This document shows positions 1 through 64,000 of a DNA stretch of 64,000 nucleotides, one piece after another. This DNA comes from Pantanalinema sp. Its GTDB lineage: Bacteria; Cyanobacteriota; Sericytochromatia; S15B-MN24; UBA4093. Positions within the stretch are counted from its first letter, which is position 1. Each line of letters begins with the position of its first letter. The DNA lies in assembly GCA_036704125.1 (NCBI GenBank), contig DATNQI010000040.1:1-64000 (forward strand), given 5' to 3'. The notes beneath the pieces are model-generated. The model saw nothing but the letters and a program-made list of their open reading frames with translations, was not told the DNA's origin and did not search any database. A program made the position numbers and the translations under genes.

Positions 1-138
1 GGGCAAGACCAAGACCTACAGCGTCGTCCTGACCAAGTAATCCCCCATCGAGTCAAGAGGGGCACCCGCGCGGGTGCCCCTCTTGACTCGATGGGGGATT
101 ACTTGGTCAGGACGACGCTGTAGGTCTTGGTCTTGCCC
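1..138. repeat. Perfect 138-bp inverted repeat at the window start
   Basis: Base i pairs with base 139-i across the whole stretch, giving two 69-bp arms with no loop. The centre is CACCCGCGCGGGTG at 63-76. The left arm repeats, in opposite orientation, the last 11 codons and stop of the gene ending at 99. The inner GC-rich part could be a natural terminator. The copied coding end and the exact stop at base 1 suggest a fold-back artefact at a contig end, although a true inverted duplication is possible. Confidence 0.9.
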
Positions 139-1412
139 ACCCTGCCCCACCAGTCGATCTGGCGCATCGTGACCGTGCCGGTCATCCTGAGCTGCCCGTT
201 TTCGCGGATCAGCTTCAGGTTGCAGTTGACCGTGCCCTCGGAGTCCAGGTACGCGGTCTTCTTGTCGTCGGCGAAGGCGCCGTTCGTCGAGAATTCCGTC
301 GGGGGCAGGTTGTCGAAGGCATCCGCCCGGAACCAGCTGTCGAAGGAGTACTTGATGTTCTTGTTGCTGAACTTCTGGACGACGACCTGGTAGTCATAGG
401 CGTTGCCGCTCTGGCCCTTGCTCTTCCAGGCGCCGACCCAGTCCTCCATCGAGAAGCCCTTGTCCTTGTCCTTGTCCTTGTCCTTGTCGTTGTTGGTGAC
501 AACGACAGGGGCCGGGGTCGGGGTCGGCTTCACGACGACAGGGGTCGGGGACTGGGCCGGGATCGGATTCACGACGACAGGAGCCGGGGTGGCCGTGGGC
601 AGCGAGGTGACGTTGCTTGAGCCGGGCAGGTTGACATCGCGGCCGCTCGTGCCTGCGGAGGCGGGCTCCTTGGCGTTCGAGACGACGGCCTCGTCCGCCT
701 TGAAGGCGGTGCGCTTCTGCGAGCCGGCCACCGAGGTGACGCTGCCGCCGCTGCCGCTATCCGAGAGGAAGGTCGCGCTCTTAGCCTTTGCCGCCTCGCT
801 GGAGGCCAGCGCGACGGGCACCTTGGCGAGCATGACTTCCTGGTTCTCGGTACGGAAGTCCTCCTTGACCAGGTAATCCCAGAGGTCCGCGCCGGTCCCT
901 GCGACCGTGTCCTTCTCGGGGCTCCCCGTGTCGCCCCAGGCGCCCACCTCGAAGTTGGGGTCGTTGTCGCGGATGATCGCCCCGCTGATCTGGTCTCGCC
1001 ACTCGAAGACGAAGAAGTTGGTGGTCTGGGCCTGCTTCTGCTTCATGTTGTAGAGCGTCCAGGGGGTCTGGTACTGGGCGTCGTTCCACTTGTCGGATCG
1101 TACCAGCTTGTAGACCGAGTAGATGCCGCCGCTCAGCAGCTCCTTCGAGGGGTTCTTGAGGTCGGTGCGAACCTCTCGAGGGGTCTTTCCGACCAGCTGC
1201 TTGGCGCCGTCGAAGCGCTGGGCGGCGGCGGGGACGTAGCGGTAGGCGACCGAGGAGTTTGCCAGCTTGCGGCCCTGGTACACGTCGGGCACGAAGACGG
1301 TGGAGGTGGTGGTCCCGTTCAGCTGCCAGGCGGCCAGGGCCGGAGCGGCCGGGAGGAGGGTCGCTGCGCCGACGAGGGCGAGCACGGCCTTACCGAAACG
1401 ATGGTTACTCAT
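99..1412 (-). CDS. Secreted protein of unknown function with Pro/Val linker
   Basis: A 437-residue protein with a clear signal peptide (residues 1-27, cleavage after APALA). It has an N-terminal region of about 200 residues, then a low-complexity linker (about 265-320) rich in TPAPVVV repeats and ending in a DK-dipeptide run. A C-terminal domain (about 322-437) starts FSMEDWVGAWKSK and contains two cysteine-poor beta-rich segments. I do not recognise either domain. A GGGAG ribosome site lies about 8 bases before the ATG. It follows the 1442-2467 gene by 29 bases and is probably cotranscribed. The DK run is encoded by a perfect CTTGTC hexamer array at 459-488. Export to periplasm or surface is inferred. 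Confidence 0.75.
   Translation of the reverse strand: MSNHRFGKAVLALVGAATLLPAAPALAAWQLNGTTTSTVFVPDVYQGRKLANSSVAYRYVPAAAQRFDGAKQLVGKTPREVRTDLKNPSKELLSGGIYSVYKLVRSDKWNDAQYQTPWTLYNMKQKQAQTTNFFVFEWRDQISGAIIRDNDPNFEVGAWGDTGSPEKDTVAGTGADLWDYLVKEDFRTENQEVMLAKVPVALASSEAAKAKSATFLSDSGSGGSVTSVAGSQKRTAFKADEAVVSNAKEPASAGTSGRDVNLPGSSNVTSLPTATPAPVVVNPIPAQSPTPVVVKPTPTPAPVVVTNNDKDKDKDKDKGFSMEDWVGAWKSKGQSGNAYDYQVVVQKFSNKNIKYSFDSWFRADAFDNLPPTEFSTNGAFADDKKTAYLDSEGTVNCNLKLIRENGQLRMTGTVTMRQIDWWGRVGKTKTYSVVLTK
459..488. repeat. Hexanucleotide tandem repeat (CTTGTC)n
   Basis: Five copies of the hexamer encode the alternating Asp-Lys run of the secreted protein. Copy-number change would keep the frame and alter only linker length. 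Confidence 0.85.
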
Positions 1413-1441
1413 ATCGCTTATCTCCCTTCACTCACGAGCGC

Positions 1442-2467
1442 TTACTCGGCGTCCTTGTTCGCGAACCAGACTTCCTGGACGTCGAACGCCTTTCCGCGTC
1501 GCGTGAAGCTTGCGCGCTCCAGGTACTCGCCCTTGTCGGTCTGCACGATGCGCGCAGGCAGCTTGATCTCGGTGATGCCGAGCGAGGACAGGGTGTACAG
1601 CTCCTTGGCGACCGCCTTGCCGTCGCCGTCGTCGATCCAGACGAGCATGTCGTCGAGGGTCTTGCCCGAGAGGATGCCCAGATTGGCGCTGACCGGGTTG
1701 GAGCCTGCGGCGGCGACCTGTCCGTTGGGATCGAAGACCTTGGCGAGCTTCTGGAAGCCACCGACGTGGCCGCCGTCGTCGCCGAACAGGTTGGCGATGC
1801 TCAGCTCCTTGCCCTGCTTGACGAGGTCCATGGCCCGGTTCTTGCGGTTGTCGACCAAAAAGCCGTCGCCGCCCTTGATCCACTCGGTGCGCACGGGCTT
1901 GCCTGTCCCCTTTAGGTCGAAAAGAACCGACCCATCGGCGACGAAAGTCTTGTTCTCCTTGGCCCGGAACTTGGCAGCGCTCTTGCCCGTCACGTCGATC
2001 GTGCCGTTGCCGTTGAGATCGAGGACCAGCGGATCGATCTCGCGCGTATGGTTGTGGTAGTCGGAGGCCCAGTCCGACCCCATCTCGCTGTACCAGGCAG
2101 CCGGAATGGAGGAGCCGCCCGACCACCAGTCCATGACGCGCCCCCAGTCGCCCGCGTCCAGGTGACTCACGTCGCCGCCGGCGGCCCAGCGGACCGCGTC
2201 GTCATAGGCGGCCTGCGACACCCCGGGGGGGAGGGGATTCACGTAGGAGTAAGTCTGCTTGGTGATGGTGACGAAGTTCCCTCGCACGCCACCACTCGTT
2301 CCCCGGGTCGCCGAATGGCTGGTGACGGTCCGGGTGTTGCCGGACACGACATCCCCCTGGGGGGGGACATCCTTGTAATCGACGGCGAGGCTCTGGTTGG
2401 CGAAAAGGGTGAAAATACCAGCGGAAAGTCCAATCGTGAGGGCTCGGCTCAGCCATGGTTTCTTCAT
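1442..2467 (-). CDS. Secreted protein with RTX-associated calcium-site fold
   Basis: A 341-residue protein. The ATG at 2467 is preferred over the in-frame codon at 2485 because AAAGGAG lies 6 bases upstream and a signal peptide (MKKPWLSRALT..., cleavage near QSLA) begins there. The C-terminal 200 residues carry DPLVLDLNGNGTIDVTG, GGDGFLVDNRKNRAMD, a GGFQKLAKVFDPNG segment and VWIDDGDGKAVAKEL followed by LGITEI. This order resembles the calcium-binding region beside RTX repeats in haemolysin-like proteins (PLVLDLDGDG ... GDGFL ... DxNGDG ... LGI), and EF-hand-like Ca2+ binding is inferred. The protein at 15607-16758 has a related core. It probably heads an operon with the downstream secreted protein. 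Confidence 0.75.
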   Translation of the reverse strand: MKKPWLSRALTIGLSAGIFTLFANQSLAVDYKDVPPQGDVVSGNTRTVTSHSATRGTSGGVRGNFVTITKQTYSYVNPLPPGVSQAAYDDAVRWAAGGDVSHLDAGDWGRVMDWWSGGSSIPAAWYSEMGSDWASDYHNHTREIDPLVLDLNGNGTIDVTGKSAAKFRAKENKTFVADGSVLFDLKGTGKPVRTEWIKGGDGFLVDNRKNRAMDLVKQGKELSIANLFGDDGGHVGGFQKLAKVFDPNGQVAAAGSNPVSANLGILSGKTLDDMLVWIDDGDGKAVAKELYTLSSLGITEIKLPARIVQTDKGEYLERASFTRRGKAFDVQEVWFANKDAE

Positions 2468-2639
2468 GGGTAGCTCCTTTTGCAAGATGTGACCCGCTTT
2501 CCAAGCGAACCATCCAACTTGAACGCTTGCTCCCCTTGTTCCCCGTAAAACCTAATAGTTCTCAAGAATTTTCACGTTTCCCCCACAGATCGAAGCAATT
2601 ATTCAACTTCTTAAATATCATCACACATCCCTTAACCCG
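2468..2639. other. AT-rich intergenic region, presumed promoter of the secreted-protein pair
   Basis: This is markedly AT-richer than its surroundings (about 2560-2650) and lies just upstream of the minus-strand gene starting at 2467. I could not settle on one -35/-10 pair. No RNA gene was recognised. Confidence 0.4.
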
Positions 2640-2674
2640 GATTAAAGAAAACCCGATCTCGCTCGTGATCGGGT
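2640..2674 (-). terminator. Rho-independent terminator after the 5'-nucleotidase gene
   Basis: Read on the minus strand, ACCCGATC and GATCGGGT (2651-2674) form an 8-bp stem with an 8-base loop, followed directly by TTTTCTTTAAT. It lies downstream of the gene ending at 2762. Confidence 0.75.
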
Positions 2675-2708
2675 CGGGGGTCGCCTTCCTCGTGCAACCC
2701 CCTAGACA

Positions 2709-2743
2709 CAGACCCCTCGAACTCATCCGGTTCGAGGGGTCTG
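2709..2743. terminator. Strong hairpin after the 5'-nucleotidase gene
   Basis: CAGACCCCTCGAA and its exact complement form a 13-bp stem around a 9-base loop, 19 bases past the stop codon at 2762. There is no long T-run on either side. It is probably a first terminator or 3'-end stabiliser ahead of the one at 2640-2674. Confidence 0.6.
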
Positions 2744-2761
2744 TTTCTAGGAGGCGGGCGC

Positions 2762-4429
2762 TTAGGGGAGCTTCGCGGCCGAGGCCGGCAGCAGCTCCCA
2801 GTTGGGCTTGAAGACGTCTTTGGGCTGGATGGTCTTCTTGGCCTTGAGGTAGTCGATGATCAGCTCGCGGATGCTCTCCTGGCGATCGTAGACGACGGGG
2901 CAATCCTTGAGCATCTCGTAGCCCCCGCCTCCGCTGTGGCGGTAGGAGTTGAGGGCCATGGTGAACTCCTGCTCATCAGTGACCGGCTTGCCCTGGTGGG
3001 ACAGGCCGACGATGCGGCTGCCGATCGGCTTGCTGAGGTCGATCTTGTAGTCCACGCCCGACACCATGTCGTAGTTGTAGGTGCGGACCTCGGGGTTGAT
3101 CTTGACTGGGCCGCCGTCGAAGGCCTCGTAGTAGCGGGCCGCGAACTCCAGGTACTTCTTCAGCGTCTTGCCGTTCAGCTTGATGGCCACCATGTTGTTC
3201 TCGTAGGGGTAGAGCCCCGCGATGTCCGCGATGGTGATGTCACCCTTGGCGAGCACCGCCTCCAGGTTGAAGGAGGCCGCCGAGGCGAGCTGAGCGCCGG
3301 TCGCCTTGCGCTGCACCTCGTTGATGAGGTCCAGGATCGGCGTGTCCTTGACGACGCTCTCCTTGGCCGACCACTCGGCGTCGGTCTTGGCGATCGGCGA
3401 GTGAACGTACTTGACGGTGGCGTCGTGGGCGACCTTGGTGGCCGTCATGACGTCAGGGTCGGGGGTCACGCCGTCCACCCCGAGGGTGTTGGTGCGCTTC
3501 GAGACGACCTTCCAGTGGCCATCTTCCTTGACGAGCTTCACGTCGCCGACGACCAGGCGGCGGCCCCAGAGGGAGGCCTGCGCGATGGCGACGCCGTTGA
3601 CGGTCTCGCTGGGCACGTCCTGGTGCGAGTGACCGGCGAAGATGACGTCGATGCCGGGCACCTCTCGGGCCAGGTCCATGGCCACGTTCTCGGGCGGCAG
3701 GCCCGAGGAGGGGGAGTAGCCCGTGTAGGGCGGCACGTACGTACCGCCGAGGCCCGCGTGCGGGATGGCGAGGATGAGGTCCGCGCCCTTGGCCTTGATC
3801 TCGGGGACCCAGCGCTTGGCCGACGCGACGAGGTCGCGGGCCTCGAGGGTGCCCTTGATGTTGTCCTTGTCCCACAGCACGATGCCGGGGGGGGTGAAGC
3901 CGATCACCCCGACCTTGACCCCGGCCACCTCCTTGATCACGTAGGGGGTGAAGAGGGTCTTCTCGGTGCCGGCGTGATAGATGTTGCAGCTGATGAAGGG
4001 GAACTGCGCCTCCTTCTCGGCCTGCTTGAGGTGGGGGACCCCGAAGTTGAACTCGTGGTTCCCGACGCCGAAGACGTCGTACTTCATGGCGTTCATCGCC
4101 TGGATCATGGGGTTGGGGCCGCGGTCGTTTTGGACCTTGGCCTGGACGTAGGGCAAGGGCGAGCCCTGAAGCATGTCGCCCGAGTCCACCAGCAGGGTGT
4201 GGGGGTTCCTGGCGCGGTACTGCTTGATGAGGGTGTAGACCTTGGCGAGACCGAGGGCCTCGTCCTTGTCGCTGTAGTAGGTCGTGGGGTAGACGTGGCC
4301 GTGCACGTCGGTGGTGCCCAGCAGGGTCAGCTCGACCGACTGGGGAGCGGCCTGAACGGCGAAGCCCTGCCCCAGGAGGAGCAGAGCCGCGCCGAACGAT
4401 GCCGCCAACTTGCGCTTATGAGTGTTCAA
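2762..4429 (-). CDS. 5'-nucleotidase / 2',3'-cyclic-nucleotide phosphodiesterase, CpdB/UshA family
   Basis: A 555-residue exported metallophosphoesterase that would release nucleosides from extracellular or periplasmic nucleotides. A signal peptide spans residues 1-27. The calcineurin-like domain carries metal-ligand motifs TTDVHGH (about 39-45), DSGDMLQGSPL, GNHEFNFG and GHSHQD. The C-terminal 5'-nucleotidase domain includes YNYDMVSGVDYKID and NSYRHSGGGGYE, which resemble CpdB more than classical UshA. The start is TTG at 4427-4429 with AGAGGT 8 bases upstream; no in-frame ATG fits. It lies 49 bases after atpC on the same strand. With DeoC, PreA and dihydropyrimidinase elsewhere in the window it fits nucleotide salvage. 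CpdB versus UshA specificity is not settled. Confidence 0.9.
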   Translation of the reverse strand: MNTHKRKLAASFGAALLLLGQGFAVQAAPQSVELTLLGTTDVHGHVYPTTYYSDKDEALGLAKVYTLIKQYRARNPHTLLVDSGDMLQGSPLPYVQAKVQNDRGPNPMIQAMNAMKYDVFGVGNHEFNFGVPHLKQAEKEAQFPFISCNIYHAGTEKTLFTPYVIKEVAGVKVGVIGFTPPGIVLWDKDNIKGTLEARDLVASAKRWVPEIKAKGADLILAIPHAGLGGTYVPPYTGYSPSSGLPPENVAMDLAREVPGIDVIFAGHSHQDVPSETVNGVAIAQASLWGRRLVVGDVKLVKEDGHWKVVSKRTNTLGVDGVTPDPDVMTATKVAHDATVKYVHSPIAKTDAEWSAKESVVKDTPILDLINEVQRKATGAQLASAASFNLEAVLAKGDITIADIAGLYPYENNMVAIKLNGKTLKKYLEFAARYYEAFDGGPVKINPEVRTYNYDMVSGVDYKIDLSKPIGSRIVGLSHQGKPVTDEQEFTMALNSYRHSGGGGYEMLKDCPVVYDRQESIRELIIDYLKAKKTIQPKDVFKPNWELLPASAAKLP

Positions 4430-4478
4430 GAGAAAGACCTCTCATAAAGACGAGTGAGGGCGTTATTCAATTGGGGAC

Positions 4479-4886
4479 CTAGCGCATCACCCTGGCGCCG
4501 CCGAGGATGTCGACGGCCTTCAGGCGGATGACGGCGCGATGGAGGGCGGCCTCCGCCACCATGTCCTTGACCTTGGCGGCCTGGACCTCGGCGCGCTCCT
4601 TGGCCTGGCGGGCCCGGATGGCGTCGATCTCGGAGGCGCGCTCGGCGGCGTCCGTGAGGATGGTGACCTTCTCGGGCTGGACGTCCAAGAAGCCGCCCAT
4701 CACCGCCACCACTTCGCGCTTTTCGCCCTGGTGGACCGTCATGAGGTCCATGTTCAGGCGGGTGAAGAGGGGGGTGTGGCTGGGCAGGATACCCAGCTCC
4801 CCCTCGACGCCGCGCACCGCGATGAAGTCGACGTCCTCGGCGAAGACCACCCGATCGGGCGAGATGACTTCGAGCTTGAAGGGCAT
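4479..4886 (-). CDS. atpC: ATP synthase epsilon subunit
   Basis: A 135-residue F1 epsilon subunit and the last gene of the operon. It has the N-terminal beta-sandwich (MPFKLEVISPDRVVF..., GELGILPSHTPLFTRL) and a C-terminal helical pair that regulates rotation in the family. The length is normal. The ATG at 4886 follows atpD by 3 bases, so the two are translationally linked. Cyanobacteria usually place atpD-atpC (often written atpB-atpE) away from the main operon; here they are joined to it. Confidence 0.97.
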   Translation of the reverse strand: MPFKLEVISPDRVVFAEDVDFIAVRGVEGELGILPSHTPLFTRLNMDLMTVHQGEKREVVAVMGGFLDVQPEKVTILTDAAERASEIDAIRARQAKERAEVQAAKVKDMVAEAALHRAVIRLKAVDILGGARVMR

Positions 4887-4889
4887 GGC

Positions 4890-7213
<2,324 letters not shown>

Positions 7214-7225
7214 GAGGGGTCCTTC

Positions 7226-8746
<1,521 letters not shown>

Positions 8747-8795
8747 GGCGTGCTCCTCTTTCGAACGCGTTATCTTAACGAAATAGCCGCGGGCG

Positions 8796-9329
8796 CTAGG
8801 CCAAGGTACGGGCGAGTGATTGCAGGCGGCCCTTCAGGCTGCTGTCGATGACCTGGTCACCGATGGAGACCACCAGCCCGCCGATGATCTCGGGGTCGAT
8901 GGCGACGTCCATCTCGATCTCGCGGGAGGTCGCCTTGGCGAGCTCGCGCTTGATGCCGGCCACTTCCTGCTCGTCCATGGGCAGGGCGCTGACGACGCGC
9001 ACCTTGGTGCGCTTGCGGTAGTCGTTGAACAGGGTGCGGAAGGTCTCATGCAGCGCGGCGATGGCGTCGCCGCGCTTCTTGTCGAACATCAGCAGCATGG
9101 TGTTGAAGACCATGGCGTCGACCTTGCCCGAGAAGAGCTGGGTGACGACCTGCTTCTTGTCCGAGGCCTCGACGATGGGATTCGCCAGGAAGTTCGCAAG
9201 CTCGGAGTTCTCGCCGAGGACCTGCGTGAGGTCGGCGAGCTGAGCGTCCACCGTGTCGAGGATGCCCTGGGCCGAAGCGACCTGGAACAGGGCCTCGGCG
9301 TAACGCTGGGCTACAGCTTGATTGCGCAT
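8796..9329 (-). CDS. atpH: ATP synthase delta subunit
   Basis: A 177-residue peripheral-stalk subunit (OSCP/delta). The start [15 protein letters not shown] and the C-terminal [19 protein letters not shown] motif are family hallmarks. Its first codons overlap the end of atpF by 19 bases, implying coupled translation. Confidence 0.96.
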
Positions 9330-9802
9330 GAACCGTCTCCCACTTTCTCAATGAAGGTCGCCACCAGCTTGCGCTGGGTCGCGGCGTTCATGCTGCGGCG
9401 CATCTCGGCCTCGGCGGCAGCGACGGCCTGGCGCATGATCTCCTGGCGGATGGCGAGCTGGGCGTTGGCCTTCTCGCGGGCGATCTCGGCCTCGGAGTGC
9501 TGCTTGAGCCGAAGCGCGTCGGCCTCGGTGGTCTGGTGGATGTCGCCGGCGGCCTGGGTGGCCACCTGCTTGGCCTTGCTGACGATCTCGGCGAGCTCGG
9601 CGTCCACGTTGGCGAGGCGATCGCGGTAGCTCGCAAGCTCCTTGGCGGCCTCGGCCTGGGCGGTCTCGGCGGCCTCGAGGGCGCGGCGATTCTCCTCGTG
9701 CTTGGCGCGCAGGAGCTCGGAGACCTTGGGACCGCCGAACTTGTACAGCAAGAAGGCGATCAGCAGGAAGTTGACGACGGAAAAGATGATTTGCAGGATC
9801 AC
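9311..9802 (-). CDS. atpF: ATP synthase b subunit
   Basis: A 163-residue protein with one N-terminal membrane helix (QIIFSVVNFLLIAFLLY) and a long charged coiled coil, as in peripheral-stalk b chains. The start is GTG at 9800-9802, overlapping the TGA of the b' gene as GTGA, with GGAGG about 8 bases upstream. A longer in-frame reading exists upstream but would duplicate the b' region. The C-terminus overlaps atpH by 19 bases. The presence of two unlike b chains implies a b-b' heterodimer as in cyanobacteria. Confidence 0.92.
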   Translation of the reverse strand: MILQIIFSVVNFLLIAFLLYKFGGPKVSELLRAKHEENRRALEAAETAQAEAAKELASYRDRLANVDAELAEIVSKAKQVATQAAGDIHQTTEADALRLKQHSEAEIAREKANAQLAIRQEIMRQAVAAAEAEMRRSMNAATQRKLVATFIEKVGDGSCAIKL

Positions 9803-10248
9803 GCCTCGGCTCCTCCGCTGACGACGGCGGGCTCGACGCCCACCTTGCGCGCGATCTGCGCGGCGAGTTGCGACACGTCGCCCGAGAGGCTCGAGAGGGC
9901 CTGGTCGCGCTCGGCGCGGATCGCGTCGCGGGCGCCGGCGATCTGCTTCTCGACCTCGTCCTTGACGGCGGCCATGCTGGCCTGGCGCTTGCGCTCGGCC
10001 TCGCCGACGGCGGTCGAGACGGCCTCCTGGGCCTCGAGGCGAGCCGCCTTGAGGCGGGCCTCGTAGTCTTCCTGCAGGTTCTGGATGGCCTTGAGGTCTG
10101 CCTTGGCCTGCTCGTGCTTGCCGGCGACGTAGGCGCGGCGCTCCTCGAGGACCTTGGTGACCGGGCGGAAGAAGACGGCGTTCATGAGCCCGGCGAACAC
10201 CAGAAACAACGCCATCTGGATCCACAAGGTCAGGTTGAACTCCAACAT
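9799..10248 (-). CDS. atpF': ATP synthase b' subunit
   Basis: A 149-residue second b-type chain. After the N-terminal membrane helix it reads NAVFFRPVTKVLEERRAYV, close to the AVFYKPLTKVLDER signature of cyanobacterial/chloroplast b'. The rest is coiled coil. It lies between atpE and atpF, the position b' holds in cyanobacteria. It ends in a GTGA overlap with atpF. Confidence 0.92.
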   Translation of the reverse strand: MLEFNLTLWIQMALFLVFAGLMNAVFFRPVTKVLEERRAYVAGKHEQAKADLKAIQNLQEDYEARLKAARLEAQEAVSTAVGEAERKRQASMAAVKDEVEKQIAGARDAIRAERDQALSSLSGDVSQLAAQIARKVGVEPAVVSGGAEA

Positions 10249-10303
10249 CGAGGATGACTCCTGTTCTGTTTATTTCAAGCCAACCCCCGCCATGAGCGGG
10301 GAG

Positions 10304-10348
10304 AAAAAAGGGAAGCGTCGCCGGGGAGGGCCTGAGCCCTCCCCGGCG
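10304..10348 (-). promoter_or_regulatory. Intercistronic hairpin between atpE and atpF'
   Basis: Directly after the atpE stop, CGCCGGGGAGGGC and its exact complement (10319-10331 / 10336-10348) form a 13-bp stem with a 4-base loop. On the transcript it is followed 9 bases later by six U. The gap is long for a classical terminator, so partial termination or 3'-end protection of atpE mRNA is inferred. Either would help make the c subunit in excess. Confidence 0.65.
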
Positions 10349-10355
10349 AGGCGGC

Positions 10356-10667
10356 TTACATCGAGGTCTTGGCGATCTCGAGGAGCTGGGTGGCCATCGG
10401 GGTCGCGATCTGGGTCACGAGCATGATCGAGATGACGAACGCGAACAGCGCGAGAACTTCGAGCAGGGCGAAGGTGATGAACATGGTGCCCTGGAGGCGG
10501 CCCTGGGCCTCGGGGTTGCGGGCGATGCCTTCGATCGTCTTGCCGAAGAGGTTGCCTTCGCCGAGCGCGGGACCGAACATGCCGACGCCGATAGCGAAGC
10601 CGGCGCCGAGGGCAGCGAAGCCGCCGAGCGAAGCCATCGCGGTGACGGTCGTAGGATCAATAGCCAT
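10356..10667 (-). CDS. atpE: ATP synthase c subunit
   Basis: A 103-residue two-helix ring subunit. I chose the ATG at 10667 (MAIDPTTVTAMASL...) over the in-frame codon at 10718 because GGAG lies 11 bases upstream and the upstream residues are not helix-like. Helix 1 is Gly-rich (GGFAALGAGFAIGVG). Helix 2 carries the ion-binding Glu70 (FALLEVLALFAFV). The residue after it is Val rather than the Ser/Thr of Na+ rings, so H+ coupling is inferred. At 103 residues it is longer than the usual 75-85. Confidence 0.96.
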   Translation of the reverse strand: MAIDPTTVTAMASLGGFAALGAGFAIGVGMFGPALGEGNLFGKTIEGIARNPEAQGRLQGTMFITFALLEVLALFAFVISIMLVTQIATPMATQLLEIAKTSM

Positions 10668-10729
10668 GGTGGGGGAATCTCCTTTCAGATTCGGGAACGA
10701 GGTCGAGTGGTGGATCAACGACTGGGAAT

Positions 10730-11608
10730 CTAGTGATGCTCTTGGACGGCCCCGCCGATGTAGGAGGCGGAGAGGGTCGCGAAGATGAAGGCCTGGATGG
10801 CCCCGACGAACATCTCGAGGGGCAGCAGGGCGGCAGCGCCGACCAGCGCCATCCCGAGGAGCACCGTGCCAACGATGTGGCCGGCCAGGATGTTCGCGAA
10901 CAGTCGCAGCGCGAGCGAAACAGGACGGGTGATGTCCTCAAGCATGCGCAGCGGGAACAGGACGGCGGGCTTCGCGAACCAGTGGTGACCCAGGAAGCCC
11001 ACGACGCCGTTCTTGGCGATGCCGGCCACCCAGTACATGGCGAGGCTCAGAAGGGCCAGGGCCACGGTGGTGTTGAGGTCCGCGGTGGGGGCGTGGTAGA
11101 CCAGGCCGTGGGGCGCGTTGACGTGGAGCGCCGAAGCCAGGCCGTTGGCGAGCCCCGAGAGCTGCCACGCCGCCCAGGGCAGCAGGGACAGCCAGTTGGC
11201 CACCAGGATGAAGATGAAGAGCGAGCCCACGTACCAGAGGTACTTGCTCGAGCCCTTGCCGACGAAGTCGTCGAGGATCTTCTGGATGAAGCCCAGGATC
11301 TGCTCGATGGCGCTCGCGCGCTTGACCTTGACGTCCGCCGGGCGCATGGCGACCGAACGGCCGAGCATCCCGAAGGCGATCAGGGCGATCGCCATGGCGA
11401 AGACGGTGGAGAGGACGGTGTCCACGTGGACCACGCCGTAGGGGGTCTCCATCTTCCAGTGGTCGGGAATGATGCTCAGTTCGGCGGTGTGGCCGGCGCC
11501 GTGACCCCCGGCGTGCGAGGCGGCAGCCCCGTGCTCGGCCCCGTGCTCGGCGGCGGGGGCGCCGTGCTCGGCGCTCTCCGCTTCAGCCAGCAAGAATGCT
11601 TGTGACAA
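10730..11608 (-). CDS. atpB: ATP synthase a subunit with His/Ala-rich N-terminus
   Basis: A 292-residue membrane subunit forming the proton half-channels. The essential arginine lies in SLALRLFANILAGH. Five to six membrane helices are visible. The first 45 residues hold an unusual His/Ala/Gly-rich stretch (EHGAPAAEHGAEHGAAASH...) with about eight histidines, not part of the core family; metal or pH sensing is speculation. The start is TTG at 11606-11608 with AGGAGG 8 bases upstream. Confidence 0.95.
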   Translation of the reverse strand: MSQAFLLAEAESAEHGAPAAEHGAEHGAAASHAGGHGAGHTAELSIIPDHWKMETPYGVVHVDTVLSTVFAMAIALIAFGMLGRSVAMRPADVKVKRASAIEQILGFIQKILDDFVGKGSSKYLWYVGSLFIFILVANWLSLLPWAAWQLSGLANGLASALHVNAPHGLVYHAPTADLNTTVALALLSLAMYWVAGIAKNGVVGFLGHHWFAKPAVLFPLRMLEDITRPVSLALRLFANILAGHIVGTVLLGMALVGAAALLPLEMFVGAIQAFIFATLSASYIGGAVQEHH

Positions 11609-11621
11609 ACCCGAGTCCTCC

Positions 11622-11999
11622 TCAGCAGGCTTCGCTCTTGGGCGTCCCCTGCGTGTGATTGACGATCATGGCCCAGTTGCGGCCGAGCACGATCGCCCCG
11701 AGACAAAGCCACCAGGCGCTCCCCCAGAGCAGGAAGGCGACCATGAAGGCCAAAAGACTGATCAGCTGACGCCCGAGCACCGCGACCATGGTCACGAGGA
11801 GCCCCGGACGCCGCTCGCGGCCGACCATCCGATCCACCTGCACCCGCAGGAGCCAGAAGTAGGCCGCGTTGGCCCAAAACCCGAGCGCGGCCGAAAGACC
11901 CCACTCGGGAACGCGGACGATCCAGCCGACGAGGGCGGACGCCAGGCCCGCGAGGGCCATTTGCGCGGTCAGGGTCGTCTGCAAGCGCGAGAGCGTCAT
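11622..11999 (-). CDS. atpI: AtpI-like ATP synthase assembly protein
   Basis: A 125-residue protein with four predicted membrane helices and a conserved GFWANAAYFWLL segment. It resembles the ATP synthase subunit I family that helps c-ring assembly. Position supports the call: it overlaps the AtpZ-like gene as ATGA and precedes atpB by 13 bases. Confidence 0.85.
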   Translation of the reverse strand: MTLSRLQTTLTAQMALAGLASALVGWIVRVPEWGLSAALGFWANAAYFWLLRVQVDRMVGRERRPGLLVTMVAVLGRQLISLLAFMVAFLLWGSAWWLCLGAIVLGRNWAMIVNHTQGTPKSEAC

Positions 12000-12178
12000 T
12001 TTCCGTCCTGCCGCATGAGGGCCACGTACAGCGCGTAGAGACCGGTCGCGAACCCGAGCACCGCCCCCGCGAGCAGGCCCCAGGGGGCCACGCCAAACCA
12101 GCGGTCAACGAAGTACCCGAGCGCGGTGCCCCCAAGAAGGGCGCCGGCAAAGCCGTAGGCGGCCTCGATCCCTTTCAA
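11996..12178 (-). CDS. atpZ: AtpZ/AtpQ-like small membrane protein, first gene of the ATP synthase operon
   Basis: A 60-residue protein with two membrane helices (YGFAGALLGGTALGYFVDRWF and a second Gly/Ala-rich helix), matching the 'ATPase gene 1' family of Mg2+/Ca2+-channel-like subunits. The start is TTG at 12176-12178 with GGGAGG 5 bases upstream. The last codons overlap atpI as ATGA. A longer in-frame reading upstream has no family similarity and is rejected. Confidence 0.8.
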   Translation of the reverse strand: MKGIEAAYGFAGALLGGTALGYFVDRWFGVAPWGLLAGAVLGFATGLYALYVALMRQDGK

Positions 12179-12260
12179 AGCGTCCTCCCTCTTCCTGACT
12201 ATCGAAGCCAGAACGACTCCCCTTGCGGTTCCGAGGTCGACTTGAGCGAGATTTAACCCA

Positions 12261-12289
12261 GTTGTAACACGGATTCCGCCGCCCGACAA
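12261..12289 (-). promoter_or_regulatory. Candidate promoter of the ATP synthase operon
   Basis: On the minus strand TTGTCG, 17 bases, then TACAAC. The -10 is preceded by TGT, giving an extended -10. It lies about 80 bases before the atpZ start. A homologous match only; no start-site evidence. Confidence 0.45.
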
Positions 12290-12442
12290 GGCGAAGGGCA
12301 CACAAGATCCGCGGCGAAGAGCGCGCGTCGTTGGGCGATCGCGGGCCGTCGTGCCCCGTCGCGAACCCTCGCTCGTATCGAAGGCGGGACGAGCCGTTAG
12401 GAACGCGCAAGAAGCGGGAATTCCATGGACAGGAGGACTGAC

Positions 12443-13111
12443 ATGGACGCCTTCCACTCTTCGGCCAAGAAACCAGGCGGCACCCCCTTCGGGGGCCAGG
12501 GCTACTCGGACCAGTTCGTGCGCAGCGTCACCCAGCCCCTGACGACCAGGGGCACCCGCCCTCTCGGGTCCGGCCCCGAGGCGGCACAGCAGCTGATCGC
12601 GACCGCCGAGCAGCAGGTCGCGGTGTGCCGCACGATCCTCGAGCAGTTCGCGCCGAGGGTGGCCCTCCTCAAGGGCGCGGTGGAGCACCTCAAGAAGCCC
12701 CCCGCCCCGGCCGCGCCCAAGAAGCTGGGCTTCGGCGCCAAGAAGCCGCAGGCTCCCGCTCGACAGGCGCCCGGCGCGGGCGATCGCGCCATGATCGAGA
12801 GCCTCGCCCAGCGCCTGGCGGCCAAGCCCGACCTGTTGCGCCGCTCCGAGATCGCCCTGCACCAGTTCGCCGATGCGACGCTCAGCGTGGCGACGGCCGA
12901 GACCCGGCTGGCCGGGATCAAGGAGCTCGACCCGCACGCGGTGCCCGGCGAGCTGACGCTGCTGGAGCTGGGCAAGGTCCAGGGCAAGGTCCACCCCATT
13001 TGCAACTTCTGCGAGGTCTTCAAGGACGACGAGGTGCTCTGGCAGCTCTTCCCGCCGCCGCACCAGACCCCTGCCCCGCGCGGCAGCGGCCGCTTCTCCT
13101 TCGGGAGCTAG
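12443..13111 (+). CDS. Uncharacterised protein, paralogue of the 39627-40499 product
   Basis: A 222-residue protein. The ATG at 12443 is chosen because GGAGG lies 7 bases upstream. The N-terminus is disordered and contains TQPLTTRGTRPL; the middle is a helical region interrupted by an Ala/Pro/Lys linker. The C-terminal ~90 residues (QFADATLS ... LELGKVQGKVHPICNFCEVF ... LFPPP) align by eye with the end of the protein at 39627-40499 (FQFDDTHR ... KGKAYAICGFYENFKHD ... VFPAP). I do not recognise the domain. There is no signal peptide. It is convergent with flhB, with an attC-like repeat between them. Confidence 0.75.
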   Translation: MDAFHSSAKKPGGTPFGGQGYSDQFVRSVTQPLTTRGTRPLGSGPEAAQQLIATAEQQVAVCRTILEQFAPRVALLKGAVEHLKKPPAPAAPKKLGFGAKKPQAPARQAPGAGDRAMIESLAQRLAAKPDLLRRSEIALHQFADATLSVATAETRLAGIKELDPHAVPGELTLLELGKVQGKVHPICNFCEVFKDDEVLWQLFPPPHQTPAPRGSGRFSFGS

Positions 13112-13112
13112 G

Positions 13113-13208
13113 AGCAGCTAACAAAACCAGGCTTGTCTCGGGTTTGGCCGCTGCAAGCGGCTTGGGCGCCTGCGGCTAAAGTGGCAGCAACAGTTTCGTT
13201 AGACGCTC
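13113..13208 (-). repeat. attC-like imperfect palindrome, copy A
   Basis: This 96-bp element starts 5 bases past the flhB stop. In flhB sense it begins GAGCGTCTAACGAAACTGTT and ends CCTGGTTTTGTTAGCTGCTC, sharing both ends with the copies at 25350, 25490 and 61003 while the middle differs and is longer. The outer arms are complementary and contain GTCTAAC and GTTAGCT, close to the RYYYAAC/GTTRRRY boxes of integron attC sites. Confidence 0.8.
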
Positions 13209-13212
13209 GCCC

Positions 13213-14400
13213 CTACTCCCCGCCCCCCGGTGGGGCGGGGTTGGGGGGATTTGGATCGCTCGGAGTCTCCCTCTGCTCCAGCACCTCCAGCGGCGGCGCC
13301 ATGCTCGGGATCTCGGTGAGCACCGGCTGCTGAGCCTGCGGCCGGCGGCGCCCCTTGTACAGCAGCGCGATGATCTTGGCCACCGCCTGGAACAGCTCGG
13401 GCGGGATCGGCTGCTCCACCTCGACCTGGGCGTAGAGCATGCGCGCCAGGGGGGGATCCTCCACGATCAGGATGAAGTTCTCCTCGGCGATCCGGCGGAT
13501 CTCGAGGGCGTAGGCGTTCTTGCCCTTGGCGAGCACCATGGGGGCCTTCTGGCCCTTCTTCGGCTTGTACTCGATGGCCACGGCGTAGTGGGTGGGGTTG
13601 GTGATCACCACGTCCGCCTCGGACACCGAGCCGCGCCCGGCGTTCATGGCCATCTCCATCTGCTTCTGGCGGATGCGGCCCTTCACGTGCGGGTCGCCCT
13701 CCAGCTTCTTGTACTCGTCCTTCTGCTCCTGCTTGGACATCTTGAGGGACTTCTCGTACTGCCACTTCTGGAGGCCGTAGTCCAGGATCATCAGGGCGAT
13801 CATGGCCATGGCGACCTTCTGGACGATGGTCAGGATCAAGGAGCCCAGGAGGGCCATGGAGGCGGGCACCGCCATCCCCGAGGTCAACAGGATGTGGCCC
13901 AGGGCGTCCTTGATGACCCCGTAGGCCATCCAGCCGATGATGATGATCTTGAGGATGCTCTTGACCAGCTCGATGACCTTCTTCATCGAGAACATGTTCT
14001 TGACGCCCTTGATCGGGTTGAGCTTCTTGAAGCCCTCGGTGGGGTTGAGGGGCTTGAGGGTCAAAAGCACGCCCACTTGTAGCAAGTTGCCGATCCAGGT
14101 CAGGAAGAAGGCGATCGCGGCCAGCGGCGCGCTGCAGATGAGGATGATGAGGCAGGCCTTGAGCAGGAAGCCCAGGATTCCCTTGAGGTCGTAGTCGGTG
14201 AAGTGGGGGATCTGCTCGTAGGTCTCGACGAAGAAGCCGTAGAGGTACTTGAAGGCGTTCTGGCCGGCGAAGTTGATGCTGTAGGCGAGGCCGAACAGGA
14301 GGATGCCGACGATCACGTCCTGGCTCTTGAGGATGTTGCCCGATTTGCGCGCTTCCTGGCGTTTATGGTCTGTGGCTGATTCTGTTTTTTCGTCCGACAC
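13213..14400 (-). CDS. flhB: Flagellar biosynthesis protein FlhB
   Basis: A 395-residue inner-membrane protein of the flagellar export gate, controlling the rod/hook-to-filament substrate switch. The N-terminal cytoplasmic start (SDEKTESATDHKRQEARKSG), four membrane helices and the autocleavage motif NPTH (about 266-269) followed by YAVAIEYKP are all present. The start is GTG at 14398-14400. The C-terminus has an extra Pro-rich tail (PNPPNPAPPGGGE) encoded by a G/C-rich repeat-like sequence. It stands alone here, away from other flagellar genes. A type III secretion SctU paralogue is less likely. Confidence 0.92.
   Translation of the reverse strand: MSDEKTESATDHKRQEARKSGNILKSQDVIVGILLFGLAYSINFAGQNAFKYLYGFFVETYEQIPHFTDYDLKGILGFLLKACLIILICSAPLAAIAFFLTWIGNLLQVGVLLTLKPLNPTEGFKKLNPIKGVKNMFSMKKVIELVKSILKIIIIGWMAYGVIKDALGHILLTSGMAVPASMALLGSLILTIVQKVAMAMIALMILDYGLQKWQYEKSLKMSKQEQKDEYKKLEGDPHVKGRIRQKQMEMAMNAGRGSVSEADVVITNPTHYAVAIEYKPKKGQKAPMVLAKGKNAYALEIRRIAEENFILIVEDPPLARMLYAQVEVEQPIPPELFQAVAKIIALLYKGRRRPQAQQPVLTEIPSMAPPLEVLEQRETPSDPNPPNPAPPGGGE
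13216..13256. repeat. G-rich REP-like sequence at the flhB 3' end
   Basis: CCCCGCCCC, CCGGT, GGGGCGGGG makes a 9-bp hairpin continued by a six-G run. The same hairpin core is found twice, inverted, at 57698-57847. Here it is translated as the Pro/Gly tail of FlhB. Confidence 0.6.
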
Positions 14401-14663
14401 GCAGCCCCACCCCCTCTCCTCGGCGCATGTGAGCGTGACTTGCCGCAGCGCCCGCGGCTGGTCAGGCCTTCGCGTGACTTGCAACACGGAACTTCCGCCA
14501 CGCCGGTCTTACTATACCTCACACACCCCCAAGGCCGCCCCAACCCAGTGCGGGAGCGGCCGCGGGTCCCCGCGATCGTCGCCATGGCCCGATCCCGCGC
14601 TTCGCCCCGTGGCGAAGGCAGCATCGCCGTGCGCGCGGAGGCCCCCGCCCGGAGAACATCGCC

Positions 14664-15545
<882 letters not shown>

Positions 15546-15552
15546 GCACAAC

Positions 15553-15591
15553 ACGACGAGGGCCCGCCGATCATCGGCGGGCCCTCGTCGT
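15553..15591. terminator. Bidirectional terminator hairpin after xerD
   Basis: An 18-bp perfect stem (arms 15553-15570 and 15574-15591) with a 3-base loop, followed by TTT on the plus strand. It sits between two convergent genes. Confidence 0.75.
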
Positions 15592-15606
15592 TTGGAAGCC
15601 GTGGGG

Positions 15607-16758
15607 CTAGATCGACCGGAGCCACATGTCGTTGACGCGCTGGGTCTGGCCGTTGCGCTCGAAAGAGCCCTCAGTCGTGATGCGGTTGCCGGCGGTGTCG
15701 GTCTTGTCGACGGCCTTGCCGCCGAGGCTCATCCTGGTGATGCCCAGCGCCGAGGGCGCGATGCTCTGGTTGGTGCCGTCGCCGTTGGAGACGAGCATGG
15801 TGAGGCCCTTGCTCTCGAGGACCTTGAAGTCGGCCGCGTCGAGGTAGCCCTTCGAGGTGTCGATGCCCGCGTACTGGGCCTCGGCCTTGAGGGTCTCGTA
15901 GGCGTCCTGGTGCTTGACGCCGCGCGAGTCGACGGTGTCGATCGGCGCCCCGTTCATGGAGAGGACGCCGTCCCCCTTCTCGGCCCACTTGGTGGCGTGC
16001 ATGCCGTCCACCTCGATGCCGCGCTGGTCGACCGTGGCGTCGGTGTCCCCGTCGGCGTTGAGGTCAAAGACCAGCGGATCTCCGAGGGGCTTGCCACCGG
16101 TCTCGGCGATGACCGTGTCCCACGCCTCAAGAAGCGCCTTCTTGCTGACGGTTTCATCGCCGTTGGCGTACTCGTTGCTGTGGATGGCTGCCGCCTGCAT
16201 GCCCCAGCCCCGGTTGGCCTCGGTATTGGCGAAGTTCATGAAGGCCTCGTGATCGCCGAGGTTGAGGGTCGGGCCGTCATACTTGCCCGTCGCCATCAGC
16301 TCCTTGGCGAGTTCGAGGGCCTTCGCGCCCGCCGCGCTCCAGGTGCTGATAGGCTGGCCGTCGACACCGATGGCGCCCCCGACGCCGGAAGGGGCAGGCT
16401 TCCCCTTGGCCTTGATCGGTGAGGTGTCAACCTCGCCCTTGAGGGCGGCATCGCGCTTGCGGTAGATCTGCTCGAGCAGCTCGGGGTCGATCTTCGAAGG
16501 GGGGGTTGGATCGAAGGGGGCCATGGCGGCCCGGCCGTCGTGATCTGCGGCGAAGCGGTTGAGGTCGAGGTTGCTCTCCTCGCCGGCGTTCTTGAACTCC
16601 TGAACGTCCTTGGTGGCGCCGGACCGGTCCTGGATGCCGTCGGCGACGATGGCCTCGATGGGCTTGGCGACGGGCTCCATCTCTTCCGTCTTTCGCCCGA
16701 TGATGGCTCCGGAGATGATGGGGGTGATGCCGCCCGCGGTGATGCTCGTGTTGCCCAT
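15607..16758 (-). CDS. Uncharacterised protein with EF-hand-like calcium-site core
   Basis: A 383-residue protein starting at the ATG at 16758 (MGNTSITAGGITPII), with a G-rich ribosome site upstream. There is no signal peptide. The middle contains Ala/Asp-rich helices. From about residue 245 it carries GDPLVFDLNADGDTDAT, KGDGVLSMNG, GYLDAADFKVLES and LVSNGDGTNQ followed by LGITRMSL. This matches the order of Asp/Asn loops in the 1442-2467 product and in RTX-associated calcium regions. Ca2+ binding and a secreted or structural role are inference. Confidence 0.7.
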   Translation of the reverse strand: MGNTSITAGGITPIISGAIIGRKTEEMEPVAKPIEAIVADGIQDRSGATKDVQEFKNAGEESNLDLNRFAADHDGRAAMAPFDPTPPSKIDPELLEQIYRKRDAALKGEVDTSPIKAKGKPAPSGVGGAIGVDGQPISTWSAAGAKALELAKELMATGKYDGPTLNLGDHEAFMNFANTEANRGWGMQAAAIHSNEYANGDETVSKKALLEAWDTVIAETGGKPLGDPLVFDLNADGDTDATVDQRGIEVDGMHATKWAEKGDGVLSMNGAPIDTVDSRGVKHQDAYETLKAEAQYAGIDTSKGYLDAADFKVLESKGLTMLVSNGDGTNQSIAPSALGITRMSLGGKAVDKTDTAGNRITTEGSFERNGQTQRVNDMWLRSI

Positions 16759-16941
16759 TGTCCCGCCCCTTTCTTCGAGGGCAGCCACCGGGGCGAAAGC
16801 CTCGGGGGCGGTCCTTCTTGCTTGCGTCTGCGCCGAGAGGGAATTCGATCGCCTGAAGTCGATGAGACTAACTATTGGTTAGCTTACCCCACCGATCGCG
16901 CGACCTATCCGGATCGCTTCGCGCACAAGCGCCCGCGCATG

Positions 16942-16950
16942 TGCTAGCAT
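16942..16950 (+). promoter_or_regulatory. Extended -10 candidate for deoC
   Basis: TGC followed by TAGCAT, 58 bases before the deoC start. The -35 region (CGCACA at a 17-base spacing) is weak, as expected for an extended -10 promoter. Confidence 0.4.
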
Positions 16951-17008
16951 GCGGTGCCACCGACCGAAGCCCGCCCGGATCGGGCGTCATCGACACAAGG
17001 AGCCCGTC

Positions 17009-17692
17009 ATGGTCCCCCAGGATATCGCCCTTGCCCGCATGATCGACCACACCCTGCTCAAGGCGGACGCCACCGAGGCCGACATCGACAAGCTCTGCGC
17101 CGAGGCGCGCGAGCACCGCTTCGCCTCGGTCTGCGTCAACCCCGCCAACGTCGCCCAGGCCGCCAAGCTGCTCGCGGGCAGCGACGTCAAGGTCTGCACC
17201 GTGGTCGGCTTCCCCCTGGGGGCCTCGGCGACCGAGGTCAAGGCCTTCGAGACCCGGCAGGCCATCGAGGACGGCGCCACCGAGATCGACATGGTCCTCA
17301 ACGTCGGGGCCCTCAAGAGCGGCCAGGTCGAGCGCGTCCAGCAGGACATCCGGGCGGTGGTGGACGCGTGCCCCGAGGGCGTGATCACCAAGGTCATCCT
17401 CGAAACCTGCCTGCTTTCCGACGACGAGAAGGTCACCGCTTGCCTCCTGGCCCAGGCGGTGGGCGCCGACTTCGTCAAGACCTCGACGGGCTTCTCGACC
17501 GGCGGCGCCACCGTCCACGACGTGGCCCTCATGCGCCGGACCGTCGGCCCCGAGATGGGGGTCAAGGCATCGGGCGGCGTCCGCGATCGTGCTACCGCCC
17601 TTGAAATGGTCGAGGCCGGCGCCACCCGCATCGGAGCGAGCGCGTCGATCGCGATCGCCTCGGGCGAAGGGGCCGCCGCCGCGGGCTACTAG
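17009..17692 (+). CDS. deoC: Deoxyribose-phosphate aldolase
   Basis: A 227-residue class I aldolase that splits 2-deoxyribose-5-phosphate into glyceraldehyde-3-phosphate and acetaldehyde in deoxynucleoside breakdown. The Schiff-base lysine is in FVKTSTGF, and the second active-site lysine in [10 protein letters not shown]. The start at 17009 ([17 protein letters not shown]) has AAGGAG 6 bases upstream. The zinc-ribbon gene follows 11 bases later. Confidence 0.96.
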
Positions 17693-17703
17693 CTCCTTTC
17701 GGC

Positions 17704-18117
17704 ATGCACTGCCTGCGCTGCGACGACGCCTACCTGGAGGGCACCTACCTCGGCGCCACCGCGGTGGAGCGCTGCCCGGCGTGCATGGGGCACTGGTTTG
17801 CGCGCGGCGATCTCGCCGCCTTCCTCAAGTCGCCCACCGTCGGCTACTTCGCCGATCGCTACGCCGAGCTCAAGATCCCGGCGGTGCGGATCACCGGGGC
17901 GCCGGACTGTCCCGGCTGCGGGGTGACGCTGAGGCGGGCCCGCCCCGCCCAGCTCGGCCAGGCCGCGGTGGACGTGTGCCCGCGCTGCGGCGGGACGTGG
18001 CTCGACGGGGTCGAGATCCAGCGGGTGCTCGTCACCCAGGTCAAGGGCAAGGGCCTCGTGCGCCAGGCGCTCGAGATCATCGAGTGGGTGGTGGGGCTGC
18101 CGTGGAAGACCAAGTGA
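17704..18117 (+). CDS. Double TFIIB-type zinc-ribbon protein
   Basis: A 137-residue protein with two CxxC pairs of the TFIIB-like zinc-binding type: CLRC...CPAC at the N-terminus and CPGCG...CPRCGGTWLDG at about 75-105. The CxxCGGxWLD motif is characteristic of this small-protein family, whose function is unknown. It is 11 bases behind deoC and overlaps the next gene by GTGA, so the three probably form one transcript. Confidence 0.85.
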   Translation: MHCLRCDDAYLEGTYLGATAVERCPACMGHWFARGDLAAFLKSPTVGYFADRYAELKIPAVRITGAPDCPGCGVTLRRARPAQLGQAAVDVCPRCGGTWLDGVEIQRVLVTQVKGKGLVRQALEIIEWVVGLPWKTK

Positions 18118-18893
18118 CCTTCGCCGCGCGCTGGCGCAGCCTGCCCCACGGCGGCTGCGTGGCCGGCAACCGCACCCTGTCGTGGATGGAGCGGGACGCT
18201 CTCGAGCGTCCCGCTTGCGCTTACCTGGGCGACGACGCGATGCTGGTGCCGCTCCTGGCGCACGAGGGGCTGATCGAGCTCTACATGGCCGGCAAGGACG
18301 CCCCGGCGCTGGAAGGGGCGATCGCGCGCGAGTGGCCCCGGATCGCCGCGAACATAGGCGCAGCCCCCCTGATCGTCGCCAAGGGCACCGAGGGCCGGCA
18401 CTTCGCCCCCCACGGCTTCGAGCGGATCGACGAGCTGCTCTACTACCTGCTGGACCCCCTGCCGCCAGGCGAGCAGCACCCCTCGGTGCGCCCGGCCGCC
18501 GCCCACGAGCTGGACGCCCTGGTCATGCTCGATCGCGCCGCCTTCCCCGCGGCCTTCCAGCGCAGCCGCCAGGAGATGGCCGCCCACCTGAACGAGGTCT
18601 CGGTGGTGCGCGTCGCGAGCCAGGGCGATCGCCTGATCGGCTTCACCATCCTGCAGCCGCTCGGCGAGCGGTACCACCTGGGGGCCATCGGGGTGAGCCC
18701 CGCCATGCAGAACCGGGGGTGGGGCAAGATCCTGCTCGCGGACGCCCTGGCCACCGCTCGCCTCGCCGGCGCCAAGGCCGTGGGGCTCACCACCCAGGCC
18801 TCGAACCTCTCGTCGCGCGCCCTCTACGAGCGCTTCGGCATGGTCGCGACCCCCGCGGGCCCCGTCTGGGCCCGCCGCGGCTCCCAGCCCTAG
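18114..18893 (+). CDS. GNAT-family N-acetyltransferase with extra N-terminal domain
   Basis: A 259-residue protein. The proposed start is GTG at 18114, overlapping the TGA of the zinc-ribbon gene; ATG at 18187 is an alternative. The N-terminal ~120 residues are uncharacterised (NRTLSWMERDALERP...). The C-terminal ~135 residues are GNAT: VRPAAAHELDALVMLD, then the acetyl-CoA loop VSPAMQNRGWGKIL and the ALYERFGMV end motif. The substrate is unknown. The stop overlaps that of the convergent subtilase gene by 4 bases. Confidence 0.8.
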   Translation: MTFAARWRSLPHGGCVAGNRTLSWMERDALERPACAYLGDDAMLVPLLAHEGLIELYMAGKDAPALEGAIAREWPRIAANIGAAPLIVAKGTEGRHFAPHGFERIDELLYYLLDPLPPGEQHPSVRPAAAHELDALVMLDRAAFPAAFQRSRQEMAAHLNEVSVVRVASQGDRLIGFTILQPLGERYHLGAIGVSPAMQNRGWGKILLADALATARLAGAKAVGLTTQASNLSSRALYERFGMVATPAGPVWARRGSQP

Positions 18894-20116
18894 AGCGGAT
18901 CGAGCACCGCGCGCAGCGCGTCGACGCGGCCGTAGCCCACGTACTTGTCCTTGCCGGTCATGACGGTGTCCCGGGCCGTGGCGTAGAGGCGCTCGATGAC
19001 CTGCGCCTGCGAGAGCTGGGGGTGCTGGCTGCGCACCAGGGCCGCCACCGCCGAAACGGCCGGAGCCGCCATCGAGGTGCCCGACATGATGCGGTAGCCG
19101 TTGCCCTTGGACAGCGGATAGGTCGAGAGGATCCCGTCGCCGGGCCCCGCCAGCGTGATCCAGTCCCCCCAGGTCGAGAACGAGGCCCAGCCGTCCTGGT
19201 CGTTGCTCGCCGCCACCGCCACGACCCCCGGCCAGGCCGCGGGGTAGCTGGGATCCCACTCCTTGCCGGTGTTGCCGACGGCCGCCACCACGACCACGTC
19301 CTTGTCCTGGGCATACTTGATCGCCGCGCGGCCCGCCTCGGAGTCCGAGGGGCTGCCCCAGCTCGCGTTGATGACCTTGGCGCCGTGGTCCACCGCCCAG
19401 ATGATGGCCTCGGTCGAGGCCCCCTCGGTCGTGTGGCCCGAGTTGTTGAAGATCCGCACCGGCAAGAGCTTGCAGCCGGGGGCGATCCCCGTCACGCCCA
19501 GCCCGTTGTCCTGCCGCGCCCCGATGATGCCCGCCACGTGGGTCCCGTGGCCGTAGCCGTCTTGATCGCCGCCGGCAACGGGCTGCTTCTCGCTGAAGTC
19601 GTAACCCGGCAACAGCCGCCCCTCGAACTCGGGGTGGGTGCCGTCGATCCCCGAGTCGATGACCGCCACGACCACCTCGGCGGCGCCCTTCTGCTCGGCC
19701 CATACCCGCTCGGCGCCGGTGATGACCGGGGCGTACTGGGCCGGGAAGAGGGGGTCGTTGGGCGAGGCGGCGCGCTGCGCCGGCGCGGGGGCCGGCTCGG
19801 CCTCGAGGGTGGGCAGCTGGATGGCGCGGTTGGGCTCGGCGAACACGACCCCGGGATCGGCCTCGAGCAGGGAGAGGGCGCGATCGCCCTTGAAGAGGTG
19901 CATGCCGAGGCCCAGGGACCGGACCAGGGTCAGGCCGTGCTTGCGGGCGTACCCGGAAGGCGAGACGCCGGCCTTGAGGCGGATGATGTGCTCGCCTGCG
20001 ATCGCCTGGCCCGAGACGCGAGCGCCGCCGCTCGAAGCGCCGGACAGGGAAGGGGCGACGGCACAGCCGGCGAGGACCAGGCCGAGGGCGGCGAGCGCGA
20101 GACGGGCAATCCGCAT
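18890..20116 (-). CDS. Subtilisin-like serine protease lipoprotein (S8 family)
   Basis: A 408-residue exported protease. A lipobox (LAGC, Cys18) follows a short signal peptide. A propeptide-like region (about 30-100) precedes the catalytic domain. The catalytic triad is visible: Asp in VIDSGIDGTHPEF, His in GHGTHVAGI, Ser in SGTSMAAPAV, with oxyanion Asn in AAVGNTG. The C-terminus is short, without added domains. Anchoring in the outer or inner membrane is inferred from the lipobox. Confidence 0.93.
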   Translation of the reverse strand: MRIARLALAALGLVLAGCAVAPSLSGASSGGARVSGQAIAGEHIIRLKAGVSPSGYARKHGLTLVRSLGLGMHLFKGDRALSLLEADPGVVFAEPNRAIQLPTLEAEPAPAPAQRAASPNDPLFPAQYAPVITGAERVWAEQKGAAEVVVAVIDSGIDGTHPEFEGRLLPGYDFSEKQPVAGGDQDGYGHGTHVAGIIGARQDNGLGVTGIAPGCKLLPVRIFNNSGHTTEGASTEAIIWAVDHGAKVINASWGSPSDSEAGRAAIKYAQDKDVVVVAAVGNTGKEWDPSYPAAWPGVVAVAASNDQDGWASFSTWGDWITLAGPGDGILSTYPLSKGNGYRIMSGTSMAAPAVSAVAALVRSQHPQLSQAQVIERLYATARDTVMTGKDKYVGYGRVDALRAVLDPL

Positions 20117-20189
20117 ATCAAACTCCTCTTATTAAAATATTAAGAAGAGTTTAAAGGATCGCCATCCCCCGGACAAGGGGGCCACCCCC

Positions 20190-20227
20190 AAAAAGGTGAC
20201 CCCCCCGGCGGCGCCGCCGAGGGGGTC
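20190..20227 (-). terminator. Rho-independent terminator after the GNAT gene
   Basis: On the minus strand a 15-bp stem around GGCGGC/GCCGCC (20198-20227, one mismatch) is followed by ACC and TTTTT. It lies downstream of the gene ending at 20371 and ahead of the subtilase start. Confidence 0.7.
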
Positions 20228-20327
20228 GGTTCATGCTCATCATAATAGGCCCTCCCCACCGCCCGGGCCTCGTCCGGTGCCACCAAGAACGGGGCCGCTT
20301 TTCGTCGGGATCGGCCATTGATGTTAC

Positions 20328-20392
20328 AGGTTGCGCTCCCAGGCCTGCAGCAGCTTCGAGAGCGGCGCGTTCAGAGGTTGCGCTCCCAGGCC
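20328..20392. repeat. 18-bp direct duplication of a gene 3' end
   Basis: AGGTTGCGCTCCCAGGCC occurs at 20328-20345 and 20375-20392. Each copy encodes the C-terminal AWERNL plus a stop on the minus strand. The outer copy lies in another frame beyond the used stop codon. Confidence 0.85.
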
Positions 20393-21279
20393 ACGAAGAA
20401 GGGGAAGAAGCCCCACTGCTCGTAGGCCGCGTAGGCCGGGCGGTTCAGGGCGTAGACCGAGAGGGTGAGCCACTCGGCCCCCTGCTCGGCGAGCCAGCCG
20501 GCAGCGCGGCGGTAGAGGGCCCTCGCGATCCCCTGGCGCCGACAGGCGGGGGCGACGTAGAGGTCGTAGATGAGGCCGCCGTCGGGGGGCTCGACCACCG
20601 CGAAGACGAAGCCCACCAGTCGCCCTTCCCGCTCGGCCACGAAGAAGGCGTGAGGGCGCGTCGCCCCGTAGTCCCGGTACCCCTCCCGGGTCAGCGCGAC
20701 CAGCGCCTCGCGCGGGGGCGAAGGCAGGGAGCCGCTCAGGGTGGCGAGGTAGGCCGCGACCTCGGCCCCCATGGCGGCAACCGCGTCGAGCTCCTCCGGG
20801 CGCATGGGCCGGATGGTGGGGTCGAGGGGCTCGTCGGGGAAGCGATTGGTGAACATGGCCACCCGCTCGGGGAAGCCCCCCGCTCCTGCCAGCGCGCTCA
20901 GCAGGTCGGCCTCCTGGGGCTCCATGTTGAGGGTGACCCGGGCAAAGCCCCGCTCGCGCGCCCAGTCGGCAAGGCCGTCGACCAGCGCGACGATCGCCTC
21001 GCCCGGATCCAGGTCGGGGGAAAGGAAGTGGTCCGCGAGCGCCCGCTCGAGGCCCTCCGTGTAGGGGATGGGGTGGCGCTGGATGCCGGCGAAGCCCGCG
21101 AGGCCGCGCGGCGTCTCGACGACGAGCAGCGCCTCGAACTCGCTGAGCACCTGCGGCCACTCGGCGTGCCACCGCTGGTAGACCGCGGCGTGGTAGCCGT
21201 TGCCGCCGTGGCCCGCCTCGAGGAGGGCCATGAGGCGCGGCATGTCGCTTTCGGTGGCTGGGCGGGCAATCGGCTTCAC
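20371..21279 (-). CDS. GNAT-family N-acetyltransferase
   Basis: A 302-residue protein starting with GTG at 21279 (VKPIARPATESDMPRLMALL) and AGGA 4 bases upstream. It has two GNAT-like halves. The C-terminal half is clear: VGFVFAVVEPPDGGLIYDLY, then VAPACRRQGIARALYRRA and YAAYEQWGFFPFF. The N-terminal half is more diverged. The substrate is unknown. It is divergent from the aldolase gene, 72 bases between starts. Its 3' end is duplicated just downstream. Confidence 0.82.
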   Translation of the reverse strand: MKPIARPATESDMPRLMALLEAGHGGNGYHAAVYQRWHAEWPQVLSEFEALLVVETPRGLAGFAGIQRHPIPYTEGLERALADHFLSPDLDPGEAIVALVDGLADWARERGFARVTLNMEPQEADLLSALAGAGGFPERVAMFTNRFPDEPLDPTIRPMRPEELDAVAAMGAEVAAYLATLSGSLPSPPREALVALTREGYRDYGATRPHAFFVAEREGRLVGFVFAVVEPPDGGLIYDLYVAPACRRQGIARALYRRAAGWLAEQGAEWLTLSVYALNRPAYAAYEQWGFFPFFVAWERNL

Positions 21280-21339
21280 GCGTTCCTCGCGATGGGGCAG
21301 GGGCAAGTTGTCTATACCCCGCGCGAAGGCAGGCAAGCG

Positions 21340-21345
21340 TATAAT
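21340..21345 (+). promoter_or_regulatory. TATAAT box 6 bases before the aldolase ATG
   Basis: A perfect -10 hexamer. The expected start site falls on or next to the ATG at 21352, and no Shine-Dalgarno sequence precedes it, so a leaderless mRNA is suggested. Confidence 0.5.
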
Positions 21346-21351
21346 GGCTCC

Positions 21352-22035
21352 ATGTCCGACGAACGCGAACGCCTGAGCCACCACCTGATCGACGTCTGCC
21401 GCCGCCTCTACGCGAGCGGCCTGATCGTCGCCACCGACGGGAACGTCAGCTGTCGGATCGACGCCGAGCGCTTCCTGACCACCCCTTCCGGCATGTGCAA
21501 GGGCTTCCTTTCCCCAGAGGACCTGGTGGTGGTGGACCTCGACGGCCGCGCCCTCCAGGGCACGCGCCGGCCCTCGAGCGAGTTCGGCATGCACGGGGCC
21601 GTCTACCGCACCCGGGAGGACGTCCGGGCGGTCGTCCACGCCCATCCCCCCACCGCCACGGCCTTCTCGGTGGCGGGCGTCTCCTTGATGGAGCCGATCC
21701 TGACCGAGGTCGTGCTCGGCCTGGGCGCCATCCCGACCGCCCCCTACGCCACCCCGGGCACCCCCGAGGTGGGAGAGGGCGTCTCCCGGCTCATCGCCGA
21801 CTACGACTGCTGCATCCTCGACCACCACGGGGCCGTCACGGTGGGGGGCGACCTCTTCGAGGCCCTCCACCGGATGGAGACGATCGAGCAGACCGCCAAG
21901 GTCGCCCTTTCGGCCCACGCCCTCGGCGGGGCCCGTCCGCTCGCGCCGGGGCAGGTCGAGGAGCTCGCGGCCACCCGGCGCGCCATGGGGCTCAGGGACA
22001 TCCCGGTTACCCGCTTGCCCGGCTCGGGTATGTAG
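21352..22035 (+). CDS. Class II aldolase / fuculose-1-phosphate aldolase family protein
   Basis: A 227-residue protein. Typical features are GNVSCR near the N-terminus, TTPSGMCKG, SSEFGMHGAVYR (catalytic Glu), the zinc ligands HAHPP and the third ligand region LDHHGAVTVGG. It resembles L-fuculose-phosphate aldolase and related pentulose/hexulose-phosphate aldolases; the exact substrate cannot be told from sequence. The ATG lies 6 bases after a TATAAT box with no ribosome site. The next gene starts 25 bases after the stop. Confidence 0.88.
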   Translation: MSDERERLSHHLIDVCRRLYASGLIVATDGNVSCRIDAERFLTTPSGMCKGFLSPEDLVVVDLDGRALQGTRRPSSEFGMHGAVYRTREDVRAVVHAHPPTATAFSVAGVSLMEPILTEVVLGLGAIPTAPYATPGTPEVGEGVSRLIADYDCCILDHHGAVTVGGDLFEALHRMETIEQTAKVALSAHALGGARPLAPGQVEELAATRRAMGLRDIPVTRLPGSGM

Positions 22036-22060
22036 GCAACAGGTTTCAAAAGGAGTGAGG

Positions 22061-23488
22061 ATGGTGGCCGCAACCCGTTTCCGGACCCGACGTCTCGTCG
22101 CCCTCGGCATGCTCGCCGCGGCGATGGCCCCCCTGGCACTGCCCGGCTGCGCCTTCCTCAACACCGGCCTCGAGATCCAGACCGTCACCCTCGATAACCC
22201 CTCGCTCAACGTGGGCACCACCACCCGCATGACGATCGAGGCGACCACCCTGCCGGGGCGCACCCTGCGCTACCAGGTGGTGGCCGAGCGCGGCCGGGTC
22301 TACCCCCAGGGCTTCACCGACCAGAAGAGCTTCGTCTACTACGCCCCCTTCACCTCGCGCTCGCCCGACAGCACGGGCAACCTCGTGGGCGGCGACACCC
22401 TTCGCATCCTGGTCGAGGACGGCTTCACCTCCAAGCCCCGCAACGAGACCGTCAACCTGGGCGGCACCACCGTCGCCTACGTGGCGAACGGCGACGCCAA
22501 CGGGACGGGCCCCATCATGCTGGCCTCGACCGACGACAACGGCATGACGGTGCTCCACCAGCGCGCGCTCAAGGACTCCGGGGGCAACGCGGTCAAGGGC
22601 GCCCAGCCCACCGTCTCGCCCGACGGGCGCTACATCGCCTACGTCGACTACGCGCCCAGCATGCCGAGCACGGCGATCCGGGTGATCGACGCGGGCGGCC
22701 GGGTGATCACCGCGGTCAACGCCGGCGAGTCGACCGGCTTCAACTTCGACCCCAGCTGGGCGCCCAGCTCGCGCGAGATCCTGTTCTCCTCGGACCGCAA
22801 GGGCAACTTCGACATCTACCGCGTCAGCACCACCGGCGAGAACGGCACCCCCATCGCCGTGACCGCGACCAAGGTCGACGAGCGCTTCCCGGCATGGAAC
22901 CCCAGCCTCAACTCCGATCGGGTCTCGACCATGGTCGCGAGCGTGCTCTCCAACAGCGACTACCCCACCGACAACGCCGGGACCACCGCCGCCTGGAACC
23001 TCTTCCTCTACAACATCGCCTCGGGCCGGCCCCTGCGCAAGCTGACCAACCTCACCAACCTCGACGACTACGCCTTCGAGGCCCAGTGGCGCGCGGACGG
23101 CCAGGCGATCGCCTACACCCGCTACGGTCCCATGACGGTGGGGGCGAGCTCGGGCAAGCGCCAGCGGGTGTTCCTCAGGGACGTGGCCCTGCAGGCGGGC
23201 TCGGACATCCCCCTCAACCGCATGGAGACCACCGAGGCCGTCGTGGAGAGCTCGCCCACCTGGAGCCTCTCGGGCACCCAGGTGGCCTACCTGAAGGCCT
23301 TCGGCAGCCCCAAGTCTCAGACCATGGTCCCCGCGAGCGTCTGGCGCCAGTCGGTCAACGGCCTGCAGCCCTCGAGCGAGGCCGCCCGCCAGTGGACGGA
23401 GTTCAGCAGCCCCATCCCGTCGCTGCGCATCAACGAGTCCGACCTCACCTACGGCCCCTTCAGCGCCTCGACCTTCAGCTGGCACTAG
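22061..23488 (+). CDS. TolB-like beta-propeller lipoprotein
   Basis: A 475-residue protein. The ATG at 22061 has AAGGAG 5 bases upstream. A lipobox (LPGC, Cys30) follows the signal peptide. After an Ig-like segment (about 35-130) come several WD40-like/PD40 blades with the pattern TVSPDGRYIAYVDY, PSWAPSSREILFSSDRKGNFDIY and AQWRADGQAIAYTR, as in TolB. It is not TolB itself: there is no TolB N-terminal domain and it carries a lipid anchor. Its end overlaps the convergent ftsH by 14 bases. Confidence 0.82.
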   Translation: MVAATRFRTRRLVALGMLAAAMAPLALPGCAFLNTGLEIQTVTLDNPSLNVGTTTRMTIEATTLPGRTLRYQVVAERGRVYPQGFTDQKSFVYYAPFTSRSPDSTGNLVGGDTLRILVEDGFTSKPRNETVNLGGTTVAYVANGDANGTGPIMLASTDDNGMTVLHQRALKDSGGNAVKGAQPTVSPDGRYIAYVDYAPSMPSTAIRVIDAGGRVITAVNAGESTGFNFDPSWAPSSREILFSSDRKGNFDIYRVSTTGENGTPIAVTATKVDERFPAWNPSLNSDRVSTMVASVLSNSDYPTDNAGTTAAWNLFLYNIASGRPLRKLTNLTNLDDYAFEAQWRADGQAIAYTRYGPMTVGASSGKRQRVFLRDVALQAGSDIPLNRMETTEAVVESSPTWSLSGTQVAYLKAFGSPKSQTMVPASVWRQSVNGLQPSSEAARQWTEFSSPIPSLRINESDLTYGPFSASTFSWH

Positions 23489-25319
23489 CCGGCTTGGCCT
23501 TGGCCCCGACCAGGGTCTCGATCTGGTGGGCGTCCAGGACCTCCTGCTCGAGCAGGGTCTCGGCGAGCCGGTCCAGCTTGTCGCGGTTGGCCGAAAGCAG
23601 GGCCTTGGCCCTTTCGTAGGCTTCGCTCGTGAGGCGCCGGACCTCCTGGTCGATCAAGGAGGCGGTCTCTTCCGAGTAGGGCTTCTCCCCGACGGGGGCC
23701 TCCAGGCCCAGGTAGGCGTTGTCGGCCTCCAGGTCGTAGGCCTGGGGACCGAGCCCAGTGCCCATTCCCCACCGCAGGACCATCCGCCGCGCGAGCTTGG
23801 TCATCTCGAGCAGGTCGTTCTCGGCGCCGGTCGTGACCTCGCCGAAGACCAGCTCCTCGGCGGCGCGCCCGCCCAGCTGCACCGCCATCTTGTCGAGCAG
23901 GTACCCCCGGGGGAACGAGTACTTCTCGTCCTGGGGCATCATCTGGGTCACGCCCAGGGCGTGGCCGTGGGGGATGATCGTCACCTTGTGAAGGGGATCG
24001 GCGCTGGGCAGGAGGTGGGCGACCATGGCGTGGCCCGCCTCGTGACACGCGACCAGCCGGCGCTCCTTGGGGTCGAGCATGGTGTTGCGGCGCACCCCCA
24101 TGACGATCTTGTCCTTGGCCTCCTCGAAGTCGGCGCCCATGACCGTCTGCTCGCCCTTGGTCGCGGCCGCTAGCGCCGCCTCGTTGACCAGGTTCGCCAG
24201 ATCCGCCCCCGAGAAGCCGGGCGTCTCCCGGGCGATCTCCGCGAGCCTCACGTCGCTCGAGAGCGGCACCTTGGCCGCGTGGATGGCCAGGATCGCCTCG
24301 CGCCCCGCGCGATCCGGCAGCCCCACCACCACCCTTCGATCGAAGCGGCCGGGCCGCAACAGGGCCGGGTCCAGCACGTCGGGCCGGTTGGTGGCGGCGA
24401 TGACGATGACCTCCAGCTGGGGGTCGAAGCCGTCCATCTCGGCCAGGAGCTGGTTGAGGGTCTGCTCGCGCTCGTCGTTGACGTTGCCGATCCCCACCCC
24501 GCGCCGGCGGCCCACCGAGTCGATCTCGTCCATGAAGATGATGGCGGGCGCCCGGGCCTTGGCCTTCTCGAAGAGGTCACGCACCCGGCTGGCTCCGACG
24601 CCCACGAACATCTCGACGAACTCGGTGCCCGAGATGGAGAAGAACGGCACCCCGGCCTCGCCGGCGACCGCGCGGGCCAAGAGGGTCTTGCCCGTGCCGG
24701 GGGGGCCCACCAGGAGCACCCCCTTCGGGATCTTGGCCCCCAGCTTGCGGAACCTGGCGGGCTCCTTGAGGAACTGCACCACCTCGACCAGCTCCTGCTT
24801 GGCCTCGTCCTCGCCCGCCACGTCGGCGAAGGTGACCCTGGGGCGCTCGGTGGTGTAGAGCTTGGCCTTGCTCTGCCCGAAGGTGAAGGCCGTCTGCTGG
24901 CCGGCGCCCCCCGCGCCCATGCGGCTCAGGATCACGAACAGCAGGAGGATGGGGGCCGCCAGCAGCAGGAGATCGACCCACCACCGGCTCGCCTCGGGCT
25001 TGGCCGCGATCTGGACGCCCTTGGCCTCGAGCATGGGCAACAGGCGCGGGTCGTCGATGGGCGGCAGCTGAGTGGTGAACTGGCGGTAGGGCGCCTGCTT
25101 CTTGTCCAGCGCCGTCGGCACCGGCCGGGCGAAGTCGCCCTCGGCCTTGTGCCCCTGGAGGGTCACGTGGGTGACGTTGCCCGCCTCCACCTGGGCGCGG
25201 AAGGCCGAGTAGGACAGCTCGGCCTTCGGGCTGCCCGTCGGGAAGAAGAACATGAAGCCGACCCAGACCAGCACGAGCAGGGCCAGGTACCACCAGAGCT
25301 TGCCGGCTCCTTCTTCCAT
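23475..25319 (-). CDS. ftsH: ATP-dependent zinc metalloprotease FtsH
   Basis: A 614-residue membrane-bound AAA protease. Two N-terminal membrane helices flank a periplasmic domain. It has Walker A GPPGTGKT, Walker B IIFMDEID, the second region of homology (RPGRFDR) and the zinc site HEAGH with the distal Asp region [12 protein letters not shown]. The start at ATG 25319 ([18 protein letters not shown]) is preferred to 25355, which would run into the attC-like repeat. It degrades misassembled membrane proteins and regulatory proteins. Confidence 0.96.
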
Positions 25320-25349
25320 CGCTCGCCCCTTCCAGTCATCGGCGCGCAA

Positions 25350-25425
25350 GAGCATCCAACAAAACCAGGCATGTTACGACCGGTGGCCGCCGTGGGCGGC
25401 TCGAAGGATATTGTTGCTGGACGCC
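25350..25425 (-). repeat. attC-like imperfect palindrome, copy B
   Basis: A 76-bp copy in the same orientation as copy C, 65 bases further along the htrA transcript direction and 30 bases before the ftsH start codon. One end is intact (CCTGGTTTTGTTGGATGCTC in minus sense); the other is mutated (GGCGTCCAGCAACAATATCC). Confidence 0.75.
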
Positions 25426-25489
25426 CTAAAACCCCCCGACTCTAGGCAAGGCACCCCGGATGGTCAAGAGAGAAGCTCCGCGCGCCCAA

Positions 25490-25566
25490 GAGCATCTAAC
25501 AAAACCAGGCATGTTACGGCCGCTGGCCGCCGTTGGCGGCTCGAAGGAACAGTTTTGTTAGGCGCT

Positions 25567-25567
<1 letters not shown>
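25490..25567 (-). repeat. attC-like imperfect palindrome, copy C
   Basis: A 78-bp copy abutting the htrA stop codon. In htrA sense it runs GAGCGCCTAACAAAACTGTT ... CCTGGTTTTGTTAGATGCTC, with GCCTAAC and GTTAGAT boxes and near-perfect 16-bp complementary ends. It is almost identical to copy D at 61003-61080. Confidence 0.85.
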
Positions 25568-26670
<1,103 letters not shown>

Positions 26671-26749
26671 TCGTCGCCTCGCTCGCCTCGCTTGCCTCCT
26701 GGGCCGGAAGGGCCCGCTCGGTGCGGCCAGAAGATGGAGCAGCCGGCGT

Positions 26750-26758
26750 ATCTTAGCA
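26750..26758 (-). promoter_or_regulatory. Extended -10 candidate for htrA
   Basis: On the minus strand TGC followed by TAAGAT, about 80 bases before the htrA start. No good -35 is present. Confidence 0.4.
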
Positions 26759-26865
26759 CCCCGCGCCGGCACCGCCCATGCAAAAGCGCCAGAAGCCTCT
26801 TGGACGATCCGACCGAGGCCGGGCGGCGCCTGCCGCGCGGGGGCCACGGAGGGAACTAGCGACGA

Positions 26866-26893
26866 TTGACAGCCTCCGCCCTCGCTTCATAGA
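26866..26893 (+). promoter_or_regulatory. Sigma-70-like promoter of the KGG protein gene
   Basis: A perfect TTGACA at 26866-26871 and CATAGA at 26888-26893, 16 bases apart. It lies 34 bases before the start codon. Confidence 0.55.
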
Positions 26894-26926
26894 CTGCCGG
26901 ATGAAGTTTTGTAAAGGAGGGCAAAG

Positions 26927-27193
26927 ATGCCAAGCAAGGGCCCAAGCAAGGGAAAAGGGGAGATGACCACCCGCGAAGCCGGGCGCCTGGGCGGCAACAA
27001 GGTCAAGGAAGAGTACGGGCACGAGTTCTACGCCGAGATCGGCCACAAGGGCGGCCAGATCGGCGGCCGCAAGGGCGGCAACACCACCAAGCAGAAGTAC
27101 GGTCCCCAGTTCTACTCCGAGATCGGCAAGAAGGGCGGCAACAAGGTCCGCGAGCTGATCAACGCCGGCAAGAAGTCCCTGGGTCAGGAATAA
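26927..27193 (+). CDS. KGG-repeat stress protein (GsiB-like)
   Basis: An 88-residue, Gly/Lys-rich hydrophilic protein with three to four KGG-type repeats: REAGRLGGNKVKEEYG, EIGHKGGQIGGRKGGN and EIGKKGGNKVRELI. This is the repeat of general stress proteins such as GsiB and plant Em-type hydrophilins, linked to desiccation and osmotic tolerance. AAAGGAGG lies 6 bases before the ATG, one of the strongest ribosome sites in the window, and the promoter has a consensus -35. High expression is inferred. Confidence 0.88.
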   Translation: MPSKGPSKGKGEMTTREAGRLGGNKVKEEYGHEFYAEIGHKGGQIGGRKGGNTTKQKYGPQFYSEIGKKGGNKVRELINAGKKSLGQE

Positions 27194-27213
27194 GGGGCGA
27201 TCGCCCCGCGTCG

Positions 27214-27250
27214 TTCGCCCCCGGGAGCCCGAAGGGCTCCCGGGGGCGAA
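27214..27250. terminator. 17-bp hairpin between convergent genes
   Basis: TTCGCCCCCGGGAGCCC and its complement with a GAA loop, between the KGG gene and ligA. It has no T-run, but its place and strength suggest a shared terminator. Confidence 0.6.
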
Positions 27251-27252
27251 GG

Positions 27253-29331
<2,079 letters not shown>

Positions 29332-29429
29332 TCATTCTAGCGAGATCCGCACCACGAGGGCAAGCGGCCCCTCGTGAAGACCCGGACGTCAAATCTTCAC
29401 GCACTCGGGCCCGTCATCCCGCCTAAAAC

Positions 29430-29443
29430 GGGACTTTCGTCCC
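29430..29443 (+). promoter_or_regulatory. GGGAC-type palindrome, candidate activator site
   Basis: GGGACTTTCGTCCC, an almost perfect 14-bp palindrome resembling DosR/NarL-family response-regulator boxes. Its centre is about 42 bases before the start site predicted from TATAAC at 29467-29472, and no -35 box is present, as expected for an activated promoter. Confidence 0.45.
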
Positions 29444-29466
29444 TGGGCCCGGCTTTGCTCACTCGC

Positions 29467-29472
29467 TATAAC
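29467..29472 (+). promoter_or_regulatory. -10 candidate TATAAC for the secreted protein/MCP operon
   Basis: A TATAAC hexamer 38 bases before the start codon at 29510. The -35 position (TGGGCC) has no consensus. Confidence 0.4.
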
Positions 29473-29509
29473 TGAGGAAGGTACCCTGCTTGAAAAGGAG
29501 TCCCTCGTC

Positions 29510-30301
29510 ATGCGCACGCCTTTCCTCCTCCGCGCGACCCTGGCGGCCCTGGCCGCATGCGCGCTCGGCGCGGGCAGCGCCCGGGCCTACCCGAACGCCG
29601 TCGTCTTCGCCCCCTCGGGCGACGTCAAGGGGCAAGGCCAGGCGGCCTTCCTGATGGCGGCCGGCCTCTACGGGGGCAACCCCGTCACCTGGGAGGGCTT
29701 CAACGTCGGCCTCCTGCCGAGCATGGCCTACGGCGAGAGCGGCCTGAGCTTCGGCGGGCTCGAGGTCGGCTGCGATGCGTCCAGCTTCGTCGGCCAGACG
29801 CCGGCCATCAAGGTGAACTTCAACGCCAAGCTCCAGCTCCTCTGCGAGACGGGCCTGGTGCCAAGCCTCGCCGTCGGCACCATGCAACACGCCCTCTTCA
29901 CCCCCGAGCGCTCGCTCAAGATGACCTACGCCTCGCTCTCCAAGACCCTGAACTGGGGCGAGACCGGGCTCGGTCGCCTGACCCTGGGCGGCGCCCAGAA
30001 CGCCCCGGCCGCGGCCGACCTGTTCGTCCCGACCGCCCCCTTCGACGCCAGCTCGAAGGGCTGCCTCATGGCGGGCTACGAGTCCCCCGCCTTCGGGCCG
30101 TGCTACCTGGCGGTGGACCACGTGGGCGGCATCAGCGAGGTCGGCGGCACCTACGCGGCCCTCAACCTCCAGACCGGCCCCGGCACCTACGCAGGGGTGG
30201 TCTACGCCCTGTCCAACGACCGGAGCGTCGTGGGCGGCGACTCGGTGTGGTTCTACATCTCGGCCGGCTGGGATACCCTCAAGGCCTTCAGCGGCCGCTA
30301 G
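29510..30301 (+). CDS. Secreted protein of unknown function
   Basis: A 263-residue protein with a signal peptide (cleavage near SARA-YP). The mature part is rich in Gly and aromatic residues in alternating beta-like pattern (GLLPSMAYGESGLSFGGLEV, AVDHVGGISEVGGTYAAL), which could be a small outer-membrane barrel or a secreted beta protein. Four cysteines are present in the mature part. AAGGAG lies 8 bases before the ATG. It precedes the chemoreceptor gene by 24 bases, suggesting a joint role such as ligand presentation; this is inference. Confidence 0.75.
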   Translation: MRTPFLLRATLAALAACALGAGSARAYPNAVVFAPSGDVKGQGQAAFLMAAGLYGGNPVTWEGFNVGLLPSMAYGESGLSFGGLEVGCDASSFVGQTPAIKVNFNAKLQLLCETGLVPSLAVGTMQHALFTPERSLKMTYASLSKTLNWGETGLGRLTLGGAQNAPAAADLFVPTAPFDASSKGCLMAGYESPAFGPCYLAVDHVGGISEVGGTYAALNLQTGPGTYAGVVYALSNDRSVVGGDSVWFYISAGWDTLKAFSGR

Positions 30302-30325
30302 GCCTGACAGAGCGGAGGACGCACC

Positions 30326-32761
30326 ATGAAACAGTTCACCTCCAAGTTGCTCTTCGGCTTCGGCCTGCGGGGCAAGCTGGTCCGGCGCATCGGCGGGACC
30401 GCCTTCGCCCTGCTCATGGCCGTGGCGGCCGTCTATTACCTGAAGGCCGTCGCCATGGTCCAGGCCCAGGCCGAGGCCACCGCCCACGCCCAGACTCGGA
30501 CCGCCGCCGCGCAGGTCGAGAGCCAGCTCAAGGCGATGAGCCGCGCCCCGTACCAGCTCGGCATGCTGGTCTCGGCCCTGCCCGATCTGCCCTACGAGTC
30601 TCTCGATCGCTACATCAAGCACTCGCTGGAAAGCACCCCGGCCGAGCACCTCTACGACCTGTACGTCTTCTACGACGACCGCTCGTGGAAGGACAAGCGC
30701 TCCAACGTGACCTACACCCGCGCGACCCTGCCCAACCAGGCCCAGCTCGGCTACGACTACCACGACCCGCAGCAGACCTGGTACTCCCTTCCCAAGGAGA
30801 AGCGCCGGCTCGCGGTCACCGAGCCCTACTTCGATGCCGGGGCGACCGACGTCGCCATGGTCAGCCTGACGCTGCCGGTCGAGCGCAACGGCCGCTTCCT
30901 CGGCGTCGTGGGCTCCGACTTCAAGCTGGACTCGCTCAGCCAGAGCGTCGGCACGCTGAAGTTCGCCGCCCAGGACTTCGAGGGCAAGAGCCAGAGCTTC
31001 GCCTTCCTCTTCTCCCAGGAAGGCAACCTCGTTTCCTTCCCCGACCCGAAGGCGCTGGTGACCAAGGACTCCCCGAGCCAGACGATCAAGAGCGTCGAGG
31101 GCGGGCGCTACGCCGCGCTCGCCGGATCCAAGGCCGGCGACGTCGTGCACGTCAAGCTGAAGGACGGCAAAGCAGCCATCGCCTTCATCGAGCAGGTCCC
31201 GCTCGCGGGCTGGACCCTCGCGATGGTCGTGCCCGAGGCCGAGATCCTCGCCCCAATCGCCAAGTTCCAAGCCTTCGGCTACGTGACCCTCGCCGTCGCC
31301 CTCCTCGTCCTGATCGTCATGCTGCTGATGCTCGCCAACCAGATCGCCCAGCCCCTGAGCCTCCTGAGCAAGGCCGCAGAGCACATGGCCCGGGGCGACA
31401 CCAAGGTCGACGGGCTCCTGCCCAAGGCGACCGAAGGGGAGATGGGGCACCTGCGCGACGCCTTCCGGGCCATGGTCGCCCACCAGCAGACCATGGCCGA
31501 GGCGGCCGAGGCGATCGCCTCGGGGGATCTCAGCCGCACCGTCGTGCCCAAGGGCGCCTCCGACACCCTGGGTCTTGCCTTCGCCCGGATGACCTCCAAC
31601 CTGCGCGACGTGGTGGCGCGGGTCCGTACCGCCTCGGACGTGGTCAGCCAGGGCGCCGAGCAGATCGGCAGCGCGAGCGGCGAGCTGACGCAGACCGTCC
31701 ACGTCCAGGCCTCGAGCGCCGAGGAAACCTCGGCGGCGATGGAGGAGATGGCGGCCAACCTCCACTCGGTGGATTCGAGCGCCCAGGACCTCAGCCGCAA
31801 GGCCGAGGTGATCCGCGGCCAATCGAGCGAGCTCGCCGCCGCCGTCTCGCAAACCTCGAGCGCCATCGCCGAGCTCGCGGCCAGCATCCAGCAGGTGGCG
31901 GGCAACGTCGACGACGCCAACCGGGTCTCGGAGGAGGCCGCGAGCTCGGCCCAGGACGGCGAGCAAGCCGTCGTCAAGGCCGCCGAGGGCATGACCGCCA
32001 TCAGCCGGACCATGGACGGCATCCGCGACACCATCCAGGTGCTCGACAGGCGCTCGGCCGAGATCGGGGCGATCGTCGAGGTGATCGACGACATCGCCGA
32101 GCAGACCAACCTCCTGGCCCTCAACGCCGCCATCGAGGCCGCCCGCGCCGGCGACGCGGGCCGGGGCTTCGCGGTGGTCGCCGACGAGGTGCGCAAGCTC
32201 GCCGAGCGCTCCGCCAAGGCCACTCGCGAGATCGCGGAGCTCATCAAGGGGATCCAGACCGAGACCGCCAAGGCCGTCGGCGTCACCCACCAGGGCGCCG
32301 CCACGGTCGAGCAGGGCGTCCAGCTCGCGAGCCACACCGGCGAGGCGCTCGGCCGGATCAAGGGAGCCGCACTGCGGGTCAAGGACCTGCTCGGCCAGGT
32401 CGCCACCGCCACCAGCGAGCAGACGCGCGCCGGCGGCCAGATCGTCGCGGCCACCGAGCAGATGGCCAGCGTCAACCGGCAGGTCACCACCGCGCTCGAG
32501 GAGATGAACCAGCTCACCCGCAGCGTCTCCTACGCCACCGGCGAGCAGCGACAGGGATCCGAGCAGGTGGTCCTGGCGGTCGAGAGCCTGAGCCGCAGCG
32601 CCCAGGAGGCCGCCAACGCCACCAACCAGGTCAGCGGCTCCGCCGAGGACCTGCGCGAACAGGCCCATGCCCTCCAGGAGGCCGTGGCCTTCTTCAAGGT
32701 GGACGACGCGCAGGCAGAGCTTGCGGCCTCTCCCCGGCCACGCCTCCTCGCCGGGCGCTAG
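30326..32761 (+). CDS. Methyl-accepting chemotaxis protein
   Basis: An 811-residue transmembrane chemoreceptor. The first membrane helix is at about 21-42, a periplasmic dCache-type sensor at about 45-305 ([43 protein letters not shown]), the second helix at about 312-335, then HAMP and a long methyl-accepting coiled coil. The signalling tip [20 protein letters not shown]...[16 protein letters not shown] is at about 588-628. The ligand is unknown; dCache domains often bind amino acids or other small metabolites. Probably one operon with the preceding secreted protein. Confidence 0.95.
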
Positions 32762-32784
32762 CCGCCCGGCCGAAACGTCCCCGA

Positions 32785-32824
32785 CCAGCTAGCCGCCCGG
32801 GCAGATGCCCGGGCGGCTAGCTGG
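32785..32824 (+). terminator. Hairpin terminator after the chemoreceptor gene
   Basis: An 18-bp perfect stem (CCAGCTAGCCGCCCGGGC and complement) with a 4-base loop, 24 bases past the stop. It has no T-run. Confidence 0.6.
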
Positions 32825-32890
32825 CGAGATCCCAGACCATGGTCTATAAATATAGCGATCGAGCCCCCTTTCGGCCCCCTTCGCAGGCAC

Positions 32891-34153
32891 ATGACCCAGT
32901 CCTTTCGCTCCTCCGAGAACGCCTTGCCCCCCCGTGCGCCCTTCCGGCGCGCGGTGCTGGCGCTCTGCGCCGCGTCGTGCCTGGCCGGCTGCTTCAAGCT
33001 CCCCGCCCCGCGCTTCGAGCCGCCTCGCCGTGGCGGGAGCGACATCCGGCACCTGGTCGAAGGGGAGTGCAAGCTGCCCACCTCCTGCGACAACCGGGTG
33101 AGGATCCACGTCGGCGGCGAGAGCACGCACCAGGCGATGCTCGCCTTCATCCGCGCCGCGCGCCGCGCGCTCTACGTGGAGATGTTCATCTTCCACGACG
33201 ATCCGACCGGCAAGGAGATCGCCGACGCCCTCGTGTCGCGCGCCAAGGAGGGCCTCGACGTCCGGATCCGGCTGGACTCGCTGGGGGTGGAGGGGGGCCG
33301 CACCGACTACCGGATGTTCGACTACCTGAGGCGCGGCGGGGTCCGGGTCCAGACCCACAACCCCTGGTACTGGAGCCTGAACGGCTTCAACGTGACGCAC
33401 CGCAAGCTGTTCGTGGCCGATCAGCAGCGGGCGCTGACCGGTGGGGTCAACGTGGGCGACGAGTACCGCTACCACTACTACGACGCCATGCTCGAGATCG
33501 AAGGGGAGGCCGCCGGCCAGATCGCCCGGGTCTTCAAGGAGGCCTGGGGCGAGGACCTGGCCGCCTCGGCGAGCGAGCCGAAAGCCCCCGTTGCCCCGGG
33601 AGCGGAGCCCCTGCAGATCGCGCTCGCCTCGCCGGGAACCTCCCAGGCCCACGAGATCCGCGACGCCTACCTCACGGCGGCGCTCGGCGCCAGCGAGAGC
33701 CTGGATGCGGCCTTCCCCTACTTCTGGGACGAGGAGCTGGTCTCGGCCTTCGCCGAGGCCGCCCGCCGGGGAGTCCGCGTGAGGATCCTGCTGCCCGACT
33801 GGAGCCGCTTCGACGCCTTTCACCTGCTCAACCAGTCGAGCGCGAGGCGGCTGGCGGCCTCCGGCGCCCAGGTCGCCCTGGTCAAGGAGAAGTTCCTGCA
33901 CCTCAAGTACCTGGCGGCGGACCGGCTGTGGGCGAGCCTGGGCTCGGCCAACGGCGACACGCGAAGCCTGAGCGAGAACTACGAGCTCAACGTGTTCTTC
34001 CTGCGCCGGCAAACGGTGCACGCGATCGACGACCTGGTCTACGAGCCCCTCTGGCAGGGCGCGCACCGCGTCAGCCTGCAAGCCGAGTTCGAGCCGCCGG
34101 CCGCCAAGGGCTGGACCCTTCCCCTGCTGGAGGGGATCAAGGGCTGGTTTTGA
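32891..34153 (+). CDS. Phospholipase D / cardiolipin synthase-like lipoprotein
   Basis: A 420-residue protein with a lipobox (LAGC, Cys34). Two PLD half-domains are present: the first HxK motif is THRKLFVADQQRALTGGVN, the second LHLKYLAADRLWASLGSANG followed by SLSENYELNV. Both HKD sites have the catalytic His and Lys plus the GG/GS turn. Cardiolipin synthases are integral membrane proteins; this one is lipid-anchored instead, so it may act on envelope or external phospholipids. TATAAATATAG at about 32845 may be its -10 region. Confidence 0.88.
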   Translation: MTQSFRSSENALPPRAPFRRAVLALCAASCLAGCFKLPAPRFEPPRRGGSDIRHLVEGECKLPTSCDNRVRIHVGGESTHQAMLAFIRAARRALYVEMFIFHDDPTGKEIADALVSRAKEGLDVRIRLDSLGVEGGRTDYRMFDYLRRGGVRVQTHNPWYWSLNGFNVTHRKLFVADQQRALTGGVNVGDEYRYHYYDAMLEIEGEAAGQIARVFKEAWGEDLAASASEPKAPVAPGAEPLQIALASPGTSQAHEIRDAYLTAALGASESLDAAFPYFWDEELVSAFAEAARRGVRVRILLPDWSRFDAFHLLNQSSARRLAASGAQVALVKEKFLHLKYLAADRLWASLGSANGDTRSLSENYELNVFFLRRQTVHAIDDLVYEPLWQGAHRVSLQAEFEPPAAKGWTLPLLEGIKGWF

Positions 34154-34203
34154 AAAATCTCCCCGCCAACGGCAGGGAGACGAACGAACGGGGGGATGCC
34201 GCG

Positions 34204-34590
34204 CTACAGGTAGCTGGAGGCGAGGGTGCGCTGCTCCTCGAGGACCTTCGAGACCTGCTCGAGGGTGCAGAAGCCGAGGCGGATGACCAGGTGCCCCAGA
34301 AGCAGGCCGGTCTGCTCGTGCTCGCGGATCGCCTCCTCGAGCTGCTCGGGACTCATCAGGCCGCGGCGCACCAGCATCTGGCCGAGGCGCATGTCTCGGT
34401 ACTGCTGCTCGAGCTGCCCCTCGAGCTGGGAGAAGGTGAGGTAACCCAGGCCGAACAACAGCTCGCCCAGGCGCATGTAGGGCTTCTTGGCCTGCTCGGT
34501 CAGCGCGTGCTCGAGCTGGGCGTCGGTGATGATGCCCTGCGAGACCAGCACCTGGCCCAGACGCTCCTTGCGGGGTCCCTGTTGCGACAT
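34204..34590 (-). CDS. Stand-alone four-motif MshEN-like protein, candidate c-di-GMP receptor
   Basis: A 128-residue protein made almost wholly of four ~30-residue units: RLGQVLVSQGIITDAQLEHA, RLGELLFGLGYLTFSQLEGQ, RLGQMLVRRGLMSPEQLEEA and LLGHLVIRLGFCTLEQVSKV, most ending L..Q. This fits the RLGxx(hh)xxG(hh)xxxxLxxxLxxQ motif of the MshEN domain, two copies of which bind one c-di-GMP in type II secretion/MSHA-type ATPases. No ATPase domain follows, so it is a free adaptor. The fourth unit has Leu for the first Arg. GGAGG lies about 5 bases before the ATG. c-di-GMP binding is inferred from the motif. Confidence 0.78.
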   Translation of the reverse strand: MSQQGPRKERLGQVLVSQGIITDAQLEHALTEQAKKPYMRLGELLFGLGYLTFSQLEGQLEQQYRDMRLGQMLVRRGLMSPEQLEEAIREHEQTGLLLGHLVIRLGFCTLEQVSKVLEEQRTLASSYL

Positions 34591-34707
34591 CGCGCCTCCT
34601 CATGGATTTCGGTGGCTGGTGAGCCCACTTGGTCAAAGACGCCCCATTCTAGCCTTTTTGGCCCCATGCTGTAAATTGGAGGGGGATCCGGCACCGAGGA
34701 GAACGCG

Positions 34708-36120
34708 ATGGGCACCCTGATCAAGCACGGCGAAATCGTCACGGCCACCGAGCGCATGCGCGCCGACGTCTACGTCGAGGACGGCACCATCCAGGCAATC
34801 GCCTCGCGCCTCGACGCCAGGCCCGGCGACACGGTCATCGACGCCGGCGGCTGCTACGTCTTCCCCGGCGGGATCGACGTCCACACCCACCTGGACATGC
34901 CCTTCATGGGCACGGTCTCGACCGACGACTTCGAGACCGGCACCCGCGCGGCCGCCGTCGGCGGCACCACCGGGGTGATCGACTTCGTGATGCCCGAGAA
35001 GGGCCAGCCCCTCATGGACGCCCTCTCGGTCTGGCACGCCAAGGCGCGCGGCAGGGCCGTGAGCGACTACGCCTTCCACATGGCCGTGACCCACTACAGC
35101 GACGCGGTCGGCCGCGAGCTGCCCCGGGTGGTCGAGGCGGGGGTCACCTCCTTCAAGACCTTCATGGCCTACAAGGGCTCCATCGGGATCGACGATGCGG
35201 GCCTGTTCCAGGTCATGCGCAAGACGCGCGATCTCGGCGCGCTGGTCACCGTCCACGCCGAGAACGCCGAGGTGGTCGACGGCCTGGTGCGCGAGCTGGT
35301 CGCCGAGGGCAAGCTCCACCCGCGCTACCACGCCCTCTCGCGGCCGGCCCTGGCCGAGGCCGAGGCGACCCACCGTGCGATCGCCCTGGCCGAGATCAAC
35401 GATCGCTCGCTCTACATCGTCCACCTGACCTGCGACGAGGCCCTCGCCCACGTCAAGCACGCCCACTGCCGGGGCCGGCACGTCATGGCCGAGACCTGCC
35501 CCCAGTACCTGCTGCTGGACGACTCGCGCTACGACGAGCCCGACTTCGAGGGCGCCAAGTACGTCATGAGCCCGCCCTTGCGCAAGCCCAAGGACAACGA
35601 GGCGCTCTGGCAGGCGCTCGCGGCGGGCTACATCCAGACCGTCGCCACCGACCACTGCCCCTTCGACTTCGAGGGCGCCAAGCAGATGGGCCGCGACGAC
35701 TTCTCCAAGATCCCGAACGGAGCTCCCGGCATCGAGGACCGGCTCGCCCTGCTCTACACCTACGGGGTCGTGCCGGGGCGGATCTCGCTCAACCGCTTCG
35801 TCGAGGTCTTCGCCACCAACCCGGCCAGGATCTTCGGCCTCCACCCCCGCAAGGGCACCGTCTGCGTGGGCGCGGACGCCGATCTGGTGGTCTTCGATCC
35901 CACCATCAAGGGCCGGATCTCGGCCAAGACGCATCACCAGCGGGTGGACTACAACCCCTTCGAGGGCTTCGAGACGATCGGCGCGCCGACCCACGTGCTG
36001 ATCAACGGCCGGGTCGCGGTCGAGGGCGGCAAGTACGTGGGCGAGCCCGGCACGGGCCGCTACCTGCCCCGCTCGCCCGTGACGCCCCTCCAGAAATCCG
36101 AAGCGCTCAGGGCCCGGTAG
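34708..36120 (+). CDS. hydA: Dihydropyrimidinase / D-hydantoinase
   Basis: A 470-residue amidohydrolase opening the ring of dihydrouracil and dihydrothymine. The binuclear metal site is visible: HTHLDMPF, the carbamylated lysine in SFKTFMAYKG, VTVHAENAE, SLYIVHLTC and the ATDHCPF aspartate. Length is normal. GAGGAG lies 7 bases before the ATG. PreA, the preceding step of the reductive pathway, is encoded 1.7 kb away on the other strand. Beta-ureidopropionase is not in the window. Confidence 0.93.
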   Translation: MGTLIKHGEIVTATERMRADVYVEDGTIQAIASRLDARPGDTVIDAGGCYVFPGGIDVHTHLDMPFMGTVSTDDFETGTRAAAVGGTTGVIDFVMPEKGQPLMDALSVWHAKARGRAVSDYAFHMAVTHYSDAVGRELPRVVEAGVTSFKTFMAYKGSIGIDDAGLFQVMRKTRDLGALVTVHAENAEVVDGLVRELVAEGKLHPRYHALSRPALAEAEATHRAIALAEINDRSLYIVHLTCDEALAHVKHAHCRGRHVMAETCPQYLLLDDSRYDEPDFEGAKYVMSPPLRKPKDNEALWQALAAGYIQTVATDHCPFDFEGAKQMGRDDFSKIPNGAPGIEDRLALLYTYGVVPGRISLNRFVEVFATNPARIFGLHPRKGTVCVGADADLVVFDPTIKGRISAKTHHQRVDYNPFEGFETIGAPTHVLINGRVAVEGGKYVGEPGTGRYLPRSPVTPLQKSEALRAR

Positions 36121-36138
36121 GGGACACGAACCGCGTCC

Positions 36139-37104
36139 TCACCTCACCTCCACCGCCATCGTCGCGCACAGCGCCCCCGACCAGGCCACGATCCAGGCCG
36201 AGCCGGTCGCCGCCGCCGTGAAGACGGCGCCCGAGCCCGCGCTCTCGATCGTCCCGACGCCTGATGCGCTCGAACCCGGGCGCGTCAGGCGCAGGGGATC
36301 GAGCACCTCCCAGCGCGTGATCGTGGGCGCCGACACCACCTGAGCATCGGTGTCGAGCGCGCTCGAGACGCTGACGGCGAAGGGCTCGCCCACCGCGAGC
36401 GGCCGCGGAGCGCTGGAGGGGAGCACCAGGCGCGAGAGGACCCGAAAGGGCGTCGTGCTCGTGCCCGGGATGCCGTCGGCCAGGACGGTGAGCGGACCGG
36501 TGGCGGCCCCGACGGGCACCGAGGCCGTCAGGACCCCGTCCTCGAGGACCGCGGCGCTCCGGGCCGGCCCCAGCTCCAGGGCGAAGGGGCCGCGGTCGCC
36601 GAACGCGCCGCGGACCACCACCTTGACCCCGGGCCCGCCGTTGGTCGGGGTGAAGGCGATGCCCTGCGGGACGAGGCTTGGAATCAGGTCCAGCGAGACG
36701 GTGGTGCGCTGGTTGGGGCGAAGGGTGACGCCCGTCGCCTCGGCCGAGGCGACGGGGAGGCTGGTCGAGGCCTGATCCGCGCGGAAGGCTTCGGCACGGA
36801 CGACCAGACCCGTGGCGGCGGCGAGGGTGAGGCTCGCCGTGGCGGTGCGCGACGCGCCCTCCTGGGCCGGGCGGCTCAGGGGAAGGGACGAGAGGAGGGT
36901 ATCCCCCTTGCGCACCTGCACCCAGAGGGTCTCGGCGCTCAGCGGGATCTGCTGGGGTGAGCGGCGGGGCCACTGGACCCCGAGCAGCAGGGTCGCCCCC
37001 GCCCCCGGGGGGGCCGCGTCCCTCAAAGCCGAGGCCTGCGGCATCGCCGCGCGGCAGCCCGAGAGGACGATCACCAGGATGGCGCATTTCAGACGGCGTC
37101 GCAT
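36139..37104 (-). CDS. Lipoprotein with IPT/TIG-like domain, function unknown
   Basis: A 321-residue protein with a lipobox (LSGC, Cys17). The mature part is beta-rich. The segment GIAFTPTNGGPGVKVVVRGA resembles the start of IPT/TIG immunoglobulin-like domains (GPxGTxVTIxG). No catalytic motif is seen. It is the second gene of a pair, 15 bases after the next lipoprotein gene, so the two are likely secreted together. Confidence 0.72.
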   Translation of the reverse strand: MRRRLKCAILVIVLSGCRAAMPQASALRDAAPPGAGATLLLGVQWPRRSPQQIPLSAETLWVQVRKGDTLLSSLPLSRPAQEGASRTATASLTLAAATGLVVRAEAFRADQASTSLPVASAEATGVTLRPNQRTTVSLDLIPSLVPQGIAFTPTNGGPGVKVVVRGAFGDRGPFALELGPARSAAVLEDGVLTASVPVGAATGPLTVLADGIPGTSTTPFRVLSRLVLPSSAPRPLAVGEPFAVSVSSALDTDAQVVSAPTITRWEVLDPLRLTRPGSSASGVGTIESAGSGAVFTAAATGSAWIVAWSGALCATMAVEVR

Positions 37105-37119
37105 CGGGGCCTCCTCCTA

Positions 37120-37698
37120 CTACCGGACGATCACGCTCAGCGCGCTGGTGGAGCGGACCTCGACCGTCACCTCCCGGAAGACGTTCGGGTCGTCGCTCGC
37201 CACGCAGCGCACGCGATAGTCGCCCGCAACGGTCGTCGGCCTGGTCGCGACCAGGCCCGTGGGGCCGACAGAGAGCTGGCCTCCCGAGCGGTCCAGCCAC
37301 CTGATCGGGGCAGGGAAGCCGTCGCTTCGCGTGGCACTGCCCGAGAGCTGGTGCTGGGTCGGCAGGCCGAGGCTCGAAGCGGGGTCGCTCGGGATCAGGA
37401 AGAGGACCAGGTGAGCGCGCGAGACCGAAACCTCCCTGATCGCCACCAGGGGGGTGGCCGCGGGCTTGGGGGTGGGCTCCGGGGTCCTGGGGGCCTCGAA
37501 GGGGGTGGGGGTGGCGCTCGGAGTCCCTTGCCCCGTCCCGGGCGCGACCCCGCCCGTCATCCCGGAGTCCGAGCGAGCGCTCCCAGGCGCGATCGCCTGC
37601 ACCGCGATCAGGGGCTCGTCCTCCTCGGCGGCGAGGCAGCCCGACAGAGCCAGCACGACGAGTCCCAGGCAGGTCGTTCCTCTGGTGCGCGACGGCAT
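37120..37698 (-). CDS. Lipoprotein with Pro/Thr linker and Ig-like domain
   Basis: A 192-residue protein with a lipobox (LSGC, Cys21). A Pro/Thr/Ala-rich linker (about 50-85) is followed by a beta-sandwich-like domain (HQLSGSATRSDGFPAPIRWL ... GDYRVRCVASDDPNV), similar in outline to bacterial Ig-like domains. GGGAGG lies 6 bases before the ATG. The upstream region has a 16-bp palindrome. Function unknown; a surface or envelope role is inferred. Confidence 0.72.
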   Translation of the reverse strand: MPSRTRGTTCLGLVVLALSGCLAAEEDEPLIAVQAIAPGSARSDSGMTGGVAPGTGQGTPSATPTPFEAPRTPEPTPKPAATPLVAIREVSVSRAHLVLFLIPSDPASSLGLPTQHQLSGSATRSDGFPAPIRWLDRSGGQLSVGPTGLVATRPTTVAGDYRVRCVASDDPNVFREVTVEVRSTSALSVIVR

Positions 37699-37731
37699 GG
37701 CACCCTCCCTTTTTTGACTTTTTTACTATTC

Positions 37732-37747
37732 ATGATTCATGAATCAT
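37732..37747. promoter_or_regulatory. 16-bp perfect palindrome upstream of the lipoprotein pair
   Basis: ATGATTCATGAATCAT, in an unusually AT-rich stretch 34-49 bases before the start codon at 37698. On the minus strand TTGATT and TAGATA lie just upstream of it, so it would overlap or follow the -10. A repressor operator is the simplest reading. Confidence 0.5.
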
Positions 37748-37779
37748 ATCTACCCATGAACGAAAAATAGTAATCAAAT

Positions 37780-37812
37780 CAAAAAAAACACCCGGAAGCA
37801 TCGGCTTCCGGG
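37780..37812 (-). terminator. Rho-independent terminator of preA
   Basis: CCCGGAAGC/GCTTCCGGG stem (37791-37799 / 37804-37812) with a 4-base loop, followed on the minus strand by TG and eight T. One of the clearest terminators in the window. Confidence 0.88.
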
Positions 37813-37835
37813 TGGTCTCGAGACGATCGGCCCGC

Positions 37836-39119
37836 TCAGGGCGAAAGCAGCATGGAAGGCACCGTGAGGCCCTTGTAGTGCGTCACCTCGCGCGGGGCGC
37901 CTGCCACCTCGACGATGTCGATGCAGTCCACGGGGCAGACGTGCGAGCACAGCGAGCAGCCCGTGCAGCGATCCAGGTGGACCAGGGGCACGCCGCGCTC
38001 CTTGATCGGGGTGCCGGGCGGGTGCGGCACCGTGATGGCCTGGTAGGCCGCATCGTTGCACGCGGTGACGCACTTGTCGCACTTGATGCACCGGGCCGCG
38101 TCGATCACCGCCTTGGGGCGATGGTCGAAGTCGAGCGCCGCGTGGGGGGCGAGGTTGGGCAGGGCGCGGCCCACGACCTCCTCGAGGCGCGAGAAGCCCT
38201 TGCGCTCGAGATAGGCCTCGAGCCCCTCCTTCAGCTCGGTGATGATGCCGAAGCCGCGCAGCATGACCTCGGTGCAGACCTGGAGGTTGGTCGCCCCGAG
38301 CGCGAGGAACTCGACCGCGTCGCGCCAGGTGGCGATGCCGCCGGTCGCGGAGATGGCCGCCCCCGGGTGGCGCAGGGCGATGTCGCTGACGGCCTTGAGG
38401 GCGATCGGCTTGATCGCAGCGCCCGAGTAGCCGCCGTAGGTGGTTTGGCCCCGCACGCTCGGGCGCACCGAGAAGTCCTCCACGTCCACGCCCATCAGGA
38501 CGTTGACGGTGTTGATGGCCGAGACGGCGTGCGCGCCGTTGGAGAAGGCCTCGGTGGCCGGCACGTTGATGTCGGTGACGTTGGGCGAGAGCTTGATGAT
38601 GACGGGTACCCGGGCGACCTCGGTGACCCAGCGGGCGATGTTGCCCGTCACCACCGGGTCCTGGGAGCAGACCGACCCCATTCCCCGCTCGGGCATGCCG
38701 TGAGGGCAGCCCAGGTTGCACTCGATCATGTCGCAGCCCGCGTCCTGGAAGAGGCGCACCAGCTCCTTCCAGTCGTGCTCGCTGGTGCCCGCGGCCATCA
38801 CCGAGCCGATCAGGACATGCTCGGGAAAGCGATCCTTGAGCCACCGGCACTCCGTAAGCCACACCTCGAGGGGGCGATCGCTGATCAGCTCGATGTTCTC
38901 GAAGCCGAACATGCGGCGATTGCCGACGTTGAGCGTGGCGAAGCGGGGGCTGACGTTGTCGATCCGCTCGTGAGCAGGCCCCGCCGTCTTGATGACGGCC
39001 CCGCCCCAGCCCGCCTCGAAGGCCCGCGCGATCATCTCGCCGGTCGTGGTGGGCGGCGCCGAGGCGAGGGTGAAGGGGTTCGCGAACCGAACCCCGGCAA
39101 ACGAGATACTGAGGGACAT
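37836..39119 (-). CDS. preA: NAD-dependent dihydropyrimidine dehydrogenase subunit PreA
   Basis: A 427-residue flavin/Fe-S subunit that reduces uracil and thymine. The N-terminal TIM barrel has CNLGCPHGM and SATGGIATWRDAVEFL (FMN phosphate site). The C-terminus holds two 4Fe-4S clusters: CIKCDKCVTAC and CTGCSLCSHVCPVDC. Length and layout match bacterial PreA, with no fused NADH domain. The partner PreT is not in this window. Confidence 0.93.
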   Translation of the reverse strand: MSLSISFAGVRFANPFTLASAPPTTTGEMIARAFEAGWGGAVIKTAGPAHERIDNVSPRFATLNVGNRRMFGFENIELISDRPLEVWLTECRWLKDRFPEHVLIGSVMAAGTSEHDWKELVRLFQDAGCDMIECNLGCPHGMPERGMGSVCSQDPVVTGNIARWVTEVARVPVIIKLSPNVTDINVPATEAFSNGAHAVSAINTVNVLMGVDVEDFSVRPSVRGQTTYGGYSGAAIKPIALKAVSDIALRHPGAAISATGGIATWRDAVEFLALGATNLQVCTEVMLRGFGIITELKEGLEAYLERKGFSRLEEVVGRALPNLAPHAALDFDHRPKAVIDAARCIKCDKCVTACNDAAYQAITVPHPPGTPIKERGVPLVHLDRCTGCSLCSHVCPVDCIDIVEVAGAPREVTHYKGLTVPSMLLSP

Positions 39120-39246
39120 TCAAGCCTCCCTGGCAGGCCGATACGCCTGTTTGGCCGATGGCGCGGCCGCGGGTCTACCTGCTCAAAAGCCTACCATGCC
39201 GCTCGGCCCGGCGGCGCACGGATGCCTGGTCCCTTGCCCCGATCGG

Positions 39247-39255
39247 TGGTAGAAT
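39247..39255 (+). promoter_or_regulatory. Extended -10 candidate for the DUF4177-like gene
   Basis: TGG followed by TAGAAT, 42 bases before the start codon at 39297. Confidence 0.4.
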
Positions 39256-39296
39256 TCCCGGACCAGGCGTTTCATCGCAACAGAAGGAGAGGCTTC

Positions 39297-39545
39297 ATGG
39301 ATCATCTTCGAGCCGGTGCCGGAGCCGGCGCCCCGCTGGTGCCCGCCGTGGCCAACGAGAGCAAGACCCAGCAGGAGTGGGAGTACGAGTACCTCGAGGA
39401 CCTGGGCAGCGACCCGAAGGGGCGCCTCAACGAGCTCGGCAAGGACGGCTGGATGCTCGTGAGCGCCGCGCCCTTCATCTTCCGCCGCCCCAAGCTCGCG
39501 GACGAGAGCAAGACCCGCGGCCGCGTGGGCTTCTCGCGCCAGTAG
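39297..39545 (+). CDS. DUF4177-like small protein
   Basis: An 82-residue protein. The core QEWEYEYLEDLGSDP...RLNELGKDGWMLVS has the WEY(K/E)...LNxLGxxGWELVS pattern of the DUF4177 family, short proteins of unknown function. An Ala/Gly-rich N-terminus precedes it and a basic tail (TRGRVGFSRQ) follows. AAGGAGAGG lies about 4 bases before the ATG. The next gene on the same strand starts 81 bases later behind a hairpin. Confidence 0.72.
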   Translation: MDHLRAGAGAGAPLVPAVANESKTQQEWEYEYLEDLGSDPKGRLNELGKDGWMLVSAAPFIFRRPKLADESKTRGRVGFSRQ

Positions 39546-39574
39546 GTTTTAAACGAGCAAGCCCCCGGGAACAA

Positions 39575-39620
39575 GATCCCCTAGCGTCCCCCCTCTCGAC
39601 AAGCGGGACGCTGGGGGATC
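39575..39620 (+). promoter_or_regulatory. 16-bp hairpin covering the ribosome site of the next gene
   Basis: GATCCCCTAGCGTCCC and GGGACGCTGGGGGATC pair over 16 positions (one G-T) around a 14-base loop. The 3' arm contains the only purine-rich ribosome site (GGGGGAT) before the ATG at 39627. It could be a terminator for the DUF4177-like gene, but lacks a U-run. Translational control is equally possible. Confidence 0.65.
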
Positions 39621-39626
39621 GAACGT

Positions 39627-40499
39627 ATGCAGCAACCACCCAAAGGCTCGCCCCAGCGGGGCACCCAGCCCCTGCGGCAGGGCACGACCCGGCCCTTCTC
39701 GGACACCTTCGTCCCGTCGGGGGGCCCCGCCGCCCCGGCCCAGCAGCGCGGCACCCGCCCCCTCCAGCCGCTCTCGCCAGACGCCCTCAAGACCCTGGTG
39801 CCCCAGCGACTCACCGAGGTCCAGAAGGACCTGGACTACGTCCGGCACCTGACGACCCTCTTCTCGACCCCCGTCACCCTCCTGCGCTACGCCGCCCACC
39901 TGGTGGATGCGCCGCCGGCGCCCGAGGCGCCGGCCGCGGTCGAGGAAACGGGCCCTTCCGGCGAGGAGACCCCGTTGGATCAGCCCGAGGAAGGCGAGGC
40001 GGCGCCTCTCGAGCCCGAGGACCCGACGCCTGTTCCCTTTCGTGGCCTGACCACGGCGCAGCGCGCGCTCGCCCACGACGTGGCCGAGGTGCTGAAGCGC
40101 GACCCCAAGCTCAAGCAGCGCGCCATGGTCGCCCTGTTCCAGTTCGACGACACCCACCGGAACTACCGCGAGGCCGCGGAGCTGATGGACGAGATCTACG
40201 GCTGCGACTTCGCCGCGGCATGGGAGCGCCTCCCCCTGCTCGGCATCGAGCGCCTCAAGGGGAAGGCCTACGCGATCTGCGGCTTCTACGAGAACTTCAA
40301 GCACGACCCGGTGATCAACCGGGTCTTCCCCGCTCCCAGCAACGGCGGTGGCGGCGCCACCGGGCCGCTCAACGCCCCGGGCGGCCGCACCGGCCCCCTG
40401 GTCCAGCCCGTGGTCCAGCCCGTGAGCCAGCCGGTGACCGACACGAGCCTCACGCCGAGCGGCCTGCTCGGCAAGATCAAGGGCCTCTTCGGGAAGTGA
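39627..40499 (+). CDS. Uncharacterised protein, paralogue of the 12443-13111 product
   Basis: A 290-residue protein. The disordered N-terminus repeats a short motif: GTQPL, TTRPF and GTRPL (residues 12-46). A helical region, an acidic Glu/Pro linker (about 92-135) and a conserved C-terminal domain (about 140-235: AQRALAHDVAEVLKRDP, VALFQFDDTHRNYREA, KGKAYAICGFYENFKHD) follow. The tail is Gly/Pro/Val-rich and ends GLLGKIKGLFGK, a possible amphipathic membrane-binding helix. No family is recognised and no signal peptide is present. Confidence 0.75.
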   Translation: MQQPPKGSPQRGTQPLRQGTTRPFSDTFVPSGGPAAPAQQRGTRPLQPLSPDALKTLVPQRLTEVQKDLDYVRHLTTLFSTPVTLLRYAAHLVDAPPAPEAPAAVEETGPSGEETPLDQPEEGEAAPLEPEDPTPVPFRGLTTAQRALAHDVAEVLKRDPKLKQRAMVALFQFDDTHRNYREAAELMDEIYGCDFAAAWERLPLLGIERLKGKAYAICGFYENFKHDPVINRVFPAPSNGGGGATGPLNAPGGRTGPLVQPVVQPVSQPVTDTSLTPSGLLGKIKGLFGK

Positions 40500-40508
40500 T
40501 CCCCCGGC

Positions 40509-43500
40509 TCAGTGGCCGCCCCCCAGGTCCGGTTCGTAGCGCGTGACCCGGTTGCGGCCGTTGCGCTTGGAGGCGTAGAGGGCCTGATCGGCGAACTCGA
40601 CCAGCTCCACCGGGGTCTTGGCGTGCGGTCCGAGGGAGGCCACCCCGATCGAGACGTAGACGTGGAGGATCTCGCCGCCCGGCCCCTGCAGGTCGGTCCC
40701 GGCGATCGCCTCGCGGAGGCGCTCGGCCAGGACCATGGCCCCCGCCTCGTCGGTCTCGGGCATCAGGACCAGCATCTCCTCGCCGCCGAAGCGCCCCGGG
40801 ATGTCCACGTCCTCGCGGATCTGCGCCTTGATGACGCCGGCGACCAGCCTCAGGACGTCGTCGCCCGTGGCGTGGCCGTAGGTGTCGTTGAACTTCTTGA
40901 AGTGGTCGATGTCCATCATCGCGAGGCTCAAGGGCGTGCCGTAGCGCTGGGCCCGGCGCACCTCGCTGGCGAGGCGCTGCTCGAAGTACGACCGGACGTA
41001 GAGGCGCGTCAGGCCGTCCACCGTGGCCCGCTCGTAGAGCTTGGCGTTCTGGATGGCGACCGAGGCCTGGCTCGCGATCGCCTGGAGCAGGTCCAGGTCG
41101 CGTGGGCCGAACGCGTTGACCACCGCCTGCGAGTCCACGTACAGGACCCCCAGAGGCTCCTGCTTGACCATCAGGGGCACGCACATGACGGTGCGCAGGT
41201 TGAGGTCGAGGATCGACTGCTGGGCCTGGAACTGGGCGTGGTCCTTGGTGTCGAGCACGCACTCCGCCTCGAGGGTCGCAAGCACCCGCTGGGTGATGCT
41301 GCCCGAGACCTTCTCGCTCGAGTCCGTCAGGACGTTGCCCGCGCGGTCCTTGGCGTGGTGGACATGCAGCTGCTCGCCGTCGTCGGTCAACAGGATGAAG
41401 CAGCGATCGGCGCCCGTCAGCTTGAGCGTGAAGTCGACGATGTTGTCGATGACCTCCGCGAGCACCAGGGTGGTGCTGACGGTGCGCGCCAGGGTGTTGA
41501 GCATCTCGAGCTGGCGCGAGTGGGCCTCGCGCTCGGCGTCGAGGCGCAGGTTGGCCTGGGCCTGGACGGCCTGGGCCGCTCGCGCCTCAGCGAGCTGCGA
41601 GCGCAAGGCCTCGATCTCCTTGAGGGACGCGAGATAGCGGCCGTCATCCGAGCGCGCCCCGGCGTCCTCGGAAGGCGACAGGTCGCCGCGCCACACCCGC
41701 CACAGCTCGTCGAGCGAGAGCAGCTCCTCGCGCGCGGCCTCGTCCGCGCAGGTTGAAAGCAGGGCATCGAGGGCCTTGCGGGCCTCGGCCAGGAGGCGAT
41801 AGGCCTCGGCCGAGCGACCTTCGAGACGCGCCAGCCCGAAGGTCGCCGCGAGCTTGAGGCGCGGCGAGTCCCCGGCCCGGCGGGCCTGCTCGAGGGCCTC
41901 GCGCGCCTCTCGAACGTTGCCGAGGCGCCCCAGGGCCTGGCCGCGAAGCCAGTGGGCGACGCCCTCCACGTGGGAGGCGCCGCAGGAGGCCGCTGCCGCG
42001 GCCGCGGCCGCGGCAGCCGCCTCCTGCTCGCACAGCGCGTTTTCCGCCCATGCGCGGGCGAGCAGACCGCGCGCCCGGGCGCCATGCGCCTGGTTGGTCT
42101 CGGCCCAGGCGACGAGGCGATCGCTCTTCTCGCGCGCCTCGGCCCCCTCGCCGAGGCGAGCGGCGAGCTCGGCCCCGAGCGAAAGCAGCTTCGGGTCGTA
42201 CTCGTGGATGCCGGTCGAGGCGCTGAGGGCCGTGGCAGACTCGAGCCGGGCCTGGGCCGAGAGGAGGCGCCCGAGCAAAAGCTCCACCTCCACCGCGTAG
42301 CTTTCGACCGTCACGTCGAGGTAGGAGTTGCGGGTCCTCTCGGCCACCGCCCGGGCCGAGCGCAGGCAGGCGTCAGCCGGGGCGCAGGCCCCCAGCTGGG
42401 CGTGAGCGACGGCCTCGACCATCAGGGAAATGCCCTCGTAGAGCGGGTTGCCGGAAGCAGCCGCCGCCTCGGCCGCGGCGCGGGAATGGGCGGCCGAATC
42501 GGCGAAGCATCCGAGCTCGTACGAGGCCATCCCCAGGTTGATGAGGGCGCAGATCCCGTCGTCCTTGATCCCAAGCTCGCCGCAGAGCACGCGCGTCCGC
42601 TCGAACGAGGCCAGGGCGCCATCGTAGCGGCCTACCGACATCTGGGCGTTGCCGAGCAGGTTGAAGGTGTCGTTGAGGCCGGCCTTGTCGCCCAGGCTCT
42701 CCTTGACCGAGCGGGACTCGTCGAGGCAGGCGAGGCCCGTCGCGATGCGCTCGGGGTCCCCCTGGACGTACATCAGGCCCAAGAAGCCGAGGCACGAGCT
42801 GAGCATGGCCTGATCGTCGCGCTCGCGGGCGATCGCGAGCGCCTCCTCGGTGCGCGCGACGGCCGAGGCCGCGTCCCCCTTGAAGTTGTGGAGCCTTCCC
42901 ATGGCGAAGCGCACCCGCGCCCCCTCGGCCGGGTCCGGATGGCGGTCGAGGGCCGCGAGGGCCTCGGTCATGCAGGCGAGGGCCTCGTCGTACTGTGAGC
43001 GGACCTGGTGGAGGATCCCCAGGCTGTAGAGCAGGGAGGCCTCGCGGCCGGTGCCGCCCAGCGCGCGCGCGATGGCCAGGGCCTCCTGGTAGTGGCGGCC
43101 GGCGACGTCGAGCTCGGACGAGTAGCGGGCGATGTCCCCCAGGCCCTGCAAAAAGCCGAGGCGATCGATCGCCTCGCTCGCGTGCGGCAGGCCCGCCTCG
43201 AGCATGGTCCGGGCCTGGTCAAGGCCGAAGAGCGAGAGGCTCTTGCGGGCGGCGGCGAGGGCCGGGCGCACCCCGTTCGAGGGCGACGCGCTGGCCAGCT
43301 GGTGGCGCGCCAGCTCGAAGAGGGCCTCGAGCCGGTCGTCCCCCGCGAGCTCCACCGAGAGGACCTCGGCGATGCGGGTGTGGAGCGCGAGACGCTCGGA
43401 CGCCGCGAGGCGCGCGTCGAGCAGCTCGGCGAACTGGGTGCCGACGAACCGCACGATCCCCTCGTCCTCGCGCAGGATGCCCTCGGCCGCGAGCTGGGCG

Positions 43501-45239
43501 AGGGCCTCGAAGCGCGCGTCCTCGTCGCAAACAACCAGGCGCTGAAGGCGGGCGGCGGGGAAGGGCTGGGCCATGACCGCGGCGAGCTCGGCGATCTCTC
43601 GCGAGAGCGGGGCGAGGCGATCGAGGCGGCGCAAGAGCAGGTCGTGAATGCTCGAGGGCAGGTCCGCGGCAGTGATCGAGAGGCCCTCGGTCCGCCAGCG
43701 GCCCTGGCTGCGGCGCAGGAGGCCCTCCTGGTGGAGGTGGCGCAGGGCTCCCTCGACGAAGAGCGGGTTGCCGAGCGTGGCGCCCTCGAGCCGCTCCAGG
43801 AAGGCGGGCTCCAGGTCGCGGTGGCCGAGGATCGCCTCGGTCATCTCGCGCACCTCGCTCGTGGCGAGCGGCGGCAGGGCCATGGCGCCGGGGATGTCCT
43901 CGCGGCCGGCCGTGACCAGGAGCAAGGGGTGGCCTTCGAGCTTGCTTGCGATCGCAGCCGACAGCTCCTGGCTGCTCGCATCCGCCAAGTGCCAGTCGTC
44001 CAGGATGAGCACGAGCCCGCCGGTTCCGGCCACGCAGGCGAAGAGCTCCACGATCGCCCCCTGGAGGCGGGCCTTCTCCTTCTGGGGGTCGAGCCCGGCC
44101 GTGGCCCCTTCCGGGGCCAGCTCGGACAGCAGGCTCGAGAGCGGCAGGCAGAAGGGCGCGCGCGCCTCGGGAGAAAGCGTGGCGACGGCCGCGCGCAGCA
44201 CCGGCACGAAGGCGGCGTAGGGGGCCCCCTCCTCCTGGCAGGCGGCATTCAGGACCGGCAGGCCCGCGAGCTGCGCCTGGAAGCGAAGCTCCTCGAGCAG
44301 GCGCGTCTTGCCGAGGCCCGGAGCCGCCGTGAAGGCGAGGGTGGTCAGCGCCCGGCGCGAGAGGGCCGAGAGCCCGTCGCTGAAGGCGGCGAGCGCCTCG
44401 TGACGCCCCACGAACGGGCTCGCCCCGAGCATGCCGGAGTCGTCCTCGTCCTGGGCCTCGCCGAGAGCGGCGAGCAGCTCGTGGCACGACTGGAAGCGCG
44501 AAAGCGGGTCCTTGGCCAGCAGGCGCATGACCACGGCCTCGAGCTCGGGCGACACCTCCGGGCAGAGGGGGGAGATCGGCTCGGGGGCCTCCTCCAGGTG
44601 GGCGCGCAGCACCGTCACCGGGTCGTCCCCTTCGAAGGGGACCCGGCCGGTGAGCAGGTGGTAGGCGAGGGCGCCGGCCGAGTAGAGGTCCGAGCGGGCA
44701 TCGAGCTTGGCGCCGCGCGCCACCTCGGGCGACATGTAGGCGAGGGTGCCCTTGATGCCGCCGCCCGGCTGGCCCGAGGGGCCCATCAGGCCGAAGTCCA
44801 TGAGCTTGAGGCGGCCGTCCGGGGTCAGGCGGATGTTCTCGGGCTTGATGTCGCAGTGGACCAGCCCCTGCTGGTGGATGTAGGCGAGGGCCCGGGCGAG
44901 CTGCACCAGGAGCCGGCGAACCTCGTCGCTCGAGAGGGGCAAGAGCGCATCGAGGCCGTCGCCGGGGACGACCTCCATGGTGAAGAAGGGGGTGCCGTCC
45001 TCGAGCGTCCCGAAGTCGTGGACCTCGACCAGGTTTGGGTGGCGCAGGCGCGCCATGGCCCGGAACTCTTGCCGGAAGCGGCGCGCGGCGTCCTCTGGAT
45101 CGGCGGCCTGCTGCAGTGAAAGGGTCTTGAGGGCGAGCCGCTTGCCGTTGGTCAGGTCCTCGGCGAGGTAGACGCACCCCATGCCGCCCCGGCCCAGCAG
45201 GGAGAGAACGCGGTACCGATGGGTAAGCTGCTCGATCAT
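40509..45239 (-). CDS. Multidomain Ser/Thr kinase - ATPase - TPR - GAF - GGDEF signalling protein
   Basis: A 1576-residue cytoplasmic protein. Residues 9-265 form a eukaryotic-type protein kinase: Gly loop GRGGMGCVY, Lys38, VHCDIKPEN, DFG and SPEV. The HRD arginine is Cys (HCD). About 275-530 is an AAA/AfsR-like ATPase (FVGRHEALAAF, APGLGKTRLLEEL, LVLILDDWHLAD). About 640-1130 is a TPR solenoid with a ten-Ala run. About 1240-1400 is a GAF domain. About 1402-1570 is a GGDEF domain with RFGGEEML in place of GG(D/E)EF and no RxxD inhibitory site at the usual spacing. Phosphorylation or GAF input controlling c-di-GMP synthesis is inferred. The end is separated from the 40499 gene by 9 bases (convergent). 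Confidence 0.93.
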   Translation of the reverse strand: MIEQLTHRYRVLSLLGRGGMGCVYLAEDLTNGKRLALKTLSLQQAADPEDAARRFRQEFRAMARLRHPNLVEVHDFGTLEDGTPFFTMEVVPGDGLDALLPLSSDEVRRLLVQLARALAYIHQQGLVHCDIKPENIRLTPDGRLKLMDFGLMGPSGQPGGGIKGTLAYMSPEVARGAKLDARSDLYSAGALAYHLLTGRVPFEGDDPVTVLRAHLEEAPEPISPLCPEVSPELEAVVMRLLAKDPLSRFQSCHELLAALGEAQDEDDSGMLGASPFVGRHEALAAFSDGLSALSRRALTTLAFTAAPGLGKTRLLEELRFQAQLAGLPVLNAACQEEGAPYAAFVPVLRAAVATLSPEARAPFCLPLSSLLSELAPEGATAGLDPQKEKARLQGAIVELFACVAGTGGLVLILDDWHLADASSQELSAAIASKLEGHPLLLVTAGREDIPGAMALPPLATSEVREMTEAILGHRDLEPAFLERLEGATLGNPLFVEGALRHLHQEGLLRRSQGRWRTEGLSITAADLPSSIHDLLLRRLDRLAPLSREIAELAAVMAQPFPAARLQRLVVCDEDARFEALAQLAAEGILREDEGIVRFVGTQFAELLDARLAASERLALHTRIAEVLSVELAGDDRLEALFELARHQLASASPSNGVRPALAAARKSLSLFGLDQARTMLEAGLPHASEAIDRLGFLQGLGDIARYSSELDVAGRHYQEALAIARALGGTGREASLLYSLGILHQVRSQYDEALACMTEALAALDRHPDPAEGARVRFAMGRLHNFKGDAASAVARTEEALAIARERDDQAMLSSCLGFLGLMYVQGDPERIATGLACLDESRSVKESLGDKAGLNDTFNLLGNAQMSVGRYDGALASFERTRVLCGELGIKDDGICALINLGMASYELGCFADSAAHSRAAAEAAAASGNPLYEGISLMVEAVAHAQLGACAPADACLRSARAVAERTRNSYLDVTVESYAVEVELLLGRLLSAQARLESATALSASTGIHEYDPKLLSLGAELAARLGEGAEAREKSDRLVAWAETNQAHGARARGLLARAWAENALCEQEAAAAAAAAAAASCGASHVEGVAHWLRGQALGRLGNVREAREALEQARRAGDSPRLKLAATFGLARLEGRSAEAYRLLAEARKALDALLSTCADEAAREELLSLDELWRVWRGDLSPSEDAGARSDDGRYLASLKEIEALRSQLAEARAAQAVQAQANLRLDAEREAHSRQLEMLNTLARTVSTTLVLAEVIDNIVDFTLKLTGADRCFILLTDDGEQLHVHHAKDRAGNVLTDSSEKVSGSITQRVLATLEAECVLDTKDHAQFQAQQSILDLNLRTVMCVPLMVKQEPLGVLYVDSQAVVNAFGPRDLDLLQAIASQASVAIQNAKLYERATVDGLTRLYVRSYFEQRLASEVRRAQRYGTPLSLAMMDIDHFKKFNDTYGHATGDDVLRLVAGVIKAQIREDVDIPGRFGGEEMLVLMPETDEAGAMVLAERLREAIAGTDLQGPGGEILHVYVSIGVASLGPHAKTPVELVEFADQALYASKRNGRNRVTRYEPDLGGGH

Positions 45240-45289
45240 CGCCCCTCGCCATCACGCAGGGCGCAAGATCGCCCTCGAAGCTCCGAGCA

Positions 45290-45318
45290 ATGCTAACAGA
45301 TTAGCTATGACGAGGCAA
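45290..45318 (-). promoter_or_regulatory. Promoter candidate of the kinase-GGDEF gene
   Basis: On the minus strand TTGCCT, 17 bases, TAGCAT, with TGT before the -10. It would give a leader of about 44 bases. Confidence 0.5.
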
Positions 45319-45356
45319 TCGAACGCCAGCCGCGGGTCAAGTGGCGCCTGCGGCCA

Positions 45357-45638
45357 TCAGCCCCTTATGACCTGGCCCTCCTCTCGGATCTCGGCGACCT
45401 TGAACCCCAGATCATTCTCGAGCACCTCCTTGAGGCGGCAGTGGGAGATGAACTCGGGGTTGTACTTGACGGTCACCACCCCCAGGCCGGTGGTGCCGGT
45501 GCCCTCCTCGAAAGGAGCGCTGCTCGCCCTGACGGCGATCGCGCCGTCCAGCGCGCGCAAGCCGTCGATGATCCGGCGCACGCAGGTCTTGCACGTGATG
45601 TCCTCGACGAAGAACGACACTTCCCGATGGTGCAGCAT
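45357..45638 (-). CDS. Heavy-metal-associated-domain-like small protein
   Basis: A 93-residue protein starting at ATG 45638 with GGGAGG 7 bases upstream. The layout VSFFVEDITCKTCVRRIIDGLRALDGA...GVVTVKYNPEF...LKEVLENDLGFKV is that of HMA (copper chaperone) domains: CxxC in the first loop, beta-alpha-beta-beta-alpha-beta. The usual Met of MxCxxC is Ile. An inserted Ser/Gly segment precedes strand 3. Metal is unknown; Cu(I) or Zn is the family norm. It lies 23 bases after the PfkB gene on the same strand. Confidence 0.78.
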   Translation of the reverse strand: MLHHREVSFFVEDITCKTCVRRIIDGLRALDGAIAVRASSAPFEEGTGTTGLGVVTVKYNPEFISHCRLKEVLENDLGFKVAEIREEGQVIRG

Positions 45639-45661
45639 GCCTATCCCTCCCTTGATCCCTT

Positions 45662-46615
45662 CTAGGTTCCGCCGATGGCGAGCGCTCCCACCCGGCGCAG
45701 CTTGACCCGCTCGACCAGGCGCGACACGTCCCTGAGGTGACACAGCTCGGTGCCCGGGGTCATGGCCGTTCCCGCCCCCGCGGCCACCCCCCAAAGCAGG
45801 GCCTCGCCGAGGCTCTCGCCCAAGGAGAGGCGGTAGACGATCCCCGCGACCATCGAGTCGCCCGCGCCGACCGAGGACTGGATCGAGACCTCGGGCGGGG
45901 TCGCGATCCACGCCTCGTGCGCGCTCATGGCGTAGGCCGCGCGGGGGCCGTCCGAGACGACGACCACCTCGACCCCCTGCCTGATCACCTGCTCGGCGGC
46001 AGCGAGGAAGGCCGACTCGCCCTCGATCGAGCGCCCGATGAGGCGCTCCAGCTCGTAGCGATTGGGCTTGACCAGGCTGGGCAGCGCCTCGATCCCCGCC
46101 GCCAGGGCCGGCCCGTCGGCGTCGAGCGCGGTCTTGAGCCCCTTGGAGCGGGCCTCCTCGATCAGGCCGCGGTAGATCTCCTTGGAGAGGCCCGGCGGGA
46201 CGCTGCCCGAAAAGACGATGAAGTCGGGCCGCTCCGCCCAGCCCGAGATCTTGCGCTGGATCCGCTCGCCCTCCTCCTGCCGGACGTAGGGGCCCGGGGC
46301 GTTGATCCGGTAGGACTCGCCGGTGCTCGGGTCCTGCAGGATGAGGTTCTCGCGGGTCTCGCCCTCGATCCAGTTGAAGGCCGAGCGGATGCCCTCGTCC
46401 TCGAGGGCCCGGTGGACGAGCTGGCCGTGGTGACCTCCCAAGAGGCCCAGCGCGAGGGTGCTGCCGCCGAGCTCGCGCACCACCCGCGAGACGTTGATCC
46501 CCTTGCCGCCGGGGTCGAAGCGGACCGAAAGCGCCCGGTTGGTGTCGTCCGAGACCAGGGCGTTCACCGTCAGGGTCCGGTCCATCGAGGGGTTGAGGGT
46601 CACCGTCGCGATCAT
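45662..46615 (-). CDS. PfkB-family sugar kinase, probably 1-phosphofructokinase
   Basis: A 317-residue ribokinase-fold enzyme. Markers are TLNPSMDRT at the N-terminus, FDPGGKGINVSRVVRELGG and the catalytic SSVGAGDSMVAGI (Asp base). The TLNPxxD start and GGKGINV pattern fit FruK/LacC-type kinases (fructose-1-phosphate or tagatose-6-phosphate). No PTS gene is nearby to decide between them. It follows the ROK kinase gene by 13 bases. Confidence 0.87.
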   Translation of the reverse strand: MIATVTLNPSMDRTLTVNALVSDDTNRALSVRFDPGGKGINVSRVVRELGGSTLALGLLGGHHGQLVHRALEDEGIRSAFNWIEGETRENLILQDPSTGESYRINAPGPYVRQEEGERIQRKISGWAERPDFIVFSGSVPPGLSKEIYRGLIEEARSKGLKTALDADGPALAAGIEALPSLVKPNRYELERLIGRSIEGESAFLAAAEQVIRQGVEVVVVSDGPRAAYAMSAHEAWIATPPEVSIQSSVGAGDSMVAGIVYRLSLGESLGEALLWGVAAGAGTAMTPGTELCHLRDVSRLVERVKLRRVGALAIGGT

Positions 46616-46628
46616 GCCCGCCCTCCTC

Positions 46629-47588
46629 TCATGGATGGCCGGCGAGCTTGACCAGCACCCCGGCCCCGATCACCCCTGCCTCGCGCCCGAAGCGCGCCTT
46701 GGCGAAGCGCAGGGCCTCGACCGCGTCCGACAGCGCCCGACGGTGCACGCTCGCCTCGGCGAGCTCGAGGAGCTGGGGCACGCCGCGGATCACTCCGCCC
46801 CCCAGCACGATCAGGTCGGGATTGAGGGTGTTGACGAGGTTCGAGAGGCCCGCCCCCAGGAGCTCCCCGGTCTCCTCGATGATGCGCAGCGCCAGCGCAT
46901 CGCCGCGCAGCCCGGCCTCGGAGATCACCTCCACCCGCAGCTTGGAGAGGTCTCCGCCCACGAGCTCGCTCATGATCGAGGGCTCACCCTTCTCGAGGGC
47001 CTCGCGGGCGCGGCGAGCCATGGCGGTGCCTGAGGCGTAGGACTCCCAGCAGCCGGGATTGCCGCTCGGGCAGGGGGGACCGTCCCAGTTGATGGTCGTG
47101 TGGCCCACCTCGCCCGCGAAGCCGTTCGCCCCCTCGTAGAGGTGGCCGTCGATGACGATCCCCGCGCCGATGCCCGTGCCCACGAAGACGCAGACCATGT
47201 GGCGCACCCCCTTGCCCGCCCCGAAGTGGAGCTCGCCCAGGGCCGCCATGTTGACGTCGTTGTCGACGTAGACCTCCTGGTGGAGGCGATCGCTGAGCAT
47301 CTGGCGCAGGGGGACGTCGCGCCACTGGAGGTTGGGCGAGTAGAGGATGTTGCCCGTCCCCGGCTCGACCAGCCCCGCGCTCGCGACCCCCACCCCGAGC
47401 ACCGCCTCCTTGCCGAGGCCCTCGGTCAGGCGCTCGACCGCCTCCGCCATCTGGTCGGCGACCCCCTCGGGGCCCGCCCCGGTGCGGGTGTAGACCGTGT
47501 CGCTCTTGAGCACGTCCAGGTTGGTGTCGAGCAGGGCCGAGGCGATCTTGGTGCCGCCCAGGTCCATCCCGATGATGTAGTAGCCCAC
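46629..47588 (-). CDS. glcK: ROK-family glucokinase
   Basis: A 319-residue sugar kinase. The phosphate loop is GMDLGGTKIASALL, the catalytic Asp is in VDNDVNMAALGE, and FVGTGIGAGIVIDG, EVGHTTIN follow. The zinc motif, normally CxCGxxGCxE, reads CPSGNPGCWE: the second Cys is Ser. It starts 4 bases after the DUF5335-like gene and precedes the PfkB kinase, so the four genes 47949-45357 look like one operon. Confidence 0.9.
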   Translation of the reverse strand: MGYYIIGMDLGGTKIASALLDTNLDVLKSDTVYTRTGAGPEGVADQMAEAVERLTEGLGKEAVLGVGVASAGLVEPGTGNILYSPNLQWRDVPLRQMLSDRLHQEVYVDNDVNMAALGELHFGAGKGVRHMVCVFVGTGIGAGIVIDGHLYEGANGFAGEVGHTTINWDGPPCPSGNPGCWESYASGTAMARRAREALEKGEPSIMSELVGGDLSKLRVEVISEAGLRGDALALRIIEETGELLGAGLSNLVNTLNPDLIVLGGGVIRGVPQLLELAEASVHRRALSDAVEALRFAKARFGREAGVIGAGVLVKLAGHP

Positions 47589-47592
47589 CTCC

Positions 47593-47949
47593 CTAGACCC
47601 AGGTGAGGATGGTCTTGATCCGGACGTGAGAGGTGGGATCCTCGCCCTCGATGTCGATGGCCAGCGGCCTGCCCTTGTCGTCCTCGCGGACCATCACGCG
47701 CTCGGCGCACTTGACCTCGTGCATGAAGGCGTCCGTCGAGCCGGCCTTCCCCACCTCGATGTCGACCGAGCACGACTCGGACCCCTTGATTTCCGGAGCC
47801 ATCCCGAGGAAGGGGGCCCGGTTCACGACCACCTGATCGCCGAGCTCCTCGCTGTTGACCTGGATGCTCACGGGCCGGTTGAGGCACGTGTTGGTCAGCG
47901 ACGCCATGTAGTCGTTCCACTTGCTCCGATCGATCTCGCGCGTCGTCAT
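47593..47949 (-). CDS. DUF5335-like small protein
   Basis: A 118-residue protein starting at ATG 47949 with AAGGAGG 5 bases upstream. The order IDRSKWNDYMASLTN, then a small beta-rich domain (PVSIQVNSEELGDQVV, FLGMAPEIKGSE) and a closing LAIDIEGEDPTSHVRIK resembles DUF5335, a small family of unknown function. First gene of the probable glcK operon. Confidence 0.68.
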   Translation of the reverse strand: MTTREIDRSKWNDYMASLTNTCLNRPVSIQVNSEELGDQVVVNRAPFLGMAPEIKGSESCSVDIEVGKAGSTDAFMHEVKCAERVMVREDDKGRPLAIDIEGEDPTSHVRIKTILTWV

Positions 47950-48058
47950 GCCACCCTCCTTGCGCAGCGGTTGGCCGTTCCGGCCCTCCCGCGTCCCCCG
48001 GACAGATTGTAACGATGCGTGAATTATCCGGAAGCGGCTCGCAAAGGTCAACGCGAAA

Positions 48059-48096
48059 GCAAGGCTCGACGGCGCCGGAGTGCCGTCGAGCCTTGC
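48059..48096 (-). terminator. Terminator of the glutamate dehydrogenase gene
   Basis: A 15-bp stem (GCAAGGCTCGACGGC and complement) with an 8-base loop, 21 bases past the stop. CTTTCG follows on the minus strand. Confidence 0.65.
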
Positions 48097-48116
48097 GCGT
48101 GAAGCAGGGGAATGTT

Positions 48117-49382
48117 CTAGGGGTAGAGGCCCCGCAGGGTGAGGGCGTTCGCGACGCGGCCCACCGCCTCCACGTAGGCGCCCATGCGGAAGGAGAGCCC
48201 CCGGGTCTCCACGTTGGCGACCACGTTCTTGAAGGCGCGGGCCATGACGTCCTGGAGCCGGGCGTTGACCTCGGCCTCGGTCCAGAAGAGCTGCTGGGAG
48301 CCCTGGACCCACTCGAAGTAGCTGACGATGATGCCGCCCGCGTTGGCGAGGATGTCGGGCAGCACCAGGACGCCGCGCTGCTCCAGCAGGACGTCGGCCT
48401 CGAAGGTGACCGGGGCGTTCGCGCCCTCGACCACGATAGGGGCCTGGACGCGGTGGGCGTTGCCGGGATGGATCTGGGCGCCGAGCGAGGCGGGGATCAG
48501 CACGTCGCAGGGCAGGTAAAGTACCTCTTCCTCGGTGATGGGGGTCGCCTCGGCGTACCCCTTGAGGAAGCGGTGGACCTTGGTGTAGCCGAGCAGGTCC
48601 GGCACGTCGAGGCCGTCCTCGCGGTAGAGGCCGCCGGTCAGGTCCGACACCGCGACGACCCGGGCGCCGCGCTCGTGCAGGAGCCTGGCGGTGACCGAGC
48701 CCAGCTTGCCGAAGCCCTGGATGGCGACCCGCAGGCCCTGCAGGCTGCGCCCCTGGTGCTTGAGCAGCTCCTCCAGGGCGAGGACCACCCCGCGGCCGGT
48801 GGCGCTGGCGCGGCCCACGGTGCCGCCGACGGCGGTCGGCTTGCCCGTCGCCACCCCCGGCGCCGCGTAGCCGTGGTTGTTGCTCCAGGTGTCCATGATC
48901 CAGGCCATCTCGCGGGGGCCGGTGTTGACGTCCGGGGTCGGGATGTCCTTGTGGGGGTCAAAGACCTGGGCCATGTCGGTGGTGTAGCGCCGGGTCACGC
49001 GCTCGAGCTCGCGCGTCGAGAGCTGGTGGGGGTCCAGGGTGACCCCGCCCTTGGCCCCGCCGTAGGGCAGGCCCACCAGCGAGCACTGCCACGTCATCAG
49101 CATGGCCAGCCCGGTGATCCGGTCGATGTCCACCGTGGGGTGGAAGCGGATGCCGCCGGTGTAGGGCCCCAGGATGTTGTTGTGCTGCACCCGGTAGCCG
49201 GGGAACATGCGGATCGCGCCGTCGTCCATCCGGACGGGGCTGTGGGTGTGGACCACCTTGTCGGGGGTGCCGAGGCGATCGCGCATGCCCCGGTCCAGGC
49301 CGAGCAGGTCGCCGCACTTCTCGAGCTGGAGGAGGGCCTTCTCGAGCTGGTTGATCGCAACGGGGTGGGTTTCGGTCGCCAT
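48117..49382 (-). CDS. gdhA: Glutamate dehydrogenase
   Basis: A 421-residue enzyme interconverting glutamate and 2-oxoglutarate plus ammonia. The start at ATG 49382 (MATETHPVAINQLE) has AAAGGGAG 5 bases upstream. The active-site lysine lies in LPYGGAKGGVTLDP; GGIRFHP and the dinucleotide fold GFGKLGSVTARLL are intact. Length and sequence style fit the hexameric NAD(P)-GDH class of about 420 residues. Confidence 0.95.
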   Translation of the reverse strand: MATETHPVAINQLEKALLQLEKCGDLLGLDRGMRDRLGTPDKVVHTHSPVRMDDGAIRMFPGYRVQHNNILGPYTGGIRFHPTVDIDRITGLAMLMTWQCSLVGLPYGGAKGGVTLDPHQLSTRELERVTRRYTTDMAQVFDPHKDIPTPDVNTGPREMAWIMDTWSNNHGYAAPGVATGKPTAVGGTVGRASATGRGVVLALEELLKHQGRSLQGLRVAIQGFGKLGSVTARLLHERGARVVAVSDLTGGLYREDGLDVPDLLGYTKVHRFLKGYAEATPITEEEVLYLPCDVLIPASLGAQIHPGNAHRVQAPIVVEGANAPVTFEADVLLEQRGVLVLPDILANAGGIIVSYFEWVQGSQQLFWTEAEVNARLQDVMARAFKNVVANVETRGLSFRMGAYVEAVGRVANALTLRGLYP

Positions 49383-49417
49383 TGACGCTCCCTTTCGCTC
49401 ACGCGGGTCACGGCTGG

Positions 49418-49426
49418 ATTGTACCA
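49418..49426 (-). promoter_or_regulatory. Extended -10 candidate for gdhA
   Basis: On the minus strand TGG then TACAAT, 36 bases before the start codon. Confidence 0.45.
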
Positions 49427-49475
49427 CTTCTCGCCCGGTTTACAGGCCTGCTCGCCGGTGGCATGATGGGGCCCC

Positions 49476-50909
49476 ATGTCGAACCCCACTTCGCCCTCCA
49501 TCCCGCTGCGGCCGGCTCCGCTCTTCGAGGCGGTCTCGCGTCACGCCGTCACCCTCGGCGTCGACGTCCACCTGGTGGGCGGCTACGTGCGCGACGCCCT
49601 GCTGGGGCGTCCTTCGCTCGACGCCGATCTCATCACCGCTGGCGATCCCGCGCCGCTCGGCCGCGCGATCGCCCAGGAGCTCAAGGGCCACTTCGTCGTG
49701 CTCGACCCCGACTTCGGCGTCGCGCGGGTGGTGCTGCCGGGCGGGGGGGTGCTCGATCTGGCGAGGATGCAGGGCGACACGATCGAGGACGACCTTTCCC
49801 GGCGTGATCTGACCGTCAACGCCATCGCCTTGCCGCTGGTCGTGGGGGGCGAGGCCCTGGTGGACGCTCCCTTGCTCGACCCGACGGGGGGCCTTTCGGA
49901 TCTTGCGGCGCGCACCGTCCGGGCCATCAGCCTCGAGAACCTGGTCGCCGACCCGGTGCGCCTCATCCGCGTGCTGCGCTTCGCGGCCACCCTCGACTTC
50001 GCGATCGCCTTCGAGACCCTCGAGTGGGTCGAAACCTACAAGCGCAAGCTCCTGGAAGCGGCGTACGAGCGCACGACCGCCGAGCTGCTCAAGATCCTCG
50101 CCCTGCCGGACGCCTACCGCTGGATCGAGCGCCTCTTCGGCCTCGGGGTGCTGGGGGTGCTGACCCCGGAGTTCACCATGCTGCGTCGGATCCCGGTCCT
50201 CGAGGGTCGCACCCTGGACGGCATGGCCCACGCCCTCGAACGCACGCGCCGCCTGGAAGGCCTGCTGAAGACGCTGCCCACCGCCTGGAGTGCCCACGCC
50301 CAAGCCATCCGAGACGACCTCGCAACACCGCTCGGCGGGGGCGCCACGCGCGGCGACCTTCTCAAGCTCGCCGCCCTCTTGCTCGACGTGGGCCGACCGT
50401 TCACCTTAGCCTACACCCCCGACGAAGCACTTTCGTTCGAGGGCCACGCCCAGGAGGGGGCCGAGCGCATCGGCGTCATCGCCGAGCGCTTCAAGCTCAG
50501 CGCGAAGGCGCGGGACTACCTCATGAAGCTCGTTCGCTACCAGGAGGTTCCGAGTGAGCTGGACACCCTGGACCCGGTCGCGCATTACCGGCTCTTCCGG
50601 GCGGCGGGCGAATCCAGCGCTGGCCTTCTACTCGTCGCTCTGGCCGACCGTGCGGCGACCCTCGGCTGGCGTGACACTGCGTTCGAGGAGCGGCTCGCAC
50701 ACGCGCTTGCGGGCTACTTTCGAGCGGACCGGGCGCTGGTCGAGCCCCGGCGCCTGTTGGACGGCCAGGGCCTGATGGCCGCGCTCGACCTGAAGCCGGG
50801 CAAGCACATCGGGGTGCTCCTGGAGCGGGTGCTCGAAGCGCAGCTGCGCGGAGAGATTGCGACCCGCGACGAGGCGATCGCCCTGGCGCGGTTCCTCCAT
50901 CAGGCCTGA
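49476..50909 (+). CDS. tRNA nucleotidyltransferase / poly(A) polymerase family protein
   Basis: A 477-residue class II nucleotidyltransferase. The catalytic head has LVGGYVRDALLGR, the metal motif LDADLI, and RRDLTVNAIA, then DPVRLIRVLRFAATLDF. It would add CCA to tRNA, or part of it, or act as a poly(A) polymerase; sequence alone does not decide. The C-terminal HD-like domain lacks the usual HD pair: LLLDVGRPF stands where LLHDIGKP is normal, though FEGHAQEGAERI is kept, so phosphohydrolase activity is probably lost. It is the last gene before the low-GC island. Confidence 0.88.
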   Translation: MSNPTSPSIPLRPAPLFEAVSRHAVTLGVDVHLVGGYVRDALLGRPSLDADLITAGDPAPLGRAIAQELKGHFVVLDPDFGVARVVLPGGGVLDLARMQGDTIEDDLSRRDLTVNAIALPLVVGGEALVDAPLLDPTGGLSDLAARTVRAISLENLVADPVRLIRVLRFAATLDFAIAFETLEWVETYKRKLLEAAYERTTAELLKILALPDAYRWIERLFGLGVLGVLTPEFTMLRRIPVLEGRTLDGMAHALERTRRLEGLLKTLPTAWSAHAQAIRDDLATPLGGGATRGDLLKLAALLLDVGRPFTLAYTPDEALSFEGHAQEGAERIGVIAERFKLSAKARDYLMKLVRYQEVPSELDTLDPVAHYRLFRAAGESSAGLLLVALADRAATLGWRDTAFEERLAHALAGYFRADRALVEPRRLLDGQGLMAALDLKPGKHIGVLLERVLEAQLRGEIATRDEAIALARFLHQA

Positions 50910-50939
50910 TCGAATAGGGGATAGGGTCGCCCTCGCACG

Positions 50940-51132
50940 CCAACGGCCGGTTCCAATGAACGGGCGCGGATCTTACGATGACCCAATCACAAGCTATCAA
51001 AGGATTTTATCTCACCCACGGGACACACAGCCTGCCCCGACTGTACACGTTAATGTTCTATTTAAGAATAGACTTGAAAAAAACGGTGATGTTGTCCCAC
51101 GAAATTCACCGGAAGCCCAATGGCCGACATAG
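50940..51132 (+). pseudogene. Short remnant in low-GC DNA, possible polymorphic-toxin C-terminus
   Basis: One frame reads NGRGSYDDPITSYQRILSHP ... VHVNVLFKNRLEKNGDVVPR ... and stops at 51132. A second overlapping frame (50978-51175) reads MTQSQAIKGFYLTH.... Neither has a convincing start or ribosome site. GC content falls sharply here. The adjacent immunity-like gene makes a displaced toxin tip the best guess. I do not recognise the fold. Confidence 0.3.
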
Positions 51133-51161
51133 CTTTCATATGTTTAATGGGGATGAAATAT

Positions 51162-51443
51162 ATGGATCCATTTGAATTTCACGACGCAGTTCTTATTTCA
51201 ATTGAAGCAAACTGGAAAAAGGCAGAGGTTGTTGTTTTGATGGAGGTTGAAAGTGAGCATGTATCTGTAAATGTTTCAAACTTCTCAAGCATTTTTGCTC
51301 CAAGGCGGCTTCCATGGGGCAATAGTTTTTACATTAATGAGACCGCGCTAAAAAGAGAAAATGGAGAGGTAAGATTTGAGATTGAAATGCAAACTGGAGA
51401 CGTGATTATCATCAGCGGAGATAGTATCGCAGTTAATGGTTGA
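51162..51443 (+). CDS. Immunity-like small protein in a low-GC island
   Basis: A 93-residue acidic protein (MDPFEFHDAVLISIEANWKK...). Start choice is uncertain: ATG 51162 (GGGGAT 6 bases upstream), 51153 or 51147. The layout, FHDA...I.W near the start, a PWGNSFYIN turn and EMQTGDVIIISGDS near the end, resembles small immunity proteins found beside polymorphic toxins. Its GC content is far below that of all neighbours, pointing to recent acquisition. No toxin gene of normal length is present. Confidence 0.55.
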   Translation: MDPFEFHDAVLISIEANWKKAEVVVLMEVESEHVSVNVSNFSSIFAPRRLPWGNSFYINETALKRENGEVRFEIEMQTGDVIIISGDSIAVNG

Positions 51444-51721
51444 GTACTTGGGTGAGCTTTGACTTGCTCCATTACCGTGGACACTTGCTCCCCACCGCGT
51501 GAGATTCAAATTCTGACTGGGGCCAAACAGGGTAGCAGGTCAGTTTGGTAGAAACCGGCGCCTATCTAAGGACTATGAGGGCCTCCCCGTCACCGAGGAG
51601 GCCCTCATAGTCATGGCCATGATAAACCTGATGCTTAGGCGCTTCTATGGACATGAACCCAAATCTGGGCCGATCGAAAGTGGGAAATCCTTGCTTCTGG
51701 ACATGAACCCAGACAAAAGAG
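51444..51721. other. Non-coding stretch with hairpin and short direct repeat
   Basis: GC content returns to normal across this stretch. It contains the hairpin at 51571-51612 and a near-repeat: GGACATGAACCCA occurs at about 51649 and 51699, each preceded by GCTTCT. No credible gene was found. Confidence 0.5.
51571..51612 (+). terminator. 16-bp hairpin downstream of the immunity-like gene
   Basis: GACTATGAGGGCCTCC pairs exactly with 51597-51612 around a 10-base loop. No T-run follows. Confidence 0.5.
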
Positions 51722-51746
51722 CGGCCCCGGCGAATCGCTGGGGCCG
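51713..51746 (-). terminator. Rho-independent terminator of the three-repeat PG-binding gene
   Basis: On the minus strand CGGCCCC/GGGGCCG (51722-51728 / 51740-51746) with an 11-base loop is followed by CTCTTTTGT, 25 bases after the stop codon. Confidence 0.65.
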
Positions 51747-51771
51747 TTCTTGGCTTGGGCTTGGGCTTGGC

Positions 51772-53307
51772 TTACGAGGCCTTCTTAATCTCGGCCTCGA
51801 GCTTCTGCATGATGTGGGCGAGGGTGGCCTTGTCGGCGTACTCGTTGACGGCCCAGCTGCCGTCGGTGCTCTTGTAGGTCTGGTGGACGCCGTTCTTCTT
51901 CTTGTACTCCATCACGGCCTTGGCGGTGGCGTCGTCGAAGCTGCCGTTGGGGGTAACCGCGAAGCCCCACTTCTGGAGGACGGTCTGGAGGTCGCTGATG
52001 GCCTGCTTCTGGTCGCTGCCGGGGCCGAGGGCGCCATCGGTCTGATAGGACTTGACCTCAGCGAGGAACGCGTTGACGTTGGCCTCGCTCGCCTCGATCT
52101 TGTACTGGGCGGCGATCGCGGCGAAGTTGGTCTGGGAAGCGGCCGGCTGGGCGGGCTGCTGGACGACGGGGGCCTGGGGCTGGGCGGGCTGCTGGACGAC
52201 AGGGGCCTGCTGCTGGGCCATCTGGGCCTGGAGCTTGGCCATGATGGCCTGGAGGGTCTGGGGCTCGGCGTACTCGTTGATGGCCCAGTTGCCGTTCTGG
52301 TTCTTGTAGGTCTGGTGCAGGCCGTTGACCTGCTTGAAGGCCATGACCGCCTGGGTGGTCGCGGCGTCGAACTGGCTGGTGATGGGCACCTGGAAGCCGA
52401 GGCGGGTCAGGGCGTCCTGAAGGTCGCGGATGGCGCCGGTGTCGGTGCTGCCGGGGCCGAGGGTGCCCTGGGTCTGGTAAGCCTTGACCTCGGCGAGGAA
52501 CGCGTTGACGTTGGCCTCGCTGGCCTCGATCTTGTACTGGGCGGCGATCGTCTGCCAGGCGGGGGTGGCCGGCTGGGCGGGCTGCTGGACGACGGGCGCC
52601 TGGGGCTGCTGGGCCATCTCGGCCTCGAGCTTCTTCATGATGAACTCGAGGGTGCCCTTGTCGGCGTACTCGTTGACCGCGGGGTTGCCGTCGGCGGCGA
52701 GGTAGGTCTGCTTGAGGCCGTTGGCCTGCTTGAAGGCGATCATCGCCTGGGCGGTGGCGGCGTCGTACTGGCCGGTGGCCGCAACCTGGTAGCCCCACTT
52801 GGCGAGCACGCTCTGGAGGTCCTTGATGGCGCCGGCGTCGGTGCTGCCGGGGCCGAGGGCGCCGTCGGTCTGGTAGGTCTGGACCTCGGCGAGGAAGGCG
52901 TGGACGTTGGCCTCGGTGGGCTGAAGCTTGTACTGGGTCGCGATCGCCTGCCAGCTGGCGTTGGGCTGCTGCGCCGGGGTGGCGGGCTGGGTCGTCACGG
53001 GGGGCTGCGCGACCGGAGGCTGCGTCACGGGGGGCTGGGGGCTCACGGGGACGGTACCCGCGGTGGAGGTGCCCGAGCCGCCCTTGAAGAGGTTCGCGAT
53101 CCAGTTGAAGGCGCTCTTGAAGAAGTTGACGATGCCGCTGAAGATCGTCGAAAGGGCGTTGCTCATCACCTGGACGTCGGCGCTGGGCTGCGTCTGAGGC
53201 AGCTGGGGAGCGACGGTCGTGGTCTGCTGAGGGGCATCGACGCCACCGCCCGCCTTCACGGTGCGGTTCTGGGGAAGCCGATTCTGAGGCACTCCACCAA
53301 TGTTCAT
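51772..53307 (-). CDS. Three-repeat peptidoglycan-binding-domain protein
   Basis: A 511-residue protein starting at ATG 53307 with AAGGAGG 8 bases upstream. There is no signal peptide. The N-terminus is disordered, then comes an aromatic amphipathic segment (SGIVNFFKSAFNWIANLFKG, about 57-76), then a Pro/Val linker. Three ~110-residue units follow, each with an IAxQYK(L/I)xxxEANVxAFLAEV helix, YQTxGxLGPGS and a PG_binding_1-like core (LQxxLxxxGxxVxxxxxxDxxTxxAVxxFK), then GLxQTY, NEYAD. Units are joined by PVVQQPAQP linkers. Binding to peptidoglycan is a family property; how it leaves the cell is unknown. Confidence 0.85.
   Translation of the reverse strand: MNIGGVPQNRLPQNRTVKAGGGVDAPQQTTTVAPQLPQTQPSADVQVMSNALSTIFSGIVNFFKSAFNWIANLFKGGSGTSTAGTVPVSPQPPVTQPPVAQPPVTTQPATPAQQPNASWQAIATQYKLQPTEANVHAFLAEVQTYQTDGALGPGSTDAGAIKDLQSVLAKWGYQVAATGQYDAATAQAMIAFKQANGLKQTYLAADGNPAVNEYADKGTLEFIMKKLEAEMAQQPQAPVVQQPAQPATPAWQTIAAQYKIEASEANVNAFLAEVKAYQTQGTLGPGSTDTGAIRDLQDALTRLGFQVPITSQFDAATTQAVMAFKQVNGLHQTYKNQNGNWAINEYAEPQTLQAIMAKLQAQMAQQQAPVVQQPAQPQAPVVQQPAQPAASQTNFAAIAAQYKIEASEANVNAFLAEVKSYQTDGALGPGSDQKQAISDLQTVLQKWGFAVTPNGSFDDATAKAVMEYKKKNGVHQTYKSTDGSWAVNEYADKATLAHIMQKLEAEIKKAS
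52066..52551. repeat. Near-identical internal repeats in the PG-binding gene
   Basis: Stretches of about 60 bases at 52066-52127 and 52490-52551, encoding the EASEANVNAFLAEV helix region, are almost identical. The linker CTGGACGAC tracts also recur, pointing to recent internal duplication. Confidence 0.7.
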
Positions 53308-53427
53308 CGCTGCATCCTCCTTGACTGTCCGTCTTAACGCTGGCCCCGCGGGCCTCTTGATCAAGTTATAGGGATCGCGTCGGCGGATCCGGTTAAAGCC
53401 AGGATAAAAGTTTCTGATCCGTGCATT

Positions 53428-53475
53428 AAAAAAACGCGCCCGATCTCCCGGTTCTGGACCGGAGGATCGGGCGCG
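53428..53475 (-). terminator. Rho-independent terminator of the two-repeat PG-binding gene
   Basis: A stem of 15 pairs with one mismatch and one wobble (53435-53451 / 53459-53475) and a 7-base loop, followed on the minus strand by seven T. Confidence 0.88.
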
Positions 53476-53492
53476 GGGGGTTGGGGGGGGGG

Positions 53493-54545
53493 TTAACCGA
53501 GCAGGGACGAGAGCTTCTGGAGCATGGGCTGGTCGGCGTACTCGTTGATGGCCCAGTTGCCGTCGGCCGAGCGGTAGTTCTGGTGCAGGCCGTACTTCGC
53601 CTTGAAGTCCATGACCGCCTTCGAGGTGGCGGCGTCCCAGGTGCCGTTCGCCTGGACGGGGAAGCCGACCTGGGCGAGCGCGCCCTGGACTTCCTTGATC
53701 TCGTCCTGGTTGGGGTAGCCGGGGCCGAGGGCGCGGAAGCCGTTGGCGTCGGCGACCTGGTAGGTCTTGACCTCGGCGAGGAAGGCCTCGACGTTGTCCT
53801 GCGAGGCGTAGAGCTTGTACTGCGAGGCGATCGCCTGCCAGTTGACGGTGCCGTTGTTGGTCGCGGGGGGCTGGGTGGTGGTGGGCGGCTGGGTCGAAGG
53901 GGTGCCGCCGCTCTTCACGATGGCTTCCATCTTCTGGTAGGTCTGGTAGTCCAGGTACTCGTTGACGGCGAAGTTGCCGTCGGCGCCCTTGTAGGTCTGG
54001 TGAAGGCCGTTGGCCTGCTTGAAGCTGCGGATGGCGGCCTGGGTGGCGGCGTCGTACTGGCCGGTGGGCTCGACCGAGTAGCCCCACGACTTCATGAGCT
54101 GCTGGACCTGGGTGATCGCCTCGGTGTTGGGATTGCCGGGGCCGAGGGTCTGGAAGCCGTCGGGGCCGGGCGAGGCGTAGCTCTGGACCTCGGCGAGGAA
54201 CGCGTCGACGTTGGCCTTGGTGGGCTGGAGCTTGTACTGCTCGGCAAGAGCGCGGGTGTTCTCGTCGATGGGGCCCGTCTGGCCGCCGTCGGCGGGTTTC
54301 TTGCCGGTGATCTTGTTCCACAGGCCGACGAAGAAGCTGCTGATCGACTTGAACATGCTCTTGATGCCGTCGAGGAGGCTGGCCGCGTCGAACGAGCCAC
54401 CGCCCGCCTGCACCGGCGCCTGAGGCAGCCGCACCGCCACCGAGTCGGCAGCCATGGTGCGCTTCACCTGAGGCGCCTGAGCCGCCTGAGGCTGGCTGCG
54501 AAGCGACTGGTAGCTGCGGACCTGGTTCGAGACGCCTGAGATCAT
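53493..54545 (-). CDS. Two-repeat peptidoglycan-binding-domain protein
   Basis: A 350-residue homologue of the downstream three-repeat protein. It has the same plan: a disordered N-terminus, an aromatic amphipathic segment (LLDGIKSMFKSISSFFVGLW, about 57-76), a linker and two units beginning LAEQYKLQPTKANVDAFLAEV and IASQYKLYASQDNVEAFLAEV, each with a PG_binding_1-like core. There is no signal peptide. GGAGGG lies 8 bases before the ATG. It has its own strong terminator, so the pair are separate transcripts from a tandem duplication. Confidence 0.85.
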   Translation of the reverse strand: MISGVSNQVRSYQSLRSQPQAAQAPQVKRTMAADSVAVRLPQAPVQAGGGSFDAASLLDGIKSMFKSISSFFVGLWNKITGKKPADGGQTGPIDENTRALAEQYKLQPTKANVDAFLAEVQSYASPGPDGFQTLGPGNPNTEAITQVQQLMKSWGYSVEPTGQYDAATQAAIRSFKQANGLHQTYKGADGNFAVNEYLDYQTYQKMEAIVKSGGTPSTQPPTTTQPPATNNGTVNWQAIASQYKLYASQDNVEAFLAEVKTYQVADANGFRALGPGYPNQDEIKEVQGALAQVGFPVQANGTWDAATSKAVMDFKAKYGLHQNYRSADGNWAINEYADQPMLQKLSSLLG

Positions 54546-54696
54546 GACGAGCCCTCCATCGAGGCACTGGAAACTTCTGGCTCGATCCTTATCCGGCCGG
54601 GGGGCGGGGATCTTGTTCCAAAAGCGTTAAGAGCAAGGAAAGGCTCACTTAAGCTTTCGCCAACGAGCCCCATGCGAATTTGTGTAGAATGGGGGA

Positions 54697-57675
54697 ATGC
54701 CGATCGCACCCATGTTTCGAGGCCTCAGGGCCCGCCTGCTTGCTGGCCTCTCGGCCGCCGTCCTGAGCCTCGCGGCCCTCGCCCCGGCCCAGGCCGCGAC
54801 CCTCTTCGATCCGCAGATCCCCTGGCAGACCCTCGACACGCCGCACTTCAGGGTCAACTACGACGCCCGGCACGAGGCGATCGCACAGCGCGCGGCCGTC
54901 TTCGCCGAGGAGGCCTACGCCAAGGTCGTGCCCTTCCTCAGGAGCGCCCCGAGCGACAAGACCGAGTTGACCCTGCTCGATCACGAGGATCAGGTGCAGG
55001 GCCTCGCCCTGCCCTATCCCAACAGCCAGATCTACGTCTACCTTAGCTCGCCGGACCAGGACATGCTGACCGGCCGCTACGAGAGCTGGCTCAAGCAGAT
55101 CATCCTCCACGAGTTCACCCATGCCTGCCAGTTCGAGGCCACGGGCGGCCTGACCTCCGTGATCAACAAGGTCCTGGGCCGCGCGATCTTCCCCAACTTC
55201 CTCCAGCCCTGGTTCCTCATCGAGGGGCTCGCCGTCACCACCGAGTCCCGCTTCACCCAGGGCGGCCGGGCCAAGGAGGGCGACTACGACATGATCCTCC
55301 GGGCCGCCGCCCTAGAGGACAAGCTCCTCGGCATCGACCAGGCGAGCGTCTTCAACTACGGCGGCTGGCCCGTCGGCCCCAGCTACATCTACGGCTCCTA
55401 CTTCTACCAGTACCTGATCGAGCGCTACGGCGAGGACGCCCCGAGCAGGATCTCCCATGCCTACGGCGAGTGGCCCTGGTTCGGGATCAACAAGGCCATC
55501 GAGCGCGCGCTGCCGGGCAAGAACGCCTACGTCCTCTGGGACGAGCTGAAGGTCTACCTGCGCGATCGCGCCCAGCGCCAGCTCGCGCGCATCAAGGAGC
55601 ACCCCCTGACCGAGAGCCGGCGCCTCACCGCGACGGGCCGCTACCACCACCACCCGGCATGGACCCCTGACGGCAAGCTCGTCTACGCCGAGTTCACCGA
55701 CCAGCGCCCCGCGGGCCTGATGATCGACGCCCTCGACGGCAAGCCCTCCGAGCGCTACGTCAAGCTCTACCCGCAGGGGAGCTACTCGCTCTCGAAGGGG
55801 CGCTACGTCTACCTCTCGGCGAGCCACGAGGTGGGGCGCTTCAACACCTACGCCGACGTCTACCGCTACGACACCAAGGAGCAGCGCTTCGATCTGCTCA
55901 CCGACGGCAAGCGCGCCCTGGACCCGGCCGTCTCGCCCGACGGCAAGCACTTCATCGCCACCCTCAACGAGGCGGGCACCAACGACCTGGCCCTCTTCGA
56001 CAGCGGGGGCGCCCTCAAGGAGCGCCTGACCGGTAACAAGGACGGCACCCAGTACTCGGGCACCACCTGGTCGCCGGACGGCGAGCAGGTCGTGGTGTCG
56101 GCCTGGCAAGGAGGCGCCCGGGACCTCTACGGGTTCCGGCCGGGCGAGACCAAGCCCCGGCCCCTCTGGCGCGACAGCGCCATCGACGTCCACCCCAAGT
56201 TCTCGCCGGACGGGGAGTGGCTCTACTTCTCGTCGGATCGCAGCGGCGGGGTCTTCAACCTCTTCGCCTACCGGCTCAAGGACCGCAAGCTCTTCCAGGT
56301 CACCAACGTGGTGGGCGGCGCCACCGAGCCCGCCCCCTCGCCCGACGGCAAGCGCCTCGCCTTTGCCAGCTACTCGGCCGTCGGCTGGGACATCCACCTG
56401 ATGGACGTCGCGCCCGGGACCTGGCGCGAGGTCCCGCTCGACGCGGCCACCACCTACGAGCCCACCTCGGGCACGGCGATCGCGGCCCCTCCGGTGCCGG
56501 AGGGCGAAGCGCTCCCGGTGCTGACGAACCCCTTCTTGAGCCGCGCCTACGACCCGTGGCACTCCTTCTCGCCCAAGACCTGGTATCCCGTCAGCTACAT
56601 CGACGAGAACGGCTACATGGCAGGCGTCAACACCGTCAGCAACGACGTGCTGATGCAGCACTACGCCTTCGTCAACGCCGGCTGGAGCTTCGGCGGGAAT
56701 CGCCCGTACTACGCCCTGAGCTACGTCAACGACCAGCTGCCTCCGACGCTCTCGCTCTCCCTGGTGGACATCCCCGCCAACTACGCGCCCGGCCGCAAGC
56801 TCGACCTGTGGCAGCGCCAGATGGGCGGCTCGGTATCGGCGACCTTCCCCGGCATGCCCAGCAAGCTGCTCGACACCTACTGGATCGACGGCCAGTCGCT
56901 CACCCTGGGCTACAGCTGGCTCACCGTGCAGAACCTGGGGGTGCGCGATCGCGCCACCACGGCCCCCCTGCGCCCGATGCCCGCCCAGCTCGAGAGCGCC
57001 AAGGGCTTCCCCCAGGCCGGGCAGATCAACACCCTGGGGCTCACCTACCAGTTCGCCGACAACTACAAGCCCTCCTTCGCCATCAGCCCCGAGTGGGGCT
57101 CGGTCTTCGGGCTCGCCTACGAGAAGGCGGGGCCCTGGCTCGGGGGCACAGCCGAGTTCGATCGCTTCAGCGGGGACTACCGGCGCTACTTCGGCATGCC
57201 GTGGCGTCACCACGTGCTCGCCCTGCGCGCGGCGGGAGGCCTGAACGTGGGCAAGCGGGACGGCGACTACTACCTGGGCGGGACGAGCTCGACGAACCTG
57301 CTCACGACCATCGACCGGCGCCACGTCGGCGGGGTGCAGTCCGCGCCGCTGCGCGGTTACGCGGCCGGCGCGCTCACGGGCAACCGCATGGCCATGGGCA
57401 GCCTGGAGTATCGCTTCCCGATCGCCGAGATCCAGCGCGGGGTGGGCACGGTGCCCTTCTACGTCACCCGCTTGGCGGGGGCGGCCTTCGCGGATGCCGG
57501 CTGGGCGGGCACCGATCGCCTGGGCGACGACATGCACCTGGGGCTCGGCGCCGAGACGCGGATCGGCCTGAGCATCGTGAGCGTCGCGACCGAGCTGCGC
57601 CTCGGCTTGGCGCGCGGCACCCACCCCACCGACGGCACGACCCAGGCCTACGCGGAGCTCGGCATCAGCTTCTAG
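54697..57675 (+). CDS. HExxH metallopeptidase - beta-propeller - outer-membrane barrel fusion
   Basis: A 992-residue exported protein. A signal peptide spans residues 1-33. About 40-290 is a gluzincin-like peptidase: HEFTHACQFE with a downstream IEGLAV glutamate. About 310-590 is a WD40/PD40 beta-propeller (PAWTPDGKLVYAEF, PAVSPDGKHFIATL, PKFSPDGEWLYFSSDRSGG). The last ~370 residues are an Omp85/BamA-like barrel: amphipathic strands, an RGY(A/-)AG-like loop (LRGYAAGALTGNRM) and a C-terminal Phe. It would place the peptidase and propeller beside its own pore. TAGAAT 6 bases before the ATG suggests a very short leader; ATG 54712 is an alternative start. Confidence 0.87.
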   Translation: MPIAPMFRGLRARLLAGLSAAVLSLAALAPAQAATLFDPQIPWQTLDTPHFRVNYDARHEAIAQRAAVFAEEAYAKVVPFLRSAPSDKTELTLLDHEDQVQGLALPYPNSQIYVYLSSPDQDMLTGRYESWLKQIILHEFTHACQFEATGGLTSVINKVLGRAIFPNFLQPWFLIEGLAVTTESRFTQGGRAKEGDYDMILRAAALEDKLLGIDQASVFNYGGWPVGPSYIYGSYFYQYLIERYGEDAPSRISHAYGEWPWFGINKAIERALPGKNAYVLWDELKVYLRDRAQRQLARIKEHPLTESRRLTATGRYHHHPAWTPDGKLVYAEFTDQRPAGLMIDALDGKPSERYVKLYPQGSYSLSKGRYVYLSASHEVGRFNTYADVYRYDTKEQRFDLLTDGKRALDPAVSPDGKHFIATLNEAGTNDLALFDSGGALKERLTGNKDGTQYSGTTWSPDGEQVVVSAWQGGARDLYGFRPGETKPRPLWRDSAIDVHPKFSPDGEWLYFSSDRSGGVFNLFAYRLKDRKLFQVTNVVGGATEPAPSPDGKRLAFASYSAVGWDIHLMDVAPGTWREVPLDAATTYEPTSGTAIAAPPVPEGEALPVLTNPFLSRAYDPWHSFSPKTWYPVSYIDENGYMAGVNTVSNDVLMQHYAFVNAGWSFGGNRPYYALSYVNDQLPPTLSLSLVDIPANYAPGRKLDLWQRQMGGSVSATFPGMPSKLLDTYWIDGQSLTLGYSWLTVQNLGVRDRATTAPLRPMPAQLESAKGFPQAGQINTLGLTYQFADNYKPSFAISPEWGSVFGLAYEKAGPWLGGTAEFDRFSGDYRRYFGMPWRHHVLALRAAGGLNVGKRDGDYYLGGTSSTNLLTTIDRRHVGGVQSAPLRGYAAGALTGNRMAMGSLEYRFPIAEIQRGVGTVPFYVTRLAGAAFADAGWAGTDRLGDDMHLGLGAETRIGLSIVSVATELRLGLARGTHPTDGTTQAYAELGISF

Positions 57676-57697
57676 GCAAATCGATGTGAAACGAAGC

Positions 57698-57847
57698 ATC
57701 CGCCTGATTCCCCGCCCCCCGGTGGGGCGGGGCTAGGGGTGGGGGGCTCTAAACGCTCCAGGTCCCTCACGAAGGCATGAGGAACTTGATCATATCCCCC
57801 CACCCCCGACCCCGCCCCACCGAGGGGCGGGGAGGATCCAGGCGGAC
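57698..57847. repeat. REPIN-like inverted pair of G-rich hairpins
   Basis: Two ~50-bp arms in opposite orientation, about 57698-57747 and 57795-57847, share CCGCCTG, CCCCGCCCC, GGTGGGGCGGGG and a run ending GGGGTGGGGGG. Each arm is itself a 9-bp hairpin and carries four G-runs suited to a G-quadruplex. It lies between convergent genes. Confidence 0.75.
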
Positions 57848-57891
57848 GTTCGATTCAGATAAGACCGGCTCAGAGAGCTGGCTCTACGGTA

Positions 57892-58371
57892 TCAGAGCGT
57901 GTTGAGCTTGCCGTCCGCGTACTTGACCGCCTTCACCTCGAAGCGGTCCTTGGCGTCGACCTCGAGGTAGACGGTGACGACCTCGTGCGTCCCGGCGTGC
58001 AGCTCCTTGTCGAGCTTCCTGGCCTTGGAGGAGAAGATCGACGAGCCGGAAAAGAGGGTGACCTGCGAGGGGGGCTGCTGCGCGTCGAACAGGGAGATCA
58101 CGTAATCGCCGACGCCGAACTCCGGCGCGCGCGCCCCGACGAAGCCCGTCGCCCTGACCTTCTTGCCGGCGTGCGCCGCGGGCGCATCGTACATCGCCGA
58201 GAGCTCGGCCAGCGTGACCTGCTGGTAGGCGGCCTCCTTGAAGAAGATCCCGCCGATCAGCCCGCTGGCACGGGCCGAGTCGGACGTGACCCGGGGCGCC
58301 GTCGCGCTCGGGGCCGTCCCGCAGCCCACCAGCGCCGTCACGATCAAGACCGCCAATCCCACGCGCTTCAT
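57892..58371 (-). CDS. Small lipoprotein, function unknown
   Basis: A 159-residue protein starting at ATG 58371 with GGGAGG 8 bases upstream. A lipobox (LVGC, Cys17) is present. The mature part (AAHAGKKVRATGFVGARAPEF, YVISLFDAQQPPSQVTLFSG, VVTVYLEVDAKDRFEVKAVK) looks like an OB-fold beta barrel. No enzymatic motif is seen. Confidence 0.72.
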   Translation of the reverse strand: MKRVGLAVLIVTALVGCGTAPSATAPRVTSDSARASGLIGGIFFKEAAYQQVTLAELSAMYDAPAAHAGKKVRATGFVGARAPEFGVGDYVISLFDAQQPPSQVTLFSGSSIFSSKARKLDKELHAGTHEVVTVYLEVDAKDRFEVKAVKYADGKLNTL

Positions 58372-58494
58372 CGACAAATCCTCCCGGCTCACGCACGTCA
58401 GCTTCATTCACGACCCTATCGGCCGGCGGCGGGAAGAACTGTCTTATGACCTAATTAACGCCCGGTGAAAATTTTGCACATTTTCCGGCGAGGG

Positions 58495-60222
58495 CTACTT
58501 CTGCAAGATCAGGCGCGTGCCGTAGCCCGTCCCCGAGACCCCCGACACGTCCAGGCCCGTCGGGCTCATGCGCTGCAAGAAGGAGAGGCTGTACGGCTTC
58601 AAGGAGAGGTTCGAGCCGCTGGAGACGCTCGGGCCGTTCAACGTACGCTCGGTCAACTTCACGCCCGGGATGTCGTAGGTCTTGCGCTGCAGCGTCACGC
58701 CATCGATCCCGTAGCGCGTGCGCTGGCTTGCGGGAAGCAGGTCGAAGACGGGCGAGCCGTCTAAGGCGACGGCCGCGCCGAAGTCGGCGAACAAGCCCGC
58801 CATGGTGCTCCCCTTGGTGCGCATCACCCTATCCGCCAGGTCGACCTCATCCGCTCGCCCGCCGTTGTCGAGGGTGTGGAAGGAGCGGATCGCGCCATCG
58901 CCCAGACGATTGCGCACGTACTGGAGATACAGGGCCGCCATGCCGTAGGCGGAGTCGTCCCCGGCGGGCCCCTGATTCAGGAAGTCGGTCAGGGAATAGG
59001 TCCAGGGGGCACTCAGGAAGCGGCGAATCTGCAGGAACATCGAGGGGCTCGGATTCGAGCCTTCCGGCCCGTAGCCGTTCTCGAACATCGCCAGCATCGA
59101 GAGGCCCTCGTTGAGCCAGATGAGCGGGCCGAACTCGCCCTGGTGGGCGAGCAGCCCCACCTGCTTGACCCGGTGGCAAGAGAAGAGCAGGTGCTGGAGC
59201 TCGTGGGCGATGGTCCCGTACACGTCGCTCTCGGAGCGGCTCATGAGGCTTGAGGCGATGTAGAGCAGCTTCGAGCGGTTGGACTTGGACGTGTTCGTGA
59301 GGTCGGGCCACCAGAAGAAGCCGAGGATCCCGTTGCCCATCTCGGTGGCGGTCCCATTGTCCACCTGGCGAGAGAAGAGGAAGTGGATGTAGTCATCGTC
59401 CATCGCGATGCGGCGGCCGTCGCCGGCCTTGGCGTTGTCGTCCAGGGTCGGATCGGCGCCGAACAGGGCGGTATCCTTGGGGTAGATGCGCGAGCTGATG
59501 ACATCGGCCAGGGCGGTGAGCTTCGCTTGCGAGGAGAAGATGACCTCATCGCGCGGGTCCACCCAGATCACGAAGCGCCCCGCACCCGCGCGGTTATCGA
59601 CGTAGACCGCCTTGGCGTCCACCGATGAGTACGTGTTTTCACGGTCGCTGTCGGGCACCGCGAAGCGGCGGATCTGGCCGACCTCGACCGTTCCGGCCTG
59701 GATCCGGTAGCGGGGAATCGGGGCGCTCAGGTCCATTTTCGAGACCCGCTCGACCATCCGGGCCTCGAAGCTCGAAGGGGGCGAGGCTGCCGCGGGCGCG
59801 CCTGCGGCCTGCGTACCATAGGAGGCGCCGCCCCCACTCCAGCCCACCTGAAGCGGCAAGAGGATGCTGTTCGACCGCACGGAGCTGAGGGCGGCGATCC
59901 CGAGGCGAGCCCCGCCCAGCGACACCCTGAAGGAGCCTTTATCGGGATAGAGGGGATAGACCCCCGCATTGTCGGACAGGGTGATGGAGGTGGGATTGGT
60001 GCTGGGATCCGGCGTCGCTGCGCCATCGCCGCCGGTCCCGTCGCCGCTGCCGGAGTCGGAGGTGCCGCTCCCGCCCTTGAAGGTGGTGCCGGGCAGCCGG
60101 TCCTGGATGATGTTGGAGTTGTTGCCCAGGTCCTCGACGACGAAGGTGGCGTCGGCGCAGCTCGCGAGCACGAGCGGGATCGAGGCGAGCGCCACGCAGA
60201 AGGAGAGGTGCTGGAATCGCAT
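58495..60222 (-). CDS. Zinc metallopeptidase lipoprotein (M30-like gluzincin)
   Basis: A 575-residue protein with a lipobox (LASC, Cys22) and a Gly/Ser/Asp-rich linker. The zinc site is TIAHELQHLLFSCHR, with the third ligand probably in LIWLNEGLSMLA, the spacing of gluzincins such as the M30 hyicolysin-like peptidases. A C-terminal region of about 200 residues is beta-rich and unassigned. It lies near the HExxH-propeller-barrel gene, suggesting an envelope-proteolysis neighbourhood. Substrates are unknown. Confidence 0.82.
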   Translation of the reverse strand: MRFQHLSFCVALASIPLVLASCADATFVVEDLGNNSNIIQDRLPGTTFKGGSGTSDSGSGDGTGGDGAATPDPSTNPTSITLSDNAGVYPLYPDKGSFRVSLGGARLGIAALSSVRSNSILLPLQVGWSGGGASYGTQAAGAPAAASPPSSFEARMVERVSKMDLSAPIPRYRIQAGTVEVGQIRRFAVPDSDRENTYSSVDAKAVYVDNRAGAGRFVIWVDPRDEVIFSSQAKLTALADVISSRIYPKDTALFGADPTLDDNAKAGDGRRIAMDDDYIHFLFSRQVDNGTATEMGNGILGFFWWPDLTNTSKSNRSKLLYIASSLMSRSESDVYGTIAHELQHLLFSCHRVKQVGLLAHQGEFGPLIWLNEGLSMLAMFENGYGPEGSNPSPSMFLQIRRFLSAPWTYSLTDFLNQGPAGDDSAYGMAALYLQYVRNRLGDGAIRSFHTLDNGGRADEVDLADRVMRTKGSTMAGLFADFGAAVALDGSPVFDLLPASQRTRYGIDGVTLQRKTYDIPGVKLTERTLNGPSVSSGSNLSLKPYSLSFLQRMSPTGLDVSGVSGTGYGTRLILQK

Positions 60223-60299
60223 CTGAACAGGGACCTCCGAGCCGGCAAGCAGTCATCTCCCTCATACCCGCGACCCCCGTCCGCGAATCCCTCGCTGAT

Positions 60300-60328
60300 T
60301 TGACAGAACCCATGCGCCCCCTTAAGAT
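60300..60328 (+). promoter_or_regulatory. Sigma-70 promoter of the WYL-domain gene
   Basis: A perfect TTGACA, a 17-base spacer and TAAGAT. It is the best -35/-10 match seen in the window, 56 bases before the start codon. Confidence 0.7.
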
Positions 60329-60383
60329 GCCTAGGCTTCAGAGCAAGCCCTGATGCTGTTTCTCGACAAGGAGCCCTGCGCGA

Positions 60384-60962
60384 ATGAGCGACCCCACCAA
60401 CCTGCCCCTGCGGCTGTCTCTGGATGAAGCCGTACTGCTCATGGTGGGTCTCAAGCTGCTCGACGAGATGGTCGAAGCCATCGAGATCAACGGCCAGGCG
60501 CAGGAGGCCCTCATGACGGGCCTGATGACCAAGCTGCAGCGGGCGCTCCCCGACGACCTCATCGAGATGACCGACCAGATCGTCGAGGACATCGTCACGG
60601 CGACCCTGAACGACGGCGAGTCGATCGACCTCGACGTCATGACCGCCGACTCCAGCTACGCGCTGCCCATGTACGCCATCGACGGCATCCTGCCCGTCAT
60701 CGAGCAGGGCATCAAGGAAGAGCGATCGCTCGACGTCTCCTACTACTCCATGAGCCGCGAGGAGTTCAGCGTCCGCCGCATCGACCCCTACGGCCTCAAG
60801 CGCGTCGGCGACCTGCACTGGCTGGTCGCATACTGCCACCTGCGCGAGGATCGGCGCGTCTTCCGCGTCGATCGCTTCAAGACCGCAACCCTCAGCGAGG
60901 CGCGCTTCAAGCCGCCCGTGGACTTCCACATCGGCGAGTACTTCGACGACATCGACCCCTGA
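60384..60962 (+). CDS. WYL-domain protein without a DNA-binding domain
   Basis: A 192-residue protein. The C-terminal ~85 residues are a WYL-type domain: LDVSYYSMSREEFSVRRIDP, LHWLVAYCHLREDRRVFRVD, RFKPPVDFHIGEYF. The N-terminal ~100 residues are helical and acidic (LDEAVLLMVGLKLLDEMVEA) with no helix-turn-helix that I can see, unlike the usual HTH-WYL regulators. It may be a ligand sensor or a partner of a separate regulator. AAGGAG lies 10 bases before the ATG. An attC-like repeat follows 40 bases after the stop. Confidence 0.8.
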   Translation: MSDPTNLPLRLSLDEAVLLMVGLKLLDEMVEAIEINGQAQEALMTGLMTKLQRALPDDLIEMTDQIVEDIVTATLNDGESIDLDVMTADSSYALPMYAIDGILPVIEQGIKEERSLDVSYYSMSREEFSVRRIDPYGLKRVGDLHWLVAYCHLREDRRVFRVDRFKTATLSEARFKPPVDFHIGEYFDDIDP

Positions 60963-61002
60963 GACGCTGCGTGGACAAGGCATCCTCCCTGTGATACGTT
61001 TA

Positions 61003-61080
61003 GAGCGTCTAACAAAACTGTTCCGTCAAGCCGCCCACGGCGGCCAACGGCCGTAACATGCCTGGTTTTGTTAGATGCTC
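61003..61080 (+). repeat. attC-like imperfect palindrome, copy D
   Basis: A 78-bp element running GAGCGTCTAACAAAACTGTT ... CCTGGTTTTGTTAGATGCTC. GTCTAAC (61007-61013) and GTTAGAT (61070-61076) match RYYYAAC and GTTRRRY. Outer arms pair over 16 bases with one G-T; an inner GCCGCC/GGCGGC stem caps the centre. The long arm has unpaired bases on one side only. Confidence 0.85.
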
Positions 61081-61166
61081 TTGCGAGTTAAAGATTGCCC
61101 TTCCGCGCGGGCCGTACCCCCAGGCGATCGCCCTCGCCCGGCCCAGCCAGGTCTGATGGAGGACAC

Positions 61167-62141
61167 GTGGCAGAAGCGTTGCTCAAGGTTTCCGGGTTGC
61201 AGACCCACTTCACCACCGAGGAAGGCATCGTCAAGGCCGTGGACGGCGTCGACTTCGAGGTCCAGAAGGGCCAGATCCTCGGCATCGTCGGCGAATCCGG
61301 TTGCGGCAAGAGCATCACTTCCCTGTCGATCATGCGGCTGGTGGCGGGCCCCCAGGGCAAGATCGTCGGCGGCTCGATCCTCTTCAAGGGCCAGAACCTG
61401 CTGGGCCTCACCGAGGCCGAGATGCGCGAGATCCGCGGCAACCGCATCTCCTTGATCTCGCAGGACCCCATGACCTCGCTCAACCCCGTGCTCACGGTCG
61501 GCGAGCAGATCATGGAGGCCATCGTCCTCCACCAGAAGGTCGATCGCGCGACCGCCCGCAAGCGGGCCGTCGAGGCCCTCGAGGCCGTGGGCATCCCGGG
61601 CGCCGCCAGCCGGGTGGACGACTACCCGCACCAGTTCTCGGGCGGCATGCGCCAGCGCGTCATCATCGCCATGGCCCTGTCGTGCGAGCCCGAGCTGCTC
61701 ATCGCCGACGAGCCCACCACCGCCCTCGACGTGACCATCCAGGCCCAGATCCTCGATCTCATGCGCGACATCCGCACCAAGCGGGGCGCCGCGGTCGTGC
61801 TGATCACCCACGACCTGGGGGTCGTCGCCGAGATGTGCGACCACGTGGCCGTCATGTACGCCGGCAAGGTCGTCGAGTACGCCGACGTCAACACCCTCTT
61901 CAAGAACCCCAAGCACCCCTACACCCAGGGCCTGCTCAACTCCACCCCGCGCCTCGGCTCCAAGCAGGACCGCCTCGAGCCGATCGAGGGCCAGCCGCCC
62001 GCCCTCTCCCGCCTGCCCCAGGGCTGCTCGTTCGGCCCTCGCTGCAAGCACTACGTGGCCAAGTGCCGCGAGATCCCCCTGCTCGAGACCGTCGAGGCGG
62101 GCCACCAGGTTCGCTGCTGGCTGACCAAGGAGGCCAAGTAA
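61167..62141 (+). CDS. oppD: Oligopeptide ABC transporter ATP-binding protein OppD
   Basis: A 324-residue ATPase. The start is GTG at 61167 with GGAGG 5 bases upstream. Walker A GESGCGKS, signature FSGGMRQR, Walker B LLIADEPT and the switch His in LITHDLG are all present. The C-terminal oligopeptide-transporter extension has the cysteines of [15 protein letters not shown], a 4Fe-4S-type motif in this subfamily. It precedes oppF by 3 bases. Confidence 0.95.
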
Positions 62142-62144
62142 GGC

Positions 62145-63170
<1,026 letters not shown>

Positions 63171-63217
63171 AGACCGATCAAGCCCCGCCCCGTCGCCCCC
63201 CGACCGAGGTACCTGGT

Positions 63218-64000
63218 TTGAAGCATCGCCCCATTGCCCGCATGGCGCTCGCGCTCATCGTCCTGAGCGCGAGCGCCTGCGCCTCCTCCGAGGCCCACGT
63301 GGGGCGCCGCAACGCGCCCGACACGGTCGTCATCCGCTCCCAGCAGGAGCCCGACAAGCTCAACAAGTACCTGAGCAACGCGATCGCCGCCGTCGACGTC
63401 TGCACCCCCATGACGAACGGCCTGGTCGGCGTGGACGACCGGATGCGGTACTACCCGGACCTCGCCACCGCCCTGCCCACCGTCGAGAACGGCCTGGTCA
63501 GGCGCGAGGGCAAGGGGATGGCCGTCACCTACAAGCTGCGGCCGAACGTTCGCTTCCACGACGGCGCGCCCTTCACCTCGCACGACGTGCGCTTCGTCTG
63601 GAAGATGCACATGGACCCCAAGGTGCTGGTGACGAGCCGCGAGGGCTACGACAAGATCACCGACGTGGACACCCCCGACCCGCTGACGGCCGTCGTCCAC
63701 TACAAGGAGCCCTACGCCCCCTACCTGGAGATGTTCGGCACCATCCTGCCCGCGCACCTCCTCGAGAAGAGCCCGGACATCAACCGGGATCCCTTCAACC
63801 GCGCCCCCGTCGGCACCGGCCCCTTCAAGTTCAAGGAGTGGGTCGCGGGCGACCACGTGGGCATGGTCGCCAACCCCGACTACTTCGAGGGCGCCCCCAA
63901 GCTCAAGAAGCTCTACGTCAAGTTCGTCCCGGACGACAACGCCGCCTTCATCCAGCTGGCCAACGGCGACATCGACGTTTACGCCGACTTCAACCTCGAG
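63218..64000 (+). CDS. Oligopeptide-binding lipoprotein, cut by the window end
   Basis: An open reading frame of 261 codons to the window edge, with no stop. The start is probably TTG at 63218 with GAGGT 7 bases upstream; ATG 63242 is in frame. A signal peptide ends in a lipobox-like SAC (Cys21). The mature part has the solute-binding family 5 pattern: TVVIRSQQEPDKLNKYLSNA, YKLRPNVRFHDGAPFTSHDV, VGTGPFKFKEW, NPDYFEGAPKLKKLYVKF. It would capture peptides for the OppDF transporter just upstream; permease genes are expected beyond the edge. Confidence 0.92.
   Translation, partial: MKHRPIARMALALIVLSASACASSEAHVGRRNAPDTVVIRSQQEPDKLNKYLSNAIAAVDVCTPMTNGLVGVDDRMRYYPDLATALPTVENGLVRREGKGMAVTYKLRPNVRFHDGAPFTSHDVRFVWKMHMDPKVLVTSREGYDKITDVDTPDPLTAVVHYKEPYAPYLEMFGTILPAHLLEKSPDINRDPFNRAPVGTGPFKFKEWVAGDHVGMVANPDYFEGAPKLKKLYVKFVPDDNAAFIQLANGDIDVYADFNLE

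Follow-up and report, generated by a model that had tools for sequence, protein, structure and literature searches.

We identified a single open reading frame that joins a eukaryotic-type Ser/Thr kinase, a STAND-type ATPase, a TPR solenoid, a GAF domain and a probable diguanylate cyclase (GGDEF) domain on one uninterrupted polypeptide of 1,576 aa. The gene resides on the reverse strand of the window, the whole stretch of 64,000 nucleotides of Pantanalinema sp. DNA analysed here. From the sequence and the structure models, we consider it likely that the protein is a soluble, cytosolic multi-output signal integrator, where a STAND/TPR sensor would serve both an active diguanylate cyclase lacking canonical product inhibition and an active non-RD kinase. 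The sequence, the domain order, the conservation, the predicted fold and the kept residues behind this reading were observed directly. The architecture predicts that a eukaryotic-type kinase may gate c-di-GMP synthesis inside one molecule. As a well-conserved member of a modular kind of protein already on record, it is a good test case rather than a new kind of system.

One polypeptide with two conserved enzymatic ends

The window is part of a single contig in a genome of 3.5 Mb and 96% completeness. Among the named members of the species collection, this genome is nearest to Candidatus Sericytochromatia bacterium S15B-MN24, Cyanobacteria bacterium UBA8530 and Cyanobacteria bacterium RYN_339. 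Judged by these neighbours, the host most likely belongs to the Sericytochromatia, an uncultured non-photosynthetic class placed beside the Cyanobacteria, near their root. The reading frame starts with ATG and has no internal stops. The Pfam domains Pkinase, AAA_16, TPR_12, GAF and GGDEF were matched in this order, each above its curated cut-off, in agreement with the domain composition proposed in the earlier note. This domain and motif observation is confirmed and is far beyond chance. The features of the gene are as follows.

40509..45239, reverse strand: whole open reading frame (P0001), 1,576 aa
44475..45215, reverse strand: Ser/Thr kinase domain, residues 9-255 (Pfam PF00069, 2e-45; motif alignment)
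44850..44858, reverse strand: HCD, non-RD catalytic loop, H128-C129-D130, replacing HRD (sequence and motif alignment)
43350..44417, reverse strand: STAND-type P-loop ATPase with winged-helix-like region, residues 275 to ~630 (AAA_16, motifs, model)
41751..43331, reverse strand: TPR-like helical solenoid of ~14 hairpins, residues ~637-1163 (TPR_12, 6e-12; model helices)
41052..41462, reverse strand: GAF domain, residues 1260-1396, preceded by a long helix (PF01590, 5.5e-16; BLASTP; model)
40548..41027, reverse strand: GGDEF diguanylate cyclase domain, residues 1405-1564 (PF00990, 5.7e-42; residue counts; model)
40803..40814, reverse strand: inhibitory-site (I-site) position, E1476-D-V-D1479, where the Arg of standard spacing is lost and R1475 is one residue out of register
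40773..40787, reverse strand: GGEEM signature, G1485-G-E-E-M1489, replacing GG(D/E)EF (sequence comparison)

A mis-joined or split gene was ruled out by the collinear homologues and the single open frame. Sequencing errors or decay were also ruled out as the source of GGEEM and HCD, both of which are common to homologues from independent assemblies.

On comparison with the orthologues, identity was highest in the GGDEF (60–73%) and kinase (54–65%) domains, followed by GAF (47–56%), the ATPase (35–39%) and the TPR region (31–38%). Therefore, both the enzymatic ends are the constrained parts, and by these identities the protein consists of two well-kept predicted enzymes on either side of a fast-changing sensor middle.

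The GGDEF domain and its GGEEM signature

The GGDEF profile scored 143.7 bits against a cut-off of 23.8. We observed that the metal-binding Asp (D1443), the guanine-binding Asn and Asp (N1451 and D1460), both Glu residues of GGEE (E1487 and E1488) and the phosphate-binding Lys and Arg (K1558 and R1562) are kept, so that all the cyclase residues recognised in PleD are present. The profile match (5.7e-42) and these catalytic residues are consistent with the c-di-GMP-type output suggested earlier, a probable diguanylate cyclase sharing its polypeptide with a kinase.

The replacement of GG(D/E)EF by GGEEM, as pointed out in the earlier note, is real (residues 1485–1489). Among 106 GGDEF domains compared, a set that counts the window protein twice, GGEEM occurred in 10 distinct proteins, all from the same taxonomic order, and in no others. 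GGEEL (4) and GGEEI (2) were also present, and the fifth residue was hydrophobic throughout. In a maximum-likelihood tree of the GAF–GGDEF part, the GGEEM proteins formed one clade (support 99/99) extending across families f1 to f4. The same genome also encodes a second GGEEM protein (G000:C91; L003 244-2211), a GAF–GGDEF protein of 656 aa having neither kinase nor ATPase, which shares 60% identity with the window protein across residues 1345–1572.

No enzyme with precisely GGEEM turned up in the literature searched. Bacillus subtilis DgcP, which is listed among the three diguanylate cyclases of this species, carries GGEEL as its active-site motif (PMC5422440), and hence phenylalanine at the fifth position is not essential. 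The AlphaFold2 model of residues 1225–1576 had a mean pLDDT of 90. In Foldseek comparisons its GGDEF domain superposed on the c-di-GMP-bound structure 3ign (1.3 Å over 167 columns, TM 0.96 of target) and on DosC bound to GTP-alpha-S (4zvf, 1.5 Å), and the GTP-bound 5llx and the GAF–GGDEF-like 4zmu were also among the best matches. At the level of the predicted fold, this superposition on GTP- and c-di-GMP-bound domains would argue against a GGEEM site that cannot bind GTP.

We consider it quite improbable that GGEEM renders the GGDEF domain catalytically dead, leaving it a receptor of GTP or c-di-GMP or a dimerisation module. A methionine as the fifth residue is uncommon, being confined to one clade among the 106 domains, and paralogues with destroyed signatures exist, both of which would fit such a role; however, this position is always hydrophobic, GGEEL and GGEEI occur, DgcP uses GGEEL, and the metal- and GTP-binding residues are all kept in the domain that is conserved best of all. 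Moreover, a dead c-di-GMP receptor is expected to keep the I-site, which has been lost here. The paralogues with broken signatures, GPEEF in L050 and DDTTF in L038, come from the same taxonomic order and are perhaps cyclase-dead receptors. They indicate that cyclase activity can be lost in this family.

GGDEF domains with altered specificity exist, and the enzyme may be envisaged to make another product in place of c-di-GMP, for instance the cGAMP of Hypr-type GGDEF enzymes. Nothing specific favours it here, and we regard it as extremely unlikely. The guanine-specifying Asp, which is replaced in Hypr enzymes, is present as D1460, and by this residue the cGAMP-type cyclase was ruled out; the same position is Asp in 103 of the 106 domains.

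Loss of the canonical inhibitory site

The statement that RxxD is missing at its normal spacing also stands. E1476, and not Arg, is found three residues before the invariant D1479, and an Arg is located at 1475. Judging from the alignment, the loss is a one-residue insertion or slippage that shifted the Arg out of register. The RxxD site is common in diguanylate cyclases but is not required, and it was kept in 65 of the 74 GGEEF domains compared. It was absent from six of the 10 GGEEM proteins and present in the other four (as REED or REDD, all from family f4), so the loss does not extend to the group in general. It is a reasonable inference from the sequence that canonical product inhibition is lost in the predicted cyclase of the 1,576-aa protein.

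A non-RD kinase domain

The kinase domain matched the Hanks-type fold profile with 155.7 bits, has the DxKPxN motif of Ser/Thr-type kinases, and is closest in sequence, among structurally characterised relatives, to PknB/StkP. The G-loop (residues 16–23), K38, E58, D130, K132, N135 and D148FG are kept. HCD indeed takes the place of HRD in the catalytic loop, as described earlier for this protein. We observed HCD, HGD, HLD or HAD in 19/19 aligned homologues from the same taxonomic order and HRD in none of them, and therefore the non-RD loop is a family trait. The catalytic Lys and Glu, the HxD Asp and the DFG Asp are kept in all these 19 homologues, in which the activation loop is uniformly short. 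The arginine of the RD class, absent from this kinase, is not required for activity. The domain is predicted to be a non-RD kinase, probably active without activation-loop phosphorylation.

It is unlikely that the domain is a pseudokinase or a purely structural regulator. The presence of HCD in place of HRD, a short activation loop devoid of the PknB threonine pair, and one clearly degenerate distant relative (L058, see below) would be in accordance with this alternative. On the other hand, active eukaryotic DYRK kinases normally carry HCD, the four catalytic residues are invariant in the 19 homologues, and the domain is as conserved among the orthologues as described above. The earlier note had presented HCD and GGEEM as departures from consensus. 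Both are clade traits common to the relatives and retain the catalytic residues, and so offer no evidence of an altered site.

Strong matches to PADLOC kinase models (PD-T4-6, 2.8e-76) had raised the possibility of a defence role, which was rejected as the matches are essentially confined to the kinase domain. Such matches would be expected from any PknB-like kinase.

The STAND, TPR and GAF region

The AAA_16 match covers residues 275–442 (4.5e-13). In this region we found a Walker A motif (GLGKT, 308), a Walker B motif with an acidic pair (LDDWH, 413) and the GxP motif as GNP (490), and a short winged helix was assigned from secondary structure only. The AlphaFold2 model of residues 264–1205 (pLDDT 87) consists of a P-loop ATPase, a winged-helix-like part and ~14 helical hairpins. 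Its top whole-model fold match was 6mfv, a STAND ATPase with a TPR sensor, and the TPR region matched the TPRs of LGN/Pins. The model and the motifs together show all the sequence hallmarks of STAND ATPases, namely Walker A, Walker B, GxP, winged helix and superstructure-forming repeats. Of the description "AfsR-like ATPase" in the earlier note, the ATPase part is correct, whereas the AfsR-like label is better replaced by STAND ATPase in view of the 6mfv match. STAND proteins usually switch through nucleotide-dependent oligomerisation, which would be a natural way to bring about GGDEF dimerisation.

Most homologues with the same domain order have two GAF domains. The single GAF of the window protein was 41–57% identical to the last GAF of these relatives and 25–40% to the first in BLASTP. 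By these identities it corresponds to the last one, the first GAF having been lost.

Distribution of the architecture and its outputs

Homologues with the same domain order were present in all the sampled genomes of the taxonomic order (the copies in G008 and G009 are cut by contig ends). The host genome also encodes another full-length paralogue (C60, 1,761 aa), which carries GGEEF with RxxD. In a phylum sample of 146 genomes, matches at E 1e-60 were found in only 17, all belonging to the class. In Bacillota, L174 (1,816 aa) has a kinase–AAA_16–GAF–PAS–GGDEF arrangement with GGEEF, i.e. the same domain order plus PAS. These occurrences, as well as a protein published in 2005 (PMC1262709), speak against an exceptional combination. 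The architecture is found elsewhere and has been reported before, this kind of modular protein having first been described in 2005.

We also observed that the same chassis carries other outputs. In other families of the class, a kinase–STAND–TPR–GAF–GAF chassis ends in a SpoIIE-type phosphatase (L193–L197, with L199 covering the beginning of such a protein). A SpoIIE-ended chassis was found once within the same taxonomic order (L205), and the SpoIIE versions, of ~1,820–1,855 aa, have kinase and phosphatase on one chain. Three proteins of the same taxonomic order (L200, L202 and L204) end after GAF. Hence, the multi-paralogue family of Sericytochromatia offers a clear case of output swapping, one sensor chassis being joined to GGDEF, to a SpoIIE phosphatase or to no output.

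In Bacillota, 15 of 150 sampled genomes contained the chassis, whole or in large part, with HisKA, HisKA_2, HisKA_3, HisKA plus receiver plus Hpt, LuxR, a PAS array or GAF–PAS–GGDEF as outputs. One protein from Clostridiales GWD2_32_19 (L058 5983-10803) has HKSIN in the kinase loop, apparently making it a pseudokinase, together with an intact GGEEF. In L058 at least, the cyclase output therefore appears not to need kinase activity. In Myxococcota, the kinase–STAND part occurred in 7 of 78 genomes, in ORFs of 1,162–1,515 aa, and the GGDEF end was unmatched among the matches listed. A census of Chloroflexota at E 1e-60 found no chassis; it had no positive control and is not counted as absence. 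In two Riflebacteria (L055 4993-8487 and L057 5191-8378) and in a Kuenenia genome (L100 5800-8190), a kinase gene is followed on the same strand by a separate GAF–GGDEF or GGDEF gene, the gaps between the open frames being about 130, 48 and 4 bases, respectively.

Gene neighbourhood

Upstream of the kinase/cyclase gene, we located four genes on the same strand.

about 45360..48003, reverse strand: probable operon of four genes (spacing and synteny)
47593-48003, reverse strand: DUF5335
46629-47588, reverse strand: ROK-family glucokinase
45662-46615, reverse strand: 1-phosphofructokinase
45357-45635, reverse strand: small HMA-domain protein, nearest to the kinase/cyclase gene

The gaps in this set range from a few to ~120 bases. 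One sigma-70-like site precedes it (48051-48023), and no terminator-like sites were found within it. The spacing and the synteny suggest that the kinase/cyclase gene is linked to this set. The order DUF5335–ROK–phosphofructokinase–kinase/cyclase is also present in UBA8530 (L052/L189; family f2). In G006 of family f4 (L187), the two genes found downstream, preA and the gene at 39627, occur together again. As the neighbour order recurs in these two genomes, the gene is an orthologue that has been inherited vertically at an old locus. The gene at 39627-40499 (forward strand) encodes a 290-aa protein having no Pfam match, and its position at most a few kb away from the kinase/cyclase gene is conserved in f2 and f4. 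The host genome has 14 GGDEF, 3 EAL and 4 PilZ matches, and therefore a c-di-GMP signalling network is present in the host.

Proposed function

In the integrator reading that we prefer, the two activities, the STAND switch and the control by the kinase are what we infer from the above observations. The STAND ATPase and the TPR solenoid would most likely sense a ligand or a protein partner, and this may switch the protein from an ADP-bound monomer to an ATP-bound oligomer. Oligomerisation could then be passed on through the long helix and the GAF domain, so that two GGDEF domains meet and condense GTP into c-di-GMP. With the I-site Arg displaced from its canonical register, c-di-GMP probably does not switch this cyclase off by the usual feedback. 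The N-terminal non-RD kinase, which is probably active, would phosphorylate its own protein or a partner. Control of the cyclase by the kinase is suggested by their fusion and, by analogy, by the adjacent separate genes elsewhere; the adjoining genes in Riflebacteria and the Kuenenia genome lend support to a functional coupling.

To the possibility that both enzymes are active and yet uncoupled, we give somewhat less than even credence. Here the kinase would target third-party proteins and would not gate the cyclase, leaving two outputs under one STAND/TPR sensor. That the same chassis occurs elsewhere with SpoIIE, histidine kinase, LuxR, GGDEF or no output implies that the kinase is not tied to a cyclase, and the kinase-dead-looking L058 with its intact GGDEF points in the same direction, but the adjoining kinase and GGDEF genes hint at coupling.

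A relay within the single chain is a rather unlikely alternative. In this case, the kinase would phosphorylate its own TPR/GAF part upon a cue from sugar-phosphate metabolism and thereby switch on a cyclase devoid of product inhibition. The cue is proposed because the gene follows those of glucokinase and 1-phosphofructokinase. However, four f4 genomes lack a close phosphofructokinase, and the connection with metabolism is therefore no more than a lead. A link from protein phosphorylation to c-di-GMP in one molecule, as the earlier note put forward, is a plausible hypothesis rather than a discovery.

Comparison with known systems

The nearest published protein is a kinase–six TPR–GGDEF protein of 1,826 aa from Clostridium thermocellum (gi 23020879), reported in 2005 (PMC1262709), whose authors proposed shared downstream signalling via c-di-GMP. 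It likewise has an N-terminal Ser/Thr kinase, a long TPR region and a C-terminal GGDEF on a single chain. However, it comes from another phylum, and the publication reports no ATPase or GAF for it and gives no signature motifs. The Bacillota protein L174 described above is comparable to it. A literature search found no experimental follow-up of this kinase–TPR–GGDEF combination, on record since 2005.

The HstK-type dual kinases of cyanobacteria (cbSTKIII; kinase, GAF and HisKA) and the cyanobacterial Tery_2857 (kinase, GAF and CYCc adenylate cyclase) also have a Ser/Thr kinase, GAF and a second catalytic output on a long chain (PMC2176072). Tery_2857 thus already joins a kinase to a cyclic-nucleotide cyclase, but the outputs of these proteins are a histidine kinase or a class III cyclase and not GGDEF. 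The HisKA and HATPase domains of the HstK-type C-terminus gave no Pfam match in the 1,576-aa protein at E 0.01, and in this comparison no match at E 1e-60 was found outside the class among the sampled genomes of the phylum.

For individual parts of the protein, closer counterparts exist. In the STAND–TPR ATPase 6mfv, too, a P-loop ATPase carrying Walker A/B and GxP precedes a TPR solenoid; the 1,576-aa protein adds a kinase in front and GAF–GGDEF behind. DgcP of B. subtilis and 4zmu of P. aeruginosa also have GAF before GGDEF, and DgcP shares a fifth residue other than Phe; both differ in having no kinase, ATPase or TPR. The kinase domain is related to that of Streptomyces AfsK (NCBIfam AfsK, 1.5e-23 on residues 9–270, far below the equivalog cut-off), and Streptomyces AfsR has an ATPase–TPR part. 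However, AfsK and AfsR are separate proteins, and AfsR acts by DNA binding.
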